Part shown: positions 1 through 64,000 of the stretch, piece by piece
Layout of the letters: every line of letters begins with the position of its first letter
Numbering within the stretch: the first letter of the stretch is position 1
Source: Bacteroidota bacterium
GTDB taxonomy: Bacteria; Bacteroidota; Bacteroidia; UBA8524
Direction: 5' to 3'
Length of the DNA: 64,000 nucleotides
Assembly (NCBI GenBank): GCA_008933805.1
Contig: WBUH01000005.1
Location: 62,001 to 126,000 of the forward strand
The notes under the pieces: generated by a model
Database searches by the model: none
Seen by the model: only the letters and a program-made list of their open reading frames with translations
Told to the model about the DNA's origin: nothing
Program-made: the position numbers and the translations under genes

Positions 1-40
1 AGAGAAGGTGCTTACTACTATTTGATATTTTTATTTGAAT

Positions 41-139
41 ACAGGATTGAAATCCTGTTCTGTTGCGATTACCTTGTGAAACGGGACTTAAGTCCCGTTT
101 CACAAGGTAATTTCAATAACAATGGGTTTAAACCCATTG
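41..139. repeat. Cluster of three palindromes
   Basis: Three adjacent inverted repeats lie downstream of the VOC gene. Positions 41-58 have 8-bp arms, 68-111 is a perfect 44-bp palindrome centred on CTTAAG, and 120-139 is a perfect 20-bp palindrome centred on TTTAAA. The stems differ, but each keeps an AT centre flanked by G-run/C-run arms, like the short palindromes at 11118-11141 and 11163-11178. They look like members of one dispersed palindromic repeat family. No coding function is visible in 1-154. Confidence 0.8.
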
Positions 140-154
140 CCCACAACACAAACA

Positions 155-178
155 CAAAACCCCGCGTGGGGCGGGGCT
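155..178 (-). terminator. Intrinsic terminator of the VOC gene
   Basis: Read on the minus strand, CCCCGC pairs with GCGGGG around a 5-base loop (160-165 with 171-176), followed by TTTT. It starts about 30 bp past the stop of the VOC gene. Confidence 0.65.
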
Positions 179-206
179 GCAATAGATAGTTTTATTATAG
201 TGGTGC

Positions 207-584
207 TTAGTTATTGTTTTCAGCAAAGGTGATTACAAAACCGTCAGGGTCTAGCGCGCTAAACTCAACCGCCCCGTAAAAGGTGGTTTCCAAGCTGGTT
301 AAAATGGCGTCTTTGTAAACAAACCCATCGTAAAACTGCTGTATGTTTTGCATATTGATATACAGCAACAGCGAGCCTCCGGGTTCACGGTGTATTTGGG
401 GTAGTGTGTTACCCAAACTCGTCATGGTTTGCAACATTATCGTAACGCTGCCGTTCACCAGCATAGCCCAATCGTAGGGAACAGCTTCGGGCATAGTTAC
501 AACGGTTAAGAAACCAAGCGATTTGTAAAACTCAATAGACGCATTAATGTCTTTAACAAATAAATTAGGGGCTAATCGTTCCAT
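207..584 (-). CDS. VOC family protein (glyoxalase/bleomycin-resistance fold)
   Basis: A 125-residue protein with the paired beta-alpha-beta-beta-beta pattern of vicinal-oxygen-chelate proteins. It opens with APNLFVKDINASIEFYKSLG and ends with the typical FSALDPDGFVITFAEN strand pair. Members bind a metal and act as small dioxygenases, isomerases, glutathione transferases or antibiotic-binding proteins; the substrate cannot be read here. The length is that of a one-domain VOC protein. It is a single gene with a terminator on each side. The family call is firm, the function open. Confidence 0.85.
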   Translation of the reverse strand: MERLAPNLFVKDINASIEFYKSLGFLTVVTMPEAVPYDWAMLVNGSVTIMLQTMTSLGNTLPQIHREPGGSLLLYINMQNIQQFYDGFVYKDAILTSLETTFYGAVEFSALDPDGFVITFAENNN

Positions 585-640
585 AGTTTGATTGTTTAAA
601 TTTTCAACTTTATTATGATGATAATATAAATACGATTATC

Positions 641-685
641 TAAAAAACAAAAAAGCCCGGATAAAAATTTATCCGGGCTTAACTT
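641..685 (-). terminator. Terminator of clpC
   Basis: A perfect 13-bp stem (653-665 with 668-680) closes on a 2-base loop. On the minus strand it is followed by a T-rich run. It begins about 22 bp after the clpC stop codon. Confidence 0.85.
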
Positions 686-702
686 ATTGGTGGACATAAA
701 TT

Positions 703-3240
703 TTAGTTCTCTTCAGCAGGAGTATCTTTTTTGCGTTTGCTTTCCTTTTTAGGGGCTGCGCCAAACTTCAACTCCTCGGCATCTTTCTCATGCGATACCT
801 CAATTACCTCACCTTCAGCCAACTCGTGTTTCAAAATTTCCTCGGCAATAGGGTCTTCCAAGTATTTTTGAATGGCACGGTTCAACGGGCGGGCACCAAA
901 ATCGGCGTCAAACCCTTTATCGGCCAAAAACTCTTTAGCACTATCGGTAAGTTTAATTTTAAAACCAACGCTCTCAATGCGTTTCTCCAACTTAGCCACA
1001 GCTATATCCAATATCAATATAATATCTTCTTTCGTCAACGGATTGAAGATAATTACATCATCGATACGATTTAAGAACTCAGGCGAGAAGAAACGTTTCA
1101 ACGCTGTTTCTATCACCGATTTTGAGTTGGTATCTGTAGCTGTTGATTTGGCTGTTGTACTGAAACCAACACCTTGTCCAAAGTCTTTCAACTGGCGTGA
1201 ACCGATGTTTGAAGTCATTAGGATAATGGTATTCCTAAAATCCACCTTACGGCCAAGGCTATCCGTTAAAAAGCCTTCGTCCAACACCTGCAACAGTATG
1301 TTAAATACATCGGGGTGAGCTTTTTCAATCTCATCCAACAAAATAACGCTGTAAGGTTTGCGACGTACTTTTTCAGTAAGCTGTCCGCCTTCTTCGTAAC
1401 CGATATATCCCGGAGGTGCACCCACCAACCTTGATACGGCAAATTTTTCCATGTATTCGCTCATATCAATACGTATCAGGGCTTCTTCGCTGTCAAACAA
1501 ATAACGTGAAAGGGCTTTAGCCAATTCGGTTTTACCCACACCGGTAGGCCCTAAGAATACAAACGAACCGATGGGACGGTTGGGGTCTTTCAATCCCGCA
1601 CGGGTACGTTGGATGGCTTTGGCCAGTTTTTCAATGGCTTTGTCCTGTCCTATTACCCTACCCTTCAATTCTTCCGACATTTTAAGCAAACGCAAACCTT
1701 CGCTTTGTGCAATACGCTTAGCAGGCACACCTGTAATCATTGCTACCACTTCGGCTACGTCTTCTTCGGTTACGGTAAATTTCTGGGTTTTGGTTTCTTC
1801 TTCCCAACGGGCTTTTTCGGCGTCCAACTGCTCTATCAGTTGTTTTTCTTTATCGCGCAGTTTAGCAGCCTCTTCGTATTTCTGGCTTTTCACTACACGG
1901 TTTTTCTCAACCTTAATGTCCTCAATCTTACGCTCCAAGTCCAAAATACCTTCGGGCACGTGTATATTGTTCAAATGCACGCGGGCACCTGCTTCATCCA
2001 GCACGTCAATGGCTTTGTCGGGCAAAAAGCGGTCGCTCATGTAACGGTTGCTCAGTTGCACGCAAGCTGCCAAGGCTTCTTGAGTGTAAGTAACCGAGTG
2101 ATGCTCTTCGTATTTTTCTTTGATGTTGTTTAGTATCTCAACGGTTTCTTCAGGGCTGGTAGGTTCTACCATCACTATTTGGAAACGACGTTCCAACGCT
2201 CCGTCTTTCTCGATATACTGGCGGTACTCATCCAAAGTGGTGGCACCAATACATTGTATATCGCCACGTGCCAACGCAGGTTTAAACATATTTGAAGCAT
2301 CCAATGAACCTGATGCTCCACCTGCACCTACGATGGTGTGTATTTCATCAATAAACAATATCACATCGGGCGATTTCTCCAACTCGTTCATCACGGCTTT
2401 CATACGCTCTTCAAACTGGCCGCGGTACTTGGTACCGGCTACCAGCGAGGCTAAATCCAGCGTAACCACACGTTTGTTAAACAATACCCTTGATACTTTG
2501 CGCTGAATAATGCGCAAGGCCAAACCTTCAGCAATGGCGGTTTTACCTACACCGGGCTCACCTATCAATACAGGGTTGTTCTTTTTACGGCGGCTAAGAA
2601 TTTGCGATACACGCTCAATTTCTTTTTCACGGCCCACAATGGGGTCAAGCTTACCTTCCTCGCCTGCTTTGGTCAAATCACGGCCAAAGTTGTCAAGCAC
2701 GGGAGTTTTAGATTTACTGTCGGGTTTCTTTCCTTCGTTGGCCTTTTTCTCTTCGCGGTAATAATCTTCGGGAGAGTCGGCAGGAAATTCATTGCGTACA
2801 TCGGGCACATTATCTTCCAATGCGGCTTTAAAAATTTCATAGGTAACGCCATATTGGCTTAATACCTGTGATGCCACATTGTCCTCATCACGCAATATTG
2901 ACAGTAAAAGATGTTCAGTACCTATCACATCGGCTTTAAAAATCTTAGCCTCCAGATAGGTTATTTTCAATGCCTTTTCGGCCTGTTTGGTAAGGGGTAT
3001 GTTGTTTAGATTAGCTGTGGTGCCCGTAGCCGTGCCCCTGATATTATCCTCAATCGACTTTTTAAGCCTGATAAGGTCAACATCAAGCAAACGCAACGCC
3101 TGTAAAGCCTTGCCTTCGCCTTCGCGTATTATACCCAACAACAAATGTTCGGTACCAATGTAGTCGTGCCCCAGCCTAATGGCTTCTTCCCTGCTGTATT
3201 GTATTACTTCCTTTACACGGGGCGAAAATTTAGCTTCCAT
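703..3240 (-). CDS. clpC: ATP-dependent Clp protease ATP-binding subunit ClpC
   Basis: An 845-residue AAA+ unfoldase that feeds substrates to the ClpP peptidase in the cytoplasm. Residues 1-145 hold the two Clp-N repeats, each with a GTEHLLL motif. The first AAA+ domain has Walker A GEPGVGKT at about 227-234 and Walker [13 protein letters not shown]-like coiled segment ([15 protein letters not shown]) identifies ClpC rather than ClpA or ClpB. The second AAA+ domain has GPTGVGKT and the sensor region [11 protein letters not shown] lysine-rich tail ends the protein. It is monocistronic: TATATTTG lies about 50 bp upstream and a strong terminator follows. clpP is not in the window. Confidence 0.97.
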
Positions 3241-3289
3241 TTATTTTATATATCCTTTCCTTAAAAAAGCTGTTCGTAGTATGAAATTA

Positions 3290-3297
3290 CAAATATA
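3290..3297 (-). promoter_or_regulatory. Probable -7 element of the clpC promoter
   Basis: The minus strand reads TATATTTG, an exact match to the Bacteroidota -7 consensus TAnnTTTG, 50 bp upstream of the clpC ATG. A TTTG lies 23 bp further upstream, which is longer than the usual 19-bp spacing, so the -33 element is uncertain. Confidence 0.45.
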
Positions 3298-3378
3298 ATT
3301 CCATTTTGTACCCACAATCCCAAACCGGGTTAGGAACATTACAACGCAAATTGTATTGTAATGTACATAAATCTAAAC

Positions 3379-3416
3379 AAAAAAGCCGCCTTTTTTGTTC
3401 AAAGGCGGCTTTTTAA
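3379..3416 (-). terminator. Terminator of the two-gene T9SS operon
   Basis: A 10-bp stem (AGCCGCCTTT at 3384-3393 with AAAGGCGGCT at 3401-3410) has T-rich tracts on both sides. It starts about 33 bp after the stop of the 807-residue protein and ends the operon before clpC. Confidence 0.85.
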
Positions 3417-3448
3417 TAGATAAAAGCGAGTTTATCGTGAACGTATTT

Positions 3449-5872
3449 TTATTTAGCTACTACAAACTTTTGTACGCTGTTAAAATATTTACTGCTAAAC
3501 TGGCAGAAGTAGATACCTGACGATAAGGCATCTGCAGGCAGAGAAATAGTGTTATTTCCTGCTGAGAAGCTGATGTTATGGGTAGCTACGGTTTTGCCCG
3601 TAATATCAAGAATGTTTACAGTGGCTACATCATCATAATTGCAGCCGATGGCTAGATTTAGGGTGTTTGCAACCGGTACAGGGTATAGACCCATGTTGAT
3701 GTTTTTACCCAAATCAGCAATGCTTTGGCCTTTTTGTACTATTACCACACGGGTAACAGGGGCAGCATTGTTTCCGGCAGCATCAGCTACTGTAAAGGTT
3801 ACGATGTAAGTACCTTCGGTAGAAGAATCAACGGTTGATGTGTTGATGTTTACATTAGCACTGATGTTACCATCCATATCATCACAAGCAGTAGCACCCA
3901 AATCAGTGTACTTTTGGCCTCTTGGGTGGTATACGGTATCAGCACCTATTTTAACAATGTAAGGAGCAATCAAATCACCGCGTTTGCCAACATCGGTACG
4001 GTTACGCGGGTACATTTTCCAGTTACCGTGTGCGTATGACATAGTACCTTGGAAAACAGGTAACAACTCGCCGTTGTTTAATGAATCGGTATTAAAGGTA
4101 AAGCCCAAATCGTTTGAGTAGTTTTCGCCACGGAAACCTACGGTTGCGTTTTGGTTGGTATGTACGCTAAACTCACCAAAGTTGCTGGGAGCATCAGGGT
4201 TTTCGTTGATTACGTAAGCATTGGTAAAACGTACTTGCATTGCCTCGTAAGGCTCTTTGCTAAAGGTTGGAGAGATTAACGAGTCTATTAGCAAGTAATC
4301 AACGTTTGGCATTTGCTTGCAACGGCCTGCCATGGTGAATTTAACACCTTCAAGGAAGGTAACACCAAATGAGTTTGACACGCTGCCGAATGGGTCGCTA
4401 CCCAAGTTGAACCTTTCGGTTACAAGGGCCTGAGTGATTATAACAGAGTCGCCGCGTTTCCAATCAGTAACACCGTCGCCCAAGGTAGGACGTACAAATA
4501 TTGCCGACCAAGGAGCATTGCCCGCTTGGATGGTGAACAAGCCTAAATCATTAGCTGCGTTGGTAGATATTACTACACCGGGTACGCTGATGTTGAACAA
4601 GGTATCGGTAACAAACATGCTACCGCCGTTGCTGTATGGAGTTTGCTGAATATCGCTGATGTTGTTTACACCGTTCAATACTTTGTAAGCTGAGTTTAGT
4701 GCAAGGCTATCAGGTGAAAAAATGTAGTTACCGCTGTTATCGGTAGCTTTAATGTAGTACTTAACTATCGTGCCGGCTGCTTGTGCAGGTATTTGCGCGC
4801 TGTATGTGCTGCCGCTGGCAGTCATGTTTACTGAAGTGAATGTGGTATTGTTATACCCTACCGCATAGTACAACACGGCAGATGCTACTGCTGTATCATC
4901 AGTAATGGTAGCAGAGATTACAGGAGTTGAAGTTGGCAACACAATGGTTGGGTTGCGTTTAATTTTTGAAACGCTTGGAGGTTCAGCCAATGGCAAAGCA
5001 ATATCGCTGGGGTATAGCGGAGCTAAGTAGTATTGTTTGCTGCCTGCGTTTCCACTTTCGGTAACTACACCGCGTATGTGGCTAAGTTTAGCACCCAATG
5101 CAGGAGGGGTAAAGTTTACAGGTGTATTAGGGTCGTTATCCAAGTTATCGTTACGGTAGTAGCCTGAGTAGTCGCGCATACTCAATACGTTTCCGTTAGC
5201 ATCTTTCACGCCCCAAAACCAACGTTGTCCGCTTGCGCTTACGTTGTCAATGATTACGTTTTTAATCTCTACATACACACCTTCCCATTGTTCGCCGGTA
5301 GCAAACTGTGGTTCCATAGTACCTGAATTGTTCACCATAAGGTCGGCAATGGTAATGGTTTGAGGAGTGATGGTATTACCCAAGCTGATTACCTGAGTAG
5401 GGATAGGCAATACGTACAATTGGGTATGACCTTGGAAATATCCGATACGGGCAGTAACCCTTACTTTACGGCCTTTTTTCAAGTTTTGTTCAAACTGGCT
5501 GGCAGCTTCCAACGCCGATTTTGTAGGGCGAGGGCTAAGTGCAGCAGTATCAAACATTACTTCAACACCACACCAAGAGCGGTTGCTGGCTTCTTGGATG
5601 AATGCTGAACGGCGGTTTGATGATAAACCGTATGATGCGGGGTCGAAAGTAACTATACCTTCTATAACTACTGTATCGCCATAGCGGGGGTTGCTTAGTA
5701 CAGGCCTCAAATAATCGGGCCATGTGCTGTCTTGTCCGGCAGTATTGTATTTAACCTGCGCCAAACGCGAAGGATTAATGTACTGCGTAGTGTCAATGGC
5801 TACCAATGGGTACTGTGCTTTTACCAGCACGGCACAAATTAGCAACAATAGGGTGAATACTGATTTTTTCAT
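3449..5872 (-). CDS. Secreted multidomain protein with T9SS type A sorting domain
   Basis: An 807-residue exported protein. A signal peptide (MKKSVFTLLLLICAVLVKAQ) is followed by a long beta-rich region with OB-like and Ig-like segments. Near residues 640-720 is a DUF5011-type cadherin-like domain (LGATACDDMDGNIS, then TYIVTFTVADAAGN). The last 80 residues form the type IX sorting domain, with MGLYPVPVANTLNL, VNILDITGKTV and LSSGIYFCQF. The protein should cross the outer membrane by T9SS and be cleaved or anchored. It lies 21 bp after the 692-residue gene, so the two form an operon. No catalytic motif is recognised; adhesion or binding of a surface polymer is an inference. Confidence 0.85.
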   Translation of the reverse strand: MKKSVFTLLLLICAVLVKAQYPLVAIDTTQYINPSRLAQVKYNTAGQDSTWPDYLRPVLSNPRYGDTVVIEGIVTFDPASYGLSSNRRSAFIQEASNRSWCGVEVMFDTAALSPRPTKSALEAASQFEQNLKKGRKVRVTARIGYFQGHTQLYVLPIPTQVISLGNTITPQTITIADLMVNNSGTMEPQFATGEQWEGVYVEIKNVIIDNVSASGQRWFWGVKDANGNVLSMRDYSGYYRNDNLDNDPNTPVNFTPPALGAKLSHIRGVVTESGNAGSKQYYLAPLYPSDIALPLAEPPSVSKIKRNPTIVLPTSTPVISATITDDTAVASAVLYYAVGYNNTTFTSVNMTASGSTYSAQIPAQAAGTIVKYYIKATDNSGNYIFSPDSLALNSAYKVLNGVNNISDIQQTPYSNGGSMFVTDTLFNISVPGVVISTNAANDLGLFTIQAGNAPWSAIFVRPTLGDGVTDWKRGDSVIITQALVTERFNLGSDPFGSVSNSFGVTFLEGVKFTMAGRCKQMPNVDYLLIDSLISPTFSKEPYEAMQVRFTNAYVINENPDAPSNFGEFSVHTNQNATVGFRGENYSNDLGFTFNTDSLNNGELLPVFQGTMSYAHGNWKMYPRNRTDVGKRGDLIAPYIVKIGADTVYHPRGQKYTDLGATACDDMDGNISANVNINTSTVDSSTEGTYIVTFTVADAAGNNAAPVTRVVIVQKGQSIADLGKNINMGLYPVPVANTLNLAIGCNYDDVATVNILDITGKTVATHNISFSAGNNTISLPADALSSGIYFCQFSSKYFNSVQKFVVAK

Positions 5873-5893
5873 ATTGTAATTAAAAAAGTGTTT

Positions 5894-7972
5894 CTATTTC
5901 AATATCACAAACTTACCTACCTGTATATGTCCGCTTTTCGAGTCTTTAACGGTAAACAGATAAGTGCCTGATGTAATGGAGCTTTTGGTGGTTGAGAGTA
6001 AATCCCAAGCGTGCTCACCGCCTGAGAATACGTTGCTGCCTACATCGCTAAAGTTCTCGTACCAGCGGATATCCTCGCCTTGGTAAGTTTCAGCATTGTG
6101 GTACAGTGTTGTAATAACATCGCCTGCAATGTTGTAGATGGTAATCGTGCACAACTCAGGGATGTTATAAAAGTATATTTTCTTGGTACGCGTGGTGGTT
6201 CCGTCCCATGCAGCTGTAGTGTTGTAAGGGTTGGGATACACTCCCACTTTGGTAGCAGGATTTTTAGTGTCAAAATTATTGGCACTTGCCCCTGCAAATA
6301 CCCTGAAATCATTTTCTGTAAACGATGACTCTAACGGCTCCAAACCCAATTCATCGTCGCCTTCGTCAAACGAAGTTACAATGAACATATACTGCCAACC
6401 GTTTAGCAACCCGTTCATTTCGTAGTGAAACGTATAGCCGGTAGTATCGCCGTCAAAGTACTTGGGTTGTGCCAGCTTAATTGATTCAAATCCATTGTTG
6501 AAACCAATTTTATTTCCTGCTGAATCCCATTGAGCCACCAAGTTTGATGAACCTATCAGGTTACCGCCTTTATCATCACCGGGGTTACTGCGGTAGATAC
6601 GGTAGCCTTCAAAATCTTTTTTCTTAGATATAGGGTCGATAGAATTAACCGCTGCTGCATCCCAGTAAATATCTACTTTGTTGGGCGAGGGTACAATTTT
6701 AACCTTTGGTGTACGGGGAGGCTCAGGCAATACATAACGGTCAAGTTTTCCGTTGTTGTTCAAATCCAACTCAGGTTTGTAAACTCCTTTACCATCCACA
6801 TCTTCACCCCTGTAGGTACGTTGCACCCAATTAAGATTACGTATTAGTTCTTCGCGGGCTTCGGGGCTGTCTTGCGGGCCGCCTTTTTGTTTGGCAGCCG
6901 TGTAGGCCATAGTTACTTTAAAACTCTCGCCGGGTTGCACATTAGCCAAAGGGCCTATGGATACTAATTGTATCAGGTTTGTGCCTAACTTAAGCTGATT
7001 AGCCACCGCAGGGTCTTGCAGGTTAATACCTTTGCGCAAGCGGTCGTATTTAGCAACATCATCCGCAGGAGGCACAAAATCATTCAATGATGAAAAGCCG
7101 AAAATCCAGAAGTTGGGGTTAATGCTCGGAGCGGGAAGTCCTGCCGCAAGCAAACTATCTTTATTGGCAGGGTGTATAAATTTGTTGCGCCACTCTGCCC
7201 CTAATATTCCGCAAGCACCGTACGAGCGGGTAAAATCCACATCATCACCATACACCTGGTACACGTATATAGTACCAAAGCTATCCACAAAACCGCCGCC
7301 GCCTTTGTTATAAAAGGCACTACCGCCGTCTTGCGTTACGTTTAGGTTACGTACTACTAAATCGTTCCATTGGCCTAACCAAACGCTGTCCCATACATCG
7401 TTACTTTTGTTGGTGATTTCGTAATCAACAATCACAAAATAATCGGCAAAGCTGTAGTTCCATGCGTATGTTTTCATGTTTACCGAGGCACGCAACGGAA
7501 ACTGGTGTTGTTGTATAGGAGTAACTGTACCGGGTATTACCACGTTACTATCCGTAAAAGTGGCGAAAAAATCTTGGTGCGATACTGCCGACGAACTAAA
7601 ATACTCGCTGTTGGCAAGAGTTGAACGAACATTTAAAGGGCCTGTAGCGGTAAATTCAAAACCGTCAAGACCTGCGCGATAACCTGAACTGGCATCATCT
7701 CCTACGGTAGATACACGGATTTCTCCGTTTACTTTGGCACCTATCCAAAGGCCGCCTTCAAACAAATGATTAATACCTGATTTAAGGGGATACTCCATAC
7801 TGGGCATACCCAAGGGGTTGGTAATTACACCCGGCCTGCCAATGGTACCTACGTTACTAATGGCTAAACCAATATTACCCACATCGGTTGAGAGTTGATG
7901 GTAGGGTATTACTTGTCCGTTTGCACAAAGGACAAGTAATGAACAGATTAGAACACAAAACGATTTCAACAT
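5894..7972 (-). CDS. Secreted protein with T9SS-like C-terminus
   Basis: A 692-residue protein with a signal peptide (MLKSFCVLICSLLVLCANGQ). The central part is aromatic-rich and beta-like. A fibronectin-like segment (KIVPSPNKVDIYWDAA, then DFEGYRIYRS) lies near residues 430-470. The C-terminus (VGVYPNPYNTTAAWDG, then TITIYNIAGDVITTL and SGTYLFTVKDSKSG) resembles the type IX sorting domain, somewhat diverged. It is the first gene of the operon with the 807-residue protein. Function unknown; surface exposure is inferred from the C-terminal domain. Confidence 0.8.
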   Translation of the reverse strand: MLKSFCVLICSLLVLCANGQVIPYHQLSTDVGNIGLAISNVGTIGRPGVITNPLGMPSMEYPLKSGINHLFEGGLWIGAKVNGEIRVSTVGDDASSGYRAGLDGFEFTATGPLNVRSTLANSEYFSSSAVSHQDFFATFTDSNVVIPGTVTPIQQHQFPLRASVNMKTYAWNYSFADYFVIVDYEITNKSNDVWDSVWLGQWNDLVVRNLNVTQDGGSAFYNKGGGGFVDSFGTIYVYQVYGDDVDFTRSYGACGILGAEWRNKFIHPANKDSLLAAGLPAPSINPNFWIFGFSSLNDFVPPADDVAKYDRLRKGINLQDPAVANQLKLGTNLIQLVSIGPLANVQPGESFKVTMAYTAAKQKGGPQDSPEAREELIRNLNWVQRTYRGEDVDGKGVYKPELDLNNNGKLDRYVLPEPPRTPKVKIVPSPNKVDIYWDAAAVNSIDPISKKKDFEGYRIYRSNPGDDKGGNLIGSSNLVAQWDSAGNKIGFNNGFESIKLAQPKYFDGDTTGYTFHYEMNGLLNGWQYMFIVTSFDEGDDELGLEPLESSFTENDFRVFAGASANNFDTKNPATKVGVYPNPYNTTAAWDGTTTRTKKIYFYNIPELCTITIYNIAGDVITTLYHNAETYQGEDIRWYENFSDVGSNVFSGGEHAWDLLSTTKSSITSGTYLFTVKDSKSGHIQVGKFVILK

Positions 7973-8241
7973 CCGGGTGCAAATATCGTAATAATCCCTT
8001 TAGCCTTTGTTAACAAAGTTTAAACTCTAATGAGTCAAAAAATTTAAAACCTGCTGTTTCTTACACGATTTTTTAAGCGTATGTTATTTTGTGCAACTAC
8101 GCCGCCCTGTGAATAAATTGGGAAGTACGGTTCTTTTTTATTACAAAAACCAAACAATTGAAAAACGCTTTGCACTTGCTATTGAGATAAAAAAGATACA
8201 TCTTTGCCATCCTTTAAAAAAGAGTATTTAAGAGCAGAGAT

Positions 8242-8589
8242 ATGTACACTTTCTTAACTATATTGATTATCATCGCAGCGTTGCTGCTTATATTGGTGGT
8301 ATTGGTTCAAAAGCCAAAAGGCGGCGGTTTGGCCTCACAGTTTTCATCATCAAACCTTGCTTTTGGTGTAAAACGTACTACTGATTTTATAGAAAAATCT
8401 ACTTGGGGTTTAGCTATTGCTATCATCATTCTTGCATTGGCCAGCAACTTTTTTGCAGGTACTACTGAAGAAGGTGCTAAAAAAGCAATCAACGCTGACC
8501 AGTTGGAAAACACTCAAGGTGCTACTCCAACAACTCCTGCTCAGCCACAACCGGCTCAACAAGCCCCGCCTGTTGACTCTAACAAATAA
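8242..8589 (+). CDS. secG: Preprotein translocase subunit SecG
   Basis: A 115-residue inner-membrane protein of the SecYEG channel. Two membrane helices (residues 2-20 and 52-70) flank the conserved loop QKPKGGGLASQFSSSNLAFG. A Gln/Pro-rich tail is common in Bacteroidota SecG. The 269-bp gap upstream holds a plausible but imperfect promoter: TTTG at 8169, and TTTG at 8203-8206 preceded by TACATC. The gene converges on the 235-residue hypothetical gene with one base between the stops and no terminator between them. Confidence 0.93.
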   Translation: MYTFLTILIIIAALLLILVVLVQKPKGGGLASQFSSSNLAFGVKRTTDFIEKSTWGLAIAIIILALASNFFAGTTEEGAKKAINADQLENTQGATPTTPAQPQPAQQAPPVDSNK

Positions 8590-8590
8590 T

Positions 8591-9298
8591 TTAATCTATT
8601 AACCGCACCAAGTATCTACCTGCTATAGGCAGCAAGGTTTCTTGTATGGGGTACTGTACATCACATTCTGCCAAATAAGTGGCCGGATTAGGTAGCTGTT
8701 TGTATTCTTTTACCAACTCTTTCTTAATATTTTCATAGGTATATACCAGCGAGTGGGGATACGTACCTACAAACTCGGTGTGAATGCCTCTAAAACGTTC
8801 TTCGGTACTTTCAAACACCGTAATGCGGTATTGATATACTTGTGTATCAGTAGCTCTGCCATTTTTTAGCAGCAAATACCCTTCGTTTTTATACAAGGGC
8901 AAAATGCCTACGGGCGATACATTTAGCTTTTCTTCAATGGTATCGTAGCGGTGCCGTCCGTCTTCAAGCCCCATTTTAAATCGCGGCAACGAGTATTCAA
9001 CAATGCGTTCAATCTCACCCATTAAATCATCATCTTTAATGGTGGTTTCGTACACCAGCTTCAATTTTTTAAAATCCACCTCACTAATTTCCTTCGGAAA
9101 CCCTTCTGACAAGTTTTTTTTGGTTTCGATAAATGTGTTCAGGTTGCGGTAATGATCCACCAACTCGGCCAGTTGGGGGTATAAGCGGTTCTCTTCAAAA
9201 TTTTTGTGGACGTGTTGCAGATAGGCAAGCAGCAAGTATTTCTTATACTCAAAGTCAACCCGTCCTTCAGTAAACCAATTCAATCCTAATGTTGTCAT
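8591..9298 (-). CDS. Conserved hypothetical protein (235 aa)
   Basis: A soluble protein with no signal peptide or membrane segment. It is rich in charged helices in the first half and has a beta-rich second half (GILPLYKNEGYLLLKNG, YRITVFES). The frame stays open to 9373, but the ATG at 9298 is preferred because AGAAAGGAAA lies just ahead of it and the protein body starts there (MTTLGLNWFTEG). No known domain is recognised. Confidence 0.7.
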   Translation of the reverse strand: MTTLGLNWFTEGRVDFEYKKYLLLAYLQHVHKNFEENRLYPQLAELVDHYRNLNTFIETKKNLSEGFPKEISEVDFKKLKLVYETTIKDDDLMGEIERIVEYSLPRFKMGLEDGRHRYDTIEEKLNVSPVGILPLYKNEGYLLLKNGRATDTQVYQYRITVFESTEERFRGIHTEFVGTYPHSLVYTYENIKKELVKEYKQLPNPATYLAECDVQYPIQETLLPIAGRYLVRLID

Positions 9299-9407
9299 GG
9301 TGCATTTCCTTTCTTCTACCTCTAATATACTAAAAACGCTGCAAGAAGTAAATGTAGTATTACGCACAGCCATAGCTTTGAGAATGGGGTATTGGCAAAC
9401 CCATAAA

Positions 9408-9448
9408 ACAAAATCCCCGATAACGGCTTGCTGTTATCGGGGATTTAA
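9408..9448 (-). terminator. Terminator of gltX
   Basis: A 14-bp perfect stem (9411-9424 with 9433-9446) with an 8-base loop is followed on the minus strand by TTTTGTTTTA. It starts about 30 bp after the gltX stop. Confidence 0.88.
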
Positions 9449-9477
9449 AAAGGTATTAAGTAACGGTGACCCGTCGC

Positions 9478-11016
9478 TTAGTTGGCGCTCGCCTGCACAT
9501 TGTTTAAACAATGTGTTATGCGGCGCACCAGCGTTTCTTTACCTAAAAAGGCAGCCATTTCAAAAATCGGGGGGCCACCAGCCACTCCTGATATACTCAG
9601 GCGGAAGGTTTGCATCATTTCACCCGGTTTTTTGCCGTGTTTATTCTCTACCACATCGTGGAAGGTTTTCTCAATGGCTTCAGCGGTAAAATCAGCTAAT
9701 GCAGCAAGGTCGTTTTTCAAGTCGTTCAACACAGGGCCTGTAAAATCTTTCCATTTCTTGCTCACCACTCCTTCGTCGTAACTTTCTGGGTCAGCAAAAA
9801 AGTACTTACCGGCAGTGTACAACTCAGGGATAAACTGTACCTTTTCTTTCATCATGCCGCACACCATTGCCACACGTTCTTTGGGCATGGTAACCGCAGC
9901 AGCATCCAACGTAGGTTGCAAGGCTTCGGCAAGTTCGTCGTTGCTTTTTGCCATCAGGTAATGGTGGTTAAACCACTTGGCTTTCTCCACGTCAAACTTA
10001 GCTCCAGATTTGCTTACCTTTTCAATGCTAAACGCCTCTATCAATTCATCCATGGTAAACAACTCGCGGTTGTCGCTGGGGTGCCAACCCAATAGGGCCA
10101 GCATATTAATAACGGCTTCTTTAAAGTAGCCGGTCTCACGGTAACCGCTTGATATTTCACCTGTTTTGGGGTCTTTCCACTCCAACGGAAATACTGGGAA
10201 GCCTAAACGGTCGCCATCACGCTTGCTTAGTTTACCATTGCCTTCGGGTTTTAGCAACAAGGGCAAGTGGGCAAACTTAGGCATCACTTCTTCCCATCCC
10301 AAGTAACGATATAGCAATACGTGCAACGGTGCGCTGGGCAACCACTCTTCGCCGCGTATTACGTGGGTAATCTTCATTAAATAATCGTCCACAATGTTGG
10401 CAAGGTGGTACGTAGGCATACCATCGCTTTTAAACAACACTTTGTCGTCCATTTGAGCAGTGTTTACCACTACCCAGCCGCGTATCTCATCGTGAAAACG
10501 TACCTCATCTTTGCGGGGCAGTTTTATGCGCACTACATAAGGGTCGCCGCTGTCTAAGCGGTGTTTCACCTCATCATGACTAAGCGTCAGCGAGTTTTTC
10601 ATGCTTTGGCGGGTCACAGGGTCGTATTTCCACGAAATTTTAGCCTGCTCTGCCTTTTTACGCACGTCTTCAAGGTCTTCTTCGGTATCAAAAGCATAGT
10701 ATGCGTGACCGCTTTCAAGCAGCTGCTCTGCATACTGGCGGTACATCGGCTTACGCTCACTTTGGCGGTAAGGGCCATACTCGCCGCCCACATGGGAAGC
10801 TTCATCAAACTTCAAACCTACCCATTCCAAGGCTTCTACAATATACTCTTCAGCGCCGGGTACAAAGCGGTTTTGGTCGGTATCTTCAATACGCAACAAA
10901 AAATCGCCGTTGTATTTTTTGGCAAAAAGGTAATTGTACAAAGCCGTCCTAACCCCGCCAATATGCAAAGGGCCTGTAGGACTGGGTGCAAAACGTACTC
11001 TAACTCGTCTGTCCAT
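9478..11016 (-). CDS. gltX: Glutamate--tRNA ligase
   Basis: A 512-residue class I aminoacyl-tRNA synthetase that charges tRNA-Glu in the cytoplasm. The HIGH-type motif is in RFAPSPTGPLHIGGVRTALY near the N-terminus. The KMSKS-type motif is NGKLSKRDGDRLG near residue 265. The length is that of a bacterial GltX, and the C-terminal anticodon-binding helical domain is present. It is a single gene with its own terminator. Downstream on the plus strand is only the antisense 5' end of the 235-residue gene. Confidence 0.97.
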   Translation of the reverse strand: MDRRVRVRFAPSPTGPLHIGGVRTALYNYLFAKKYNGDFLLRIEDTDQNRFVPGAEEYIVEALEWVGLKFDEASHVGGEYGPYRQSERKPMYRQYAEQLLESGHAYYAFDTEEDLEDVRKKAEQAKISWKYDPVTRQSMKNSLTLSHDEVKHRLDSGDPYVVRIKLPRKDEVRFHDEIRGWVVVNTAQMDDKVLFKSDGMPTYHLANIVDDYLMKITHVIRGEEWLPSAPLHVLLYRYLGWEEVMPKFAHLPLLLKPEGNGKLSKRDGDRLGFPVFPLEWKDPKTGEISSGYRETGYFKEAVINMLALLGWHPSDNRELFTMDELIEAFSIEKVSKSGAKFDVEKAKWFNHHYLMAKSNDELAEALQPTLDAAAVTMPKERVAMVCGMMKEKVQFIPELYTAGKYFFADPESYDEGVVSKKWKDFTGPVLNDLKNDLAALADFTAEAIEKTFHDVVENKHGKKPGEMMQTFRLSISGVAGGPPIFEMAAFLGKETLVRRITHCLNNVQASAN

Positions 11017-11117
11017 AATCTTTTAAAAAGAGGTGCAAAGATAACGCACCCGCCGCAGGTTTTGAAATTTTAACCGCTGCCCGAGTGTAAAATTAAGGCT
11101 TAATTAATCATAACGCC

Positions 11118-11655
11118 CCGAATGGTTTTAAACCATTCGGGCAAAAACCTCCCAACAGCGGCGGGCTTTATGCCCGTCGGGACGTTCGTCGGAATTCGAC
11201 AGGTATAAAACCTGTCGCTATTGAGAACGTGCAGCACAAGAAACATCTTTTTTGTTTTTTGCCACGAAGTCGCAAAGCCACAAAGTTTCCTAATTCATCT
11301 CCGTTTTGCGTCTTAGTGCCTTCGTGGCGTAATAAATAAGTCGCTGTCCTCCGAATGGTTTTATACCATTCGGGGCTGAATCCAACCAACAGCGGCGGGC
11401 TTTATGCCCGTCGGGACGTTCGTCGGAATTCGACAGGTATAAAACCTGTCGCTATTGAGAACGTGCAGCGCAAGAAGCATCTTTTTTGTTTTTTGCCACA
11501 AAGTCGCAAAGCCACAAAGTTTCCTAAATTCATATCCGTTTTGCGACTTAGTGCCTTCGTGGCACAATAAATAAATCGCTGCCTCCCGAATGGTTTAAAA
11601 CCATTCGGGGTTGAATCCAACCAACAGCGGCGGGCTTTATGCCCGTCGGGAAAAC
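11118..11655. repeat. Tandem repeat array, 2.3 units of 233-235 bp
   Basis: Unit 1 is 11118-11350, unit 2 is 11351-11585, and unit 3 is partial (11586 to about 11655). Each full unit holds, in order: a palindrome with arms CCGAATGG/CCATTCGG; a CGGGC...GCCCG hairpin; a CAGGT...ACCTG hairpin; and a divergent hairpin built from GCCACGAAG...CTTCGTGGC. The 2 full units are nearly identical with scattered substitutions. Short reading frames of 68-73 residues in both directions are by-products of the repetition. The array fills the 778-bp gap between gltX and the next gene; 11666-11794 is AT-rich and presumably carries that gene's promoter. Confidence 0.9.
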
Positions 11656-11794
11656 GGAATGCCGCCGGGGTTATTTCAATCCGTCGAAAAACTTGTTTTT
11701 CTTTATGTTACGTAAAATAAAACAGGTAAAAATGCGTACATGATTTAATTCCCCTTACTTTATATTTGATTTACCTAACTAAACGTACTACCGT

Positions 11795-12505
11795 ATGAAT
11801 CCCTCTGTTATTGCCATTATTATTGTGGCCGCCATGTGGTTAGCCGCCATCTTCCTATCACTAAAAACCACTATTATTAAAGACATTAGTGATAGCCCTA
11901 ACAAGCCCTACAGCTTTTCGCGCACGCAACTGCTGTGGTGGACACTTCTTATTGCCTCGTGTTTTATACTCGGGTTTGCCTACAACGAAAACCTACCCGC
12001 CATTAATAACACAGCCCTTGCCTTGTTAGGTATAGGACTAGGCACTACTACCCTTGCCCGTGTGGTGGATAATAACCAAGTAAATCAATCAAGCACCAAT
12101 AATATTGTGCGCCATCAAAACCAAGCATCGCAAGGCTTTTTTACCGATTTGTTATCAGACGATACCGGCATTAGTGTTCACCGTTTTCAATCGTTTGTAT
12201 TTAATGTGATTTTTGGGATAGCCTATATTACCGATTTTTTTAACCTTAATTATATCTTACCTACGTACGACAATCAACAGTTATTATTATTGGGTATTAG
12301 CTCGGGCGCATACGTAGCTTTGAAAATGAACGAAAACGGAATAAGCGGGGGGACTCAACAAGCTGCCAACCAGGCAAGTCCTGCGGTTCCGCCTACTGTA
12401 CAACCAAACTACACCCCACCTGCTAACACATTTCAACCTACTCCGTCTGTTCCCCCCGTACAACCCACCACACCTACAGACCCTACTACTCCGCCAAGTA
12501 ATTAG
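11795..12505 (+). CDS. Membrane protein with duplicated two-helix module and Pro/Thr-rich tail
   Basis: A 236-residue inner-membrane protein. After an N-terminal helix (residues 5-24) come two similar modules. The first is SRTQLLWWTLLIASCFILG, ending in LLGIGLGTTTLAR. The second is VHRFQSFVFNVIFGIAYI, ending in LLGISSGAYVALK. The last 50 residues are a disordered Pro/Thr/Gln tail. I know related proteins as conserved hypotheticals in several phyla, but no function. It is a single gene ended by the hairpin at 12535. Confidence 0.75.
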   Translation: MNPSVIAIIIVAAMWLAAIFLSLKTTIIKDISDSPNKPYSFSRTQLLWWTLLIASCFILGFAYNENLPAINNTALALLGIGLGTTTLARVVDNNQVNQSSTNNIVRHQNQASQGFFTDLLSDDTGISVHRFQSFVFNVIFGIAYITDFFNLNYILPTYDNQQLLLLGISSGAYVALKMNENGISGGTQQAANQASPAVPPTVQPNYTPPANTFQPTPSVPPVQPTTPTDPTTPPSN

Positions 12506-12534
12506 TTTTTATTGTTTTATAGATAAATTAACCC

Positions 12535-12562
12535 AAAGCCCCGCCAATGTGCGGGGTTTTTA
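12535..12562 (+). terminator. Terminator after the 236-residue membrane protein
   Basis: CCCCGC (12539-12544) pairs with GCGGGG (12551-12556) and is followed by TTTTT. It separates the gene from the RidA-like gene that starts 25 bp later. Confidence 0.8.
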
Positions 12563-12586
12563 GTTAATTTGCTTTACCATAAAACT

Positions 12587-12985
12587 ATGAATCCTAAACG
12601 CATAAATATTACCAGCGGTGCCCCTTGGGAAGATATTGTAGGATATTGCCGTGCTGTGAGAATAGGAAATACTATTGAAGTGGCAGGCACTACAGCCGTT
12701 GATGAGAACGGAGTTACAGTAGGTATTGGTGATATGTACGCGCAAACCCGTTTTATTCTGCAAAAAATTGAGAAGGCATTACAGCAAGCAGGTGCAACCA
12801 TGAGTGATGTAGTGCGCACTCGAATGTTTGTAACCGATATAAACCGTTGGGAAGAGGCGGGAGAAGCACACGGGGAGTTTTTTAAACACATAAAACCTGC
12901 TGCCACTATGGTGGAGGTGAGCGCACTCATAAACCCCGAATTACTAATTGAAATTGAAGTATCTGCAATAATTATTGATAATTAA
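12587..12985 (+). CDS. RidA/YjgF-family protein
   Basis: A 132-residue protein of the Rid superfamily, a trimeric enamine/imine deaminase family that removes reactive 2-aminoacrylate-type intermediates. Characteristic stretches are VEVAGTTAVDENG-like beta strands, QTRFILQKIEKALQQAGA, VVRTRMFVTDI and the terminal IEIEVSAII. The arginine of VRTRMF is the usual carboxylate-binding residue. The frame is open from 12569, but the ATG at 12587 follows the AAAACT that precedes many starts in this genome. It is followed without gap by a methyltransferase, so the two are probably co-transcribed. Confidence 0.88.
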   Translation: MNPKRINITSGAPWEDIVGYCRAVRIGNTIEVAGTTAVDENGVTVGIGDMYAQTRFILQKIEKALQQAGATMSDVVRTRMFVTDINRWEEAGEAHGEFFKHIKPAATMVEVSALINPELLIEIEVSAIIIDN

Positions 12986-13789
12986 ATGGAAAACTATGAA
13001 GGCTTTTTTGAAGCCAATCGTGAGTTGTGGAATAAACGCACTACTGTGCACAAAGACACTGACTTTTATGATGTAAAGGGCTTTTTAGAAGGCCGTAATG
13101 TTTTAACCCCTATCGAGATGGCTGAAATTGCCAATGAAGTGAGTGGCAAAAGCCTTCTACACTTGCAGTGTCATTTCGGGATGGATACCTTGTGTTTTGC
13201 CCGTTTGGGAGCAGAAGTTACCGGGGTTGATTTATCAGACGAGGCTATTACTGAGGCACAACAACTGGCCGAAAAAGCAAGTATAAAAGCTGATTTTGTT
13301 TGTTGCAATGTGTACGATACCCGCCAACACATCAGCAAAACGTTTGATATTGTTTTTACTTCGTACGGCACCATTGGCTGGCTGCCCGATTTGAATAAAT
13401 GGGCAAAAGTAATCGCTGAAAGCCTCAATAAAGGTGGTGTATTTTATATGGCCGATTTTCACCCTGTGTTATGGATGTTTGATGACGAGATGAAGTCTTT
13501 CAAATACCCGTATTATAACAAAGAAGTGATTATAACAACCAGCCAGGGTACTTATGCCGATACTACCGCTGATATAGGTAAAAAGGAATATGGCTGGAAT
13601 CATAGCATCAGTGAAATATTAAATGCTTTAATAACTAACGGGCTGGAAATACAAGTTTTTAACGAGCATTATTATTCGCCTTACAACTGCTTCCAAAACA
13701 CGGTAGAAATAGCTCCTGACCGCTGGCAAATAAAAGGTCTTGAGGGAATTATCCCGATGGTGTACTCGATTCGAGCTGTTAAGAAATAA
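12986..13789 (+). CDS. Class I SAM-dependent methyltransferase
   Basis: A 267-residue Rossmann-fold methyltransferase. The SAM-binding motif I region is SLLHLQCHFGMDTLCFARLG, followed by VTGVDLSDEAI (acidic ribose ligand) and DIVFTSYGTIGWLPDL (motif IV region). The start ATG directly abuts the stop of the RidA-like gene, and the GNAT gene starts 4 bp after its stop, so all three share a transcript. The substrate cannot be deduced. Confidence 0.85.
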   Translation: MENYEGFFEANRELWNKRTTVHKDTDFYDVKGFLEGRNVLTPIEMAEIANEVSGKSLLHLQCHFGMDTLCFARLGAEVTGVDLSDEAITEAQQLAEKASIKADFVCCNVYDTRQHISKTFDIVFTSYGTIGWLPDLNKWAKVIAESLNKGGVFYMADFHPVLWMFDDEMKSFKYPYYNKEVIITTSQGTYADTTADIGKKEYGWNHSISEILNALITNGLEIQVFNEHYYSPYNCFQNTVEIAPDRWQIKGLEGIIPMVYSIRAVKK

Positions 13790-13793
13790 TAGT

Positions 13794-14315
13794 ATGTCCC
13801 GCAAAATCATCATAGAAACACCTCGGCTATGCCTGTACGAGTTTACAGAGTCTGATGCTCCTGATTTTTATGAGTTGAACGCTGACCCTGAGGTAATGCG
13901 CTATACAGGCGACAAGGCTTTTGCAACTGTTGAGGAAGCAAGGGATTTGGTGCGCAATTACAAACAATATGAGCTGCGCGGGTATGGTAGGTGGACGATG
14001 ATACACAAGCAAACGGGAGAGTTTATCGGCTGGTGCGGCCTGCGCTATTTTGAGGATTGGCAAGAAACTGACATTGGTTATCGCCTGCACCGCAGGTTTT
14101 GGAACCAAGGGTATGCCACTGAGGCAGGCAAAGCCTGTATTGAATATGGCTTTAATCAACTGAGCCTCCCACGCATTATCGGACGTGCACGAAAAGATAA
14201 TCTTGCATCTATTAGAGTGTTGGAAAAACTGGGTCTTGCATTTGAAAAATTATACGAGGAAAATGGCGAAATAAATGTTTTATTTGCCGTCCATATCCAT
14301 CAGCTCCGGCAATAA
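13794..14315 (+). CDS. GNAT family N-acetyltransferase (RimJ/RimL-like)
   Basis: A 173-residue acetyltransferase of the Acetyltransf_3 type. It opens with IETPRLCLYEFTESDAPDFY and contains IGWCGLRYFEDWQETDIGYR and the acetyl-CoA loop region RRFWNQGYATEAGKA, then SIRVLEKLGL. Such proteins acetylate ribosomal-protein N-termini or small amines. The frame extends upstream into the methyltransferase gene; the ATG at 13794, 4 bp past that stop, is the sensible start. Confidence 0.88.
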   Translation: MSRKIIIETPRLCLYEFTESDAPDFYELNADPEVMRYTGDKAFATVEEARDLVRNYKQYELRGYGRWTMIHKQTGEFIGWCGLRYFEDWQETDIGYRLHRRFWNQGYATEAGKACIEYGFNQLSLPRIIGRARKDNLASIRVLEKLGLAFEKLYEENGEINVLFAVHIHQLRQ

Positions 14316-14316
14316 A

Positions 14317-14883
14317 GTGCGCCTTGATTTTAGTATATCCTCCGGTAGACCGGTTTCCGATAAATTTATCGAGCTGGGTTTATCTTCGTTTGCCAAAGCT
14401 GCGCAATACGTACAGCAATTGCCCTACAAACGTAATAGCAATAAAACAGATATATTAAGTCCGCTTAAAGAGCAGCGGGGTACTTGCAGTACCAAACACG
14501 CTTTGTTGGCGCAACTTGCATTTGAAAACAAGCACGCCGACGTTGTATTAAAACTGGGCATTTTTAGAATGGGTGCTAAATACTCTCCCGCTGTGGGTAA
14601 AGTACTTAGTAAATACGGACTGGAGTTTATTCCCGAAGCGCATAATTACCTGTGCTACAAAGGGCAGGTGTTTGATTTTACAACTCCTGATGCTTCACCC
14701 GATAAGTTTTTTGACGACCTGATTGTAGAGATTACTATCGACCCAAACGAAATCACTGATTTCAAAGTTTCGTACCACAAAGAGTTGCTCCAAAAGTGGA
14801 TTACCTACACTCCCCTATCATTCACACTGGATGAACTTTGGAAAATCCGCGAAGAGTGCATTGTCGCATTATCAACCAACTGA
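14317..14883 (+). CDS. Transglutaminase-like Cys protease-fold protein
   Basis: About 188 residues. The pattern is Cys in QRGTCSTKHALLAQLA, His in PEAHNYLCYKG and Asp in VFDFT, as in transglutaminase-like enzymes. The reading frame is open from an ATG at 14275 inside the GNAT gene. The body of the protein, as I know it in relatives, starts at RLDFSISSGRPVS, which points to the GTG at 14317, one base after the GNAT stop. Translation is therefore probably coupled. It is the last gene of the RidA-MT-GNAT run. The substrate is unknown. Confidence 0.72.
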   Translation: MRLDFSISSGRPVSDKFIELGLSSFAKAAQYVQQLPYKRNSNKTDILSPLKEQRGTCSTKHALLAQLAFENKHADVVLKLGIFRMGAKYSPAVGKVLSKYGLEFIPEAHNYLCYKGQVFDFTTPDASPDKFFDDLIVEITIDPNEITDFKVSYHKELLQKWITYTPLSFTLDELWKIREECIVALSTN

Positions 14884-14961
14884 TTACACCTTAATTTCAT
14901 CGGAAAAAAACATTGCTAATTACGCAAGGTTGTTATTTTTGCTATCAGTAGTATAAGAAAT

Positions 14962-15747
14962 ATGAAAACCAACCACGAGATAGATTACAAAATTTACGGC
15001 GAAGAAATGCAGTTTGTTGAGGTGGAACTTGACCCCCAAGAAACGGTTGTAGCCGAAGCCGGCAGCTTTATGATGATGAAGGACGGCATAAAAATGGAAA
15101 CCATTTTTGGTGACGGAACTCAGCAACAACAAGGCTTTATGGGCAAATTGTTTAGCGCAGGTAAACGCCTTATAACGGGCGAAAGCCTTTTTATGACTGC
15201 TTACACCAACTTGGGAAACACAAAAAACCACGTGTCGTTTGCAGCTCCGTATGCGGGTAAAATCATCCCTCTTGACTTGTATGAGTTAGGCGGTAAAATT
15301 GTGTGCCAAAAAGATGCGTTTTTGTGCGCAGCTAAAGGAGTATCGGTAGGTATTGAGTTTCAGCGTAAACTAGGTACCGGCTTGTTTGGCGGCGAAGGCT
15401 TTATTATGCAAAAGCTTGAGGGCGATGGTGTGGCTTTTGTGCACGCAGGCGGTATGGTGATTGAAAAAGAACTGATGCCCGGCGAAGCACTTAAAATAGA
15501 TACCGGTTGTATTGTAGCCTTTACATCTGGTGTTGACTACGACATCCAATTTGTAGGTGGTGTTAAAAATACCATATTTGGTGGCGAGGGCTTGTTTTTT
15601 GCAGTGCTGCGCGGCCCCGGCAAAGTATGGATACAATCATTGCCTATCAGCCGTTTGGCCAGCCGCATTTTGCAATACGGCGGTGCCAGACGCAAAGAAG
15701 AAGGCAGCCTTTTGGGCGGTCTTGGCAACTTGCTTGATGGTGATTAA
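14962..15747 (+). CDS. TIGR00266/AIM24 family protein
   Basis: A 261-residue all-beta protein. The opening [20 protein letters not shown], followed by GSFMMM, identifies the TIGR00266 (former DUF124) family, which also includes mitochondrial AIM24. The glycine-rich repeats [15 protein letters not shown] and [19 protein letters not shown] are the internal duplication expected of the family. It has no signal peptide. The molecular role is unknown in the family. It has its own terminator at 15773. Confidence 0.9.
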
Positions 15748-15772
15748 TAATTATCGCACCCTAATTAATACG

Positions 15773-15800
15773 AAGGCGGTTTATAACAAACCGCCTTTTT
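15773..15800 (+). terminator. Terminator of the TIGR00266 gene
   Basis: AAGGCGGTTT (15773-15782) pairs with AAACCGCCTT (15788-15797) around ATAAC and is followed by TTT. Confidence 0.85.
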
Positions 15801-15851
15801 CATTTTCAATGGACGTACTGATAACTAACTTGCACTACTATTTATAAAACT

Positions 15852-16547
15852 ATGAAGAAGTTCTTTTTGACTTTGATACTAAAACTGGGTTTGAAGCCCG
15901 GACAAAAAACGGTGGCCCGACAGCTAAGACAACCCAGCGGAAAGCTTGGCGTTGCAGTGGGCAATAAAATGAATATAGGCAATGCCTCCTTGTACGATTG
16001 GGTACTTGAGCAAATGAACATTGCTGATAACAGCCGCTTACTGGAAATTGGCTACGGAAACGGCAATCTGTTTACCAAAGTATTTGCCCAAGCAAACAAC
16101 CTGCACATTACCGGGTTGGATTTTTCAGAAGAGATGTACAAACAAGCGGTTAAAAACTGCCAAGCACAGATACAGCAAAACCAACTTGATTTGCACTTTG
16201 GCAGCAGTGATGCCATGCCCTTTGCCGATAATAGTTTTGATGCTGTGTATTGCTGTAACGTAGTGTATTTCTGGGAAAACCCGCAAGCTCATCTTGCTGA
16301 AGTTTACAGGGTACTAAAACCGGGCGGTAAATTTTTTGCCGGAATACGCACCAAACAAACCATGCTACTAATGCCTTTTACCCAATACGGATTTGCCCTT
16401 CGCGAAAACCACGAGTGGGAAGACGTAATAAAGCAAAGCCCTTTAACATTGGTGAGTATGCCCTTGGGACATGAACCCGAAATGAGCATGAATGCTAAGC
16501 AATTTACCCCTGAGTGTGCTTGTATTATTGCACAAAAAGCAGGGTAA
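15852..16547 (+). CDS. Class I SAM-dependent methyltransferase (Methyltransf_11 type)
   Basis: A 231-residue enzyme. Motif I is RLLEIGYGNGNLFTKVF, followed by ITGLDFSEEMYKQA, motif IV SFDAVYCCNVVYFWENP and the post-motif helix VYRVLKPGGKFFAGI. The family includes ubiquinone/menaquinone-type and small-molecule methyltransferases. The first 40 residues are basic and carry no clear membrane segment. The target is unknown. It is not related closely to the methyltransferase at 12986. Confidence 0.87.
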   Translation: MKKFFLTLILKLGLKPGQKTVARQLRQPSGKLGVAVGNKMNIGNASLYDWVLEQMNIADNSRLLEIGYGNGNLFTKVFAQANNLHITGLDFSEEMYKQAVKNCQAQIQQNQLDLHFGSSDAMPFADNSFDAVYCCNVVYFWENPQAHLAEVYRVLKPGGKFFAGIRTKQTMLLMPFTQYGFALRENHEWEDVIKQSPLTLVSMPLGHEPEMSMNAKQFTPECACIIAQKAG

Positions 16548-16597
16548 TATCCTATATTGCAGGATACACTTATTCGACCTCTAATCAAAAAAATTAT

Positions 16598-17080
16598 ATG
16601 AAATTAAAAGTAATAACCCTGTCGTTAGCTATTGTAGCATTGGCAGCTTGCAAACAAAAAAACGAAAAAAACCACGAAGGACACCACGGCGATAGCCCTG
16701 TCGCACAAACTCCTGCCGCTGAAAACACCGCTACTACCAGTGAAAAAAAAGGAGTGTTTTTTGTGAACATTAAAGAAGGTGATATGGTAAAATCGCCGGT
16801 GATTGTTCAAATGGGCATCAATGGTATGGAAGTAGAGCCTGCGGGTGTGAAAAACGAAGGCAAAGGCCATCACCACATTATTATTGACGGTGCTGAAATT
16901 GAAACCGGACGTCCTGTGGCTAAAAACGCTACCCACATTCACTACGGTCAAGGACAAACTTCGGATACGTTAGAACTAACCCCCGGTACGCACAAATTGA
17001 CCTTGCAATTTGCGGATGGCTTGCACCAATCTTATGGCCCTGAATGGAGCAATACTATTACAATAGTGGTAGAGAAATAA
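16598..17080 (+). CDS. DUF4399-type lipoprotein
   Basis: A 160-residue lipoprotein. The signal peptide ends at the lipobox LAAC, followed by KQKNEKNHEGHHG and a Thr/Ala linker. The folded part (GVFFVNIKEGDMVKSPVIVQ, GKGHHHIIIDG, THIHYGQGQTSDTLELTPG, HKLTLQFADG) is the DUF4399 pattern of conserved His in a beta sandwich, suggestive of metal binding. The frame is open from inside the methyltransferase gene; the ATG at 16598 puts the signal peptide at the N-terminus. Confidence 0.85.
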   Translation: MKLKVITLSLAIVALAACKQKNEKNHEGHHGDSPVAQTPAAENTATTSEKKGVFFVNIKEGDMVKSPVIVQMGINGMEVEPAGVKNEGKGHHHIIIDGAEIETGRPVAKNATHIHYGQGQTSDTLELTPGTHKLTLQFADGLHQSYGPEWSNTITIVVEK

Positions 17081-17103
17081 GAACCATTTACCCCAATTTA
17101 TAC

Positions 17104-17138
17104 AGCCCCGTTACCAATGCAGGTAGCGGGGCTTTTTT
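17104..17138 (+). terminator. Terminator of the DUF4399 lipoprotein gene
   Basis: AGCCCCGTTACC pairs with GGTAGCGGGGCT (one wobble) and is followed by TTTTTT. Confidence 0.85.
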
Positions 17139-17225
17139 ACGTGTTTTTACGTAGAAATTATCAGTAGTTGTTATTAATACGTTTTTTTTATGATAAGGTA
17201 GTTTTGATTAATAAAAACTACTATT

Positions 17226-18515
17226 ATGAAAAGAATTTTATTTTGCATGCTCCTAATATTATTCCAAAAAGCCCCTGGATACTGTCAAATAAGTAATCAA
17301 GGCAAAAATAGTGATAGCACAAATCAGGCTGATTCATTGCAAGACGAAAACAGTAAAAACTATTATAGCCAAGATAATATTAAAAAAATAATCCAGCAAA
17401 TTCTTGATGAAGAGAATGAATCAAATACTGGACTATTTAGGCTTGAACGAACAAGTAAAAAAGTACCATTGATAAAAGATTATATTAACGTTATCGATAC
17501 TATTACTATAATTAATATTGACCTTGCTATTTCGGATGGTTTTATTCAAGACATAAGTATTACGGCTGCAGCAGATGGAGGAAAAGACACATTACATTTT
17601 AAAAACAAAGTATTAATCTCATTGTTATTTTTCTCACAGAGCTTAAATGATAGAATAGGTATAATTGGGAAAACTACCAACTCTAAGCTTAAAGGCTGCT
17701 TTATTAGATTAGGTGATGTCATTGGATATTATCCAAATGTTGGAAAAAATTTCATTCCTGATGACCAAATAATACACCTTGATAATTCAAATACTCAAGT
17801 ACAACTTAGTAAAAAAATATCTTTAAATTACTTGTTTGATATACGAGTATATTCTGACGTGCTAGGTACATTTTTCAATCAACCGAACGGAATTGCAAAT
17901 ACTGAAGGGAGTTTGAAAATTGTTACGAATACAAACAATATAAATGACTCAAGGTTTGTTGCACTGAATTATTTAAAACCATACTTTGGCGTAAGTAAGT
18001 TTGACAATAGCTTTGGAGTAACAGCTACGGATACGCTATTAAATCGTATCGGCAGACAAAATTTACTGCAACGCTCTTGGCTGAATTACGGTTTAAGTCT
18101 TAATCTTTTTAAATATTGGTTCACGGGTGCCTCGAGATATGATGCTCTCGGGGTTAATATCGGACACAATGGATACTTATCTCGGGTTGTGAATAGGCCA
18201 TCAGACACTAGTAATGTATTAATAAATAACTGGTACGCTGAGCTGTTTTTTGAATTTAAAGTAAATGATTTTTTTGGAATTGACATTTGTAGTAGATTAT
18301 TATCTTCAAACATACCAAACATTCAAAATGTGAATAATAATAAATCAAGATTATTATTTAACCCTAAAGTGGAATTGTATTATAAACAACCCAAAAAACA
18401 AAGTCGTTTATACTTAAGGTTCAATTCTTTTATTGATGACAAAGAACGGGATAATGGCTTCTTCCAATTACAGTTAGGATATTCAAAAAATCTCAATGAA
18501 ATTATCGAAGACTAA
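17226..18515 (+). CDS. AT-rich secreted hypothetical protein (429 aa)
   Basis: The protein has a signal peptide (MKRILFCMLLILFQKAPGYC) and then a Ser/Asn/Gln-rich stretch with a short helical segment. Its second half alternates aromatic and polar residues as in outer-membrane barrels (LLNRIGRQNLLQRSWLNYGL, WYAELFFEFKVNDFFG, SRLYLRFNSF) and ends in FFQLQLGYSKN. No domain is recognised. The DNA is visibly richer in A and T than the flanking genes and uses AAT/ATT/TTA codons heavily, which fits recent acquisition. It is a single gene between two terminators. Confidence 0.75.
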   Translation: MKRILFCMLLILFQKAPGYCQISNQGKNSDSTNQADSLQDENSKNYYSQDNIKKIIQQILDEENESNTGLFRLERTSKKVPLIKDYINVIDTITIINIDLAISDGFIQDISITAAADGGKDTLHFKNKVLISLLFFSQSLNDRIGIIGKTTNSKLKGCFIRLGDVIGYYPNVGKNFIPDDQIIHLDNSNTQVQLSKKISLNYLFDIRVYSDVLGTFFNQPNGIANTEGSLKIVTNTNNINDSRFVALNYLKPYFGVSKFDNSFGVTATDTLLNRIGRQNLLQRSWLNYGLSLNLFKYWFTGASRYDALGVNIGHNGYLSRVVNRPSDTSNVLINNWYAELFFEFKVNDFFGIDICSRLLSSNIPNIQNVNNNKSRLLFNPKVELYYKQPKKQSRLYLRFNSFIDDKERDNGFFQLQLGYSKNLNEIIED

Positions 18516-18532
18516 TCTAAAAAAATAATAAA

Positions 18533-18566
18533 AAAAATCCCCGCCAAAATTGGCGGGGATTTTTTG
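18533..18566. terminator. Bidirectional terminator between the 429-residue gene and groEL
   Basis: AAATCCCCGCCAA pairs with TTGGCGGGGATTT around AA. It has T-runs on both strands and serves two convergent genes. Confidence 0.9.
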
Positions 18567-18603
18567 TTTATAGTGATATGCTGAAACAAGTTCAGCATTG
18601 GGA

Positions 18604-20250
<1,647 letters not shown>

Positions 20251-20280
20251 TTATATTCTTACGGGTTGATTGATGATTGA

Positions 20281-20562
20281 TTAAAGAATAGCGAAAATGT
20301 CGCTTTCACGCATAATAAGGTAATCTTTACCTTCTACACTTATTTCAGTACCGGCGTATTTACCGTACAATACAACATCACCGGCTTTAACGGCGGGTTT
20401 GTTTCCTTTCTCATCCACTTCACTAACTGATACCACGGTGCCTCTTTGGGGCTTTTCTTTGGCTGAATCGGGGATGATGATGCCTGATGCGGTTTTAGTC
20501 TCTGCGGGTGCAGGCTCAACAACAACTCTATTTTGAGTTCCTGCTACTGGTTTTAGTGTCAT
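20281..20562 (-). CDS. groES: Co-chaperonin GroES
   Basis: A 93-residue lid of the GroEL ring. Characteristic stretches are [20 protein letters not shown], the mobile loop [30 protein letters not shown] and the end [12 protein letters not shown]. It is the first gene of the operon. The sequence ahead of it holds a sigma-54-like promoter and repeated TGACAG sites, and no CIRCE element. Confidence 0.98.
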
Positions 20563-20609
20563 AGATATAATTACTTTTATTTTTAAAGTTTAAGTTGTAC
20601 TGCCTCACT

Positions 20610-20625
20610 TGCCACTTTTATGCCA
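20610..20625 (-). promoter_or_regulatory. Sigma-54-like promoter of groES-groEL
   Basis: The minus strand reads TGGCATAAAAGTGGCA. Aligned to the RpoN consensus TGGCAC-N5-TTGCA it keeps the -24 GG and the -12 GC with the exact 10-base spacing; the mismatches are T for C and G for T. The start site would fall near 20599, leaving an untranslated leader of about 37 bases before the groES ATG. Regulation by RpoN is inferred from this match only. Confidence 0.5.
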
Positions 20626-20637
20626 ATCCGTTTTTTG

Positions 20638-20735
20638 TGACAGCTTTGCAAAAATACTGACAGAATGACAAATTAGCTCTCTATTGTATATTTTTTTTGC
20701 TGACAGTTCAACCTGTCAAACAAATTAAAAGACAG
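20638..20735. promoter_or_regulatory. Cluster of TGACAG sites between groES and the lipoprotein array
   Basis: TGACAG occurs at 20638-20643, 20658-20663 (exactly 20 bp apart) and 20701-20706. The last forms a perfect inverted repeat with CTGTCA at 20713-20718. The variants TGACAA (20666) and AGACAG (20730) lie between or beyond. The arrangement upstream of a sigma-54-like promoter suggests binding sites for an activator, but the divergent lipoprotein gene at 20850 could be the target instead. Confidence 0.4.
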
Positions 20736-20849
20736 ATTATCAATAACATGAAAATTTTTCACCCACACTTTTGTCGATAATTGACTCGCCCGATAAACGT
20801 TTCTATCTCATTTATCTTCTATTACAATATCATCTAAACCAATTGTTAT

Positions 20850-22670
20850 ATGAGAGGCTTAAATAAACTAATTCATGCTGCTGCTCTTATTACTATCTTA
20901 TGTGTTATAAGCTGTAAAAAGACCGACCCCATCGAAAACACTCCATCACCCGACACAAATACAAATGTCCCCTCAAACAATTATAACCCGCCTGCGGTAA
21001 CGTTTTTAGCGCCTGTGCAGGGCTTTGTTACTGACGATGCTAACAACCCTGTTAGCGGGGTTGAAGTGAAAACGGGCAATAAGACTGCTACTACTGATAT
21101 TAACGGATATTTTAAAATTGATAACGCTCCATTTACCGGTGATTTTTGCTACTTAAGGGCTTCAAAAAAAGGGTTCTTTACTGGTTCAACTACTATACAT
21201 GGTAAAGCGGGAAGTGATTTTGCCGCTGATTTGGTAATACAACCCCAACAATACATTGCTTCTTTTCCTGCTGTACAGGGTAACACCGTAGCATTACAAG
21301 GAGGCAGTAGTGTTGTTTTTCCGGCCAACGGGTTTGTTACTTCAACAGGGGCTGCTTATACAGGCAATGTAAACATAGCTGCGGTGCATCTTAACCCTGA
21401 AGCGAAGAATTTTAGCAGCTTGATACCCGGCGGTGATTTGCGTGCTTTTGATGCCAACAACCAAAACGTGCAACTGTTTTCGTACGGTATGCTGAATGTA
21501 GAAATGCGGGACGATGCAGGCAATTTGCTACAATTGGCAAAAGGTAAGAAGGCTACACTTACCATGCCTGTACCACAAACCTTACTATCAAATGCTCCAA
21601 CTACTATACCGCTATGGTATTTTGACGATGTAAAAGGGATTTGGATTGAGGAGGGCAGTGCCACTATGCAGGGCAATAATTATGTAGGAACTGTGGCACA
21701 TTTTACTGCTTGGAATTGGGATCAACCATTTCCACCCTCGATGATAAAAGGAAAAGTAGTAGATGACGCCGGAAACCCTGTTCAGCATATCGTTTTAAAA
21801 GTTAACCAAACTTATGTTACTACTGATAGCAAAGGTGAATTTAAAGTACTTGTGATAGCAGGTTCTGACGTAACTATTGATTATTTGGATAAAATAAATG
21901 AAACATTTTTTGGTGTAAACATTAAAGCTAAAGCTCCACAAGAGAATGAAACTTTAGACTTAGGTAAAATCGTTTTCAGCGCAGGCACTCAAATAACAAC
22001 AACGGTAAAAAACTGTGATGGTTCGGTGTTTACAGGATATGCCCTTTTAAGGTTTGGCAATCTTAACAAAAACCTCCCTATATCAAATTCAAAATGTACG
22101 TTTAACATCTCCACACTAGGAGTTGGTGATGCGGAGTTAATTTTTTTCTCTAGCGACCTTGTAAATCAACAATCAAAAAAGTTCACCGTCCCCACTACTC
22201 CTTCGAAAAAAGACTTAGGTGAAGTTTTTGTTTGTGCTGGCAATAACTTGATAGAATATTTCTCTTTTACTTACCAAAAAATCGGTGGCGAACCAGTTAG
22301 GGTACGTATATTTACTCCTGCATTGTCATTTTATGAATATAAAATTCCTGATAAATTATCTTGGATTGAGATGACAAACGGAATAGATACACCACAGGGC
22401 ATGTCAATACGTGTTCATTCAGAAAATAAGCCTGGAACATACACAATAACAAGTCAAGACCCTTCTTCCAGTTTTTATTATAGCGGAGTTGATGAGAACA
22501 ACACATCCATTATATTATTATCAAATAATATGACCATTACGTTTACGGAATTCCGAGAACGTTTTGGAGGTGCATGGAATTTGGTGTCAGGTACATTTTC
22601 AGGCACAGCAAAACTTGGCTCTGAAGACGTAGTGATAACTAACGGCTCTTTTAGAACAAAAGGCCTTTAA
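20850..22670 (+). CDS. Lipoprotein with carboxypeptidase-like regulatory domain, paralog 1
   Basis: A 606-residue lipoprotein. A short signal peptide ends in LCVISC, followed by KK. After a Pro/Asn linker comes a carboxypeptidase-regulatory-like (CarboxypepD_reg) domain: VQGFVTDDANNPVSGVEVKT, then NGYFKIDNAPFTGDFCYLRA. Next is a beta domain with LNPEAKNFSSLIPGGDLRAF and the segment PLWYFDDVKGIWIEEG, then a second regulatory-like repeat (IKGKVVDDAGNPVQHI) and a diverged C-terminal region. It is anchored in the outer membrane or periplasm. It is paralogous to the next two genes; the C-terminal third differs most. Confidence 0.82.
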   Translation: MRGLNKLIHAAALITILCVISCKKTDPIENTPSPDTNTNVPSNNYNPPAVTFLAPVQGFVTDDANNPVSGVEVKTGNKTATTDINGYFKIDNAPFTGDFCYLRASKKGFFTGSTTIHGKAGSDFAADLVIQPQQYIASFPAVQGNTVALQGGSSVVFPANGFVTSTGAAYTGNVNIAAVHLNPEAKNFSSLIPGGDLRAFDANNQNVQLFSYGMLNVEMRDDAGNLLQLAKGKKATLTMPVPQTLLSNAPTTIPLWYFDDVKGIWIEEGSATMQGNNYVGTVAHFTAWNWDQPFPPSMIKGKVVDDAGNPVQHIVLKVNQTYVTTDSKGEFKVLVIAGSDVTIDYLDKINETFFGVNIKAKAPQENETLDLGKIVFSAGTQITTTVKNCDGSVFTGYALLRFGNLNKNLPISNSKCTFNISTLGVGDAELIFFSSDLVNQQSKKFTVPTTPSKKDLGEVFVCAGNNLIEYFSFTYQKIGGEPVRVRIFTPALSFYEYKIPDKLSWIEMTNGIDTPQGMSIRVHSENKPGTYTITSQDPSSSFYYSGVDENNTSIILLSNNMTITFTEFRERFGGAWNLVSGTFSGTAKLGSEDVVITNGSFRTKGL

Positions 22671-22693
22671 TTAAACACACCCTTTAATCAAAA

Positions 22694-22722
22694 GGAAACC
22701 CGACCCTGTGTCGGGTTTTTTA
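22694..22722 (+). terminator. Terminator of lipoprotein paralog 1
   Basis: AAACCCGAC and GTCGGGTTT form the stem, with a TTTTT run after it. Confidence 0.88.
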
Positions 22723-23040
22723 TTTCTACGAAAATGTACATGCAAATATTTAAGTGCGCTTAGAATCATTTTGCAAAACAATACATTAAAATAATTATGC
22801 TGTGTTAATGAAATTTACGGGTAATTGAAGTTTTCCAAACTGCACTAAATGGGTATAACATACAAAAATACCCTTGGAAAAAATCAGTATTACTAAACGA
22901 ACCTATCGTTCATCGAATTTTCGTATAAAAAAACAACAGGAAACCATTAGAATTTGTAATCTCTTTATATTCGTGAATAGCCTATATGTAGTTAGTTTAG
23001 TTTACTATTAATTATTATACATTTAATCACTATCTAATCA
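22723..23040. other. AT-rich gap between lipoprotein paralogs 1 and 2
   Basis: About 320 bp with no reading frame of note, no RNA gene and no repeat that I can recognise. It is very AT-rich, and its last 90 bases presumably hold the promoter of paralog 2; I see no convincing TTTG/TAnnTTTG pair. Confidence 0.5.
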
Positions 23041-24885
23041 ATGAAAAAAAGATTTTTTTCAATTGCTGTTGTATGCTTTTTAGCAACGGCTGTTCTATTT
23101 AATTCGTGTAAAAAAACTGAGGAGTCGGGCCTCAGCAATCCAACAACAAACACACCTAAACACAACTACACACCCCCTGCTGTTACATTTTCAGCTCCGG
23201 TAGAAGGTTTTGTAATTGATGAAAACGGGAATGCCGTTAGTGCTGCCGAAGTGAAAACAGGCAGTAAAACAACTACAACTAACCAAAACGGATATTTTAG
23301 GATTGAAGCAGCCCCATTTACGGGAGACTTTTGTTATATCAAAGCGGTGAAGAAAGGTTTCTTTATAGGTTCAACTACCATTCATGGGCAGGCGGGAAAT
23401 AGCCATGCCACTGAATTGATAATGGTATCCCAAAATAATATCGTTTCGTTCGCTGCCGCTCAGGGAAAAACCATCACTCTGCAAGGTGGTGCAACTGTTA
23501 AGCTGCCTGCTAACGGGTTTGTTACATCTTCGGGCAAAGCATACACGGGCAATGTTAATGTTGCGGTAATGCATCTTAATCCCGAGGCAAAAAATTTCAG
23601 TAGCCTGATACCCGGTGGTGATTTAAGGGCTTTTAATGCCGAAGGTCAAAACGTGCAACTATATTCATACGGCATGATGAATGTAGAGATGCGCGATGAC
23701 GCAGGTAACCTGCTACAATTAGCTTCGGGTCAAAAATCAACCCTTACCATACCTGTTCCTGTTTCTATGACAGCCCCCGCCTCTATTCCTTTGTGGTATT
23801 TTGATGAAGACAAAGGGGTATGGATTGAAGAAGGGAAAGCTGCTTTGCAGGGTACAAATTATGTGGGTACGGTTTCGCATTTTACCTATTGGAATGTTGA
23901 CAAGCCATGCCCTCCGGCAATTGTTAAAGGCAAGGTTGTTGACAGTGACGGAAATCCTGTAGGATGGATAAACATACAAATCGGGCAAAAAAAGGTTTTT
24001 TCAAATAACGACGGCACTTTCCGTATTTACACATCAAGTGATGAGGATATAATAGTGGATGTAATAGATTGGGAAACTGGTAATCCGATGGGAATTAATA
24101 AATCAGTTCATACCCCTGCATTGGGTCAAACATTGGATATTGGTACAATTACACTTCCTGCCCAATCTAAAATTAAATTAAAAGCCAATGTGCTTGATTG
24201 TAACGATAAGCCTTTCACAGGTTTTGCCATTATTAAAAAAGGTAATTATAAAGGCAGAACATTTGTAAAAAATTCTGTTTTCAACTACCATATCACTCCG
24301 TCAGGCGGTGAGGCCGACATTGAAATCTATTCAAACGACGGTTCTGAATTTAATATAAGTAAGGTAACCTTACCGTCTAATGCTTCTGTTGCTGAGAAAG
24401 ATCTGGGCACTATAAAAGTTTGTAATAATGTAGCAAACTCTGATTACGTGAAATTTACTTATACCTTACCGGGTCAGCAACCTGTTACTATTATTAAAAC
24501 TTCACCCAAATTTCCTGTAGCCTCGTATAATACCACTGGAAAATCTACAGGAATTAGTTTTACGGATGGTGCAACGGAGGCAGAAAGAACATTTGCTTTT
24601 TGGATTGGGTTTAGTGGTGGAACAGTTGGGGATTATTTTACCACTCACAATCAGTCGGGGATTCCCGGGGGATCTTTGGGATATCTGGATTTTCCTGAGA
24701 CCTTTCAAATTCAATCTGATTCTACAATAGTAAAAATAACATCCTACGGAACAGTGGGGAATGATATAAAGGGTACCTTTTCAGGTAAGGTACGCATAAA
24801 CGATTGGTTTAATGACGATTACCATATACACCCTTTGGGAGAAATAACAGGGGAATTTAAAATAAAACGTGGAGCGGATAAATAG
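23041..24885 (+). CDS. Lipoprotein with carboxypeptidase-like regulatory domain, paralog 2
   Basis: A 614-residue lipoprotein. The signal peptide ends in VLFNSC, followed by KKTEE. It has the same architecture as paralog 1: PVEGFVIDENGNAVSAAEVK, FRIEAAPFTGDFCYIKA, LNPEAKNFSSLIPGGDLRAF, PLWYFDEDKGVWIEEGK and a second repeat IVKGKVVDSDGNPVGW. It is closest to paralog 1 over the first 300 residues. The C-terminal third (from about residue 450) is unlike the others, so the exposed end has diversified. It has its own promoter region and terminator. Confidence 0.82.
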   Translation: MKKRFFSIAVVCFLATAVLFNSCKKTEESGLSNPTTNTPKHNYTPPAVTFSAPVEGFVIDENGNAVSAAEVKTGSKTTTTNQNGYFRIEAAPFTGDFCYIKAVKKGFFIGSTTIHGQAGNSHATELIMVSQNNIVSFAAAQGKTITLQGGATVKLPANGFVTSSGKAYTGNVNVAVMHLNPEAKNFSSLIPGGDLRAFNAEGQNVQLYSYGMMNVEMRDDAGNLLQLASGQKSTLTIPVPVSMTAPASIPLWYFDEDKGVWIEEGKAALQGTNYVGTVSHFTYWNVDKPCPPAIVKGKVVDSDGNPVGWINIQIGQKKVFSNNDGTFRIYTSSDEDIIVDVIDWETGNPMGINKSVHTPALGQTLDIGTITLPAQSKIKLKANVLDCNDKPFTGFAIIKKGNYKGRTFVKNSVFNYHITPSGGEADIEIYSNDGSEFNISKVTLPSNASVAEKDLGTIKVCNNVANSDYVKFTYTLPGQQPVTIIKTSPKFPVASYNTTGKSTGISFTDGATEAERTFAFWIGFSGGTVGDYFTTHNQSGIPGGSLGYLDFPETFQIQSDSTIVKITSYGTVGNDIKGTFSGKVRINDWFNDDYHIHPLGEITGEFKIKRGADK

Positions 24886-24909
24886 TATAAATAAAACTTA
24901 TGCGTTCTT

Positions 24910-24941
24910 TAAAACCCGTTGCAATGCAACGGGTTTTTTAT
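24910..24941 (+). terminator. Terminator of lipoprotein paralog 2
   Basis: AAACCCGTTGC pairs with GCAACGGGTTT and is followed by TTTT. Confidence 0.88.
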
Positions 24942-25049
24942 TTATACAAAACTGCATTCGTCGATATTTTAATAACCCACCCAACTCTTTATCAAAACAG
25001 CACGTGTATAGTATCAAAGGCGCCTATCATTTAATCAAAACCAGTTATT

Positions 25050-26834
25050 ATGAAATCAACAAAAAAAATCCCCGTGCTGCTTGTAGGGTTGCTGTTACTG
25101 TTTTTTATCAGCAATTGTAAAAAGCAAGAATCTCCGGCTCCTAGCGATATTAACGGAACATCTAACCCAACAGTTCCTCCCAACCCATACAACCCTCCTG
25201 CCGTAACCTTTACTGCTCCTGTTATGGGCTTTGTAGTTGATGAAGCCAACAACCCCGTACAAAATGCAGTAGTGAGCACCGGTGGCCAAACCTTTACTAC
25301 CGATGTTAATGGTGCATTTGAATTTAAATCAGTTCCGTTTACGGGTGATTTTTGTTACCTAAAAGCCACCAAAAACGGCTATTTCTTCGGTTCTACTACC
25401 GTACAAGGAAAATCGGGCGGCAGCTTTGCTACCCAATTAGTAATGGTATCACAAACCAACCGACAAACCTTTGCTGCTACTGATGCAAAAACAATAACCA
25501 TTGCCAACGGTGCATCGGTTGATTTTCCTGCGAACGCTATTAAAACCCTTGACGGTAAGCCCTACACAAGTAATGTTGAGGTAGCTACTACTTACCTTAA
25601 CCCCAACGATGCCAATTTTAGCCAAGTAACCCCCGGTGGTGATTTGCGTGCTTATAACCTGCAAGGCCAAGACGTGATGTTATACTCATACGGTATGGTG
25701 GGTGTTGAATTACGCGACAACACAGGAAAACCGCTGCAACTTGCCGACGGTAAAAAAGCAACCGTAACTATGCCTGTGCCTGCGGGGATGCAAAATGCTC
25801 CTGCCACAATCCCTCTTTGGTATTTTGACGAAAACAAAGGAGTATGGATAGAAGAAGGTAGTGCCAAATTGCAAAACGGCAGCTATGTGGGCACAGTAAC
25901 CCACTTTACGTATTGGAACTGTGACATACCCGGAACCCGAGCAAAATTGAAAGGCAAACTAAAAGATTGTGAAGGGGACGTGGTAAACGACATGATGGTG
26001 AGAACCGGACAAACCAACGCTTGGGTTGACAAAGATGGCAATTGGGAACGTTGGGTGCCCTCAGGAGTTAAATTTGAACTGGATGCAGATGATTTTTTAA
26101 CGGGTAACATTGTTGATTTAAATATCCCCGTGCCGGTACTTACTAATGAGCAAGTACACGATATGGGAGTTATTACCGTTCCTTGCCGCCAGAAAGTGAA
26201 AGGTTCTGTTACCGATTGCGATAACAACCCGTTTAATGGGTATGTGATTATAAAAACTGCTTCTAAAACCTTCAGAAGCCCTATAGTTAACGGCAAACTA
26301 AAAGCTACAGTTTACAGCAACGGCGAAACGGCTGATGTGTACTTTTACAATGCTACCGCTGGCCAATTAACTAAAATTACCATTACACTTCCTGCCACCG
26401 GAAAATCGGTGGATTTGGGAAACCTTGTAGCCTGCCCGCCAAAAACTGTTACCCCAAAATTCAGCTTTGATTACGATGACGGTACAGGAGTTCAATCAGT
26501 AACTTTTAGCAACATTACGACCGGAAACGGCACTTATTATACCACATCTGACTACATGAACATTCTTATTGAAGGCTCACAAAATACCGCACAGTTTATG
26601 TTTGTGGATCCAAAACTAGGCCCGCAAAACCCGAGTAACGATAGTATTTTCATACAAGTAGGTGGTAAATATTTCCAAGGAATTTCTACTAACTGCACCA
26701 TTACAAAATACGAAGCCCCGGGCGGTGAAGTAAGCGGCACATTTAACGGCACAATGACAATTTATCCCGGTAATACCCCTGTAACTGTTACCAACGGTAA
26801 GTTTACCGTATTGCGTATGCCCGACGAACAATAA
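25050..26834 (+). CDS. Lipoprotein with carboxypeptidase-like regulatory domain, paralog 3
   Basis: A 594-residue lipoprotein. The signal peptide ends in FISNC, followed by KKQESPAPS. The first domain (PVMGFVVDEANNPVQNAVVS, FEFKSVPFTGDFCYLKA) and the middle domain (TPGGDLRAYNLQGQDVMLYS, PLWYFDENKGVWIEEGSAKL) match the two upstream genes. The next part, LKGKLKDCEGDVVNDMMVRT, differs more and carries paired Cys. It ends with a beta-rich domain that has no counterpart I recognise. Its ligand is unknown. Confidence 0.82.
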   Translation: MKSTKKIPVLLVGLLLLFFISNCKKQESPAPSDINGTSNPTVPPNPYNPPAVTFTAPVMGFVVDEANNPVQNAVVSTGGQTFTTDVNGAFEFKSVPFTGDFCYLKATKNGYFFGSTTVQGKSGGSFATQLVMVSQTNRQTFAATDAKTITIANGASVDFPANAIKTLDGKPYTSNVEVATTYLNPNDANFSQVTPGGDLRAYNLQGQDVMLYSYGMVGVELRDNTGKPLQLADGKKATVTMPVPAGMQNAPATIPLWYFDENKGVWIEEGSAKLQNGSYVGTVTHFTYWNCDIPGTRAKLKGKLKDCEGDVVNDMMVRTGQTNAWVDKDGNWERWVPSGVKFELDADDFLTGNIVDLNIPVPVLTNEQVHDMGVITVPCRQKVKGSVTDCDNNPFNGYVIIKTASKTFRSPIVNGKLKATVYSNGETADVYFYNATAGQLTKITITLPATGKSVDLGNLVACPPKTVTPKFSFDYDDGTGVQSVTFSNITTGNGTYYTTSDYMNILIEGSQNTAQFMFVDPKLGPQNPSNDSIFIQVGGKYFQGISTNCTITKYEAPGGEVSGTFNGTMTIYPGNTPVTVTNGKFTVLRMPDEQ

Positions 26835-26866
26835 TACTGATTCACTAATAGGTTTAAACTCTCCCC

Positions 26867-26905
26867 TTGCCCTGCGCATTATTTATGCGCGGGGCTTTTT
26901 GTTTG
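26867..26905 (+). terminator. Terminator of lipoprotein paralog 3
   Basis: GCCCTGCGCAT pairs with ATGCGCGGGGC (one wobble) and is followed by TTTTTG. Confidence 0.82.
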
Positions 26906-26952
26906 AAAACACCCCCCTATCGCTATATTTGCCTTTCATACATTTTACTGCA

Positions 26953-28254
26953 ATGAAATACCCGCAAATAGATAATAAACTGTTTATAGAAAACCGTGCC
27001 CGTTTCATCAAGCAAATGAAACCCAATAGTATTGCTATTTTTAACAGCAACTACGAATACGTGTGGAACGGCGATGCCAGTCATGATTTTAAGCAAAACA
27101 GCGATTTAATCTGGCTGAGCGGTATCGACCAAGAGGATAGTATTTTAATTATTTATCCCGATTGCCCGATTGCTGATTTTAGGGAGGCATTGTTTTTAAA
27201 ACAAACCAACGAGCACATAGCTGTTTGGGAAGGTCATAAATACACCAAAGAAGAAGCTACATCGGCTTCAGGAATCAAATCAATTTTTTGGAACAGTGAG
27301 TTTGAGGCAAAAATCCGCCAGATTGTAAACCTTGCCGATAACATCTACCTGCCGCTGAACGAGAACAACCGCTTTAGCTTTAAATCTCCCTACAAAGATT
27401 TGGATTTTGCCCACGAAATGAAGGCAAAATTCCCGTTGCATAATTACGAACGCACCGCCCCCATTTTGCACCGTTTACGCTCCATTAAATCTGAAATTGA
27501 GGTGAATTTGATGCGTTATGCTATCGGAGTTTCAAAAAAAGGCTTTGAGCGTTTGCTAGGCTTTGTGAAACCCGGTGTGTGGGAGTATGAGGTGGAAGCC
27601 GAACTGATACACGAATACATCCGTAACCGTGCCATAGGACATTCGTTTCACCCGATTGTGGCTTCGGGGGCAAGCGCTTGTGTGCTGCATTACGTAGAAA
27701 ACAACAAAGAGTGCAAAGACGGGGATTTACTGTTGGTTGATTGCGGTGTTGATTATGCCAATTATGTGAGCGACATGACGCGTACCTTCCCTGTTAACGG
27801 GCGTTTTACTACCCGCCAAAAACAAGTGTACAATGCCGTATTGCGTGTGATGAAAGAAGCCCGCAAACTGTTGGTGCCAGGTGCCAGCTGGCCTGCTTAC
27901 CAAAAACAGGTAGAAAGCATTATGGAGAAAGAGTTGGTGGATTTGGGCTTACTTACCATGGACGATATCAAAAACCAAGACCCTAAGTGGCCTGCGGTTA
28001 AGAAATACTTCCCCCACGGCACATCGCACTTTATGGGTGTTGAGGTGCACGATGTGGGTCGTTATTACGAGCCCTTGCAAGCAGGTATGCTGCTAAGCTG
28101 CGAGCCCGGTATTTACATTCCTGAAGAAGGAATAGGTATCCGTATAGAGAATGATATATTGATTACGGCCAACGGTCCGCTGGATTTGATGGACGAAATC
28201 GGGATGCCGATAGAGGTAGAAGAAATAGAAACCCTTATGAATCAGGGGAAATAA
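26953..28254 (+). CDS. Xaa-Pro aminopeptidase (M24B, PepP-like)
   Basis: A 433-residue metallopeptidase that removes N-terminal residues preceding proline. It has the AMP_N domain first and the pita-bread fold after about residue 180. Metal ligands are seen in LLVDCGVDYANYVSDMTRTF (two Asp), FPHGTSHFMGVEVHDVG (His), CEPGIYIPEEG (Glu) and IRIENDILIT (Glu). The frame is open from 26899, but the ATG at 26953 (MKYPQIDNKLF) starts the recognisable protein. It is a single gene just upstream of tRNA-Val. Confidence 0.93.
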   Translation: MKYPQIDNKLFIENRARFIKQMKPNSIAIFNSNYEYVWNGDASHDFKQNSDLIWLSGIDQEDSILIIYPDCPIADFREALFLKQTNEHIAVWEGHKYTKEEATSASGIKSIFWNSEFEAKIRQIVNLADNIYLPLNENNRFSFKSPYKDLDFAHEMKAKFPLHNYERTAPILHRLRSIKSEIEVNLMRYAIGVSKKGFERLLGFVKPGVWEYEVEAELIHEYIRNRAIGHSFHPIVASGASACVLHYVENNKECKDGDLLLVDCGVDYANYVSDMTRTFPVNGRFTTRQKQVYNAVLRVMKEARKLLVPGASWPAYQKQVESIMEKELVDLGLLTMDDIKNQDPKWPAVKKYFPHGTSHFMGVEVHDVGRYYEPLQAGMLLSCEPGIYIPEEGIGIRIENDILITANGPLDLMDEIGMPIEVEEIETLMNQGK

Positions 28255-28271
28255 AAATTTTTTTAAAAAAA

Positions 28272-28303
28272 TTTGCAAAATATATTTGATACCCCCATAT
28301 TTG
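28272..28303 (+). promoter_or_regulatory. Bacteroidota-type promoter of tRNA-Val
   Basis: TTTG at 28272-28275 and CATATTTG at 28296-28303 are separated by 20 bp, against a consensus of TTTG-N19-TAnnTTTG. The predicted start near 28310 lies 40 bp before the tRNA. Confidence 0.6.
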
Positions 28304-28349
28304 CACTCCCTAAAAACAACGAAGGGTTGCTGAAAGGGACGCAAATAAA

Positions 28350-28424
28350 GGGGACATAGCTCAGTTGGTTCAGAGCATCTGCCTTACAAGCAGAGGGTCA
28401 CAGGTTCGAATCCTGTTGTCCCCA
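28350..28424 (+). tRNA. tRNA-Val (anticodon UAC)
   Basis: A complete cloverleaf. Acceptor arm GGGGACA/TGTCCCC, D-arm with AGCTCAGTTGGTTCAGAGC, anticodon arm TCTGC-CTTACAA-GCAGA with anticodon TAC, variable loop GGGTC, T-arm ACAGG-TTCGAAT-CCTGT, discriminator A. CCA is not encoded (CACA follows). Confidence 0.97.
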
Positions 28425-28783
<359 letters not shown>

Positions 28784-28828
28784 CAAAAAATAAAAACCTC
28801 ATCCTAATCGGTGAGGCTTTTTTTGTTT
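28784..28828 (+). repeat. tRNA-Val terminator repeat, copy 2
   Basis: It is identical to copy 1 through CCTCATCCTAATCGGTGAGG, then CTTTTTTT. It follows the truncated tRNA copy, so tRNA end plus terminator were duplicated together. Confidence 0.88.
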
Positions 28829-28993
28829 TAAGATATGTATGTGTTTTTTATCTTTGTACACATGAGAATGGCTGTAATGTTATAATATTCTTTTTCACGC
28901 TTACATCTTAGCCCACGCTATACTCTTTACATAGCGTGCATTTTAATTATTTTTTATTACCACTTTAATTCAACCGATCCGTAGCGGACATTA

Positions 28994-29806
28994 ATGTCTA
29001 CAGCTATTGGTTCGCAACAACACATTATGTCAGAAATATTAAGTACAACAGAAATAGAACAATTCATCACTACCGGATTTGTCCGCATTGATAACGCATT
29101 TTCTAAAGAAATTGCAGAGGAGGTTTTGGATATTTTATGGAACGACCTTCCATGTGATAGGTTCAATCCCTCAACTTGGACAACACCTGTAATCCGTTTG
29201 GGGATGTACACACAGCCTCTCTTTGTTGAGTCGTTGAACACAGAGAAACTGCATGCTGCCTATAATCAATTAATTGGTGAAGGAAATTGGATTGCGTGCC
29301 GAAGTGTGGGTACATTTCCGGTGAGATTTCCTGCTGCCCAACAACCCAACGATACGGGCAAACACGTAGACGCTGGTTTTCCGGGAAATGACCCTGCTAA
29401 CTTTTTTGAATGGCGCATAAACATTAAATCAAAAGGCAGGGCTTTATTGATGCTTGCGTTATACTCTGATGTGAATGAAAATGATGCTCCAACAATTATT
29501 TATGAAGGTTCACACATTGATGTAGCTCTCTTACTATCTCAGGAAGGAGATTCAGGTCTTTCGTTTATTGAGCTTGCGGGTAGCTTAAACGAGTTACCCT
29601 TACGAAAAGAGGTGTACGCCACAGGTAAAGCGGGAACCGTTTATTTATGCCACCCGTTTTTGGTGCATGCTGCCCAAGCCCACCAAGGAACAAACCCTAA
29701 GTTTATGGCTCAACCTCCATTATTGTTAAAGACTGAATTATCGGTTGCAAACCCTGATGACTTTCATACACCAGTTGAACAAGCCATTCTCTTGGCTTTG
29801 AAGTGA
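28994..29806 (+). CDS. Phytanoyl-CoA dioxygenase (PhyH)-like protein
   Basis: A 270-residue protein of the Fe(II)/2-oxoglutarate oxygenase fold. The metal-binding His and Asp are in GKHVDAGFPG, and the distal His is in LCHPFLVHAAQAH, where an Arg-type 2-oxoglutarate ligand would usually follow but is not obvious. The start of a PhyH domain is seen in FITTGFVRIDNAF. An internal ATG at 29027 (MSEILSTTEIEQF) is an equally possible start. The substrate is unknown. The gene lies alone between terminator copies 2 and 3. Confidence 0.75.
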   Translation: MSTAIGSQQHIMSEILSTTEIEQFITTGFVRIDNAFSKEIAEEVLDILWNDLPCDRFNPSTWTTPVIRLGMYTQPLFVESLNTEKLHAAYNQLIGEGNWIACRSVGTFPVRFPAAQQPNDTGKHVDAGFPGNDPANFFEWRINIKSKGRALLMLALYSDVNENDAPTIIYEGSHIDVALLLSQEGDSGLSFIELAGSLNELPLRKEVYATGKAGTVYLCHPFLVHAAQAHQGTNPKFMAQPPLLLKTELSVANPDDFHTPVEQAILLALK

Positions 29807-29820
29807 TTTATTTACAATTA

Positions 29821-29862
29821 AAACAAAAACCTCATCCTAATCGGTGAGGTTTTTTTGTTTCT
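29821..29862 (+). repeat. tRNA-Val terminator repeat, copy 3
   Basis: AACCTCATCCTAATCGGTGA is followed by GGTTTTTTTG. It directly follows the PhyH-like gene and serves as its terminator. Confidence 0.88.
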
Positions 29863-29865
29863 ATC

Positions 29866-29966
29866 ATGTTTCATATCTGCATCTTATACCATCATCCAAG
29901 AACAGATACTACGAGGTTTCAACTTTCACTTCAAAAGCTAATGATTGGATGCTAAAACATTCCTAA
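29866..29966 (+). pseudogene. Decayed GIY-YIG remnant
   Basis: Behind terminator copy 3 the sequence keeps the start of the GIY-YIG gene (ATGTTTCATATCTGCATCTT against ATGTTTCATACCTACATATT in the intact gene). It then shifts frame and reads YYEVSTFTSKANDWMLKHS before a stop, which resembles the middle of small GIY-YIG proteins. The rest of the 329-bp gap up to 30135 is AT-rich, with no gene that I can support. Confidence 0.65.
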
Positions 29967-30135
29967 ACTTTCAGTATTAGTGGGCAAGCTGCAAAAAAAG
30001 GGATTAAAGCCAACAGATTAATTGTAAACAAAACGAATATAAATAACTGGAAATTAAAACAGATATAAGTAACTGGTTATTTGTCAACAATTCTATCTTG
30101 ATTTGAAATATTATTTCATTTAATACTTAAAAATT

Positions 30136-30513
30136 ATGAGTTCTTACAACTGCCATGTTTACATAGAAAACGACACCGCCAACACCTTATATCTATCGGG
30201 CACACCGATAGCTAAAGGCGGTAGCTATGTTACTAACCCACCTGCCCAAATTAACCGAAGCACAATTGTCCACTTTGAGATGACAGATGGATTTCACCAC
30301 GGACCAGAAGGTCAATGCTCATATCAAACACAAGGGCCGGATGGAGTTACCGAAACATTTACAATTAGCTATTGCTGCGCTCGCTACGGTCACAATTATG
30401 CTGATGGCTCCTTCAACCAACCATCGACCGATCTAAGCTTAGTAATGATACCTAACCCGTTGCCTGTAGGCGATCACCCGGTTTACGTGAAGTTTGTTGT
30501 TAGCCAGTTGTAG
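30136..30513 (+). CDS. Small beta-rich hypothetical protein (125 aa)
   Basis: It has no signal peptide. Strand-like segments (NCHVYIENDTANTLYLSG, STIVHFEMTDGFHHGP, TETFTISYCC, HPVYVKFVVSQL) suggest a beta sandwich such as that of aegerolysin-like or crystal-protein-like lysins, but the similarity is only in style and no signature can be claimed. It lies 86 bp ahead of the phosphatase-like gene and may be co-transcribed. Confidence 0.6.
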   Translation: MSSYNCHVYIENDTANTLYLSGTPIAKGGSYVTNPPAQINRSTIVHFEMTDGFHHGPEGQCSYQTQGPDGVTETFTISYCCARYGHNYADGSFNQPSTDLSLVMIPNPLPVGDHPVYVKFVVSQL

Positions 30514-30599
30514 AACTTCACCAAGATGAAAGCTCTCTACATCCTTTAATTAAAAACTTCTTATACCAATAGCTTTAACCAACCTAAAAAGACAATCAC

Positions 30600-32222
30600 A
30601 TGGAAACTATTAAAACCCCTTATTATACACGTACTTCAAACCCATTTTTATCCCGGTGGCAATCGGCTGTTTCAAAGGTTTTGGGTGACAAGTTTAGGAG
30701 CGAAAACCCTGAACTTAAAAGCCATGAAATAAACAGTAAAGTGCTGGCGCACCCGATGATGGCGGGAACAAACCACCATATAACCAGGTTAAAAAACAAC
30801 CTGCCGTTGTTAACACTTGATGATGTGCATTCCTACGTAGATCAAAAGGACGCCGACAACAATTTTCACCCTCTGGTACACGCTTACCTATCGCAATACT
30901 ATTTACAACAAACACTGGAAGAAGCTGCAAAAGACCCGGATTCATCCATTAATTACACCACCCCTTCTCCGGGTATCCCTCCCGCTGATTTCCCGGATAC
31001 AAATGCCAATATAATACAATGGGGTATAGCCGGGAAAGTGTGGGCTACTTCACACCGTCCGGATCCAAGCCCCTATTACGATTGGAGCAAAAATATTCCC
31101 GACGGTATGAAGAAGGACGACTTCATGAAAACCTTCAGTGTGTTTACAATTCCGGATGATTCTACCATTGCCATACTTGGAGATTTCGGTACAGGTTTGG
31201 CCGACGGAATAGAGATGCTTACCTCAATTATGATCAATCAAAATCCTGATTTCATCATTCATTTGGGTGATATTTACTATGCCGGAACAGACGAAGAGAC
31301 CCAAGCCTACGTAGAAATGTTTACTACGGCATTCCGGCTGGCCGGAAAAAAAGTACCGGTTTTCTCCATCCCGGGGAATCATGAATACTACTCAGGAGGA
31401 ACACCCTTTTTTAAATATGCCTTAGCTATGAATGCCCAAAACGGGTTTCCTCAATATAGCCAACAGGCCAGTTACTTCTGTCTTCGCACAGAGTCATCCA
31501 ACTGGCAATTCCTATCAATGGACACAGGTTTAAATTCGGTGCATTGGTATACCGTAGGAGGCCTTACCGATACCTATGGCCCTTGGCTTTGGTTTAGTGA
31601 ATGGGACTGGTGCCAAGATAAACTGGAAAATTTTGGCCTCTCTGGTGGCGGTAAAACTGTTTTATTATCGCATCACCAGTTGTATTCTGTTACTTCAACT
31701 ATTAATGATGGAAATCAAGTTGTTTTCCAATCAGGTACTGATGCAAAAACCTTCCAATTCCTAAATGCAAATTTATACAACACTTTCTCTGACTATTTTG
31801 GCGAGATAAATGCCTGGTTTTGGGGACACGAACATATTCTTGCAATCTTCCAGAACAATGAGTTGTATGGAAGTGATAATGAAGAGCCTTTAAAAATTGC
31901 AAGGCTTGTTGGTAACAGCGGATATGAAGAATGGGTAGGTCCCAAGGGTTCATACGGTATTGCAAATACCAACCAACATTATGCCACACCTATGGTAGAA
32001 CTTGATTCAACGATGGTGACCTATTTCGACCCAGTTCTTGGATTAAATGTTAGCTCACGGTTCTACAACCATGGTTGGGCATTACTTAAACTATCGGATG
32101 CCGATTCCGGCATTGCCACAACTTACTGGCAGTATCCGGTAAAAGATTATCTCGCTCACATTCCACCGGTATCCCAAATTGCAAAACCCATTGCAGTTAA
32201 TTTTTCTGAAACCATCTATTAA
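30600..32222 (+). CDS. Purple-acid-phosphatase-like metallophosphoesterase
   Basis: A 540-residue protein. The five metal-binding motifs of purple acid phosphatases appear in order: GDFGTG, GDIYYAG, PGNHEYY, LLSHHQ and WGHEHI. The first motif has Gly where many metallophosphoesterases have His, which fits the acid-phosphatase branch. About 200 residues precede the catalytic domain and no signal peptide is visible, which is unusual for a phosphatase of this type. It sits in a cargo block between terminator copies 3 and 4. Confidence 0.8.
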   Translation: METIKTPYYTRTSNPFLSRWQSAVSKVLGDKFRSENPELKSHEINSKVLAHPMMAGTNHHITRLKNNLPLLTLDDVHSYVDQKDADNNFHPLVHAYLSQYYLQQTLEEAAKDPDSSINYTTPSPGIPPADFPDTNANIIQWGIAGKVWATSHRPDPSPYYDWSKNIPDGMKKDDFMKTFSVFTIPDDSTIAILGDFGTGLADGIEMLTSIMINQNPDFIIHLGDIYYAGTDEETQAYVEMFTTAFRLAGKKVPVFSIPGNHEYYSGGTPFFKYALAMNAQNGFPQYSQQASYFCLRTESSNWQFLSMDTGLNSVHWYTVGGLTDTYGPWLWFSEWDWCQDKLENFGLSGGGKTVLLSHHQLYSVTSTINDGNQVVFQSGTDAKTFQFLNANLYNTFSDYFGEINAWFWGHEHILAIFQNNELYGSDNEEPLKIARLVGNSGYEEWVGPKGSYGIANTNQHYATPMVELDSTMVTYFDPVLGLNVSSRFYNHGWALLKLSDADSGIATTYWQYPVKDYLAHIPPVSQIAKPIAVNFSETIY

Positions 32223-32314
32223 CTATAGTACCATGCAATAAGCCCATTTACCTTATACGTAATAAAACGTCCCGAATCACATTCGGCTAGGTAATCGGCT
32301 AACTCAGGTACTCT

Positions 32315-32360
32315 CACAAAATAAAAACCTCATCCTAATCGGTGAGGTTTTTTGTTTCTG
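32315..32360 (+). repeat. tRNA-Val terminator repeat, copy 4
   Basis: The repeat includes the upstream CACAAAATAAAAACC flank seen next to the tRNA, the conserved loop and a T-run. About 90 bp separate the phosphatase stop from it. The 345-bp gap from 32223 to 32567 holds this repeat, the GIY-YIG remnant behind it and the leader of the Crp-like gene. Confidence 0.88.
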
Positions 32361-32362
32361 GG

Positions 32363-32425
32363 GTGTTTTAAGCCTATATCTTATGCCCTTCATCCAAAAA
32401 CAAGTGACAACATCGGCACATCTAA
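32363..32425 (+). pseudogene. Second decayed GIY-YIG remnant
   Basis: GTGTTTTAAGCCTATATCTT then CATCCAAAAACAAG matches the first 50 bases of the intact GIY-YIG gene, with the ATG changed to GTG and an early TAA. It occupies the same place relative to the terminator copy as in copies 1 and 3. Confidence 0.65.
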
Positions 32426-32567
32426 TTACGTTTGCTACAGCTAAAAAACGTTTGTATCTTACCCTTTGGTTGGGTGCGGGTAAACAGATGGTTTTTATAT
32501 AGCCTGATGTGCCTGCCGGCAAATCGCCGGTGCAAGTGTATCAGAAAAAGTAACAACATTAAAAACT

Positions 32568-33146
32568 ATGCAAGACATATTATTTGGCTTTATATCAAAA
32601 TACATTTCGCTGACAGATGATGAGAAAAACGCAATACTCTCGTCAGATATATTCCGCACGGTAAAGAAAGGGACTATTTTACTTGAAGAAGGGGAACTAT
32701 CCAACCAGAGTTACTTTGTTTTAAAAGGCTGTATCAGGACGTATTACGTAATAGACGAAGAAGAAAAAACAACCGCTTTTTACACCGAAATGGAAGCTTT
32801 GACCCCGCATTGTGTGATAAGCAAAACCCCGTCTCAATATTATGTAAGTTGTTTAGAGGATACTATTCTTACTGTTTCAAATACGGATATGGAAGAAGAA
32901 ATAAACAGTAAGTTTCCAAGGTTTGAAATTATATGCAGAAAACTATCCGAAGAGCTTTTAGCGAAGCAACGAATAGATTTTGACGAGTTTAAAACCTCTT
33001 CGCCCGAACAACGATACCAAAACTTACTACAAAAAAGGCCCGACCTTATTCAGCGTGTTCCGCAGCACCAATTGGCCAGCTATTTAGGCATTAAACCACA
33101 ATCATTAAGCAGGTTAAGAGCACGAATTCTTGAAAAAAAGAGCTGA
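32568..33146 (+). CDS. Crp/Fnr family transcriptional regulator
   Basis: A 192-residue protein. The cyclic-nucleotide-binding-like beta roll covers residues 20-110 (VKKGTILLEEGELSNQSYFV, KGCIRTYYVIDEEEKTTAFY). The C-terminal helix-turn-helix is HQLASYLGIKPQSLSRLRA. Effector residues of true Crp are not conserved. A palindrome (33156-33169) begins 10 bp after the stop, ahead of the next gene, so that gene is the likely target. Confidence 0.87.
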   Translation: MQDILFGFISKYISLTDDEKNAILSSDIFRTVKKGTILLEEGELSNQSYFVLKGCIRTYYVIDEEEKTTAFYTEMEALTPHCVISKTPSQYYVSCLEDTILTVSNTDMEEEINSKFPRFEIICRKLSEELLAKQRIDFDEFKTSSPEQRYQNLLQKRPDLIQRVPQHQLASYLGIKPQSLSRLRARILEKKS

Positions 33147-33155
33147 GCGTATTTC

Positions 33156-33200
33156 TTAACTTAAGTGAACGGGCTATTGCATTTAGCCAATCTAATTTTG
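33156..33200 (+). promoter_or_regulatory. Crp/Fnr-type site and -7 box ahead of barrel paralog 1
   Basis: TTAACTTAAGTGAA (33156-33169) is a near-perfect palindrome of the form TTnAC-TTAA-GTnAA. TAATTTTG at 33193-33200 is an exact TAnnTTTG. The palindrome centre lies about 44 bp before the expected start site, the place of a class II activator. No TTTG -33 element is seen at the right distance, which also fits activation. Confidence 0.5.
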
Positions 33201-33222
33201 CAGCATTATTTAACACAAATAA

Positions 33223-33840
33223 ATGCAAAAGAAAATTTTATTGTTCGCTTTAACCTTACTAATCACAAGCTCGCTACAAATTAAAGCTCAACATACCCAA
33301 CAAGACAGTACTTACAAACGCTGGTTTGTTGGCAGCACTCTATTATTATTAGGGAATTTTGATAATACTAATAATCCCGGGTATTTTCAAATAAATGCCG
33401 GATATAGGATTACCCCTAAAGATGTTATTCAAATTAGATTTAAAAGGTCTCAGTACGCTTGGCCATTAGGTATCCCTTTCGGGCCTGATTTTGATGCCCC
33501 GGGGTTAAACTATCCGGGAAGTGCACGCATACTTGCGCCTCAAATAGGGTACCAACGGTTTTTGTGGAAAGGACTCTATACATCGGTTTATGTTTTGAAC
33601 GCTTTTGAAAAATACATGGATGAGAACAAAAAGAAGATTGGAAATGGATTTACGCTATATACAGACTTCTATTTAGGGTACCAGTTTACGTTTTTTAAAA
33701 ATCGCTTCTTTTTTGAACCGGCTATTGGGGTAAGTTATTGGCCTATAAGAACAGGCGTTCCGGCATCTTTTAAAGCTGTAGAAAAAAGGTGGCCTAACTA
33801 CTTTATTCAACCGGGGCTTGATTTTGGATTTAAGTTTTAA
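33223..33840 (+). CDS. Outer-membrane barrel-like protein, paralog 1
   Basis: A 205-residue protein. A signal peptide (MQKKILLFALTLLITSSLQI) ends near KAQ. Alternating aromatic strands (WFVGSTLLLLGNF, GYFQINAGYRI, FTLYTDFYLGYQFTFF) and a final Phe (LDFGFKF) are typical of small outer-membrane barrels. It is homologous to the next gene along its whole length. Function unknown. Confidence 0.8.
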   Translation: MQKKILLFALTLLITSSLQIKAQHTQQDSTYKRWFVGSTLLLLGNFDNTNNPGYFQINAGYRITPKDVIQIRFKRSQYAWPLGIPFGPDFDAPGLNYPGSARILAPQIGYQRFLWKGLYTSVYVLNAFEKYMDENKKKIGNGFTLYTDFYLGYQFTFFKNRFFFEPAIGVSYWPIRTGVPASFKAVEKRWPNYFIQPGLDFGFKF

Positions 33841-33960
33841 TAATTATACCGGTAATTTAAATATTCCTGCAACACTCATTAACAAGTTATTTTAAGTATA
33901 AAGACCCCATCGCTGAGTAGGCTAAGATTTTTAAAAAAAAGCCCCGAGTGGCTTCATTTC

Positions 33961-34005
33961 TTAACTTAAGTGAACGAGTCATTATATCTCTTCAATCTAA
34001 TTTTG
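33961..34005 (+). promoter_or_regulatory. Second copy of the Crp/Fnr-type site and -7 box
   Basis: TTAACTTAAGTGAA (33961-33974) and TAATTTTG (33998-34005) repeat the promoter of the first paralog with the same internal distances, while the bases between have changed. The promoter was duplicated with the gene and its elements kept. Confidence 0.55.
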
Positions 34006-34029
34006 CAGCATCGTTTAACATCAAAAGAA

Positions 34030-34650
34030 ATGCAAAAGAAAATTTTATTTATTGGGTTTATCTTACTAATAAGCACGTTCCATCTCAAAGCACAATATTC
34101 TGAAACAGACAGTGCTTATAAACGGTGGTACATTGGTAGCACCTTGTTTTTAGTGGGTAATTTGGATCAAGTAAACCCTCCGGGTTTTGCACAACTTAAT
34201 TTAGGTTATCGAATTACTGGAAAAGACGTTATTTCTCTTGAATTAATTACTTGGAAACATGCATGGCCGCTGGGTATTAACCCTTTTTATAATGATAAAT
34301 ACGGAGCACCTGAAGAGAAATATCCCGGTTATATTAGGGAATATGGAATTGGTTTGGCTTATCAACGGTATTTTTGGAAAGGTTTGTACGCGGCAGTGCA
34401 CGCAACGCCTATGTGGCAAACGTTTAGAAATGATAACGGTGATAAGGTGGGTAAGGGTTTCATTATATTTAACACTTATCGGATTGGTTATCACTTTAAA
34501 CTCTTTAATGACAGGTGTTTTATAGAACCGTCCCTTGGTATTGCAGGTCGTCCTTTCTTTACTGAAATGCCTACCGGATTTAAAGAAAAAGATGATAAAT
34601 GGCCAAAGTGGACACCTGAACCCGGTTTACATTTCGGATTTAATTTTTAG
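34030..34650 (+). CDS. Outer-membrane barrel-like protein, paralog 2
   Basis: 206 residues from the ATG at 34030 (MQKKILFIGFILLISTFHL), which aligns with the start of paralog 1. The longer frame from 33970 runs through the duplicated promoter and is rejected. It shares YKRWYIGSTLFLVGNL, GFAQLNLGYRITGKDVISLE and the end PGLHFGFNF with paralog 1. The DUF6326 gene follows 8 bp after its stop. Confidence 0.8.
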   Translation: MQKKILFIGFILLISTFHLKAQYSETDSAYKRWYIGSTLFLVGNLDQVNPPGFAQLNLGYRITGKDVISLELITWKHAWPLGINPFYNDKYGAPEEKYPGYIREYGIGLAYQRYFWKGLYAAVHATPMWQTFRNDNGDKVGKGFIIFNTYRIGYHFKLFNDRCFIEPSLGIAGRPFFTEMPTGFKEKDDKWPKWTPEPGLHFGFNF

Positions 34651-34658
34651 TTAAAATT

Positions 34659-35078
34659 ATGAATACACAAAATGCGCTGGAAGACATTAAAGTGAGCGTG
34701 AAACTGAAACTTGCTGCACTGTGGACGAGTTTAATGTTTTTAATTATCTATCTTGATTATTTCCACCTATATATGCCGGGTTCACTAAAAGACCTGTTAG
34801 CAGGTAAAGTATTTGTATTTGATATTACCCAAGGATTTCTTTTGATAGCGCTCGCTATAGTGGCAATCCCCGCACTGATGATTTTTCTCTCTGTTGCGCT
34901 GCCACCTACCGTAAATCGTTGGATAAATATCATAATTGCGGCGGTAAATATCCCCCTTATACTGTTTAATTTGGCCGGAGAGGCTTGGCTACACATGGTG
35001 GTTGGGGCTGTTGTAGAAGTGGTTCTTCTTTGCCTGATTATCCGTTATGCTTGGAAATGGCCTCGTATTGAAGTATAA
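34659..35078 (+). CDS. DUF6326-like membrane protein
   Basis: A 139-residue inner-membrane protein with four helices at about residues 18-36, 53-75, 84-103 and 107-128. YLDYFHLYMPGSLKDLLAGK is the motif I associate with DUF6326. Function unknown. It follows barrel paralog 2 by 8 bp and is probably on the same transcript, ended by terminator copy 5. Confidence 0.72.
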   Translation: MNTQNALEDIKVSVKLKLAALWTSLMFLIIYLDYFHLYMPGSLKDLLAGKVFVFDITQGFLLIALAIVAIPALMIFLSVALPPTVNRWINIIIAAVNIPLILFNLAGEAWLHMVVGAVVEVVLLCLIIRYAWKWPRIEV

Positions 35079-35130
35079 AAAACTATGAACTATAAATAGT
35101 AAGAATATAAGCAGTGTTGCATATTCTTAC

Positions 35131-35171
35131 CTAAAAAACCTCATCCTAAACGGTGAGGTTTTTTTGTTTTA
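35131..35171 (+). repeat. tRNA-Val terminator repeat, copy 5
   Basis: AACCTCATCCTAAACGGTGA is followed by GGTTTTTTTG. The loop has AAAC for AATC. Confidence 0.85.
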
Positions 35172-35271
35172 TTGTTAGACTATCTGTTTTTTATATTTTC
35201 TGTGTATCTTTAATGGAAAAGAAACCATGTTGACTGTAAAATCAGTGCGACATTCTTTAATTATATAATCT

Positions 35272-35796
35272 ATGACAAATGAACTCAAAATTTTTTCTAA
35301 CCCTGGAATTGAAAACCGTAATGATTTCAAAATTGCTAAAGACATTGCAAATGCATTAATCCGACATATGAATGAAGAAGAAATAGTTGCAAAAGTTGCC
35401 AGGAAACATACGTTAGGCGCAAAAAGTGGGGAGATACAGGAGATATTCCTACCTAAGGCATTAGATTTGGGGTTTGTTAGTGAGAAGAAAGGAATATTTA
35501 GAGAGTTCCCCGTTAGCCAACTTAGGCCAGACTATTATTTAAAAATAAACCATACCGCTGGGATAATAATGGAGGTTGAGAGGGGAAAAACATTAGCAAA
35601 CAATATGGATATCTTAGACTTGTGGAAGTGCCATATCTGCCCGAATGCTAATTATCTTTTTTTAATTGTACCCAACATAAGGCAAACTACAGAAAGACGT
35701 AGCAATGTGTTTTCGGCAGTGGTTCGCAGAATGAACACTTTCTTTACTGAAAGTACATTTACGAATGTCGATGGAGTATTTATATTTGGTTATTAG
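35272..35796 (+). CDS. Predicted PD-(D/E)XK nuclease-fold protein
   Basis: A 174-residue protein. RPDYYL, a short hydrophobic strand and IIMEVERGK give the order PD...ExE-x-GK expected of a restriction-endonuclease-like active site. DLWKCHICPNANYLFLIV follows as the next helix-strand pair. The N-terminal 70 residues look helical (IAKDIANALIRHMNEEEIVA) and could bind DNA. No methyltransferase or other defence gene is adjacent, so a restriction role is only one option; repair or a stand-alone nuclease are others. Confidence 0.62.
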   Translation: MTNELKIFSNPGIENRNDFKIAKDIANALIRHMNEEEIVAKVARKHTLGAKSGEIQEIFLPKALDLGFVSEKKGIFREFPVSQLRPDYYLKINHTAGIIMEVERGKTLANNMDILDLWKCHICPNANYLFLIVPNIRQTTERRSNVFSAVVRRMNTFFTESTFTNVDGVFIFGY

Positions 35797-35837
35797 GCTT
35801 TGTATAACATAAAAACTGGTCGTGAAGACACAACGAA

Positions 35838-36242
35838 TTAATTTGTCTTAGAACAATTCTTAAGTACCGCCTTCAACAAGGTCTTGTCGACTCTCAAGTT
35901 TACAGTACTGTCTTCTTGTGTTATGTCAGATAATTTCTTTTGATTTAAGTCCAACATCAACCATCCCATCGGAAATTCGAAATTTTCATGAACGGATACT
36001 ATTTTTATTAAAATAATGCTATCACTTACATCATCACCATTAATACTAAAATCTAAACTATCATTATCAAACTCCTCACCTAAGGGGCTATAATTACTTG
36101 TAAAAATTAGTTTTTGCCATGCGGAATCACAATTGAAAACTACTTCAGCCCCATCTGATTTGATGTCAGTTTTTGCCTGACGGTAATTGCATCCAATGAT
36201 TCCAAGCCAAACTAAGCCTATAAATATTATTACTTTTTTCAT
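35838..36242 (-). CDS. Small lipoprotein, function unknown
   Basis: 134 residues from the ATG at 36242. The signal peptide MKKVIIFIGLVWLGIIGC has a clear lipobox (LGIIGC). The mature part is acidic and Ser/Asp-rich, with no recognised domain. An upstream in-frame ATG (36254) would add four residues ahead of the Lys pair and is less likely. It is the only gene pointing left in its block, converging on the nuclease-like gene. Confidence 0.72.
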   Translation of the reverse strand: MKKVIIFIGLVWLGIIGCNYRQAKTDIKSDGAEVVFNCDSAWQKLIFTSNYSPLGEEFDNDSLDFSINGDDVSDSIILIKIVSVHENFEFPMGWLMLDLNQKKLSDITQEDSTVNLRVDKTLLKAVLKNCSKTN

Positions 36243-36316
36243 ATGATGAAGCAATTGGCGCTTTTATTTAATAGGCTATGCCTTCAACATTTGGGTTGTT
36301 TTTGCTTGGATAAGCT

Positions 36317-36364
36317 TCACAAAAAATAAAAACCTCATCCTAAACAGTGAGGTTTTTTAGTTTT
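36317..36364. repeat. tRNA-Val terminator repeat, copy 6
   Basis: CACAAAAAATAAAAACCTCA and TGAGG flank a changed loop (TCCTAAACAG). The CACA upstream is the same as the base run after the tRNA 3' end. Here the repeat lies just past the stop of the minus-strand yjdM gene, and the stem works as a terminator in both directions. Confidence 0.85.
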
Positions 36365-36380
36365 ATGGTAAATATTAAAT

Positions 36381-36734
36381 CTACGCTTTTCTTACAAATT
36401 CAGATTTTAAGCTCATAGAGCCAAAACCATCAATTTTGCAATCAATGTTATGGTCGCCTTCAACCAATCGTATGTTTTTTACTTTTGTACCCGCTTTTAT
36501 TGGGTTGGGAGCACCTTTCACAGGTAAATTTTTAATTACAATCACTGCATCACCATCGGCTAAAATAGTACCGTTAGAGTCTTTTACCACCAAGCCTGCT
36601 TCTTGGGCTGCTTCTTCTGCAACTCCTGTCGCGTTCCATTCGTGGCCGCACTCCGGACATTCATAAAGGTCGTTTCCGTTTAAATATCCGTAGGGAGATT
36701 TGCACTGTGGGCAGGGTTTCATTTCGTCTGACAT
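36381..36734 (-). CDS. yjdM: YjdM/PhnA-family zinc-ribbon protein
   Basis: A 117-residue protein. The N-terminal zinc ribbon has four Cys ([15 protein letters not shown], then [11 protein letters not shown]), and the C-terminal SH3-like part contains [15 protein letters not shown] and [10 protein letters not shown]. The family was named after phosphonate genes, but its members are general and have no proven catalytic role there. Confidence 0.92.
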
Positions 36735-36830
36735 GGTTTTGATTTATTTTTTGGTAGTGGTAATTATTTGTATCAAGGTAATACCCTTGAACCGATGCAA
36801 AGGTACTAAACCAGCAACGTTTCTTTGGCA

Positions 36831-36870
36831 GAATAAAAACTCATCCAAAACAATGCGGTTTTTTGTTTTA
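36831..36870 (+). repeat. tRNA-Val terminator repeat, copy 7 (degenerate)
   Basis: AATAAAAACTCATCC, CGGTTTTTTGTTTT and the spacing match the family, but the stem has lost pairing. It is the last copy; none was found further right. Confidence 0.55.
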
Positions 36871-36970
36871 AGTGACTTTATCATGCCGCAAACACACCCT
36901 ATCGTTGTCATTTTCACACATCGCATATCCTTTTCTCGCACAGTAGTTTTGCTATCTACAAACTAAAACT

Positions 36971-37582
36971 ATGAGAAAACTTAAACTGGAAGTGCAACTC
37001 TCGCTCGACGGGTATGTGGCTCAAGAAGACGGCCACACCAATTGGATGGTATGGAACTGGGGGCCTGAATGGGGTTGGGACAAGGAATTGCAAGAGTACC
37101 ACACGCAACTGACGCAATCAATAGATTGTATATTACTAAGCCGCAAAATGGCTATGGAGGGTTTTATTGCCCACTGGAAAAACACGGCTGCCGATGCAAA
37201 CAACCCGCAGTACACATTTGCCAATCATGTGGCTACTACTAAAAAGGTGGTGTTTTCTACCACGCTCACAAAATCAGCAGATATACCCGGCGGATGGGAA
37301 AATGTAGAGCTTTGTACTGCAAACATTGCACAAACTATAAACAGCCTTAAGGCTGAACCGGGGAAGGATATTATAGCCTACGGCGGGGCTTCTTTTATCT
37401 CCTCATTAATGCGTGAAAATTTAATTGATGAATACCATTTACTTATAAACCCGATTGTGTTAGGAAAAGGCATTTCGTTTTTTAACACTGTTGTGCAACA
37501 CACTCCTTTGCGTTTGGTGGGCACAAAGGCTTTTGAATCAGGTATGGCACTACTTAACTATGAGCCTGTGAAACCTGTGTAG
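36971..37582 (+). CDS. Dihydrofolate reductase family protein (RibD C-terminal-like)
   Basis: A 203-residue predicted NADPH-dependent reductase. It opens with KLEVQLSLDGYVAQEDGHTN and has the cofactor-binding stretch DIIAYGGASFISSLMRENLI and the end of the domain in YHLLINPIVLGKGISFF. Members include solitary reductases of unknown substrate. True dihydrofolate reductase (FolA) is a different family, so a role in folate synthesis should not be assumed. Confidence 0.88.
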   Translation: MRKLKLEVQLSLDGYVAQEDGHTNWMVWNWGPEWGWDKELQEYHTQLTQSIDCILLSRKMAMEGFIAHWKNTAADANNPQYTFANHVATTKKVVFSTTLTKSADIPGGWENVELCTANIAQTINSLKAEPGKDIIAYGGASFISSLMRENLIDEYHLLINPIVLGKGISFFNTVVQHTPLRLVGTKAFESGMALLNYEPVKPV

Positions 37583-37630
37583 TACACATACAACCTGCAT
37601 TAGACTCATTAATAACATTTTACAATATTG

Positions 37631-37663
37631 AAGGGTAGTTTGGGAAACCGACTGCCCTTTTTT
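37631..37663 (+). terminator. Terminator of the DHFR-family gene
   Basis: AAGGGTAGTTTGG and CCGACTGCCCTT form an imperfect stem around GAAA, followed by TTTTTT. Confidence 0.75.
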
Positions 37664-37791
37664 ATTGCCGCAAAACAGATATTTCTATCTGTTTTTTAAA
37701 TCCGTCAACTTTGTTCACAAAGGCGAAATATTTAACCCTGATATTGCACCACATATTTTAACAAATACACAATTTTAAAACTATTATTTGT

Positions 37792-39417
37792 ATGAACTCT
37801 CCATTACAAAACGTTGTTGAAGTTCTTATTTCAAACAACACAGGCTTGGCTAACGACGCATTATATGTGTACATTACCGATGGTAATAACAATTTTTATA
37901 AAGTTGATAGCACTAATCACTGGACGGCCACTATTAACAGCGGCGGTGCGTGCTGCATTAAACTGCACGACTTGCCTACAACCAATAATGGCTTGCACTT
38001 TTTCTATTTGAATACCTCAAACGGAATGACCGGAGGCAGGGTATGGTTTGCCGCTTCTGACACTGCATTATCGAAAAGCTCTACGGGAGGCATAGTTCAG
38101 CCAACTGTATCGGCTGATTATGTGTTCGACTTTGTAGAATTGGCCATCAACCCAACAGTAGGCAGCACCCTTGGCAATGCAAACATTGATACCACTCAGG
38201 TAGATTCATTAGGTATTCCTATTACTTTGTTTGTAAATCCTGCTGAAAACAGCTTGCAGTTTCCTCCTACAACCTCATTTGCTCCCTCGCCCACTAATGG
38301 TTTCCCCAATGTAATAGGTATCACACCTTGGTTATCATTAGAAACCATCATTAACAATTTTACCACCAATATTACCAATACCGCTTTTGCTCCATTTAAT
38401 GTTTGCGGATGGAATAGCGGCTCAGTAAACAGGTTGGTAGCTCCCTTCCATTTGATTAACGATTTTCAAACAGGGGTAACCCCAAGCGCTCTTGCAACGT
38501 TTTTAGACACTGCTATTTACGAGTTCTTTAACTATTACACAACAAACACGCTTACATTGCAAGACCCTGTTTCGTTGAATTATTATTCAGGGACTGTAAC
38601 TACAGTTTCACAAACTGATATAACAGGCGGCACTTCTACCTACAATGTATTGCAGTTTAACTGCGGTGGTGAACTGTTGAATGTTTATTACCCTTACTTT
38701 ACTACCAATTGTACAGCGTTTCCGGGTCCGGGTGCTTTAACTTCAGGCGTTACACTTTCTCCTCCGCCAACCTGGTGGTCAGGCAACCTTGATTCAGCCA
38801 TGCCTGCTACTGCAATGGCAATGGGCTGTGCAGGTGCATTTGCCGATTCGGCCTTCCAAACCGGTGCTTCAAACACCACACTTTTGGGTAATTTAGAAAA
38901 TCAGGTAGTAAGTATGATAAACAGGGGATTATCGCCCGCTACCGGCAATCTTATCCAGTTTAATGCAGGTTTTACTGCCGCTGATATTACTAATAACCAA
39001 GTAAGCATTACTACAGGCTTGCCAAGCGGTGCAGTATTTGCCCCCGGCATGAATATCATAAAGCAAGTAGCTGCGCAACCCACAACAATAATATCAGCCA
39101 ACAGTGCAGGCAACACCCCTTTGCAAATTATATTTACCAGCTACGTGGATGAATTGCTACCAGTAAACACTTGCCAGTTTATTTGCGGTACATTCTACCC
39201 TGCCCCAACCAGCAATGCGGCTACTTACTCGAATATTTACTCAGGATATTTGCACAATGGGTTAGGAACAGCCCCTGCTCCTTTGCTTAACAATATCGGC
39301 TACGGATATGCCTACGACGACCAAGGCGGTTACTCAAATGATATTACTGTAGGCTTTGACAGTAATAACTCGTTAACGTTGGGTGTCTTCCTAGGCCCGC
39401 TGCAAAATGCCAATTAA
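37792..39417 (+). CDS. GH64-like beta-1,3-glucanase family protein
   Basis: A 541-residue protein. DYVFDFVELAIN and IDTTQVDSLGIPITLFVN are the opening strand pair of glycoside hydrolase family 64, which cuts beta-1,3-glucans and has a barrel plus a mixed domain. The rest fits one long GH64 catalytic region, with NDITVGFDS near the C-terminus. It has no signal peptide or sorting domain, unusual for a secreted glucanase. Catalytic Glu/Asp were not assigned. Confidence 0.75.
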   Translation: MNSPLQNVVEVLISNNTGLANDALYVYITDGNNNFYKVDSTNHWTATINSGGACCIKLHDLPTTNNGLHFFYLNTSNGMTGGRVWFAASDTALSKSSTGGIVQPTVSADYVFDFVELAINPTVGSTLGNANIDTTQVDSLGIPITLFVNPAENSLQFPPTTSFAPSPTNGFPNVIGITPWLSLETIINNFTTNITNTAFAPFNVCGWNSGSVNRLVAPFHLINDFQTGVTPSALATFLDTAIYEFFNYYTTNTLTLQDPVSLNYYSGTVTTVSQTDITGGTSTYNVLQFNCGGELLNVYYPYFTTNCTAFPGPGALTSGVTLSPPPTWWSGNLDSAMPATAMAMGCAGAFADSAFQTGASNTTLLGNLENQVVSMINRGLSPATGNLIQFNAGFTAADITNNQVSITTGLPSGAVFAPGMNIIKQVAAQPTTIISANSAGNTPLQIIFTSYVDELLPVNTCQFICGTFYPAPTSNAATYSNIYSGYLHNGLGTAPAPLLNNIGYGYAYDDQGGYSNDITVGFDSNNSLTLGVFLGPLQNAN

Positions 39418-39442
39418 TATCTGATTTCTCTGTTCATAGATT

Positions 39443-39475
39443 AAAGGGGCTGCTTTTAAGTAGCCCCTTTTTTAT
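39443..39475 (+). terminator. Terminator of the GH64-like gene
   Basis: AAAGGGGCTGCT pairs with AGTAGCCCCTTT (one mismatch) and is followed by TTTT. Confidence 0.85.
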
Positions 39476-39686
39476 ACAATAAAAACTATCTGTACGCTAT
39501 AACTACCGGTATTTTTTATTGTCTCACTAATAATTTAGACTCACATAAAAGCAGATAAAAATATCTGTATGGCTAAAAAGATAAAAATAGTGTTTTTATT
39601 AATGATAACTTATCCAATCTTTGCTTTGCACTGATTGCATTTGGCACTCAATGTTATACAATAAGTTTTACCTTAAAAATACTTTT

Positions 39687-40181
39687 ATGCCTGCACCTAA
39701 CTTTACAATTCAACAAACTGATGCCCAAGAACGCTACACAAATTGGAAAGATAACCAAGGGAACATCATGAATGCGCTGCAAAACCCTACTGCACCGCAA
39801 CCACCGGGTTTAGAGTATTCACCCGTATTGTCAATCAATTCGTTCACCTTTAAGTTGCGAGACCTTTGTGAGTTGTTTGAACGGATATACAAATACAACA
39901 ACCCCGAAAGTACCGCAGTATTGCACCTGGCTGATACAACGTTGGCTGCAAATCATATAAATGCAGTAAGATTTTACTTGGGTGTAGAAGAGTCGCGGGC
40001 TAACAACGCTTGTTTAATTGGTGTTGCCGTAACAAATTGCAATCCCCCGGGTTTTGGCGGAGCGGATGTAACCAACTTACCGGTTGTAAACGCCCAACCT
40101 ACTACTGAAACCAGTATTTATGATTTCTCGTACCCATGCCCTACTACTTGTGCCGACCCCGGCCAAAGTATTATGGACTAA
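39687..40181 (+). CDS. Hypothetical protein with PCPTTC C-terminus, paralog 1
   Basis: 164 residues from the ATG at 39687 (MPAPNFTIQQTDAQERYTNW). The frame is open from 39621, but paralog 2 aligns only from here. It has no signal peptide. The end IYDFSYPCPTTCADPGQS is almost the same in the paralog, with three Cys, and probably forms a structural or attachment motif. Function unknown; it is found beside the GH64-like gene and a two-component system. Confidence 0.72.
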   Translation: MPAPNFTIQQTDAQERYTNWKDNQGNIMNALQNPTAPQPPGLEYSPVLSINSFTFKLRDLCELFERIYKYNNPESTAVLHLADTTLAANHINAVRFYLGVEESRANNACLIGVAVTNCNPPGFGGADVTNLPVVNAQPTTETSIYDFSYPCPTTCADPGQSIMD

Positions 40182-40197
40182 TTATATGTAAGTACTC

Positions 40198-40252
40198 AAA
40201 AAAGGAGCACTACAACATCCATATTTGCCTTAAAGTGTAGTGCTCCTTTTTG
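40198..40252 (+). terminator. Terminator of PCPTTC paralog 1
   Basis: AAAAGGAGCACTACA and TGTAGTGCTCCTTTT are a perfect 15-bp pair around a 22-base loop, followed by a T-run. Confidence 0.85.
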
Positions 40253-40402
40253 TTTCTTATCTTTAAGTTAGCTTATCAATGCCTGCTAATCACCTTATAA
40301 TTATCCAATTAATCAGTATTATTATACTTGTTAGTTGTTAACATGATAAGAAACTCTTTTGTATATCTTTGACTTTTCAGTTGTAATACATATAAAACAC
40401 TT

Positions 40403-40894
40403 ATGAAACCACAAATAAATCCCGGAGACGGCGACCGTTTTACCATTTCACTTGACGATGCCCAACAGCGAATAACCAACTGGCAAGGCGATCAAACACT
40501 CATAAAAAATGCACTGTCGCAAAACTTGCCTTTGCGCAATTCACCCGTGTTAAACATCAATGCGTTTACTTTTGATTTAGCTGATATAACAGACTTAATT
40601 GTACGTATAGGACTGTATAACACCAGTACCCCTCCTCCTGCAGATCCTATTAATGGTATACGGTTTTACCTTGGTAAAGTTGTAACCCCTACCATTCCTG
40701 AGCCCCCGTACAGTTGTTTAGTAGCCGTTGGCGTATCAGGTTTTGAACCCAATGAGAATATAGGCGGTGATGATATTATCACCCTGCCTTCAGCACACTC
40801 AAAACCTCCAACACTTGAAGAAAGTATTTTTGATTTTTCATACCCCTGTCCTACTACCTGCGCCGACCCCGGAAAAGGCATAATGGATTTGTAA
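40403..40894 (+). CDS. Hypothetical protein with PCPTTC C-terminus, paralog 2
   Basis: A 163-residue homolog of the preceding gene. It shares DAQQRITNWQGDQTLIKNAL, NGIRFYLGKV and the end IFDFSYPCPTTCADPGKG. The next gene starts 34 bp later, so this one heads a run with the membrane protein, kinase and regulator. Its role is unknown; sensing or secretion linked to the kinase is inferred from position only. Confidence 0.72.
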   Translation: MKPQINPGDGDRFTISLDDAQQRITNWQGDQTLIKNALSQNLPLRNSPVLNINAFTFDLADITDLIVRIGLYNTSTPPPADPINGIRFYLGKVVTPTIPEPPYSCLVAVGVSGFEPNENIGGDDIITLPSAHSKPPTLEESIFDFSYPCPTTCADPGKGIMDL

Positions 40895-40928
40895 TTGCAG
40901 TTTTTAACCCCTCTATCTGGCTTTTGTT

Positions 40929-41576
40929 ATGTTTGAGCAACTACGGAGTATATTTTTTGAGTATGCCAATATTATTTTGCTATTACCCCTGCTATTAGCC
41001 ATAGTAGGGTTTAAAGCATATCCCCTGAAATTAAAAATAATTGCAGGCTATTTACTACTTGCCTTAGTAACCCAAGCATTATCATTTGCCTTTTGGAAAC
41101 AACGGATAAATAATTATCCCATACTACACGTATACACCATTATTGAGTATTTGCTGTTACTTTGGTTTTACAGCACGTTACTTACTGATTTTATCCCACG
41201 TGCTGCCTTTTGGACCTTAGCAGTAGCCTTCCCCGCATTTGCAGTTATTGATTCGGCATATATTGAGCATATTTATACGTTTAATACCTATGGTCGCTCA
41301 TTAGAAGCACTAATTTTCATATTTTTAAGTATCAGTTGGTTTGTGAAAATTGTGGCCGAGGATGAAAAAACCCGCCAGTTGGGTAGAGCAATTAATTATA
41401 TAAACAGCGGTTTTTTAATCTATTTTGCAGGTTCGATAGCGATGTTTTCGTATAGCAGCTATGTAGAGCAAATGACTGTAGCACACCGTATTAATGTTTG
41501 GACGATTCATACAATTTTGGCAGTACAGTTATACATACTGATTGCGATAGGACTATGGAAAGCGAGAACCAAATAA
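40929..41576 (+). CDS. Polytopic membrane protein (about seven helices)
   Basis: A 215-residue integral membrane protein with helices at about residues 13-30, 37-55, 67-84, 91-110, 125-141, 160-178 and 188-208. Short loops carry few charged residues. No domain is recognised. The kinase gene starts inside its last 22 bases, so the two are translated together; the protein may be the membrane sensor or partner of the kinase. Confidence 0.72.
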   Translation: MFEQLRSIFFEYANIILLLPLLLAIVGFKAYPLKLKIIAGYLLLALVTQALSFAFWKQRINNYPILHVYTIIEYLLLLWFYSTLLTDFIPRAAFWTLAVAFPAFAVIDSAYIEHIYTFNTYGRSLEALIFIFLSISWFVKIVAEDEKTRQLGRAINYINSGFLIYFAGSIAMFSYSSYVEQMTVAHRINVWTIHTILAVQLYILIAIGLWKARTK

Positions 41577-42346
41577 AATTTTACTTTGGCATTATTACCG
41601 TAATGCTGGCATTTGTAATTATTACAGGTGGTTTTATCCTTGCGGTATTACGCTACCAAAAGCGCTTGTATTTTAAACAACAAGAGTTGCTGCGCCTGGA
41701 TGCACAGCACAAAAAAGAATTGCTGCAAATAAGTATTGAAACTGCCGAGGCTGAACGGATGCAGATAGCCAAAGATGTACACGATGAAATTGGCAGTATT
41801 TTTTCAACCTTATCGCTTTCCATCAACCAATTAAACGGTGCTGACGGCTCAAACGCAGAACACTTACAAACAGGCAAGTACCTGATACAATCAGGCATTG
41901 ACAGTGTAAGGCGCATATCGCACAATATTGTACCTTTTGAGCTGGAGTTACTGGGCTTGGAGCAAACGATTGAAAACTATTTTGACCGATTAACTTCGGT
42001 ATCGGGTATTGAGGTGGATTTTGAAAACAATGCCCCCCTTGAATCCCTTACGTCAACAGCTACCCTTGCACTGTACCGCATTGTACAAGAGCTGAGTTCA
42101 AACTGTATTAAATACGCTAAGGCTAAAACTATACGACTGCATATTAATACTGAAAACAACACGCTTAACCTTACTTACAAAGATGATGGTGTAGGTACTG
42201 AATTAGTAAGCAGCCGCGGCATTGGCCTAAAGAATATTGAAAGCCGGGTAATTGTAATGAACGGAGAAGTTAACTTTGCTTCGGCACCGGGTGAAGGTTT
42301 TGCTTGTACGGTTACTATACCATTAACTAATAATACTGTTGTATGA
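41555..42346 (+). CDS. NarL-type sensor histidine kinase
   Basis: A 264-residue kinase. One membrane helix (residues 10-32) is followed by a coiled stretch and the HisKA_3 phosphoacceptor region ERMQIAKDVHDEIGSIFSTL, with the His in KDVHDEIG. The HATPase domain has ALYRIVQELSSNCIKYAKA and DDGVGTELVSSRGIGLKNIE. It has no periplasmic domain, so sensing depends on the membrane part or on the preceding membrane protein. The stop overlaps the regulator start by 4 bp (ATGA). Confidence 0.92.
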   Translation: MESENQIKFYFGIITVMLAFVIITGGFILAVLRYQKRLYFKQQELLRLDAQHKKELLQISIETAEAERMQIAKDVHDEIGSIFSTLSLSINQLNGADGSNAEHLQTGKYLIQSGIDSVRRISHNIVPFELELLGLEQTIENYFDRLTSVSGIEVDFENNAPLESLTSTATLALYRIVQELSSNCIKYAKAKTIRLHINTENNTLNLTYKDDGVGTELVSSRGIGLKNIESRVIVMNGEVNFASAPGEGFACTVTIPLTNNTVV

Positions 42347-43002
42347 TAAATATTGCTTTTGCCGAAGACCAAGTACTCTTTCGGAAGGGGATGATTTCGT
42401 TACTCAAAACTTTTGAGGACATAAAGGTGTGTATTGAGGCTGAAAACGGCGAAGACTTACTAACCAAAATGAGTGAGGCTAAAGAGCCTGTGCACGTAGC
42501 CTTGATTGATATAAATATGCCGGTGATGAACGGGATTGAAACCTTGAAACAGATGCGGCTATTACACCCGGCGGTGAAGAATATAATTTTGACGGTGCAC
42601 GAGGAGGACAAGTTCATCCATAAGCTGATTGAGGAGGGTGCTAACGCTTACCTTGCCAAAAACGCTGACCCCGAAGAGGTGAAACGAGCTATACAGGCCG
42701 TTACCACGCACGATTATTACTTTAATGAGAAAACCATTGGGGTAATGCGCAATTTTAACAGCGGCAAAAAACAAAAAGGTACCCTGCAAAATGTTGAGGA
42801 CATAACCAGCCGCGAGAAAGAAGTGCTACTGTACATATGCCGTGAATTTACCAGTCCTGAGATTGCTGAAAAGCTGTTTATTACCGAAAGTACAGTTAAT
42901 GGCCACCGTAATAATTTGCTGGCAAAAACAGGCGCTCGCAACACGGCCGGTTTAGTGTTGTTTGCCATCAAGAATAATTTGTTTGATATTGATTTCAGGT
43001 AA
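42343..43002 (+). CDS. NarL/FixJ-type response regulator
   Basis: A 219-residue regulator. The receiver domain has acidic pocket INIAFAEDQ, phosphoacceptor Asp in VALIDINMPVMNG, Thr in IILTVHEED and Lys in YLAKNADPEEV. The LuxR-type helix-turn-helix is TSREKEVLLYICREFTSPEI and STVNGHRNNLL. It is the partner of the kinase it overlaps by 4 bp. Confidence 0.95.
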   Translation: MINIAFAEDQVLFRKGMISLLKTFEDIKVCIEAENGEDLLTKMSEAKEPVHVALIDINMPVMNGIETLKQMRLLHPAVKNIILTVHEEDKFIHKLIEEGANAYLAKNADPEEVKRAIQAVTTHDYYFNEKTIGVMRNFNSGKKQKGTLQNVEDITSREKEVLLYICREFTSPEIAEKLFITESTVNGHRNNLLAKTGARNTAGLVLFAIKNNLFDIDFR

Positions 43003-43027
43003 ATTCAACAACCTGCACATTTGCTAT

Positions 43028-43077
43028 AAAGCCACAAAGGCACCAAGTATTTGTATACTTAGTGCCTTTGTGGCTTT
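43028..43077. repeat. CACAAAGGCAC-type hairpin terminator
   Basis: Near-perfect pairing of AAAGCCACAAAGGCAC with GTGCCTTTGTGGCTTT plus an inner AAGTAT/ATACTT stem. It serves the response regulator and the convergent oxidoreductase. It is the same sequence family as at 47963 and 57939, and in the 11118 array. Confidence 0.8.
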
Positions 43078-43103
43078 AATATCCTGATAACAGGCTACAT
43101 TAT

Positions 43104-43994
43104 TTAATTTTTATTTAGCGCCTGCGTTGTAAACACTTGTTGTAAAAACTGTTTAGCGGTAACGGGTTTGCGTCCTGTAAGTGTTTCAAAATCTGTAGAG
43201 GTTTTAGCAAATTCTTCTTGCTTTATAGCCTCTGCAAAACCGGCAGAAACATGCGCCAGTTCAGCAGGAACCCCTGCTCCTGTCAGTGTATTTACAAACT
43301 CCTCTTTTGCAGGCGAAACATACCCAACGGGTTTACCGCTTATTTCAGAAATAATGGCTGCAATATCTCCAAACGAAACAGCCGCATCGCTGGTAATATC
43401 ATAGGTTTTATTCTCGTGCCCGTTTGTAGCCAATACAGCTGCACAAGCTGCCGCCATATCATCACGCAACATCATTGCTGCTTTCCCGTCTCCGGCAGGG
43501 AAATAAATACCGGTTTCAAGTACATTGTTACCAATAAACATCGGCAAAATATCCATGTAAATATTGTTTAGCAGAATAGTGTATGCCAAGCCTGATTGGC
43601 GCAACCATGCCTCGGTTTTGATGTGTGCTTCAGCCACAGGCGCGATGGGAGAATCAGGACCTTCGTTCTTGCGCTGAAAGCTGGTGTACACCACGTGTTT
43701 TACTCCTGCATCTTTGGCGGCCTTTACCACATTTTCGTGTTGTTGGATACGACGGCCGATATCGCTGCCCGACACAAACAGTATTTTATCAATACCCGCA
43801 AAAGCTGCTGTTAATGACGCGTAATTATCATAATCGCCTACACGTATCTCCACTCCTTTTTGTTTCAACTCTTCAGCTTTGGCGGCATCGCGCACTAAAG
43901 CCACAATATTTGCAACAGCAGTTTTTTCAAGCAAATAGTTAATGGTAGCCTTGCCCAAATGGCCACTGGCACCTGTAATTAAAATCTTACTCAT
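43104..43994 (-). CDS. NmrA/QOR2-like NAD(P)-binding oxidoreductase
   Basis: A 296-residue atypical short-chain dehydrogenase. The dinucleotide-binding motif is ILITGASGHLGKATINYLLE, followed by VALVRDAAKAEEL and VRVGDYDNYASL-like strand ends. HVVYTSFQRKN and the C-terminal part are as in NAD(P)H:quinone reductase QOR2 (YtfG) and NmrA-type proteins. The usual Tyr-x3-Lys is not obvious. The divergent HxlR gene suggests redox or aldehyde/quinone-type control. Confidence 0.88.
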   Translation of the reverse strand: MSKILITGASGHLGKATINYLLEKTAVANIVALVRDAAKAEELKQKGVEIRVGDYDNYASLTAAFAGIDKILFVSGSDIGRRIQQHENVVKAAKDAGVKHVVYTSFQRKNEGPDSPIAPVAEAHIKTEAWLRQSGLAYTILLNNIYMDILPMFIGNNVLETGIYFPAGDGKAAMMLRDDMAAACAAVLATNGHENKTYDITSDAAVSFGDIAAIISEISGKPVGYVSPAKEEFVNTLTGAGVPAELAHVSAGFAEAIKQEEFAKTSTDFETLTGRKPVTAKQFLQQVFTTQALNKN

Positions 43995-44038
43995 ATTATT
44001 ATTTTTATTGATTTAACTTTGATTACCAAAACACAGTT

Positions 44039-44055
44039 ACTTACTTTTGGTAAGT
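44039..44055. promoter_or_regulatory. Candidate HxlR operator
   Basis: ACTTAC-TTTTG-GTAAGT is a perfect 6-5-6 inverted repeat between the divergent oxidoreductase and HxlR genes. Related half sites (GTAAC, TTACTCAAAGGTAAC) lie nearer to the regulator start. Confidence 0.45.
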
Positions 44056-44140
44056 CAAAGGTAAAAAGTTACTATTGCACAAACAATAAGGCACATACCT
44101 GTAACATACTTACTCAAAGGTAACTAATGCTGATAATGAG

Positions 44141-44536
44141 ATGAAAAGAGTTGATTATTATTTAGAAAAAGACGGCGACATACAAAGTTGCCCTATACGT
44201 TCAGTGTTGGACAGGTTGGGCGATAAGTGGTCGATACTGGTGGTGTTGATATTGGGCGACGGTGAACCCAAGCGTTTTAATGAGTTGCACAAAGAAATCG
44301 GTGATGTATCGCAAAAGATGCTGACGGTTACTTTGCGGGTGCTGGAGGCTGACGGCTTAGTGAAACGTACGGTGTACCCCGAAGTACCCCCGCGTGTTGA
44401 GTATGTTATTACCACAATGGGCAAAAGCCTTGTGCCGCATATAGAAGGGTTATCGGTATGGGCGGTTGAGAATATGCCAGCCATTAAAAAATCGCGCCAA
44501 CGATTCCAAAAAAAAGGGAACCCAGCCACCGCTTAG
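44141..44536 (+). CDS. HxlR family transcriptional regulator
   Basis: A 131-residue winged-helix regulator. CPIRSVLDRLGDKWSILVVL holds the conserved Cys of many redox-responsive HxlR proteins. KRFNELHKEIGDVSQKMLTV is the recognition helix region, and RTVYPEVPPRVEYVIT the wing. It is divergent from the NmrA-like oxidoreductase, its probable target. Confidence 0.93.
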   Translation: MKRVDYYLEKDGDIQSCPIRSVLDRLGDKWSILVVLILGDGEPKRFNELHKEIGDVSQKMLTVTLRVLEADGLVKRTVYPEVPPRVEYVITTMGKSLVPHIEGLSVWAVENMPAIKKSRQRFQKKGNPATA

Positions 44537-44572
44537 TCCCCTTCTTCCGGTATTGCCTTATCTCTTTAACGT

Positions 44573-45169
44573 TTAATATTTCACCAAGTTTTGTCCGGGT
44601 AATGGCCCGCCGGGAAATTGTTGCAACATACCGCCACCTTGCAATGTGCCTAAATCAATACCCGCAAATCCCATTGTTTTTATAATCTCTGCCACTGTTT
44701 CTTTTGCGGCTGCATCATTGCCCGAGTAGAAGATAACCCTGTGGCCACCGCCTTCGTTAGGGTCAGCAGCTAATAGTTGCGGGGTGTAGGTATTAAATGC
44801 CTTTACAACTTTTGCTCCTTTTACCCAGCCTGACACTACCTCGCTGGAAGGTTTACCGCCAAGTTCAGCAGTAGTGAAACCGGGCATAATAATAGGGTTA
44901 GACGGGTCGATAACAATGCGTCCTTCCCAAGTGGTTATTGCGGTGGTAACTGATTCCATGTACTTCCACGGCACTGAAAGAAAAACCACATCGGCCAGTG
45001 CTGCCTCGTTTACGGTAACGGCCTTTACATTCCCCTTTAGTGAACTCACCGCTTCGGTTAATGATTCAGGTCCGCGGCTATTGCTTAGCAATACCTCGTA
45101 TCCTGCCTTTGCGGCTTGCCCGGCAAATGCCAACCCAATGTTACCGCTTCCAATAATTCCTATTTTCAT
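44573..45169 (-). CDS. NADPH-dependent F420 reductase-like oxidoreductase
   Basis: A 198-residue Rossmann protein. The N-terminal motif is KIGIIGSGNIGLAFAGQAAK, followed by VLLSNSRGPESL and VVIDPSNPI-like strands (IVIDPSNPIIMPG). The family includes NADP-dependent F420 reductases and short NAD(P)-binding proteins of unknown substrate; Bacteroidota generally lack F420, so another acceptor is likely. It converges on HxlR with a short gap. Confidence 0.85.
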   Translation of the reverse strand: MKIGIIGSGNIGLAFAGQAAKAGYEVLLSNSRGPESLTEAVSSLKGNVKAVTVNEAALADVVFLSVPWKYMESVTTAITTWEGRIVIDPSNPIIMPGFTTAELGGKPSSEVVSGWVKGAKVVKAFNTYTPQLLAADPNEGGGHRVIFYSGNDAAAKETVAEIIKTMGFAGIDLGTLQGGGMLQQFPGGPLPGQNLVKY

Positions 45170-45254
45170 TTTATTATTATTTAAACTGCTTTTTTAACTG
45201 CCAAAAGCCATAGGATTTTCCTACGGCCTTAGCATATTTATTTTTGTTATAAAA

Positions 45255-46031
45255 TTAGTTGTTTAACCAATTAAAAGCATAGTCGGCTTGATTTTGCCAA
45301 GTGGGCAAGCCCAAAACACCGTGGTTTATGCCTTCAAACACTTTGTAATCGGTTACTGATTTGCTGTTTTTATACCTGCTGTAGTTATCGTGGTTTACTT
45401 TAGGCGAGAAGAAATGGTCTTCGGTACCTGCAATAAATAACAAAGGCTGTTGCTTTTTGTCGAAATCAACTTTTGTGATGTCAGAAATTCCATCCCTTAT
45501 CACCTGTCTTGCTTCGGGAATTGCCAATTCTTCGTATGAGGCGCGTTGTTCCGCTTCAGTCATTCCGTTGGCAAAAGCCCATTGCCACTCTTTAAAGCTC
45601 ATTAAGTGGGTGGTTTTGGCTGGTTTAAATAACCCGAAAGCTCCCCAAGCCGACCTTAAAAAGGCATAAGATACAGGTGAAACACCTTTTGGAGGGGCAG
45701 AGTGCACTGCAATACCGGCAGCAGCTATATTTTTTTGTAATAATATTTGGGTGATTAATCCGCCCAATGAGTGGCCGATAAGGATTGGTTTTTCAGGAAG
45801 TTCACGAACAATTTTTTCAAAGTGTGCAATTAGTTGTGCCAAGTTAAGTTGGCCTAATGCTGCATCGGGCTGACGTTTACGCAAGGTAGCAGGGTCGGCA
45901 TCTTTATGAGGCCAAGCTGGTACAATTACATTGTAACCTTTGTTTTCAAAATAGGTTTTCCAGTTTTTCCAGCTGTTATGACCTACGAATGCACCTGTGA
46001 TAAATACTACGGTTTTTGATTGAGTTTTCAT
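45255..46031 (-). CDS. Alpha/beta hydrolase
   Basis: A 258-residue hydrolase. The oxyanion region is in VVFITGAFVGHNSWKNWKTY. The nucleophile elbow is LIGHSLGGLITQ (Ser). The catalytic Asp lies in LFIAGTEDHFFSPK and the His in VFEGINHGVLGL. It has no signal peptide. The substrate is unknown. A perfect palindrome 84 bp upstream of the start, next to a Crp/Fnr gene, suggests regulation by that protein. Confidence 0.88.
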   Translation of the reverse strand: MKTQSKTVVFITGAFVGHNSWKNWKTYFENKGYNVIVPAWPHKDADPATLRKRQPDAALGQLNLAQLIAHFEKIVRELPEKPILIGHSLGGLITQILLQKNIAAAGIAVHSAPPKGVSPVSYAFLRSAWGAFGLFKPAKTTHLMSFKEWQWAFANGMTEAEQRASYEELAIPEARQVIRDGISDITKVDFDKKQQPLLFIAGTEDHFFSPKVNHDNYSRYKNSKSVTDYKVFEGINHGVLGLPTWQNQADYAFNWLNN

Positions 46032-46087
46032 GGCTGTATTTTGTTTAATGTTTAAAATTTTAATTTTTTATGTCCCATTTGACGACA

Positions 46088-46134
46088 CAAAATTCAGCCC
46101 ATTAAACAAGAATAATTTTAACCTGGGTTAAAAT
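46088..46134 (-). promoter_or_regulatory. Palindromic site and -7-like box ahead of the alpha/beta hydrolase
   Basis: ATTTTAACC-TG-GGTTAAAAT at 46115-46134 is a perfect 20-bp inverted repeat. On the minus strand GAATTTTG (46095-46088) is one mismatch from TAnnTTTG. The palindrome centre to box distance (about 36 bp) nearly equals that of the Crp/Fnr-type site at 33156, which argues for an activator site of the adjacent Crp/Fnr protein. Confidence 0.5.
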
Positions 46135-46136
46135 CG

Positions 46137-46724
46137 TTATTTGCTAGCCATTCTTTTTCTAATCCTACTTAACGAAGGCCCTTGGATGCCCAAATACGAG
46201 GCAATGTGGTATAAAGGAACGTTGTTAAAAATATCCGGATGGTCTTGTATTAACTCCAAATACCGCTGCTCGGGGCTCTGAAACAAAAAGCTTTCCATAC
46301 GTCCGCTGCCAATAACAAAAGCCGTTTCGGCCACCAGCCTGCCCAAATGCTCCCATTGGTGCGATTGTTTGTACAACGTAAGCAATTCGTCAATACGTAT
46401 ATAATATATGTTTGCGGGGGTAAGAGCTTGCGTATAATAGTTGCAAGGGGTTTGGGTAACAAAGCTTTTGTAGGCTACCACTACCTGATTTTGTGAATAG
46501 AAAAACAGGTTCTTCTCTTCCCCTGTTTCATCATCAACGTAGTAGGTGCGGAACACCCCATCCATCACCAATCCCAGGTATTTGCAAACGCTTTTGTATT
46601 GGTTGTAGAAATCGCCTTTGCCGTAAGTTTTTTCAAGCCACATCCCTTCTGAGAGGGCAAAGTGATCTTCATCAATGCCTGCAAAAGATTGTAAGATATT
46701 TTTTACCCTATCCATTACAGGCAA
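46137..46724 (-). CDS. Crp/Fnr family transcriptional regulator
   Basis: A 195-residue protein. The beta-roll domain contains VFRTYYVDDETGEEKNLFFY. The C-terminal helix-turn-helix is YHIASYLGIQGPSLSRIRK. It has the same layout as the regulator at 32568 but is clearly diverged. The stop abuts the 20-bp palindrome. The alternative start (MDRVKNILQSF) is three codons inside. Confidence 0.87.
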   Translation of the reverse strand: MPVMDRVKNILQSFAGIDEDHFALSEGMWLEKTYGKGDFYNQYKSVCKYLGLVMDGVFRTYYVDDETGEEKNLFFYSQNQVVVAYKSFVTQTPCNYYTQALTPANIYYIRIDELLTLYKQSHQWEHLGRLVAETAFVIGSGRMESFLFQSPEQRYLELIQDHPDIFNNVPLYHIASYLGIQGPSLSRIRKRMASK

Positions 46725-46756
46725 ATTGATGATTTTTAGCCATAAAACAAACAGGG

Positions 46757-47896
46757 TTATTTACGGTCCTTCAAATAGCCTTGGTATTCTGCTGATTCTT
46801 TAAAATCAGGAAAATCATCAGCGTTAAAGAATTCAAGCGGGTTTTGGCCGGTTGCTTTTTCCCATTTTTTAAGCGTTTCAACCGCCAAAGGGTATTTGCC
46901 ATTGGCAGCCAACAGCGACACATAGGTTGGGTAAGCATCTGCACTTTTAGGGAAGTTTGCCAAATACCTTTTCAGGCTGGCTTCTGCCTTTTCGTAATCA
47001 TCTAAATACGTGTAAATATTCCCTCTATATTGCTCAAGGTAGGTATCACCACCCACTAAACTATCGGTTTTGTTAACCGCACTCAACGCCCCTTCATAAT
47101 CTTCTTCTAAAAAATACTTGTCTATCATCATCAGGCTAAGGCCGGGTTCGTTTGGAAATGCGGCATAATAATCATCCATTGCGGCCTTATATTCTTCGAT
47201 ACTGACGCTTTGAGCAGCATTAAGGCGCATTCCCAAGAACATTTTTTGCTTTTTGTTTTCGGGTGAAAGTTTGTTGTATTCAGCTAAAACAACCTCAAAT
47301 TTTCCTTCGTTTTTGGCCTTTGTCATAGTTTTTACAGCTTTGACAGTTTTCTCAAGCCCTTTGTCAGAAGCACCAAACCCATCGGGCATGGCTGAAATTA
47401 GCAAAGACCCTATAATATTAGACATATTATCGACCATACTAAAGGTATATAAATCTCCAATTTTTACTTCTCCCTTTTTGTTTTTTATAACAGCGAAGTC
47501 AAAATAATTTAACCCTCCTGAAACAAGCTCTGCCCTGAACATGATGCTGTATTTTCCGCTGTTCTCTCTTATCCGTAAGAAATCAAACGTTGTAGTTTGT
47601 TCAGCAATTCTTGCAAACAAACCTGCCTCTGCCAAACCTTCTTTCATGCCACCAACAAAAGATGCTTTTTCATCTTTGGTTAATTTTAAATCTTTTGTTG
47701 CTCTTTCGGCCAGTTCATCAACATCAAAAAACGAAGTTTCAATCTTTTGCCACTGGCCTGCTTTTGCCAATGAATCAATCCTGTTTCCCAGTTTTTGGGC
47801 TTCGACAAACGATACTTTGCCTTGTGCATTTACATGCAGGCTTACAAACAATAGAACTATGCCAGCCAGTACGGCTAAAGGGCTACGGGTATTCAT
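46757..47896 (-). CDS. Exported TPR protein
   Basis: 379 residues with a signal peptide ending VSLHVNAQ. The middle contains a beta-rich domain of unknown kind (TFDFLRIRENSGKYSIMFRA). The C-terminal 100 residues are TPR-like helices (YLEQYRGNIYTYLDDYEKA, ADAYPTYVSLLAANGKYPLA). It is probably periplasmic and protein-binding. It stands apart from the next cluster by a 138-bp gap with a hairpin repeat. Confidence 0.75.
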   Translation of the reverse strand: MNTRSPLAVLAGIVLLFVSLHVNAQGKVSFVEAQKLGNRIDSLAKAGQWQKIETSFFDVDELAERATKDLKLTKDEKASFVGGMKEGLAEAGLFARIAEQTTTFDFLRIRENSGKYSIMFRAELVSGGLNYFDFAVIKNKKGEVKIGDLYTFSMVDNMSNIIGSLLISAMPDGFGASDKGLEKTVKAVKTMTKAKNEGKFEVVLAEYNKLSPENKKQKMFLGMRLNAAQSVSIEEYKAAMDDYYAAFPNEPGLSLMMIDKYFLEEDYEGALSAVNKTDSLVGGDTYLEQYRGNIYTYLDDYEKAEASLKRYLANFPKSADAYPTYVSLLAANGKYPLAVETLKKWEKATGQNPLEFFNADDFPDFKESAEYQGYLKDRK

Positions 47897-47962
47897 ACAG
47901 CAATACTATGGTTTATTTGTTAATTTTTGATTTGAAAAACGATAGAAACACTACTACTATAT

Positions 47963-48012
47963 AACCACAAAGGCACAAAGACACACTAATTTAGTGCCTT
48001 TGCGCCTTTGTT
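47963..48012. repeat. CACAAAGGCAC-type hairpin
   Basis: AACCACAAAGGCACAAAG and CTTTGCGCCTTTGTT-like arms pair imperfectly around ACACACTAATTTAGTG. It stands between two minus-strand genes and matches the family at 43028 and 57939. Confidence 0.7.
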
Positions 48013-48034
48013 AATGGCTGCTTGTTGAGATGGA

Positions 48035-49930
48035 TTATTTCTTGGGTTTGTAATACAAATTAAACAACGGAATATCCCACACAAGAGATACCTGATAGCG
48101 CCAGCTATTTTCTGTATAGGTAGCACCCGAAGCCGAAATGGTTTGCAGTGGTGGTGTTTTTTGTATGCCACCCATTAGGGTTAGCGGCGTGTTGAACAAT
48201 CTATTAAAGCCTAACATGATACCGGGTGCAAATATGTTTGACAGTTTTACGGCGGGTAATGCAGCTGTTGAGGTGTCGCTCAGTCGGTATGCGCCAAATG
48301 CACCAATATCTACTATAGGTACAAATACAGAAATGGCTCCTAATACTTTGTTGCTACCCAAACCAAATGAAAAATTAGGGCCCACGGGCAAGCTAAGTCC
48401 CGCCGATTTTTTTGCGCTGTCGGTTTGGTCGGTTTTCCAAGCATAAAACCCTCCTATGTATGAGTTAAGGGTAAGCAAGCGGGCAGTTTTAGCCTTCATG
48501 GTACTACTACCGCTGGGTAGTATATATGTTTCTAATACGGCGGCCATTTGCTGCGATGTTTGGGCCTCAACCATGGCAGCCATAAACGTACCGTAACGCA
48601 ATAATAGCTGTACAACGGGTTTTGACATTACAGCCCCGTTGCTGTCTATAATATTTATAGTGGTTACCAAATTGGTAATGGCTCCTGTGTAGTTACCCTC
48701 GTTCACATTTAAATAAATATTGCCTAAGTTTTGGCTCACCGCGTAGTATTGATTAATACGGTTATCAATGTTTAGATGAAAGATGGTATCTACGCTGGTG
48801 GCAAGGGTTTTAATTAACGAGGTGTACGACTCGTAATAATCATAGTACTTGTTATATCCTTTAAGTGAAGTATCGGCTTTGTATTGGGCTACCAGTTCTT
48901 CAACTTCATTTACAGCAGATGAAACCAGTACTACCATATCGGCAATCTTATTCAACTGGTTGTTTACGCCCAACGTATCTAATTCAGCTTGCAGGGTTTT
49001 GCCGCCACCCAATTCAATTTTTGCCGAGGTTTGATACAACAGCCCCACATAAATACGCAAGGCTGCAGGGTTGTTTACAAGTTTTTTCACACTGTCCATG
49101 CCTACCCATGCACCTTCAACTGCGTTTACTGAGTTTTGCAACGATTTTGCTATCAACCCAACGGTTTTAAACAGGCCGTCGATGCCTTTTGAGCCTGAGC
49201 CTGCTGCATCAGCTATACCTGATATTACAGCCGCGGGCGATTTATCATGCGATACCAGCTTTGAAGTTATTAAGGCTGCGCCAACAACGGCTGCTACTTC
49301 GGGGGCTTTGTTTAAATACTCTTTAAATTTTGGTGAGTTTAAAAGCGTTTCAACCTTTTGATACAAGTTTCTGTAGTCGGTATTAAAGGCTTGGCGCAAT
49401 GCCGGAATGTATGATTCATAATCATAAATATCTTGGTCGATTGTGGTAAGCAACATGTAGGTGTTGGGGAACAATTTTTCCAACTCAGGGGTTTTCTTCA
49501 ATTGTTCTTCAAACTCTTCAAAAAACTGTTGATTCAGTTCGGTTTTCAATCGGTTCACCACTACAATAGCCAACGCATCGGCAAGATTGGTAACGTTTAG
49601 GCCGCCTACATAGTTAAGCGCATCGCCCACAAAGGCTTGGCCTGTTGCTGCCGCGGCCTGCCAGTTAAAAGCATCGCCGCCGCCACTCACTGTTAAAAAA
49701 GGATTTTCGGCAAAGGCATCGCGTAAATCACTTTTTATGTTGTTTACATCCGATTGGTAATACTTATCCAGTATCGTAAATACGCTGTCATCGGAGCGCT
49801 TAAGGGCTACCTGTCCTGCATCAATGGATGCCACCGAACGGGAAAGCCGCAATGCATCTTCTACCATCGACTGGGAAAAGGCCGTCAGTCCTGTTAAACA
49901 TGCAACTAAAAGTGTTAGAAGTTTTTTCAT
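48035..49930 (-). CDS. Exported protein with barrel-like C-terminus (631 aa)
   Basis: A signal peptide (MKKLLTLLVACLTGLTAFSQ) is followed by about 430 residues of long helices (QLKKTPELEKLFPNTYMLLT, YKADTSLKGYNKYYDYYE). Then come strand-like segments, GLGSNKVLGAISVFVPIVDI, LSNIFAPGIMLGFNRLFNTP and a C-terminal WRYQVSLVWDIPLFNLYY, as in outer-membrane proteins. No known domain. It starts 2 bp after the stop of the subtilisin-like gene, so the three genes from 52310 form one operon. The role is open; an outer-membrane partner of the protease is inferred. Confidence 0.72.
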   Translation of the reverse strand: MKKLLTLLVACLTGLTAFSQSMVEDALRLSRSVASIDAGQVALKRSDDSVFTILDKYYQSDVNNIKSDLRDAFAENPFLTVSGGGDAFNWQAAAATGQAFVGDALNYVGGLNVTNLADALAIVVVNRLKTELNQQFFEEFEEQLKKTPELEKLFPNTYMLLTTIDQDIYDYESYIPALRQAFNTDYRNLYQKVETLLNSPKFKEYLNKAPEVAAVVGAALITSKLVSHDKSPAAVISGIADAAGSGSKGIDGLFKTVGLIAKSLQNSVNAVEGAWVGMDSVKKLVNNPAALRIYVGLLYQTSAKIELGGGKTLQAELDTLGVNNQLNKIADMVVLVSSAVNEVEELVAQYKADTSLKGYNKYYDYYESYTSLIKTLATSVDTIFHLNIDNRINQYYAVSQNLGNIYLNVNEGNYTGAITNLVTTINIIDSNGAVMSKPVVQLLLRYGTFMAAMVEAQTSQQMAAVLETYILPSGSSTMKAKTARLLTLNSYIGGFYAWKTDQTDSAKKSAGLSLPVGPNFSFGLGSNKVLGAISVFVPIVDIGAFGAYRLSDTSTAALPAVKLSNIFAPGIMLGFNRLFNTPLTLMGGIQKTPPLQTISASGATYTENSWRYQVSLVWDIPLFNLYYKPKK

Positions 49931-49932
49931 AA

Positions 49933-50976
49933 TTAAGTGGTTTTATAGATAGTTATTTCAGTGCTGCTCGGAGACACTATGGTTGAAATATTTGCTGCAA
50001 TTTCTTTTATACGGCCCAGTACGTACTCTCTTTTTGTTTTACCTGCGGGAATAGTTTCTGTAGCCAATATGGATGCCGCTATACTACTGACAAGGCCTGT
50101 GTATGCACTTGTGCTGCTTGTGGTGGCGGTAAAACTTCCGTCAATTGCGGCGGCTTGCAGGTTTGCATTGTAAAACAACAAATCAACACGCGGGTTAACT
50201 GTTTTACCTATATCTTCGGCCAACAGGGTGCCCACACTTATTACATTACTATTTAGGGCTGGATAATTTATCACACTGCCGAATACTTTATCCCTATCGC
50301 CCGCCGCGGCAACAATTACAATACCTGTGGCTGCCAACTTATTAATTTTAGCTTCGATGGTTTCGTTATTGGTATAATTCACCTCGCTGTATTGTCGTCG
50401 GCTAATATCAAGGCTAAGGTTAATTATATCGGGTTTCACCTGCGGTAATAGCTCAATTACTTTATCAAGGCCTTGGGCAAGATTTTGACCGGTAGAAATA
50501 TTATCGTCGGTTAACACCTTTATAGAAATAATATCTGCCGCAGGCACAGTGCCGGCCATTAATCCGGCCATTGCAGTACCATGTCCTTGCTTATCTGCAA
50601 TTGCAAGTGGGGGCACAGCGTATGCAAGGTTTTGGTATTTATTAAACACGGATTTTAAAAACGGATGTGTGGAGTTAATTCCGGTATCCAGCAATGCAAC
50701 GGTAATCCCTTTGCCTTTGCTGTCTTTCCATGCTTGCGGCATATTTACTATGCGGTTTGCATAGTTAGTAAGCGCATTATAGTTTGTTGCTCCGCTCCAA
50801 AAGAAGTTTCCATCGGTGCTTTTGAGCCATGTATCTACCCCTTCTATCAGTTGCCCTTGCAGCACCTCCACAACCTCTATTGAATCACCCGGAGACAGGT
50901 AGCCGCTTTTATTATCAGGCAGCGTTTGCGGAGTATTTAACCTGCGGTTGAGGTATGTGGTTACGGTTACTTTCAT
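49933..50976 (-). CDS. Subtilisin-like (S8) protein with atypical active site
   Basis: 347 residues. An N-terminal SH3-like part (DSIEVVEVLQGQLIEGVDTW) is followed by the S8 domain. Asp97 lies in VALLDTGINSTHP and His132 in KQGHGTAMAGLMAG, both clear. The Ser region is degenerate: TSSTSAYTGLVSS stands where GTSxAAP is expected, with Ser290 the likely nucleophile. The oxyanion Asn position reads AAAGDRD, with Asp instead of Asn. It has no signal peptide, so it is cytoplasmic unless exported by a partner. It may be a weak or specialised protease, or inactive. It lies 2 bp from both neighbours. Confidence 0.82.
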   Translation of the reverse strand: MKVTVTTYLNRRLNTPQTLPDNKSGYLSPGDSIEVVEVLQGQLIEGVDTWLKSTDGNFFWSGATNYNALTNYANRIVNMPQAWKDSKGKGITVALLDTGINSTHPFLKSVFNKYQNLAYAVPPLAIADKQGHGTAMAGLMAGTVPAADIISIKVLTDDNISTGQNLAQGLDKVIELLPQVKPDIINLSLDISRRQYSEVNYTNNETIEAKINKLAATGIVIVAAAGDRDKVFGSVINYPALNSNVISVGTLLAEDIGKTVNPRVDLLFYNANLQAAAIDGSFTATTSSTSAYTGLVSSIAASILATETIPAGKTKREYVLGRIKEIAANISTIVSPSSTEITIYKTT

Positions 50977-50978
50977 GG

Positions 50979-52310
50979 TTATGCTTTAGGGTTAACTGCT
51001 TCACCTGTTGCTGTGCTTTCTTTGTTTTTTGACGATTCGGCAGTTGATATTCCCGAACGCAAACGTATGAACTTATTTAATAAGTCAAACCAAAATGGTG
51101 CTCCTAATGATATGGCAAAGGCCGTAAGTACCCAGCCCAAAGCACGTTTCCACCAGCTTGCCTGACTCATTACCCCGAAAAACTTACTTATTGTGAACCG
51201 TTGACAGTACTTTACTTTATCATCAATTACGGCAATGTCTGATTTTAATAACATAGCTGAATCAAGCAGTTTTGTTTTTGCCGCTTTTTTACTGCTGTCA
51301 CTCGGCAACATACTGTCGGTATCTATTTTTTTAACCCGTACTTCTATCGAGTCAAGCAGCTTTTTCTTATCAGTCCTTACAACCATCGCTGAGTCGGCTT
51401 TTTTGCGACATTCGCCATAGCACCACATCCATTCGTCATCCCACCCGTTGCCTAATATTTTTTGTGAGGCTGCAATATCCTGTTTGGTTTGTTTAATCAC
51501 CTCACCTGATATGCTATCCCCTATCTCCTTGCCATCATAATTCTTCTGCACGGCAATGGCAAGCTCTACCATATTTTGTCGGGCTTCCCTATTGGTAGAT
51601 AAGAAACTTGCAATTTTAAGAGTGTCCACATTAAACGCTATGGCTATCAGCATACCAATGCCAAACAACCACACCTGTATGTTACGCTTGTACCAAACGG
51701 TGGTTTGTTTCATCATATCATCGTACCACGTTTGCAACGATTTTTTAAATTTATCAATATCGTTGTTGGCAGTAAGCAATAACCTTTTCAGGTAGTAGAC
51801 GGTGTCTTCTTCTATCAATACAATATTACCGCCGTTTACTTTAAACGTTGTGGTGATTGATACCCCATTGCCGGCCAAGGGTACGGGGCTTGATGAAAGT
51901 GTTTTTTCAATTACTGTTGCCGGGTTGGATGCAGGGGTATAATTCCCGCCTACTAAAATATCAGTTATTACTTCGGCGAATTTTTCGGAGGCAATGCTAT
52001 CGGGTAATCGGTGCCATTGGCCTTCGCCTAAGTATTTTATACCGGGGTGGGCATAAAATGCTTCGGCTAATGTACCGTCGTAGCTGCGGCTGTTAAAGGC
52101 GGCAATAGTAAAAGCACGATTCACCAATCCTTTGATTGACAGCTTGTTTACCTTTGTTTCATCGGTAAGCATCTGCACAATAGCCCTTTTAAGATTGCGG
52201 GCCCTGAAACCAAACCATGTAGAAAAACCTTCTTGCACAATGGTGGTTAGCAAGCTATACAACAAATACACCAGTATCAGCCCTACCGTAACATCAATTG
52301 CAATCAACAT
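50979..52310 (-). CDS. Membrane protein of the protease trio (443 aa)
   Basis: One N-terminal helix (VTVGLILVYLLYSLLTTIV), a central helix near residue 215-235 (QVWLFGIGMLIAIAFNVDTL) and a C-terminal helix (ALGWVLTAFAISLGAPFWF) flank two soluble domains. WYDDMMKQTTVWYKRNIQVW precedes the central helix, as in a family of conserved membrane proteins of unknown function that I have seen in several phyla. A coiled region of about 100 residues (CYGECRKKADSAMVV and following) lies between. It heads the operon of three, 90 bp after the DUF2063 gene, and so could share the RiPP cluster's transcript. Confidence 0.75.
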   Translation of the reverse strand: MLIAIDVTVGLILVYLLYSLLTTIVQEGFSTWFGFRARNLKRAIVQMLTDETKVNKLSIKGLVNRAFTIAAFNSRSYDGTLAEAFYAHPGIKYLGEGQWHRLPDSIASEKFAEVITDILVGGNYTPASNPATVIEKTLSSSPVPLAGNGVSITTTFKVNGGNIVLIEEDTVYYLKRLLLTANNDIDKFKKSLQTWYDDMMKQTTVWYKRNIQVWLFGIGMLIAIAFNVDTLKIASFLSTNREARQNMVELAIAVQKNYDGKEIGDSISGEVIKQTKQDIAASQKILGNGWDDEWMWCYGECRKKADSAMVVRTDKKKLLDSIEVRVKKIDTDSMLPSDSSKKAAKTKLLDSAMLLKSDIAVIDDKVKYCQRFTISKFFGVMSQASWWKRALGWVLTAFAISLGAPFWFDLLNKFIRLRSGISTAESSKNKESTATGEAVNPKA

Positions 52311-52400
52311 ACTTTTAGTTTTAAATTTTACATTTCAGCAAACAATTATGGTAGCAAGTTACTAATATCTGCATAGGTTATCTCTATGAATTACTACGTA

Positions 52401-53258
52401 TTAAACAGTAACAAAAAACCCTGATTCTATCCATTTGCTGCGCCACACCGGCCAAAGAGTTTGCAAGCCTTCCCATTCAATATTGTTTTGTACGGCAAAC
52501 TGTTGCAAGGCTTGGGTTACAGGTTGCGGGTATTGCTGCAAATACGTTAGAAATTTATGTTGGAGGGGATTGAGGTGAAACAGCCCTATCTGATAGTCTT
52601 TGCGGGTTACAGCCAAATAACTGTCAGATGGGAAGGGCAATGACGGATTTTCGTTTTTGTGTACTGCTTGCAAATACTGGGCAGTAGGAAAACGGAAACT
52701 GAATAGGTACAACGACGGTATAAGTTTCAGACTCTCGTCGTTGGTGGTATCGGCAGCATAGTGTATGCCTTGCGGCGTTTCTTCGTCAAATATTTGCAGC
52801 AGGGCGTATTCCAATTGAGCCAATTCTATCATAAAATCAGGCCAATCTTCGCGCTCATTTTCGGGGGCATTTGCATCGGGGCGGGTTTGCTGCAAAAAGG
52901 CGGCAAAGCGTTTGCCCAAATCGGCAAGGGTATAACTTACAGAGGGGTATTGTTGCAGGTATTCATCGGCAAATGCCTGAAACAATTCCTCGCCCAAAGC
53001 GTACTGCAATCCTTTGAATTGGCCTGCCATGCAATCGCGCAAGCGGGCAAGGTAGCCGCGTTGGTAAATGGCCAATCGCTGCCTGCCGTTAAGGCGTGAT
53101 GAAGGGGCAATAATGTTTTCTATATCGCCTTGCAGGTGTTGGGGCAGCAATTCTGAAGGATGGCCGCCGGGGTTGCCCAACGGGTTCACCAATACAGTTT
53201 GCATCCATTGCTGTACAAGGCTAAGAGGGATATTTTTATCAGCTTCTTCTGCGGTCAT
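52401..53258 (-). CDS. DUF2063 (HvfC/BufC-like) RiPP partner protein
   Basis: A 285-residue protein. [20 protein letters not shown] is the diagnostic opening of DUF2063, and [20 protein letters not shown] with [14 protein letters not shown] complete the N-terminal domain. DUF2063 proteins accompany DUF692 enzymes and bind the precursor. Its start overlaps the MNIO stop by 4 bp (ATGA), so the pair is translated together. Confidence 0.9.
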
Positions 53259-54199
53259 TCAGTACTTACAATTTCGGGAACCATAAAGCTTAGGGGATTT
53301 GAAACCGTTTGAGGTTCAGCCGCCCCTGCTGCTGTTTTTATAAAGCCTTCAGGCAAGCCGTTCATAAATTGTTGGGCTTTCAATAATTCGGCGTGGTATT
53401 CATCAAACGGCGGAATGTTACTATCCCACTCCAGCAACAACGATGTGCCGCCCGTACGTTGCCACGCAAGGCTAAACAACTCCCACACGCCGGGTATTAC
53501 CTGCCTGTCGTGGGTATCAATAATGTGTGTACCACAGTATTGATGGCCTGCTAAGTGCATTTGCACAATACGGTCGTGGGGCAGGTTTTCAATGTATTCA
53601 ACCGCGTCCATATCATTGTTATAGCAGGTAACGTAAACATTGTTCACATCCAGCAGCAACCCGCAACCGGTTTCATCGGTAAGGGCAGTAAGAAACTCCC
53701 ACTCTGGTATGCTTGAGTGCTTAAACGCCAAATAGGTACTGGGATTTTCAAGCACTAACGGACGCTCAAGGTAGTCTTGAACTATTTTTATACGGTCGGA
53801 TATGTGTTTTAAACTTTCAAAAGTAAGGGGCACGGGCAACAGGTCGTGGGTATTTACTCCCAGCACTCCCGTCCAGCAAAGGTGGTCGCTAATCCAAGCG
53901 GGATTCACCTCGGCTGCCAGCTTTTTCAATTTCCCCAAATAGTCAAAATCAACAGGGTCGGTGCTACCAATGGATAACGAAACCCCGTGCATGGCAATGG
54001 GATACCGCTCTGCCACCTGTCGTAAAATATGACGCGGGCGGCCGCCTGTATCCATAAAATTTTCTGAAATAATCTCAAACCAATCAACGGCGGGCCAATG
54101 CTCGGTAATGTGGTTAAAGTGTACGTTACGCAAACCTAAGCCTAACCCAATATTGGGCAGCCGGCTCAGCATTTGTGCATACTCTTGGGTTGTTTTCAT
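53255..54199 (-). CDS. DUF692 multinuclear iron oxidative enzyme (MNIO)
   Basis: A 314-residue TIM-barrel enzyme. [14 protein letters not shown] opens the family. Putative metal ligands lie in [11 protein letters not shown] (Glu), [11 protein letters not shown] (His), [10 protein letters not shown] (Asp, His), LVLENPSTY (Glu), [10 protein letters not shown] (Asp), [11 protein letters not shown] (His), IDTHDRQV (Asp, His) and [10 protein letters not shown] (Glu). MNIOs use two or three irons and O2 to alter Cys side chains in ribosomal peptides (methanobactin, 3-thiaGlu, bufferins). A Cys-rich gene lies directly upstream and DUF2063 downstream, which makes this a RiPP enzyme with high probability. 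Confidence 0.93.
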
Positions 54200-54247
54200 G
54201 GCAATTAAACACTCTTTGGCTTTAGCAACTACTACTCTTCCTTATTT

Positions 54248-54288
54248 AAAAAATAGTAAACAGGGCGGCTATTACTGCCCTGTTTACT
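54248..54288 (-). terminator. Internal terminator between precursor and MNIO
   Basis: AGTAAACAGGGC (54255-54266) pairs perfectly with GCCCTGTTTACT (54277-54288) around a 10-base loop. On the minus strand the stem is followed by ATTTTTTAAATAAG. It lies in the 158-bp gap after the precursor gene and ahead of the enzyme genes, so part of the transcripts should stop here, giving more precursor than enzyme. Confidence 0.85.
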
Positions 54289-54357
54289 GCCCTTTCGGGT
54301 GATTGATTTTTCTTACAACTTATTCCACTTGCAAAGCAATGCATCGATTTGATATCG

Positions 54358-54993
54358 TTATATATTGGGATTAGTCTTGCACACATTGGCATCAGTGCTT
54401 GGGCTTTCTGCCTTGCTACCGCAAAGCACGCTGCACTTGCTTTCTTTTAAACCAAAGGTACAATTCATATCCCCGCTACTACCGCAAGCATCGTAAGGGC
54501 CAAGGCTTTTCAGCCACCACGATGGAGGGCCGTCAGGGAAACGGGGAGTTCCAAACTCGCGACCTTCGCTGGTAAGACGTTCTTCAAACAGTTTGCGGGC
54601 AAGTTTCCAAACACTCTGTCCGGTATTTGTACCCTGTGTACTGATGCGCTCGGCTTGTATGGGGGTAGCACAACTTCCTTTCCATGCACAATCGTTTGAG
54701 CCGGGTTTCTCTTGTTCTTCGGCACTGCCGTATAATCCGCAACCGCCTTGTCCCCTGCAATTGTTAAGGGTGTGGCACACGTGCGTAGTGGTTGAGCAAA
54801 AGCCTGTACCTGCACAACTGTTGGTGCCAAAACGATCGTGGCCTTGGCAGGCGTTTAAGCCCATGCAAGCATGCAGCTCTAACGGAACAAAGGTGGTGGT
54901 GCTTGATGTTGTTGACGGTGTTGTTGACGAACTGCCGCAGCCATTACTTCCACTGCTGCCGCAACCGTTGCTATAATATATCCTGTTAATCAT
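54358..54993 (-). CDS. Cys-rich candidate RiPP precursor (bufferin-like)
   Basis: 211 residues with 16 Cys and no signal peptide. An N-terminal NGCGSSGSNGCGSSS stretch and Ser/Thr linker are followed by the core region at about 40-86. In it Cys occur as HACMGLNACQG, NSCAGTGFCST and HVCHTLNNCRGQGGCG, the GxNxC/CxGxGGC pattern that I know from MNIO-linked precursors of the BufA2 type. NDCAWKGSC and a helical part with WKLARKLFEERL follow. A C-terminal Cys group (YDACGSSGDMNC, KCSVLCGSK) ends it. It is the second gene of the cluster, between the ferritin-like and MNIO genes. It is much longer than usual bufferins. The precursor role is inferred. Confidence 0.8.
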   Translation of the reverse strand: MINRIYYSNGCGSSGSNGCGSSSTTPSTTSSTTTFVPLELHACMGLNACQGHDRFGTNSCAGTGFCSTTTHVCHTLNNCRGQGGCGLYGSAEEQEKPGSNDCAWKGSCATPIQAERISTQGTNTGQSVWKLARKLFEERLTSEGREFGTPRFPDGPPSWWLKSLGPYDACGSSGDMNCTFGLKESKCSVLCGSKAESPSTDANVCKTNPNI

Positions 54994-55026
54994 GGGTGTA
55001 TATTTATTTTATGCGTTGATAATGGA

Positions 55027-56322
55027 TTAAAAACTAACGGGTTCACCTGCAATACTGCTCATATCAGGCAAGGTAGCAAAACGGCCGGGCAGGCTGCTTG
55101 GCGGATTTAGGCTTGAGGGTATAGCATTGTAAAGGGCTATAATCTGCGATTTTGCGGTAGATTCAGGCGAAAATTCGTAATTCTCAAAAGTGGGAGCGGC
55201 ATAGTTACCATCAGGCAAGCTAAGGCTGGTAATAAAATCGCAGAGGGTGCTTAGCATAAACACCATGCCCTTGTGAATACCAAAGTTAAATATCTCGCTT
55301 TGTTGGGGCATAGGGTTGCGGTAGCACGATTCCATCATCATATACATGTAGGTATATACTGCATTCAGCAGGTTTGATACGGTTTGTATATCAGCGGGGT
55401 AACCGGCTGTTTTAGGATTCACGGGGAATGGTTTTACGAAGTATTTTACATCATCGGCAAAGTTTGGAAACTCAGCATGCAAATCAACAAACTTGCGGTA
55501 GTGCGATTCTTCGTCGTGCATTTTATCGTCCGTAGTGTGGTCGTCGGCAATGGTACCTTCACCTTGGTGCACAATAGTTTCAATGGCTTTGCGTGCAGCA
55601 GCGTTGCTGTCTATTATCACCAAATCACCGCTGTCATCAGCATTGGTAAACTGTGGTTTGTGGTATTTGTTGTAGTACAGCGTATCTACGTTGTTGTGGG
55701 TATAGTATCCGTTACCGGGACCTAATTGTGGTTGGCCTGCGTATTTTTCGTAATCCTCGGGCTTAATGTTTGCCTCAATGTAATCCAAAATGCTTTGGTA
55801 AAACTGTCCGATAGACACCCAATGGTCAGGAATTTCGTTGCTATTCGGTACACCGCCGGGGCTTTCAATTTGTATAAATTGCTCTAATTGCTCGGCTGAA
55901 AACGGTGCTAAACTGATGCTAAGTTCAGGAAAACGACCGGGCAGGTTAGTAGGCCAGTTGGTAGGTGAAATACCCACTAAATCAGGCATGCCGATAAGGG
56001 CGCGGTGCAGGTTGGATGCCAAGGCCATGTGCAGCATTTCTTCAATCACTACACTCATAATAGTAGCACCTGCTTTGTTGGCATACACCATTACATCTGC
56101 CGATTTTTCAAGTGCTGTTTTAGCAGCAATGGCAGCAGGCAAGCCTTCATCGATATACTTATTGGTATAATCGGCCTGAATTTGGTCTTGGTTAGGGGTG
56201 CGGATAATTGAATAGTAGGTGTACAGGTAAATGGGGATGGTCGACATCTCAATGTCGATGGCTTCTTGCAATGCATGGGCAAGCGACTGTTGGTCCTTTG
56301 CCAGGGTTAAAAATCTTTTCAT
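55027..56322 (-). CDS. Ferritin-like domain protein (PF12902/VioB-like)
   Basis: A 431-residue protein. Helix 1 has QEAIDIEMSTIPIYLYTYYS (Glu), helix 2 VVIEEMLHMALASN (ExxH) and a later helix HDEESHYRKFVDLH (ExxH), the ligand set of a ferritin-like diiron centre. LIGMPDLVGISPTNWP and LPGRFPELSISLAPFSAEQL resemble the iminophenyl-pyruvate dimer synthase (VioB, RebD) part. It heads the cluster, 33 bp before the precursor gene, and may act on the peptide or protect the iron enzyme. It has no membrane segment. Confidence 0.85.
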   Translation of the reverse strand: MKRFLTLAKDQQSLAHALQEAIDIEMSTIPIYLYTYYSIIRTPNQDQIQADYTNKYIDEGLPAAIAAKTALEKSADVMVYANKAGATIMSVVIEEMLHMALASNLHRALIGMPDLVGISPTNWPTNLPGRFPELSISLAPFSAEQLEQFIQIESPGGVPNSNEIPDHWVSIGQFYQSILDYIEANIKPEDYEKYAGQPQLGPGNGYYTHNNVDTLYYNKYHKPQFTNADDSGDLVIIDSNAAARKAIETIVHQGEGTIADDHTTDDKMHDEESHYRKFVDLHAEFPNFADDVKYFVKPFPVNPKTAGYPADIQTVSNLLNAVYTYMYMMMESCYRNPMPQQSEIFNFGIHKGMVFMLSTLCDFITSLSLPDGNYAAPTFENYEFSPESTAKSQIIALYNAIPSSLNPPSSLPGRFATLPDMSSIAGEPVSF

Positions 56323-56538
56323 AGGTTTAGTTAATAGCGCTACCGATGACCAAAACTGATAGTATTTGCTGGGTTTATGCAGTGATTATCATTGATAGTT
56401 TACAGTTAATTAGTTAGCACCGAAGTACATAAATTAATAGCCAAAAAACAACGGCAGCATCTATTTGTAATCATTCTAAATTAATCATTTTCAGCAGGAA
56501 AAATGCAGGGTACTTTTTGGAAATAAATTTATATCGTA

Positions 56539-56550
56539 ATATTGCAATAT
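56539..56550. promoter_or_regulatory. Candidate ArsR operator
   Basis: ATATTGCAATAT is a perfect 12-bp palindrome 13 bp before the arsR ATG, in the position of a self-repressing ArsR site. Confidence 0.55.
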
Positions 56551-56562
56551 AGTAGTAAAGCG

Positions 56563-56892
56563 ATGGGAGCCACTAAAACAGATTATTTTACCGAACGACA
56601 AAACCAACTGGCCGCACTGGCAAAGGCTTTGGCGCATCCGGCACGTATTGCCATTTTGGATTATTTGTTAAAAGTGAATGCTTGCGTTTGCGGTGATATT
56701 GTAAATGAATTGCCCCTTGCCCAACCCACCGTTTCGCAACACCTGAAAGAACTTAAAACTGCCGGCCTGATAAAAGGCAGTATTGAGGGCAACAGTATTT
56801 GCTATTGCATCAACGAGAATGCACTTGGGCAATTACAAGAGTTTTTTAATGTGATTACTGCCCACGAGGACACAAAAAATAAATGCTGCTAA
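56563..56892 (+). CDS. arsR: ArsR-type transcriptional repressor
   Basis: 109 residues from the ATG at 56563 (MGATKTDYF). A longer frame begins at a TTG at 56542, which would run through the operator and is rejected. The winged helix contains [20 protein letters not shown] with the metal-sensing Cys pair CVC, and [21 protein letters not shown] ends the protein. It represses its own operon until arsenite or antimonite binds the Cys. Confidence 0.9.
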
Positions 56893-56905
56893 AAACAACA
56901 ACTAT

Positions 56906-57364
56906 ATGAAATTATCGGATGTTAAAAACCACCTTGGGGCAATGGACAGTTTAACCTTTGTGCTTGAAAACGGTGAACAAGTACCTGCCCACTTCCACAT
57001 TACCGAGGTAGGTTTGGTTACTAAACGCTTTATTGATTGCGGAAATACTGTACGCAATGAAACCGTTGTAAGTATGCAACTTTGGGATGCAAATGATTAC
57101 GACCACCGTCTTGCCCCTGAAAAACTGCTGAAAATTATTGCTACATCTGAAAAGGTATTGGGCATTGAAGACCACGAGGTAGAGATTGAATACCAAGGAG
57201 GCACCATTGGTAAATACGGACTTAATTTTAACGGCAACCAGTTTGTGCTTACCAACAAACACACGGCTTGTCTTGCCGATGACCAATGCGGTGTGCCTGT
57301 GGTGAAAAAGAAAATTGCCCTGAGTGAATTGCAATGCTGCCAACCGGGAGGAGGCTGTTGCTAA
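56906..57364 (+). CDS. DUF6428-like protein of the ars operon
   Basis: A 152-residue protein with a beta-rich start (LTFVLENGEQVPAHFHITEV) and a Cys-rich end (LQCCQPGGGCC). It is typical of small proteins between arsR and arsenate reductase in Bacteroidota. The tail Cys may bind arsenite or a metal; that is inference. It starts 13 bp after arsR, and its stop overlaps the start of the next peptide (TAATG). Confidence 0.8.
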   Translation: MKLSDVKNHLGAMDSLTFVLENGEQVPAHFHITEVGLVTKRFIDCGNTVRNETVVSMQLWDANDYDHRLAPEKLLKIIATSEKVLGIEDHEVEIEYQGGTIGKYGLNFNGNQFVLTNKHTACLADDQCGVPVVKKKIALSELQCCQPGGGCC

Positions 57365-57489
57365 TGAAGGAGTTCTTTAAAAAATATAAGAAGCCGATAC
57401 TAATCACCAGCACCATCATTATTTTAAATGTGGTATACGGGTTTGATGCAAGGTTTACGGTTATAAATATTGTTTGGCTTTTTGTTTAA
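57364..57489 (+). CDS. 41-residue membrane peptide in the ars operon
   Basis: A small frame read from the ATG that overlaps the DUF6428 stop by one base, ending at a TAA 7 bp before the arsenate reductase ATG. The N-terminus is MKEFFKKYKKPILITSTIII, basic then hydrophobic. FTVINIVWLFV follows after YGFDAR. This is a one- or two-helix inner-membrane peptide. It fills the gap exactly, so it is probably translated. Confidence 0.6.
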   Translation: MKEFFKKYKKPILITSTIIILNVVYGFDARFTVINIVWLFV

Positions 57490-57496
57490 ATAAGTA

Positions 57497-57913
57497 ATGA
57501 AAAAGGTATTGGTATTATGTACCGGCAACAGTTGCCGAAGTCAATTGGCAGAAGGGTATTTGAGGCATTTTGCAGGCAGCAACGCCGAAATATACAGCGC
57601 GGGTATTGAAACGCACGGGGTGAACCCAAGGGCAATAGCTACTATGCTTGAAGATGGTATTGATATCTCAGGTCATACATCAAACAACATTGACGAATAC
57701 AGGGATATTGATTTTGACTATGTGATTACGGTTTGCGACCATGCCCAAGAAAACTGCCCGTATTTTCCAAGCAAGGCACAACGGTTTCACCACAACTTCC
57801 CCGACCCTGCAAAGGCAAAGGGCAGCGAGGAAGAAATTACCGAACAGTTTAGGCAGGTGCGCCAACAAGTAAAAGAATACATGCAGCAATTTGCGGCTAA
57901 GTATTTGGCATAA
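57497..57913 (+). CDS. arsC: Arsenate reductase (low-molecular-weight phosphatase fold)
   Basis: 138 residues. VLVLCTGNSCRSQLAEGYLR is the CX5R active-site loop (Cys-x5-Arg). DYVITVCDHAQENCPYFPSK carries the Cys used in arsenate release in thioredoxin-coupled reductases and the Asp loop. It is the last gene of the operon. No Acr3 or ArsB pump is present in the window after it. Confidence 0.93.
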   Translation: MKKVLVLCTGNSCRSQLAEGYLRHFAGSNAEIYSAGIETHGVNPRAIATMLEDGIDISGHTSNNIDEYRDIDFDYVITVCDHAQENCPYFPSKAQRFHHNFPDPAKAKGSEEEITEQFRQVRQQVKEYMQQFAAKYLA

Positions 57914-57938
57914 AGAAATACAATAGGAACAGCCCATT

Positions 57939-57996
57939 TGAAACAAAGGCACTAAGGAACAAAGCTTATTTTGTACCTCAGTGCCTTTGTAGTTGT
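57939..57996. repeat. CACAAAGGCAC-type hairpin terminator
   Basis: AAACAAAGGCACTAAGGAAC and GTACCTCAGTGCCTTTGT form a stem with minor mismatches, between the convergent arsC and kinase genes. It is the same family as at 43028 and 47963. Confidence 0.7.
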
Positions 57997-58020
57997 ATAA
58001 AAGCACTCCTTAAGAGAGTC

Positions 58021-61000
58021 TTACGCTTTAGGCCAAGTAAAGTAAAAGTGTGCGCCTTGGCCTTTGGCAGATTCTACCCATACCCTGCCGTCTTTCTCTT
58101 CAACAATCTTTTTCACAATGGCAAGCCCTACCCCTGTTCCCTCTACTTTATCACGGGCTTCAAGGGTTTGGAAAATCACAAATATCTTTTCGTGGTATTC
58201 GGGTTCAATACCTTGCCCGTTATCCCCTACGCCAAACTTATACCATGCACCATCATCTTCACACGAAATATCAATCACCGGTTCGGGGTTGCTGCCATTG
58301 TATTTAATGGCATTGCTAATAAGGTTTGAGAATACTTGCTCAAGGGCAATCCGCTCAGTATTAAGTACCGGAAATTTGCCGTGCATAGTAATCTTGTATT
58401 GAGGCGGTGGCGAAAGCATCTCGATAATACTGTTTACCAGCACCTCTGTATCCACTTTTGAAGGGGTAACTTTTATACGCCCTGCACGAGAATAACTTAA
58501 GATACCGTTAATCAAATCTTCAAGCCTGCTTACGCGTCCGCGTAGTAGTTGGAATTGGTGTGCGGTTTCACCCTCAAGTTTACCTTCAAGGTCTTCCTCA
58601 ATCCACATACTAAGGTTGTTTATAGCGCGCAACGGAGCTTTCAAATCGTGCGATACAATGTATGCAAACTGGTCAAGCTCCTTATTAATGCGCTCCAAAT
58701 CACCTGTGTATTCTTTCAACCTGCGCTCGGCCTCTTTTTCTTTACTAATGTCCTGAAACACGCCTTTCAAGTAAGGTACACGTCCGTCTTCAATCACAGG
58801 CACACCTTTAGTTTTCACATCCAGAAGATTACCTTTTGCCGTTATTACTTGCGATTCGATGTCAAACGGCGTTTTATGATGCAGGGCAACTTTCACCGCC
58901 TCTATAATGGCTTCACGGGTTTCCTCGGTATAAAATAAGTGTACGTTGGCGAGTGTGGGAACAAAATACTCGTCAACCTCGTGTATGGTTCGCATTTCCT
59001 TGCTCCACATCACCTCACGGGTTTTCATGTCTATTTCCCAGCTTCCCACGCGGGCTATGTGCTGGGCTTCCTCTAACTCCATTTGCGATTTTAATATCCG
59101 CTGCTCGGCCAGTTTACTCTCTGTCACATCAAAATTCACCCCAATCATACGGATAGGTTTTCCGATTGCGTTTCTGTACAGTTTAGAGATGGCGGCTACG
59201 TATTTAATCTCGCCACCACCGCCCAATACCTTAAATGTATCGGCATAATCGCCCTGTTTACCGCTTATTGTATCCTGCACCCCGTCAAAAACACGTTGCT
59301 TATCCTCCGGATGAAGAGTTTTTTCAAAGGCATCGTAATCTCCGCCAAAATCATTAGGGTTAAGATTAAATAGCGAGTACATTTCTTTATCCCACAACAA
59401 TGCCCCTGTTTCTAAATTCCAATCCCAAATACCCAGTTTTGCAGCGTTTATTGCCAGTGATAAACGTTCTTGACTTTCCTTCAAGCGTTCTTCGGCCATT
59501 TTGCGCTCGGTAATATCCAACCCAAATCCAATCATGTTTACCAACTCGCCTTCATCGTTCAGCAACGGCGACATACGTCTTAACACCCAAATACGGCCTT
59601 TAGGGGTTTCTATCGCTTCTTCAAATTCTATTTGTTGTTTGTTGTATGCAACTTTATTAAATATGGCTCTGCGGCTGTGGGCTACGGCTTTATCACGGCC
59701 ATATTTCTCACAATAATCATAATCATCTTTACCAATGATAAACGCTCTCTTTTCAGGGTCGCGTATGGCCGCCTCGTTCACAAATAAGTAGCGGTGTTTA
59801 TTGTCAAACACCACAATATCAGTAGGTATGCGGTTCAGTATTACTTCGTAAAAATCTTGCAGTCGCTTATTATTCTCTTCAGCCACTTTGCGCTCGGTAA
59901 TATCCCGCGAGTTGATAACAATACCGTTTATACCGGGGGTATTAAGCAGGTTGCTTCCTATGCTTTCTACATCTACCCAACTACCGTTGCGGTGTCTCAG
60001 CCTAAACTCAATAGGGTCTGATATTCCGCCGCGTTCCATGCCTTTTGCAAGCTCGTATTGAGCTTTCTGTACATCGTCGGGGTGTATAAATTCAAAAATG
60101 CTTTTGCCTATTACATCCTCCTCGGTATAGTTAAAGGTTCTGTAAAACGAGGGGCTTTCGTATACCGTACGGCCTTGGGCATCTATAATGGTTGTTATAT
60201 CATTACTGTTTTGCACCAACAGCCTGAAACGCGTTTCACTTTCGGTAAGTTTCTGTTCAGCTTCTACTTTTTCTGTTATATCGGTAATAATCCCTTGAAA
60301 GTGTATTGCCCTCGACTGTTTTGCATCCCACTCAATGCTGTTGTCAGAGTCAATCCAATGGTACTTGCCTTCGCTATCACGCATCCTAAACCGCAGGCTC
60401 ACCCTCACGACTTTTTCTTTAAATGATTGCAACACCTTTTGGATGGTGGGTTTCACATCGTCGGGGTGCACAAAATCAGTAAAGGCTACTTTACTCTGAA
60501 TCCACTCTTGGGCATCGTATCCCAATTGCGAAATATTTTCGGTGATGTATTCAATATTCAGCTTAAAGTTGGGTTTCCAGCGCACCAATATCGACGGGCT
60601 GTTTTGAACAATCAGTGAGGCGATTTTTTCTTTCTCTTCGGCCTCTTTAATGGCAGTAATATCGGTATGTGTTCCAATAAATCGGCTGCGCGGGTTGCCA
60701 TCTCCATCCGTGCTTTGTATAATCTTGCCTCTGTCTAATATCCACTTATAGCTGCCATTTTTGCATTGCAATCTGTACTCGCTACGGTAGTTTTCTACTT
60801 TTCCGCTCAAATATGCCTCAAACAAATTCAACGCCCTTTCCCTGTCATCAGGGTGCACAATGTTCCACGCATCGGGCATTACAGGCGAAGGGTCTGAGAC
60901 TTGATACCCCAGCATTTGTTTCCAACTATCCGATACAAACAACTCTCCCGAAACCAAGTTATAATCCCAAACACCGTCATCATTTCCGCTCAACGCATAT

Positions 61001-62004
61001 TTCCAGCGTTCTTCACTCACCCGCAGCTCTTCATCCGTTCGTTTCTTTTCACTTATATCACTTTGAATAACAATAAAACCGGTTAGTATTCCGTCATCGT
61101 CATACATCGGGGTAGTATTTAGCGCTGCCCAATACCCCTGACCCGATTTTTTAAAGCCGTGTATCTCTCCTTCAAACGACACTCCTTCCTGTATCGACTG
61201 ATATAGCTTTGTAACCGCATCAATAGTAAGCGAGGTATAAGGTTCGGAGCCTCGCAGCAGTTCACCGGGGTCTTTACCAACCAACTCTTCTACACTAAAC
61301 CCTGTAATACGCTCAAAAGCAGGATTTGCCCATGTGGCTATGCCTTTGGTATCAATAAGTATGATGGCGTTGTTGGTTTTTTGTGCCACCAAGCTCAACC
61401 GCTTAATTTCTTCTTCGGCTGTCTTACGCTCGGTAACATCTACCTTAATAGCCATCAACTGGTACAAATCGCCGTGCGAATTGTAAAAGGGGATAATATT
61501 GGTAGCCTCCCAATAAATCTCACCGTTTTTCCGGCGGTTGCATATTTCACCGTTCCATATCTCCCCTTTTCTAAGGGTGCTCCATAGTTGCTGCCAAAAT
61601 TTTTTGGTGTGATAACCCGATGAAAGTATGTTGTGATTTTTGCCTACAAGTTCCTTTTCACTATAGCCTGAAGCCTTGCAAAACTTTTGGTTTACTGATA
61701 AAATAGTACCCGTAACATCGGTAGTGCTTACACAAAAGCTTGAGGTAACGGCCTTATCAAACTCTTCATATTTTTTATACGATTCGGCCAGCTCTTCCCT
61801 AATCTGGTCTTTCTCTTTGTTTACAATATTATTGGCCTTAAACAGCTCTTGCGAACTAAGCTCAAGAATACGCTCCAGCCTTTTATAGTCCTCATCAAAA
61901 CTCAGATAAGAGGCACTTATATCGTCCATTAAGGCGATAAACTCCGGGCTCGGGTTATTCTCTTTGTAATACTTCTTAATCTGCCGTTGCAATAACCTGT
62001 GCAT
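58021..62004 (-). CDS. Multi-PAS sensor histidine kinase
   Basis: About 1327 residues from the ATG at 62004 (MHRLLQRQIKKYYKENN), the start I know in relatives; the frame is open 14 codons further upstream. A coiled N-terminal region (ERILELSSQELFKANNIVNK) is followed by about eight PAS/PAC repeats, several with DITERK or DVTERK linkers. The HisKA domain is FAYIVSHDLKAPLRAINNLS (His). The HATPase ends the protein with DNGQGIEPEYHEKIFVIFQT and GTGVGLAIVKKIVEE. No receiver domain and no membrane helix are present. It lies 80 bp after the FIST gene in the same direction. Confidence 0.93.
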   Translation of the reverse strand: MHRLLQRQIKKYYKENNPSPEFIALMDDISASYLSFDEDYKRLERILELSSQELFKANNIVNKEKDQIREELAESYKKYEEFDKAVTSSFCVSTTDVTGTILSVNQKFCKASGYSEKELVGKNHNILSSGYHTKKFWQQLWSTLRKGEIWNGEICNRRKNGEIYWEATNIIPFYNSHGDLYQLMAIKVDVTERKTAEEEIKRLSLVAQKTNNAIILIDTKGIATWANPAFERITGFSVEELVGKDPGELLRGSEPYTSLTIDAVTKLYQSIQEGVSFEGEIHGFKKSGQGYWAALNTTPMYDDDGILTGFIVIQSDISEKKRTDEELRVSEERWKYALSGNDDGVWDYNLVSGELFVSDSWKQMLGYQVSDPSPVMPDAWNIVHPDDRERALNLFEAYLSGKVENYRSEYRLQCKNGSYKWILDRGKIIQSTDGDGNPRSRFIGTHTDITAIKEAEEKEKIASLIVQNSPSILVRWKPNFKLNIEYITENISQLGYDAQEWIQSKVAFTDFVHPDDVKPTIQKVLQSFKEKVVRVSLRFRMRDSEGKYHWIDSDNSIEWDAKQSRAIHFQGIITDITEKVEAEQKLTESETRFRLLVQNSNDITTIIDAQGRTVYESPSFYRTFNYTEEDVIGKSIFEFIHPDDVQKAQYELAKGMERGGISDPIEFRLRHRNGSWVDVESIGSNLLNTPGINGIVINSRDITERKVAEENNKRLQDFYEVILNRIPTDIVVFDNKHRYLFVNEAAIRDPEKRAFIIGKDDYDYCEKYGRDKAVAHSRRAIFNKVAYNKQQIEFEEAIETPKGRIWVLRRMSPLLNDEGELVNMIGFGLDITERKMAEERLKESQERLSLAINAAKLGIWDWNLETGALLWDKEMYSLFNLNPNDFGGDYDAFEKTLHPEDKQRVFDGVQDTISGKQGDYADTFKVLGGGGEIKYVAAISKLYRNAIGKPIRMIGVNFDVTESKLAEQRILKSQMELEEAQHIARVGSWEIDMKTREVMWSKEMRTIHEVDEYFVPTLANVHLFYTEETREAIIEAVKVALHHKTPFDIESQVITAKGNLLDVKTKGVPVIEDGRVPYLKGVFQDISKEKEAERRLKEYTGDLERINKELDQFAYIVSHDLKAPLRAINNLSMWIEEDLEGKLEGETAHQFQLLRGRVSRLEDLINGILSYSRAGRIKVTPSKVDTEVLVNSIIEMLSPPPQYKITMHGKFPVLNTERIALEQVFSNLISNAIKYNGSNPEPVIDISCEDDGAWYKFGVGDNGQGIEPEYHEKIFVIFQTLEARDKVEGTGVGLAIVKKIVEEKDGRVWVESAKGQGAHFYFTWPKA

Positions 62005-62084
62005 ATTTATCAAAATATAAAAAGGGTCTACGGGTACTAAAGGCACCCAATAAACCCTAGTTAGTTACTAATTAATTCTCAATT

Positions 62085-63224
62085 TTATTTCTCACTCATC
62101 AGCGTAACGGTCATGGTTTGGTTGTGCAACTCACATTTCAGGAATTTCATAAACGGCGATATCTCGCCATATGAGTAAAACCCTGTAATTACAGTATCGT
62201 CGCCAAACTGATTTTGCGCTGTTTCCACCTCTTCTTCAACCATCTGTTTCAACACCAATTTACGTCCTACACAACTGATAAGAATTGCCAAATCAGGTGT
62301 TTTTCCATCCCAATCGGCCATACTTTTTTCGGCTGCTTCCATGCTGCCGTCAGTCAGGCGGTCAACATTGGCTTTCATCAACCGTACGTACGACCCTTGC
62401 GGTATATCGCCCGCAAACGTCATTGATTTATCTTCTTCGTTTATTGCCAAAATGGTACGTACAATCGGGCGTTCGTCGCTATTAGTGCGTATGCTTAGCG
62501 GAAACAATAATGCCGATGCAGGCAACTCGGATGCTTTTTCGCCCAAAAACGATTTATATAAATCCAATGCCGGTTCGCCATCAAGCTCATACAGCACATT
62601 GTGTTTAGACTTGGTAACGTTACGTTCAATACCAAAACTATCCCATCCGCCCATACTGGCATATCCCAGTGTAAGGCCTTCGCCGTAAAAACCAACGGCT
62701 GCAATAATGTTTGAACCGGGTGCGGCCTCGTGTGTAAACACAAGTGTTTTTACAAAATCAGGTCCGTCACCCGCCAACCCTCCGGTTACTGATACCCCTT
62801 GGGGCAGTTCTTCCTGCATTCCGCGCACAAACTCACTACCGTTTACCACCAATCCGTCGGTAAGCACAAACAAGTGCCGCAGGTTATTGTGGTTAAACAT
62901 TGATACAATTTTGCGACCTGCATCATAACTTTCATCTGTATTGTCAATCACCAACTGGTGAGATACAACCTGAGTATTCTCAAACTGAATGGCCGTAGCC
63001 GTAACTGTACCGTCGTACACTTTGGCTTCCAGTATCTCTCCTGAGGTACTGCATCCAATCATTTGTGCTTCGGGAAATTTTTGCCTCAATTGCCCGATGG
63101 CTTCCGAGCTTTCAATTACTTGCCTTTGTCCGAAAACTATTAATAGTGATGGGCTGATGGCCTCTGTTCCACCGGTTTGTGCCCATTCTTTTTTTTCAGT
63201 AAAATGGTATTGGGCTATCTTCAT
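62085..63224 (-). CDS. FIST N/C domain sensory protein
   Basis: 379 residues. SPSLLIVFGQRQVIESSEAI, PEAQMIGCSTSGEILEAKVY and SVTGGLAGDGPDFVKTLVF define the FIST N domain. The FIST C domain follows with CVGRKLVLKQMVEEEVET and ENQFGDDT-type sequence (NQFGDDTVITGFYSYGEI). FIST proteins bind small ligands, probably amino acids, and accompany kinases. It is transcribed with the PAS kinase and is divergent from the Hpt-like gene. Confidence 0.9.
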   Translation of the reverse strand: MKIAQYHFTEKKEWAQTGGTEAISPSLLIVFGQRQVIESSEAIGQLRQKFPEAQMIGCSTSGEILEAKVYDGTVTATAIQFENTQVVSHQLVIDNTDESYDAGRKIVSMFNHNNLRHLFVLTDGLVVNGSEFVRGMQEELPQGVSVTGGLAGDGPDFVKTLVFTHEAAPGSNIIAAVGFYGEGLTLGYASMGGWDSFGIERNVTKSKHNVLYELDGEPALDLYKSFLGEKASELPASALLFPLSIRTNSDERPIVRTILAINEEDKSMTFAGDIPQGSYVRLMKANVDRLTDGSMEAAEKSMADWDGKTPDLAILISCVGRKLVLKQMVEEEVETAQNQFGDDTVITGFYSYGEISPFMKFLKCELHNQTMTVTLMSEK

Positions 63225-63367
63225 AAAATATGTTAGTTAAGCGTATCCATCAGCAATTTATCTTTTTGTATTGATATTTTATAAGTGCCTTATAAAAAAG
63301 AGTGAAATTGCCTCGCTTATCGATAAATTGAATAATTATTGCCTTTCCGCTTTTGATTTATTCCGAA

Positions 63368-63733
63368 ATGAATAATTTTGTTAAGCTATACATGGATACA
63401 CTATACGACCTTGCCGACCTTGAAGCCCTTGCAATGGGCGATAACGACTTTATGAAAGAGTTACTTGCTGCTAATGTAGAAAGTATTGAGGCCGGTATTG
63501 AAGCGATAGCCAAAAGCTACACCGAGGGTGATTTGGATACCATGGGTAAAGAAGCCCACAAAATTAAACCGTTATTGGCTATGCTGAAGGCAGACAAGCT
63601 GCACAAGCCTATAGTTGATATTGAATTATACAGCCGCAAGGAGTATAGCCCTGAGCAAGTGCAACGCGCCTATGCTGAGTTTGAACCACTTGCCCCTGTA
63701 TTGCTGCAACAACTGAAAGAGTTGATTGCATAA
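63368..63733 (+). CDS. Hpt domain protein
   Basis: 121 residues from the ATG at 63368. The frame is open from 63353, but MNNFVKLYMDTLYDLADLEA looks like the true start. A four-helix bundle has the phosphorylated His in DTMGKEAHKIKPLLAMLKAD, matching the AHxxK pattern of Hpt proteins. It is a likely transmitter between the adjacent PAS kinase and an unseen response regulator. Confidence 0.78.
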   Translation: MNNFVKLYMDTLYDLADLEALAMGDNDFMKELLAANVESIEAGIEAIAKSYTEGDLDTMGKEAHKIKPLLAMLKADKLHKPIVDIELYSRKEYSPEQVQRAYAEFEPLAPVLLQQLKELIA

Positions 63734-63752
63734 GCATCCCCTGTTTATCAAC

Positions 63753-64000
63753 CTATTTTATGATGTATTTACCGGTGCGGGGTTGTTGCAGTTTACCCAA
63801 CGCTACATACCGCATTGCATCAATGGCATGGTTATTATAATCAACGGGTTTATTAATCGTTATCCCGTTTTTATCCGTTTGCCATTTATAACTGCGTAAC
63901 TCTTTTATCAGATTGAGCGACGCGGCCGTTATGCACAACGGGTAACGGCGCAAAATATCTATCGACAAATTAATACTGTCAGGACCTTTGGGTGCCGATT
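63753..64000 (-). CDS. Phage terminase large subunit, C-terminal end (partial)
   Basis: 82 residues open to the window edge (no Met in the window). KGPDSINLSIDILRRYPL, NLIKELRSYKWQTDKNG and PVDYNNHAIDAMRYVALG match the C-terminal nuclease domain of phage TerL, whose NHAxDAxRY motif carries the late catalytic Asp. The gene starts beyond 64000 and points left, and the window ends with the Hpt gene on the other side. This marks one end of a prophage or phage-derived island. Confidence 0.85.
   Translation of the reverse strand, partial: SAPKGPDSINLSIDILRRYPLCITAASLNLIKELRSYKWQTDKNGITINKPVDYNNHAIDAMRYVALGKLQQPRTGKYIIK

Follow-up and report, generated by a model that had tools for sequence, protein, structure and literature searches.

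An obligate ferritin-like gene in a bacterial module encoding a cysteine-rich protein, a BufB-type MNIO and a DUF2063 partner

The known products of MNIO (DUF692) enzymes are mostly exported peptides, many of which bind copper. In the stretch of Bacteroidota DNA analyzed here (64,000 nucleotides; hereafter the window), an MNIO gene and the gene of its DUF2063 partner lie beside genes for a Cys-rich protein and for a ferritin-like protein. This locus raises the question of whether the ferritin-like protein is a true member of the system and, if so, what an MNIO and a diiron protein could do together. The contrast with the known products is that here the likely substrate is an intracellular, conserved protein, tied to the diiron protein by linkage and by repeated fusion.

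The gene module of the window

Four co-directional ORFs occupy positions 52401-56322 of the window, all on the reverse strand, in the order ferritin-like, Cys-rich, MNIO and DUF2063. The first (55027-56322) codes for a 431-aa ferritin-like diiron protein of the PF12902, 3hl1 type (137 bits against a Pfam cut-off of 22.3). The second (54358-54993) codes for a 211-aa protein with 16 Cys and no Pfam family, which is the presumed substrate of the MNIO. The third (53255-54199) codes for a 314-aa MNIO of the bufferin-maturase (BufB) type (PF05114, 351.8 bits, cut-off 25), and the fourth (52401-53258) for a 285-aa DUF2063 partner (PF09836, 62.9 bits, cut-off 27.2, with a weak NGO1945_C match). The spacing between the genes is 33 bp, 158 bp and then a 4-bp overlap (53255-53258) of the MNIO stop with the DUF2063 start. 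A preliminary description of this DNA had listed the four genes with their order, strand and coordinates, all of which the ORF check and Pfam bore out; its 16 Cys in 211 residues agree with an exact count, and the 4-bp overlap that it reported is present.

Between the Cys-rich and MNIO genes (54255-54288, reverse strand), RNA folding predicts a terminator- or attenuator-like element, a 12-bp hairpin with a T tract after it (-25.4 kcal/mol, z -5.2). The element is single copy in the source genome, and a general attenuator device was rejected, since a similar element was found in only 2 of 79 loci, the window included. Directly upstream of the module, a divergent group (56542-57913, forward strand) codes for an ArsR-type regulator, a DUF6428 protein and an arsenate-reductase-like phosphatase; neither the ArsR/ArsC neighbors nor the genes directly downstream recur in the flanks of related loci. 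On the other side, a subtilase-like gene (49933-50976, reverse strand) matches mycosin and, more weakly, QhpE, the subtilisin-like protease found in systems for quinohaemoprotein amine dehydrogenase. It adjoins a gene for an unknown 443-aa protein (50979-52310).

Linkage and fusion across genomes

When the Cys-rich protein was searched against 395 Bacteroidia genomes, six relatives were obtained, all of them in the same gene setting. An alignment of Cys-rich relatives was then scanned against ∼85,000 species genomes, which gave 198 relatives, and the best 80 of these were fetched. These 80 loci were selected solely by their Cys-rich protein; in each of them, the ferritin-like, Cys-rich and MNIO genes were adjacent. 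DUF2063 was present in 78, and the remaining two (L051 and L067) are on contigs that end inside the MNIO gene. Adding the window, the first six relatives and three more loci, and removing duplicates, brought the total to 87 distinct loci. The first three genes were found together in 87/87, a count that is unbiased for 84 loci only, because the three further ones were picked by PF12902/MNIO proximity. The preliminary description had named, as an outcome that would refute it, genomes in which the four genes never occur together; the result was the opposite, with all four in 85 of the 87 loci.

The linkage was also approached from the other genes. Family searches of the 395 Bacteroidia genomes gave 18 PF12902 and 41 MNIO matches, and 10 of the 18 PF12902 genes were within ∼2.5 kb of an MNIO gene. 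The MNIOs concerned are the ten best-scoring of the 41. The suggestion made earlier, to look in such genomes for DUF692 loci with an adjacent PF12902 gene, yielded ten loci. A chance neighborhood is rejected by the adjacency in 80/80 loci and by the PF12902-MNIO proximity in 10/18.

The module is present in four phyla: Bacteroidota, Pseudomonadota (alpha-, beta- and gamma-Proteobacteria), Acidobacteriota and Actinomycetota. The usual gene order is that of the window, and in every unfused locus the ferritin-like gene is directly upstream of the Cys-rich gene, except in two Actinomycetota (L070 and L084), where it comes last, after DUF2063. The ferritin-like proteins of these two loci are distant from the others, which, with the gene order, hints at a separate recruitment. 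The tree did not establish that the MNIO-linked ferritin-like proteins arose only once: a few long unlinked branches are intermixed in it, and the AU test, at p 0.034, was accompanied by warnings of long-branch attraction. Culturable species of Flavobacterium, Hymenobacter, Spirosoma, Mucilaginibacter and Streptomyces carry the module, so that it is directly testable.

A single chain combines the ferritin-like and Cys-rich parts in six loci (L013, L014, L091, L095, L096 and L097), which belong to three lineages. The fused chains are 492-751 aa long, are followed by MNIO and DUF2063, and all six match PF12902. On the MNIO tree, the fused and split states need three changes. The predicted structure of the fused protein is too poor to show docking (pLDDT 62.9). 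We conclude that the ferritin-like gene is an obligate, defining member of the module and not an occasional extra. The preliminary description had taken it for an addition to the standard bufferin operon; the addition is real and specific, but a gene that is obligate and fused in three lineages is not a mere extra.

The fusions also bear on what the ferritin-like protein does. Its only role might be to supply iron to the MNIO or to shield it from oxidants, given that MNIOs need a multi-iron cofactor and that the linkage is obligate. We consider this highly improbable, because the other 31 of the 41 Bacteroidia MNIO matches have no adjacent PF12902 gene, and because the fusion partner in the six loci is always the Cys-rich substrate and never the MNIO. 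Rather, the fusion suggests that the modified Cys serve an enzyme, and not a secreted peptide. Equally, it could reflect a ferritin-like part that modifies the Cys part in cis. A tailoring role next to that of the MNIO, in which the ferritin-like protein oxidizes the Cys-rich protein either ahead of the MNIO or after it (in cis in the fusions), would account for the obligate linkage and the fusion as well as for the complete diiron site described below, and the borosins offer a precedent for a precursor joined to the enzyme that modifies it. We nevertheless regard it as rather unlikely: it leaves the variable small-molecule oxidases beside the module without a role, and the other PF12902 genes adjoin amino-acid or alcohol oxidases and not peptide modifiers, the LodA/flavoprotein case excepted.

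Properties of the proteins and their proposed role

The Cys-rich protein has a core of nine Cys (43, 49, 60, 66, 73, 79, 85, 102 and 108 in window numbering), present in 91-100% of 87 sequences and mostly spaced as C-x5-C; C170 and C178 are found in 94% and 91% of them. The unfused members have 10-22 Cys. Outside the Cys core there is a conserved W129..AR..FE tail (W129, A132, R133 and F136), which fits a folded subunit. Hydropathy analysis revealed, in the window protein and in the family, no N-terminal hydrophobic stretch like that of exported precursors: the family median of the N-terminal maximum is 0.93, compared with 1.65-2.15 in three control precursors, and the few high values apparently stem from uncertain start codons. 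The sole NCBIfam model matched by the window protein is BufA2, and weakly so (residues 55-83, 20.7 bits, cut-off 60); BufA2 matches at E up to 0.01 were obtained with 12 of 18 representatives (best 3.7e-7). DUF2282 gave no match with the window protein, and no solved structure is credibly related to it. A phage or plasmid origin was rejected, as no confirmed relative was found in viral contigs or plasmids. The analysis supports the earlier proposal that this protein is the substrate expected for the MNIO and DUF2063, by which its Cys would be modified. The term RiPP cluster, used in the preliminary description, may fit the chemistry but not the product: the protein lacks a Sec signal, and its size and its conservation beyond the Cys exceed those expected of a typical exported RiPP.

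The window MNIO scored 350.7 bits with NCBIfam MNIO_BufB (cut-off 310). The BufB type was above its cut-off in 9/9 linked MNIOs tested, and two control Bacteroidia MNIOs were of the HvfB type. Residues H71, H106, E151, D184, H215, D228, H230 and E257, which we take from family knowledge to be the metal ligands, are invariant among the 84 linked MNIOs and the 7 others compared. H27, D105, C108, H118 and D231 are common to the linked MNIOs and absent from the seven aligned controls. In a tree of the linked MNIOs and nine other Bacteroidia MNIOs (bufferin MNIOs of Proteobacteria excluded), the linked ones are set apart from the nine. The PF09836 (DUF2063) signature was found in 16/16 sampled partners of the family, that of the window among them.

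An AlphaFold2 model of the ferritin-like protein (58 sequences) reached a pLDDT of 91. Among solved structures, the closest is 3hl1, a ferritin-like protein of Caulobacter (VIA Z 26.0, 2.7 Å over 262 residues), and bacterioferritins scored well below it (Z ∼11). An iron-storage ferritin cage is hence unlikely. Of 53 MNIO-linked sequences, 52-53 retain each of the six candidate diiron ligands (E25, E95xxH98, E255 and E271xxH274).

Beyond the core module, no gene is universal in the flanks of the relatives. A FAD amine-oxidase-type gene was found in nineteen loci and a TPP decarboxylase in twenty, in at least three arrangements; these loci are mostly Flavobacterium and mutually close relatives, so the number of independent cases is small. 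For one amine-oxidase subgroup (that of L071), the assignment relies on sequence similarity and the FAD motif, not on Pfam. A Trp halogenase occurs in one locus (L094) and a BBE-type FAD oxidase in another (L016). Such accessory oxidases are absent beside the module of the window and in most loci. PF12902 genes without an MNIO adjoin a GMC oxidoreductase gene in L099, and genes for LodA and a flavoprotein in L104. The presence of PF12902 beside oxidases and redox enzymes favors an oxidative enzyme role over storage. In L104 (5476-9696), the PF12902 gene is followed by LodA, of the L-lysine epsilon oxidase family, and then by the flavoprotein; the LodA family is known for its protein-derived Cys cofactor. 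A separate family, represented by L065:3030-4418, adjoins the module in 18 loci; its L050 member has a weak match to a THAP4-like haem-binding barrel, and the other tested members have no Pfam family.

These data can be set against a cytosolic metal buffer, in which a bufferin-like Cys protein would bind copper and the ferritin-like partner would oxidize or store iron or copper. The BufB type of the MNIO and the weak but repeated BufA2 similarity agree with it. The ferritin-like protein, however, is of the insert-bearing 3hl1 type and not a cage subunit of normal size, and such a role has no place for the amine oxidase and TPP enzymes. DoxX (BufD) is frequent, although not universal, in bufferin-type operons; none is present at the window locus, the four DoxX matches of the genome being on other contigs, and neither metal-transport nor sigma-factor genes recur widely in the flanks of the relatives. 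We judge a metal buffer to be unlikely, slightly more so than tailoring by the ferritin-like protein.

Tentatively, and with a little less than even confidence, we favor over the three alternatives a cytosolic Cys-rich subunit, matured by the MNIO, that acts together with a partner resembling a diiron oxidase. The linkage in 87/87 loci, the fusions, the BufB type, the six conserved ligands, the lack of an export signal, the conserved tail and the oxidase neighbors argue for such a subunit. Against it count the lack of accessory oxidases beside the window module and most others, and the poor conservation of the hairpin. The module would then be a two-part cytosolic metalloprotein together with its maturases. 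Guided by DUF2063, the MNIO would turn Cys of the Cys-rich protein into oxidized, probably thiooxazole-type groups, as BufB does, and the whole modified protein would stay in the cytosol and dock on the ferritin-like protein. The diiron site may activate O2, and the complex could act as an oxidase or oxygenase with the modified Cys protein as its metal-binding or redox subunit. Substrates would differ between bacteria, being fed via accessory enzymes such as the FAD amine oxidase with the TPP decarboxylase, or the halogenase. It is possible, with still less certainty than the subunit itself, that the MNIO builds a protein-derived, Cys-based cofactor subunit, i.e., a permanent electron-transfer or metal-binding partner or domain of the ferritin-like oxidase and not a metallophore. 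If the modified Cys do act in an enzyme, about a quarter of the sampled Bacteroidia MNIO genes (10/41) would belong to such systems.

Comparison with known systems

As described in the main text of the MNIO survey, bufferins carry Sec signals and go with DUF2063 partners, in an operon BufA-BufB-BufC-BufD (PMC12452194). The module resembles the bufferin operons (Buf1/Buf2) outlined there in its BufB-type MNIO, its DUF2063 partner and a precursor gene directly upstream, and its Cys-rich protein resembles bufferins in the C-x5-C motifs and the weak BufA2 match (PMC12452194). In contrast to the bufferins of that text, the Cys-rich protein is without a Sec signal, larger, conserved and far under the BufA2 cut-off (PMC12452194). 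Unlike bufferin operons, the module has an obligate ferritin-like gene and fusions. An ordinary bufferin operon is rejected by the precursor score, the missing signal peptide and the missing DoxX; the window module is not a standard bufferin operon.

According to the same main text, signal-less MNIO precursors go with PME-type 2 partners (PMC12452194). The present family departs from this rule, being signal-less and yet having the DUF2063 signature in each of its 16 sampled partners. The adjamnio-I group comprises signal-less putative precursors of 122-293 aa with 8-21 Cys, encoded before the MNIO (PMC12452194, Table 2), and the window protein is like them in its lack of a signal, its size, its Cys content and its place before the MNIO. 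The partners differ, PME-type 2 in adjamnio-I and DUF2063 here, in a comparison made with the published description of adjamnio-I only (PMC12452194). The Cys-rich precursor family and adjamnio-I may overlap. The main text of the survey does not mention ferritin (PMC12452194). Among openly searchable papers, no description of a link between ferritin-like or PF12902 proteins and MNIOs was found; DUF692 and "ferritin-like" co-occur in one paper, the latter term only in its references.

The module shares the PF12902 domain with VioA/VioB and other PF12902 oxidase modules, and in several clades also a nearby FAD amine oxidase. VioB differs in that it is a single long protein with neither an MNIO nor a Cys-rich protein as partner, and an identity of the ferritin-like protein with VioB (iminophenyl-pyruvate dimer synthase, TIGR04492) was rejected at 34.6 bits against a cut-off of 1250. 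In quinohaemoprotein amine dehydrogenase and LodA, which have protein-derived Cys cofactors, the modifying enzymes and folds are different from those of the module. By analogy only, the principle would be the same if the modified Cys part serves an oxidase. MNIO chemistry would count as a route to enzyme cofactors should the modified Cys turn out to serve an enzyme.
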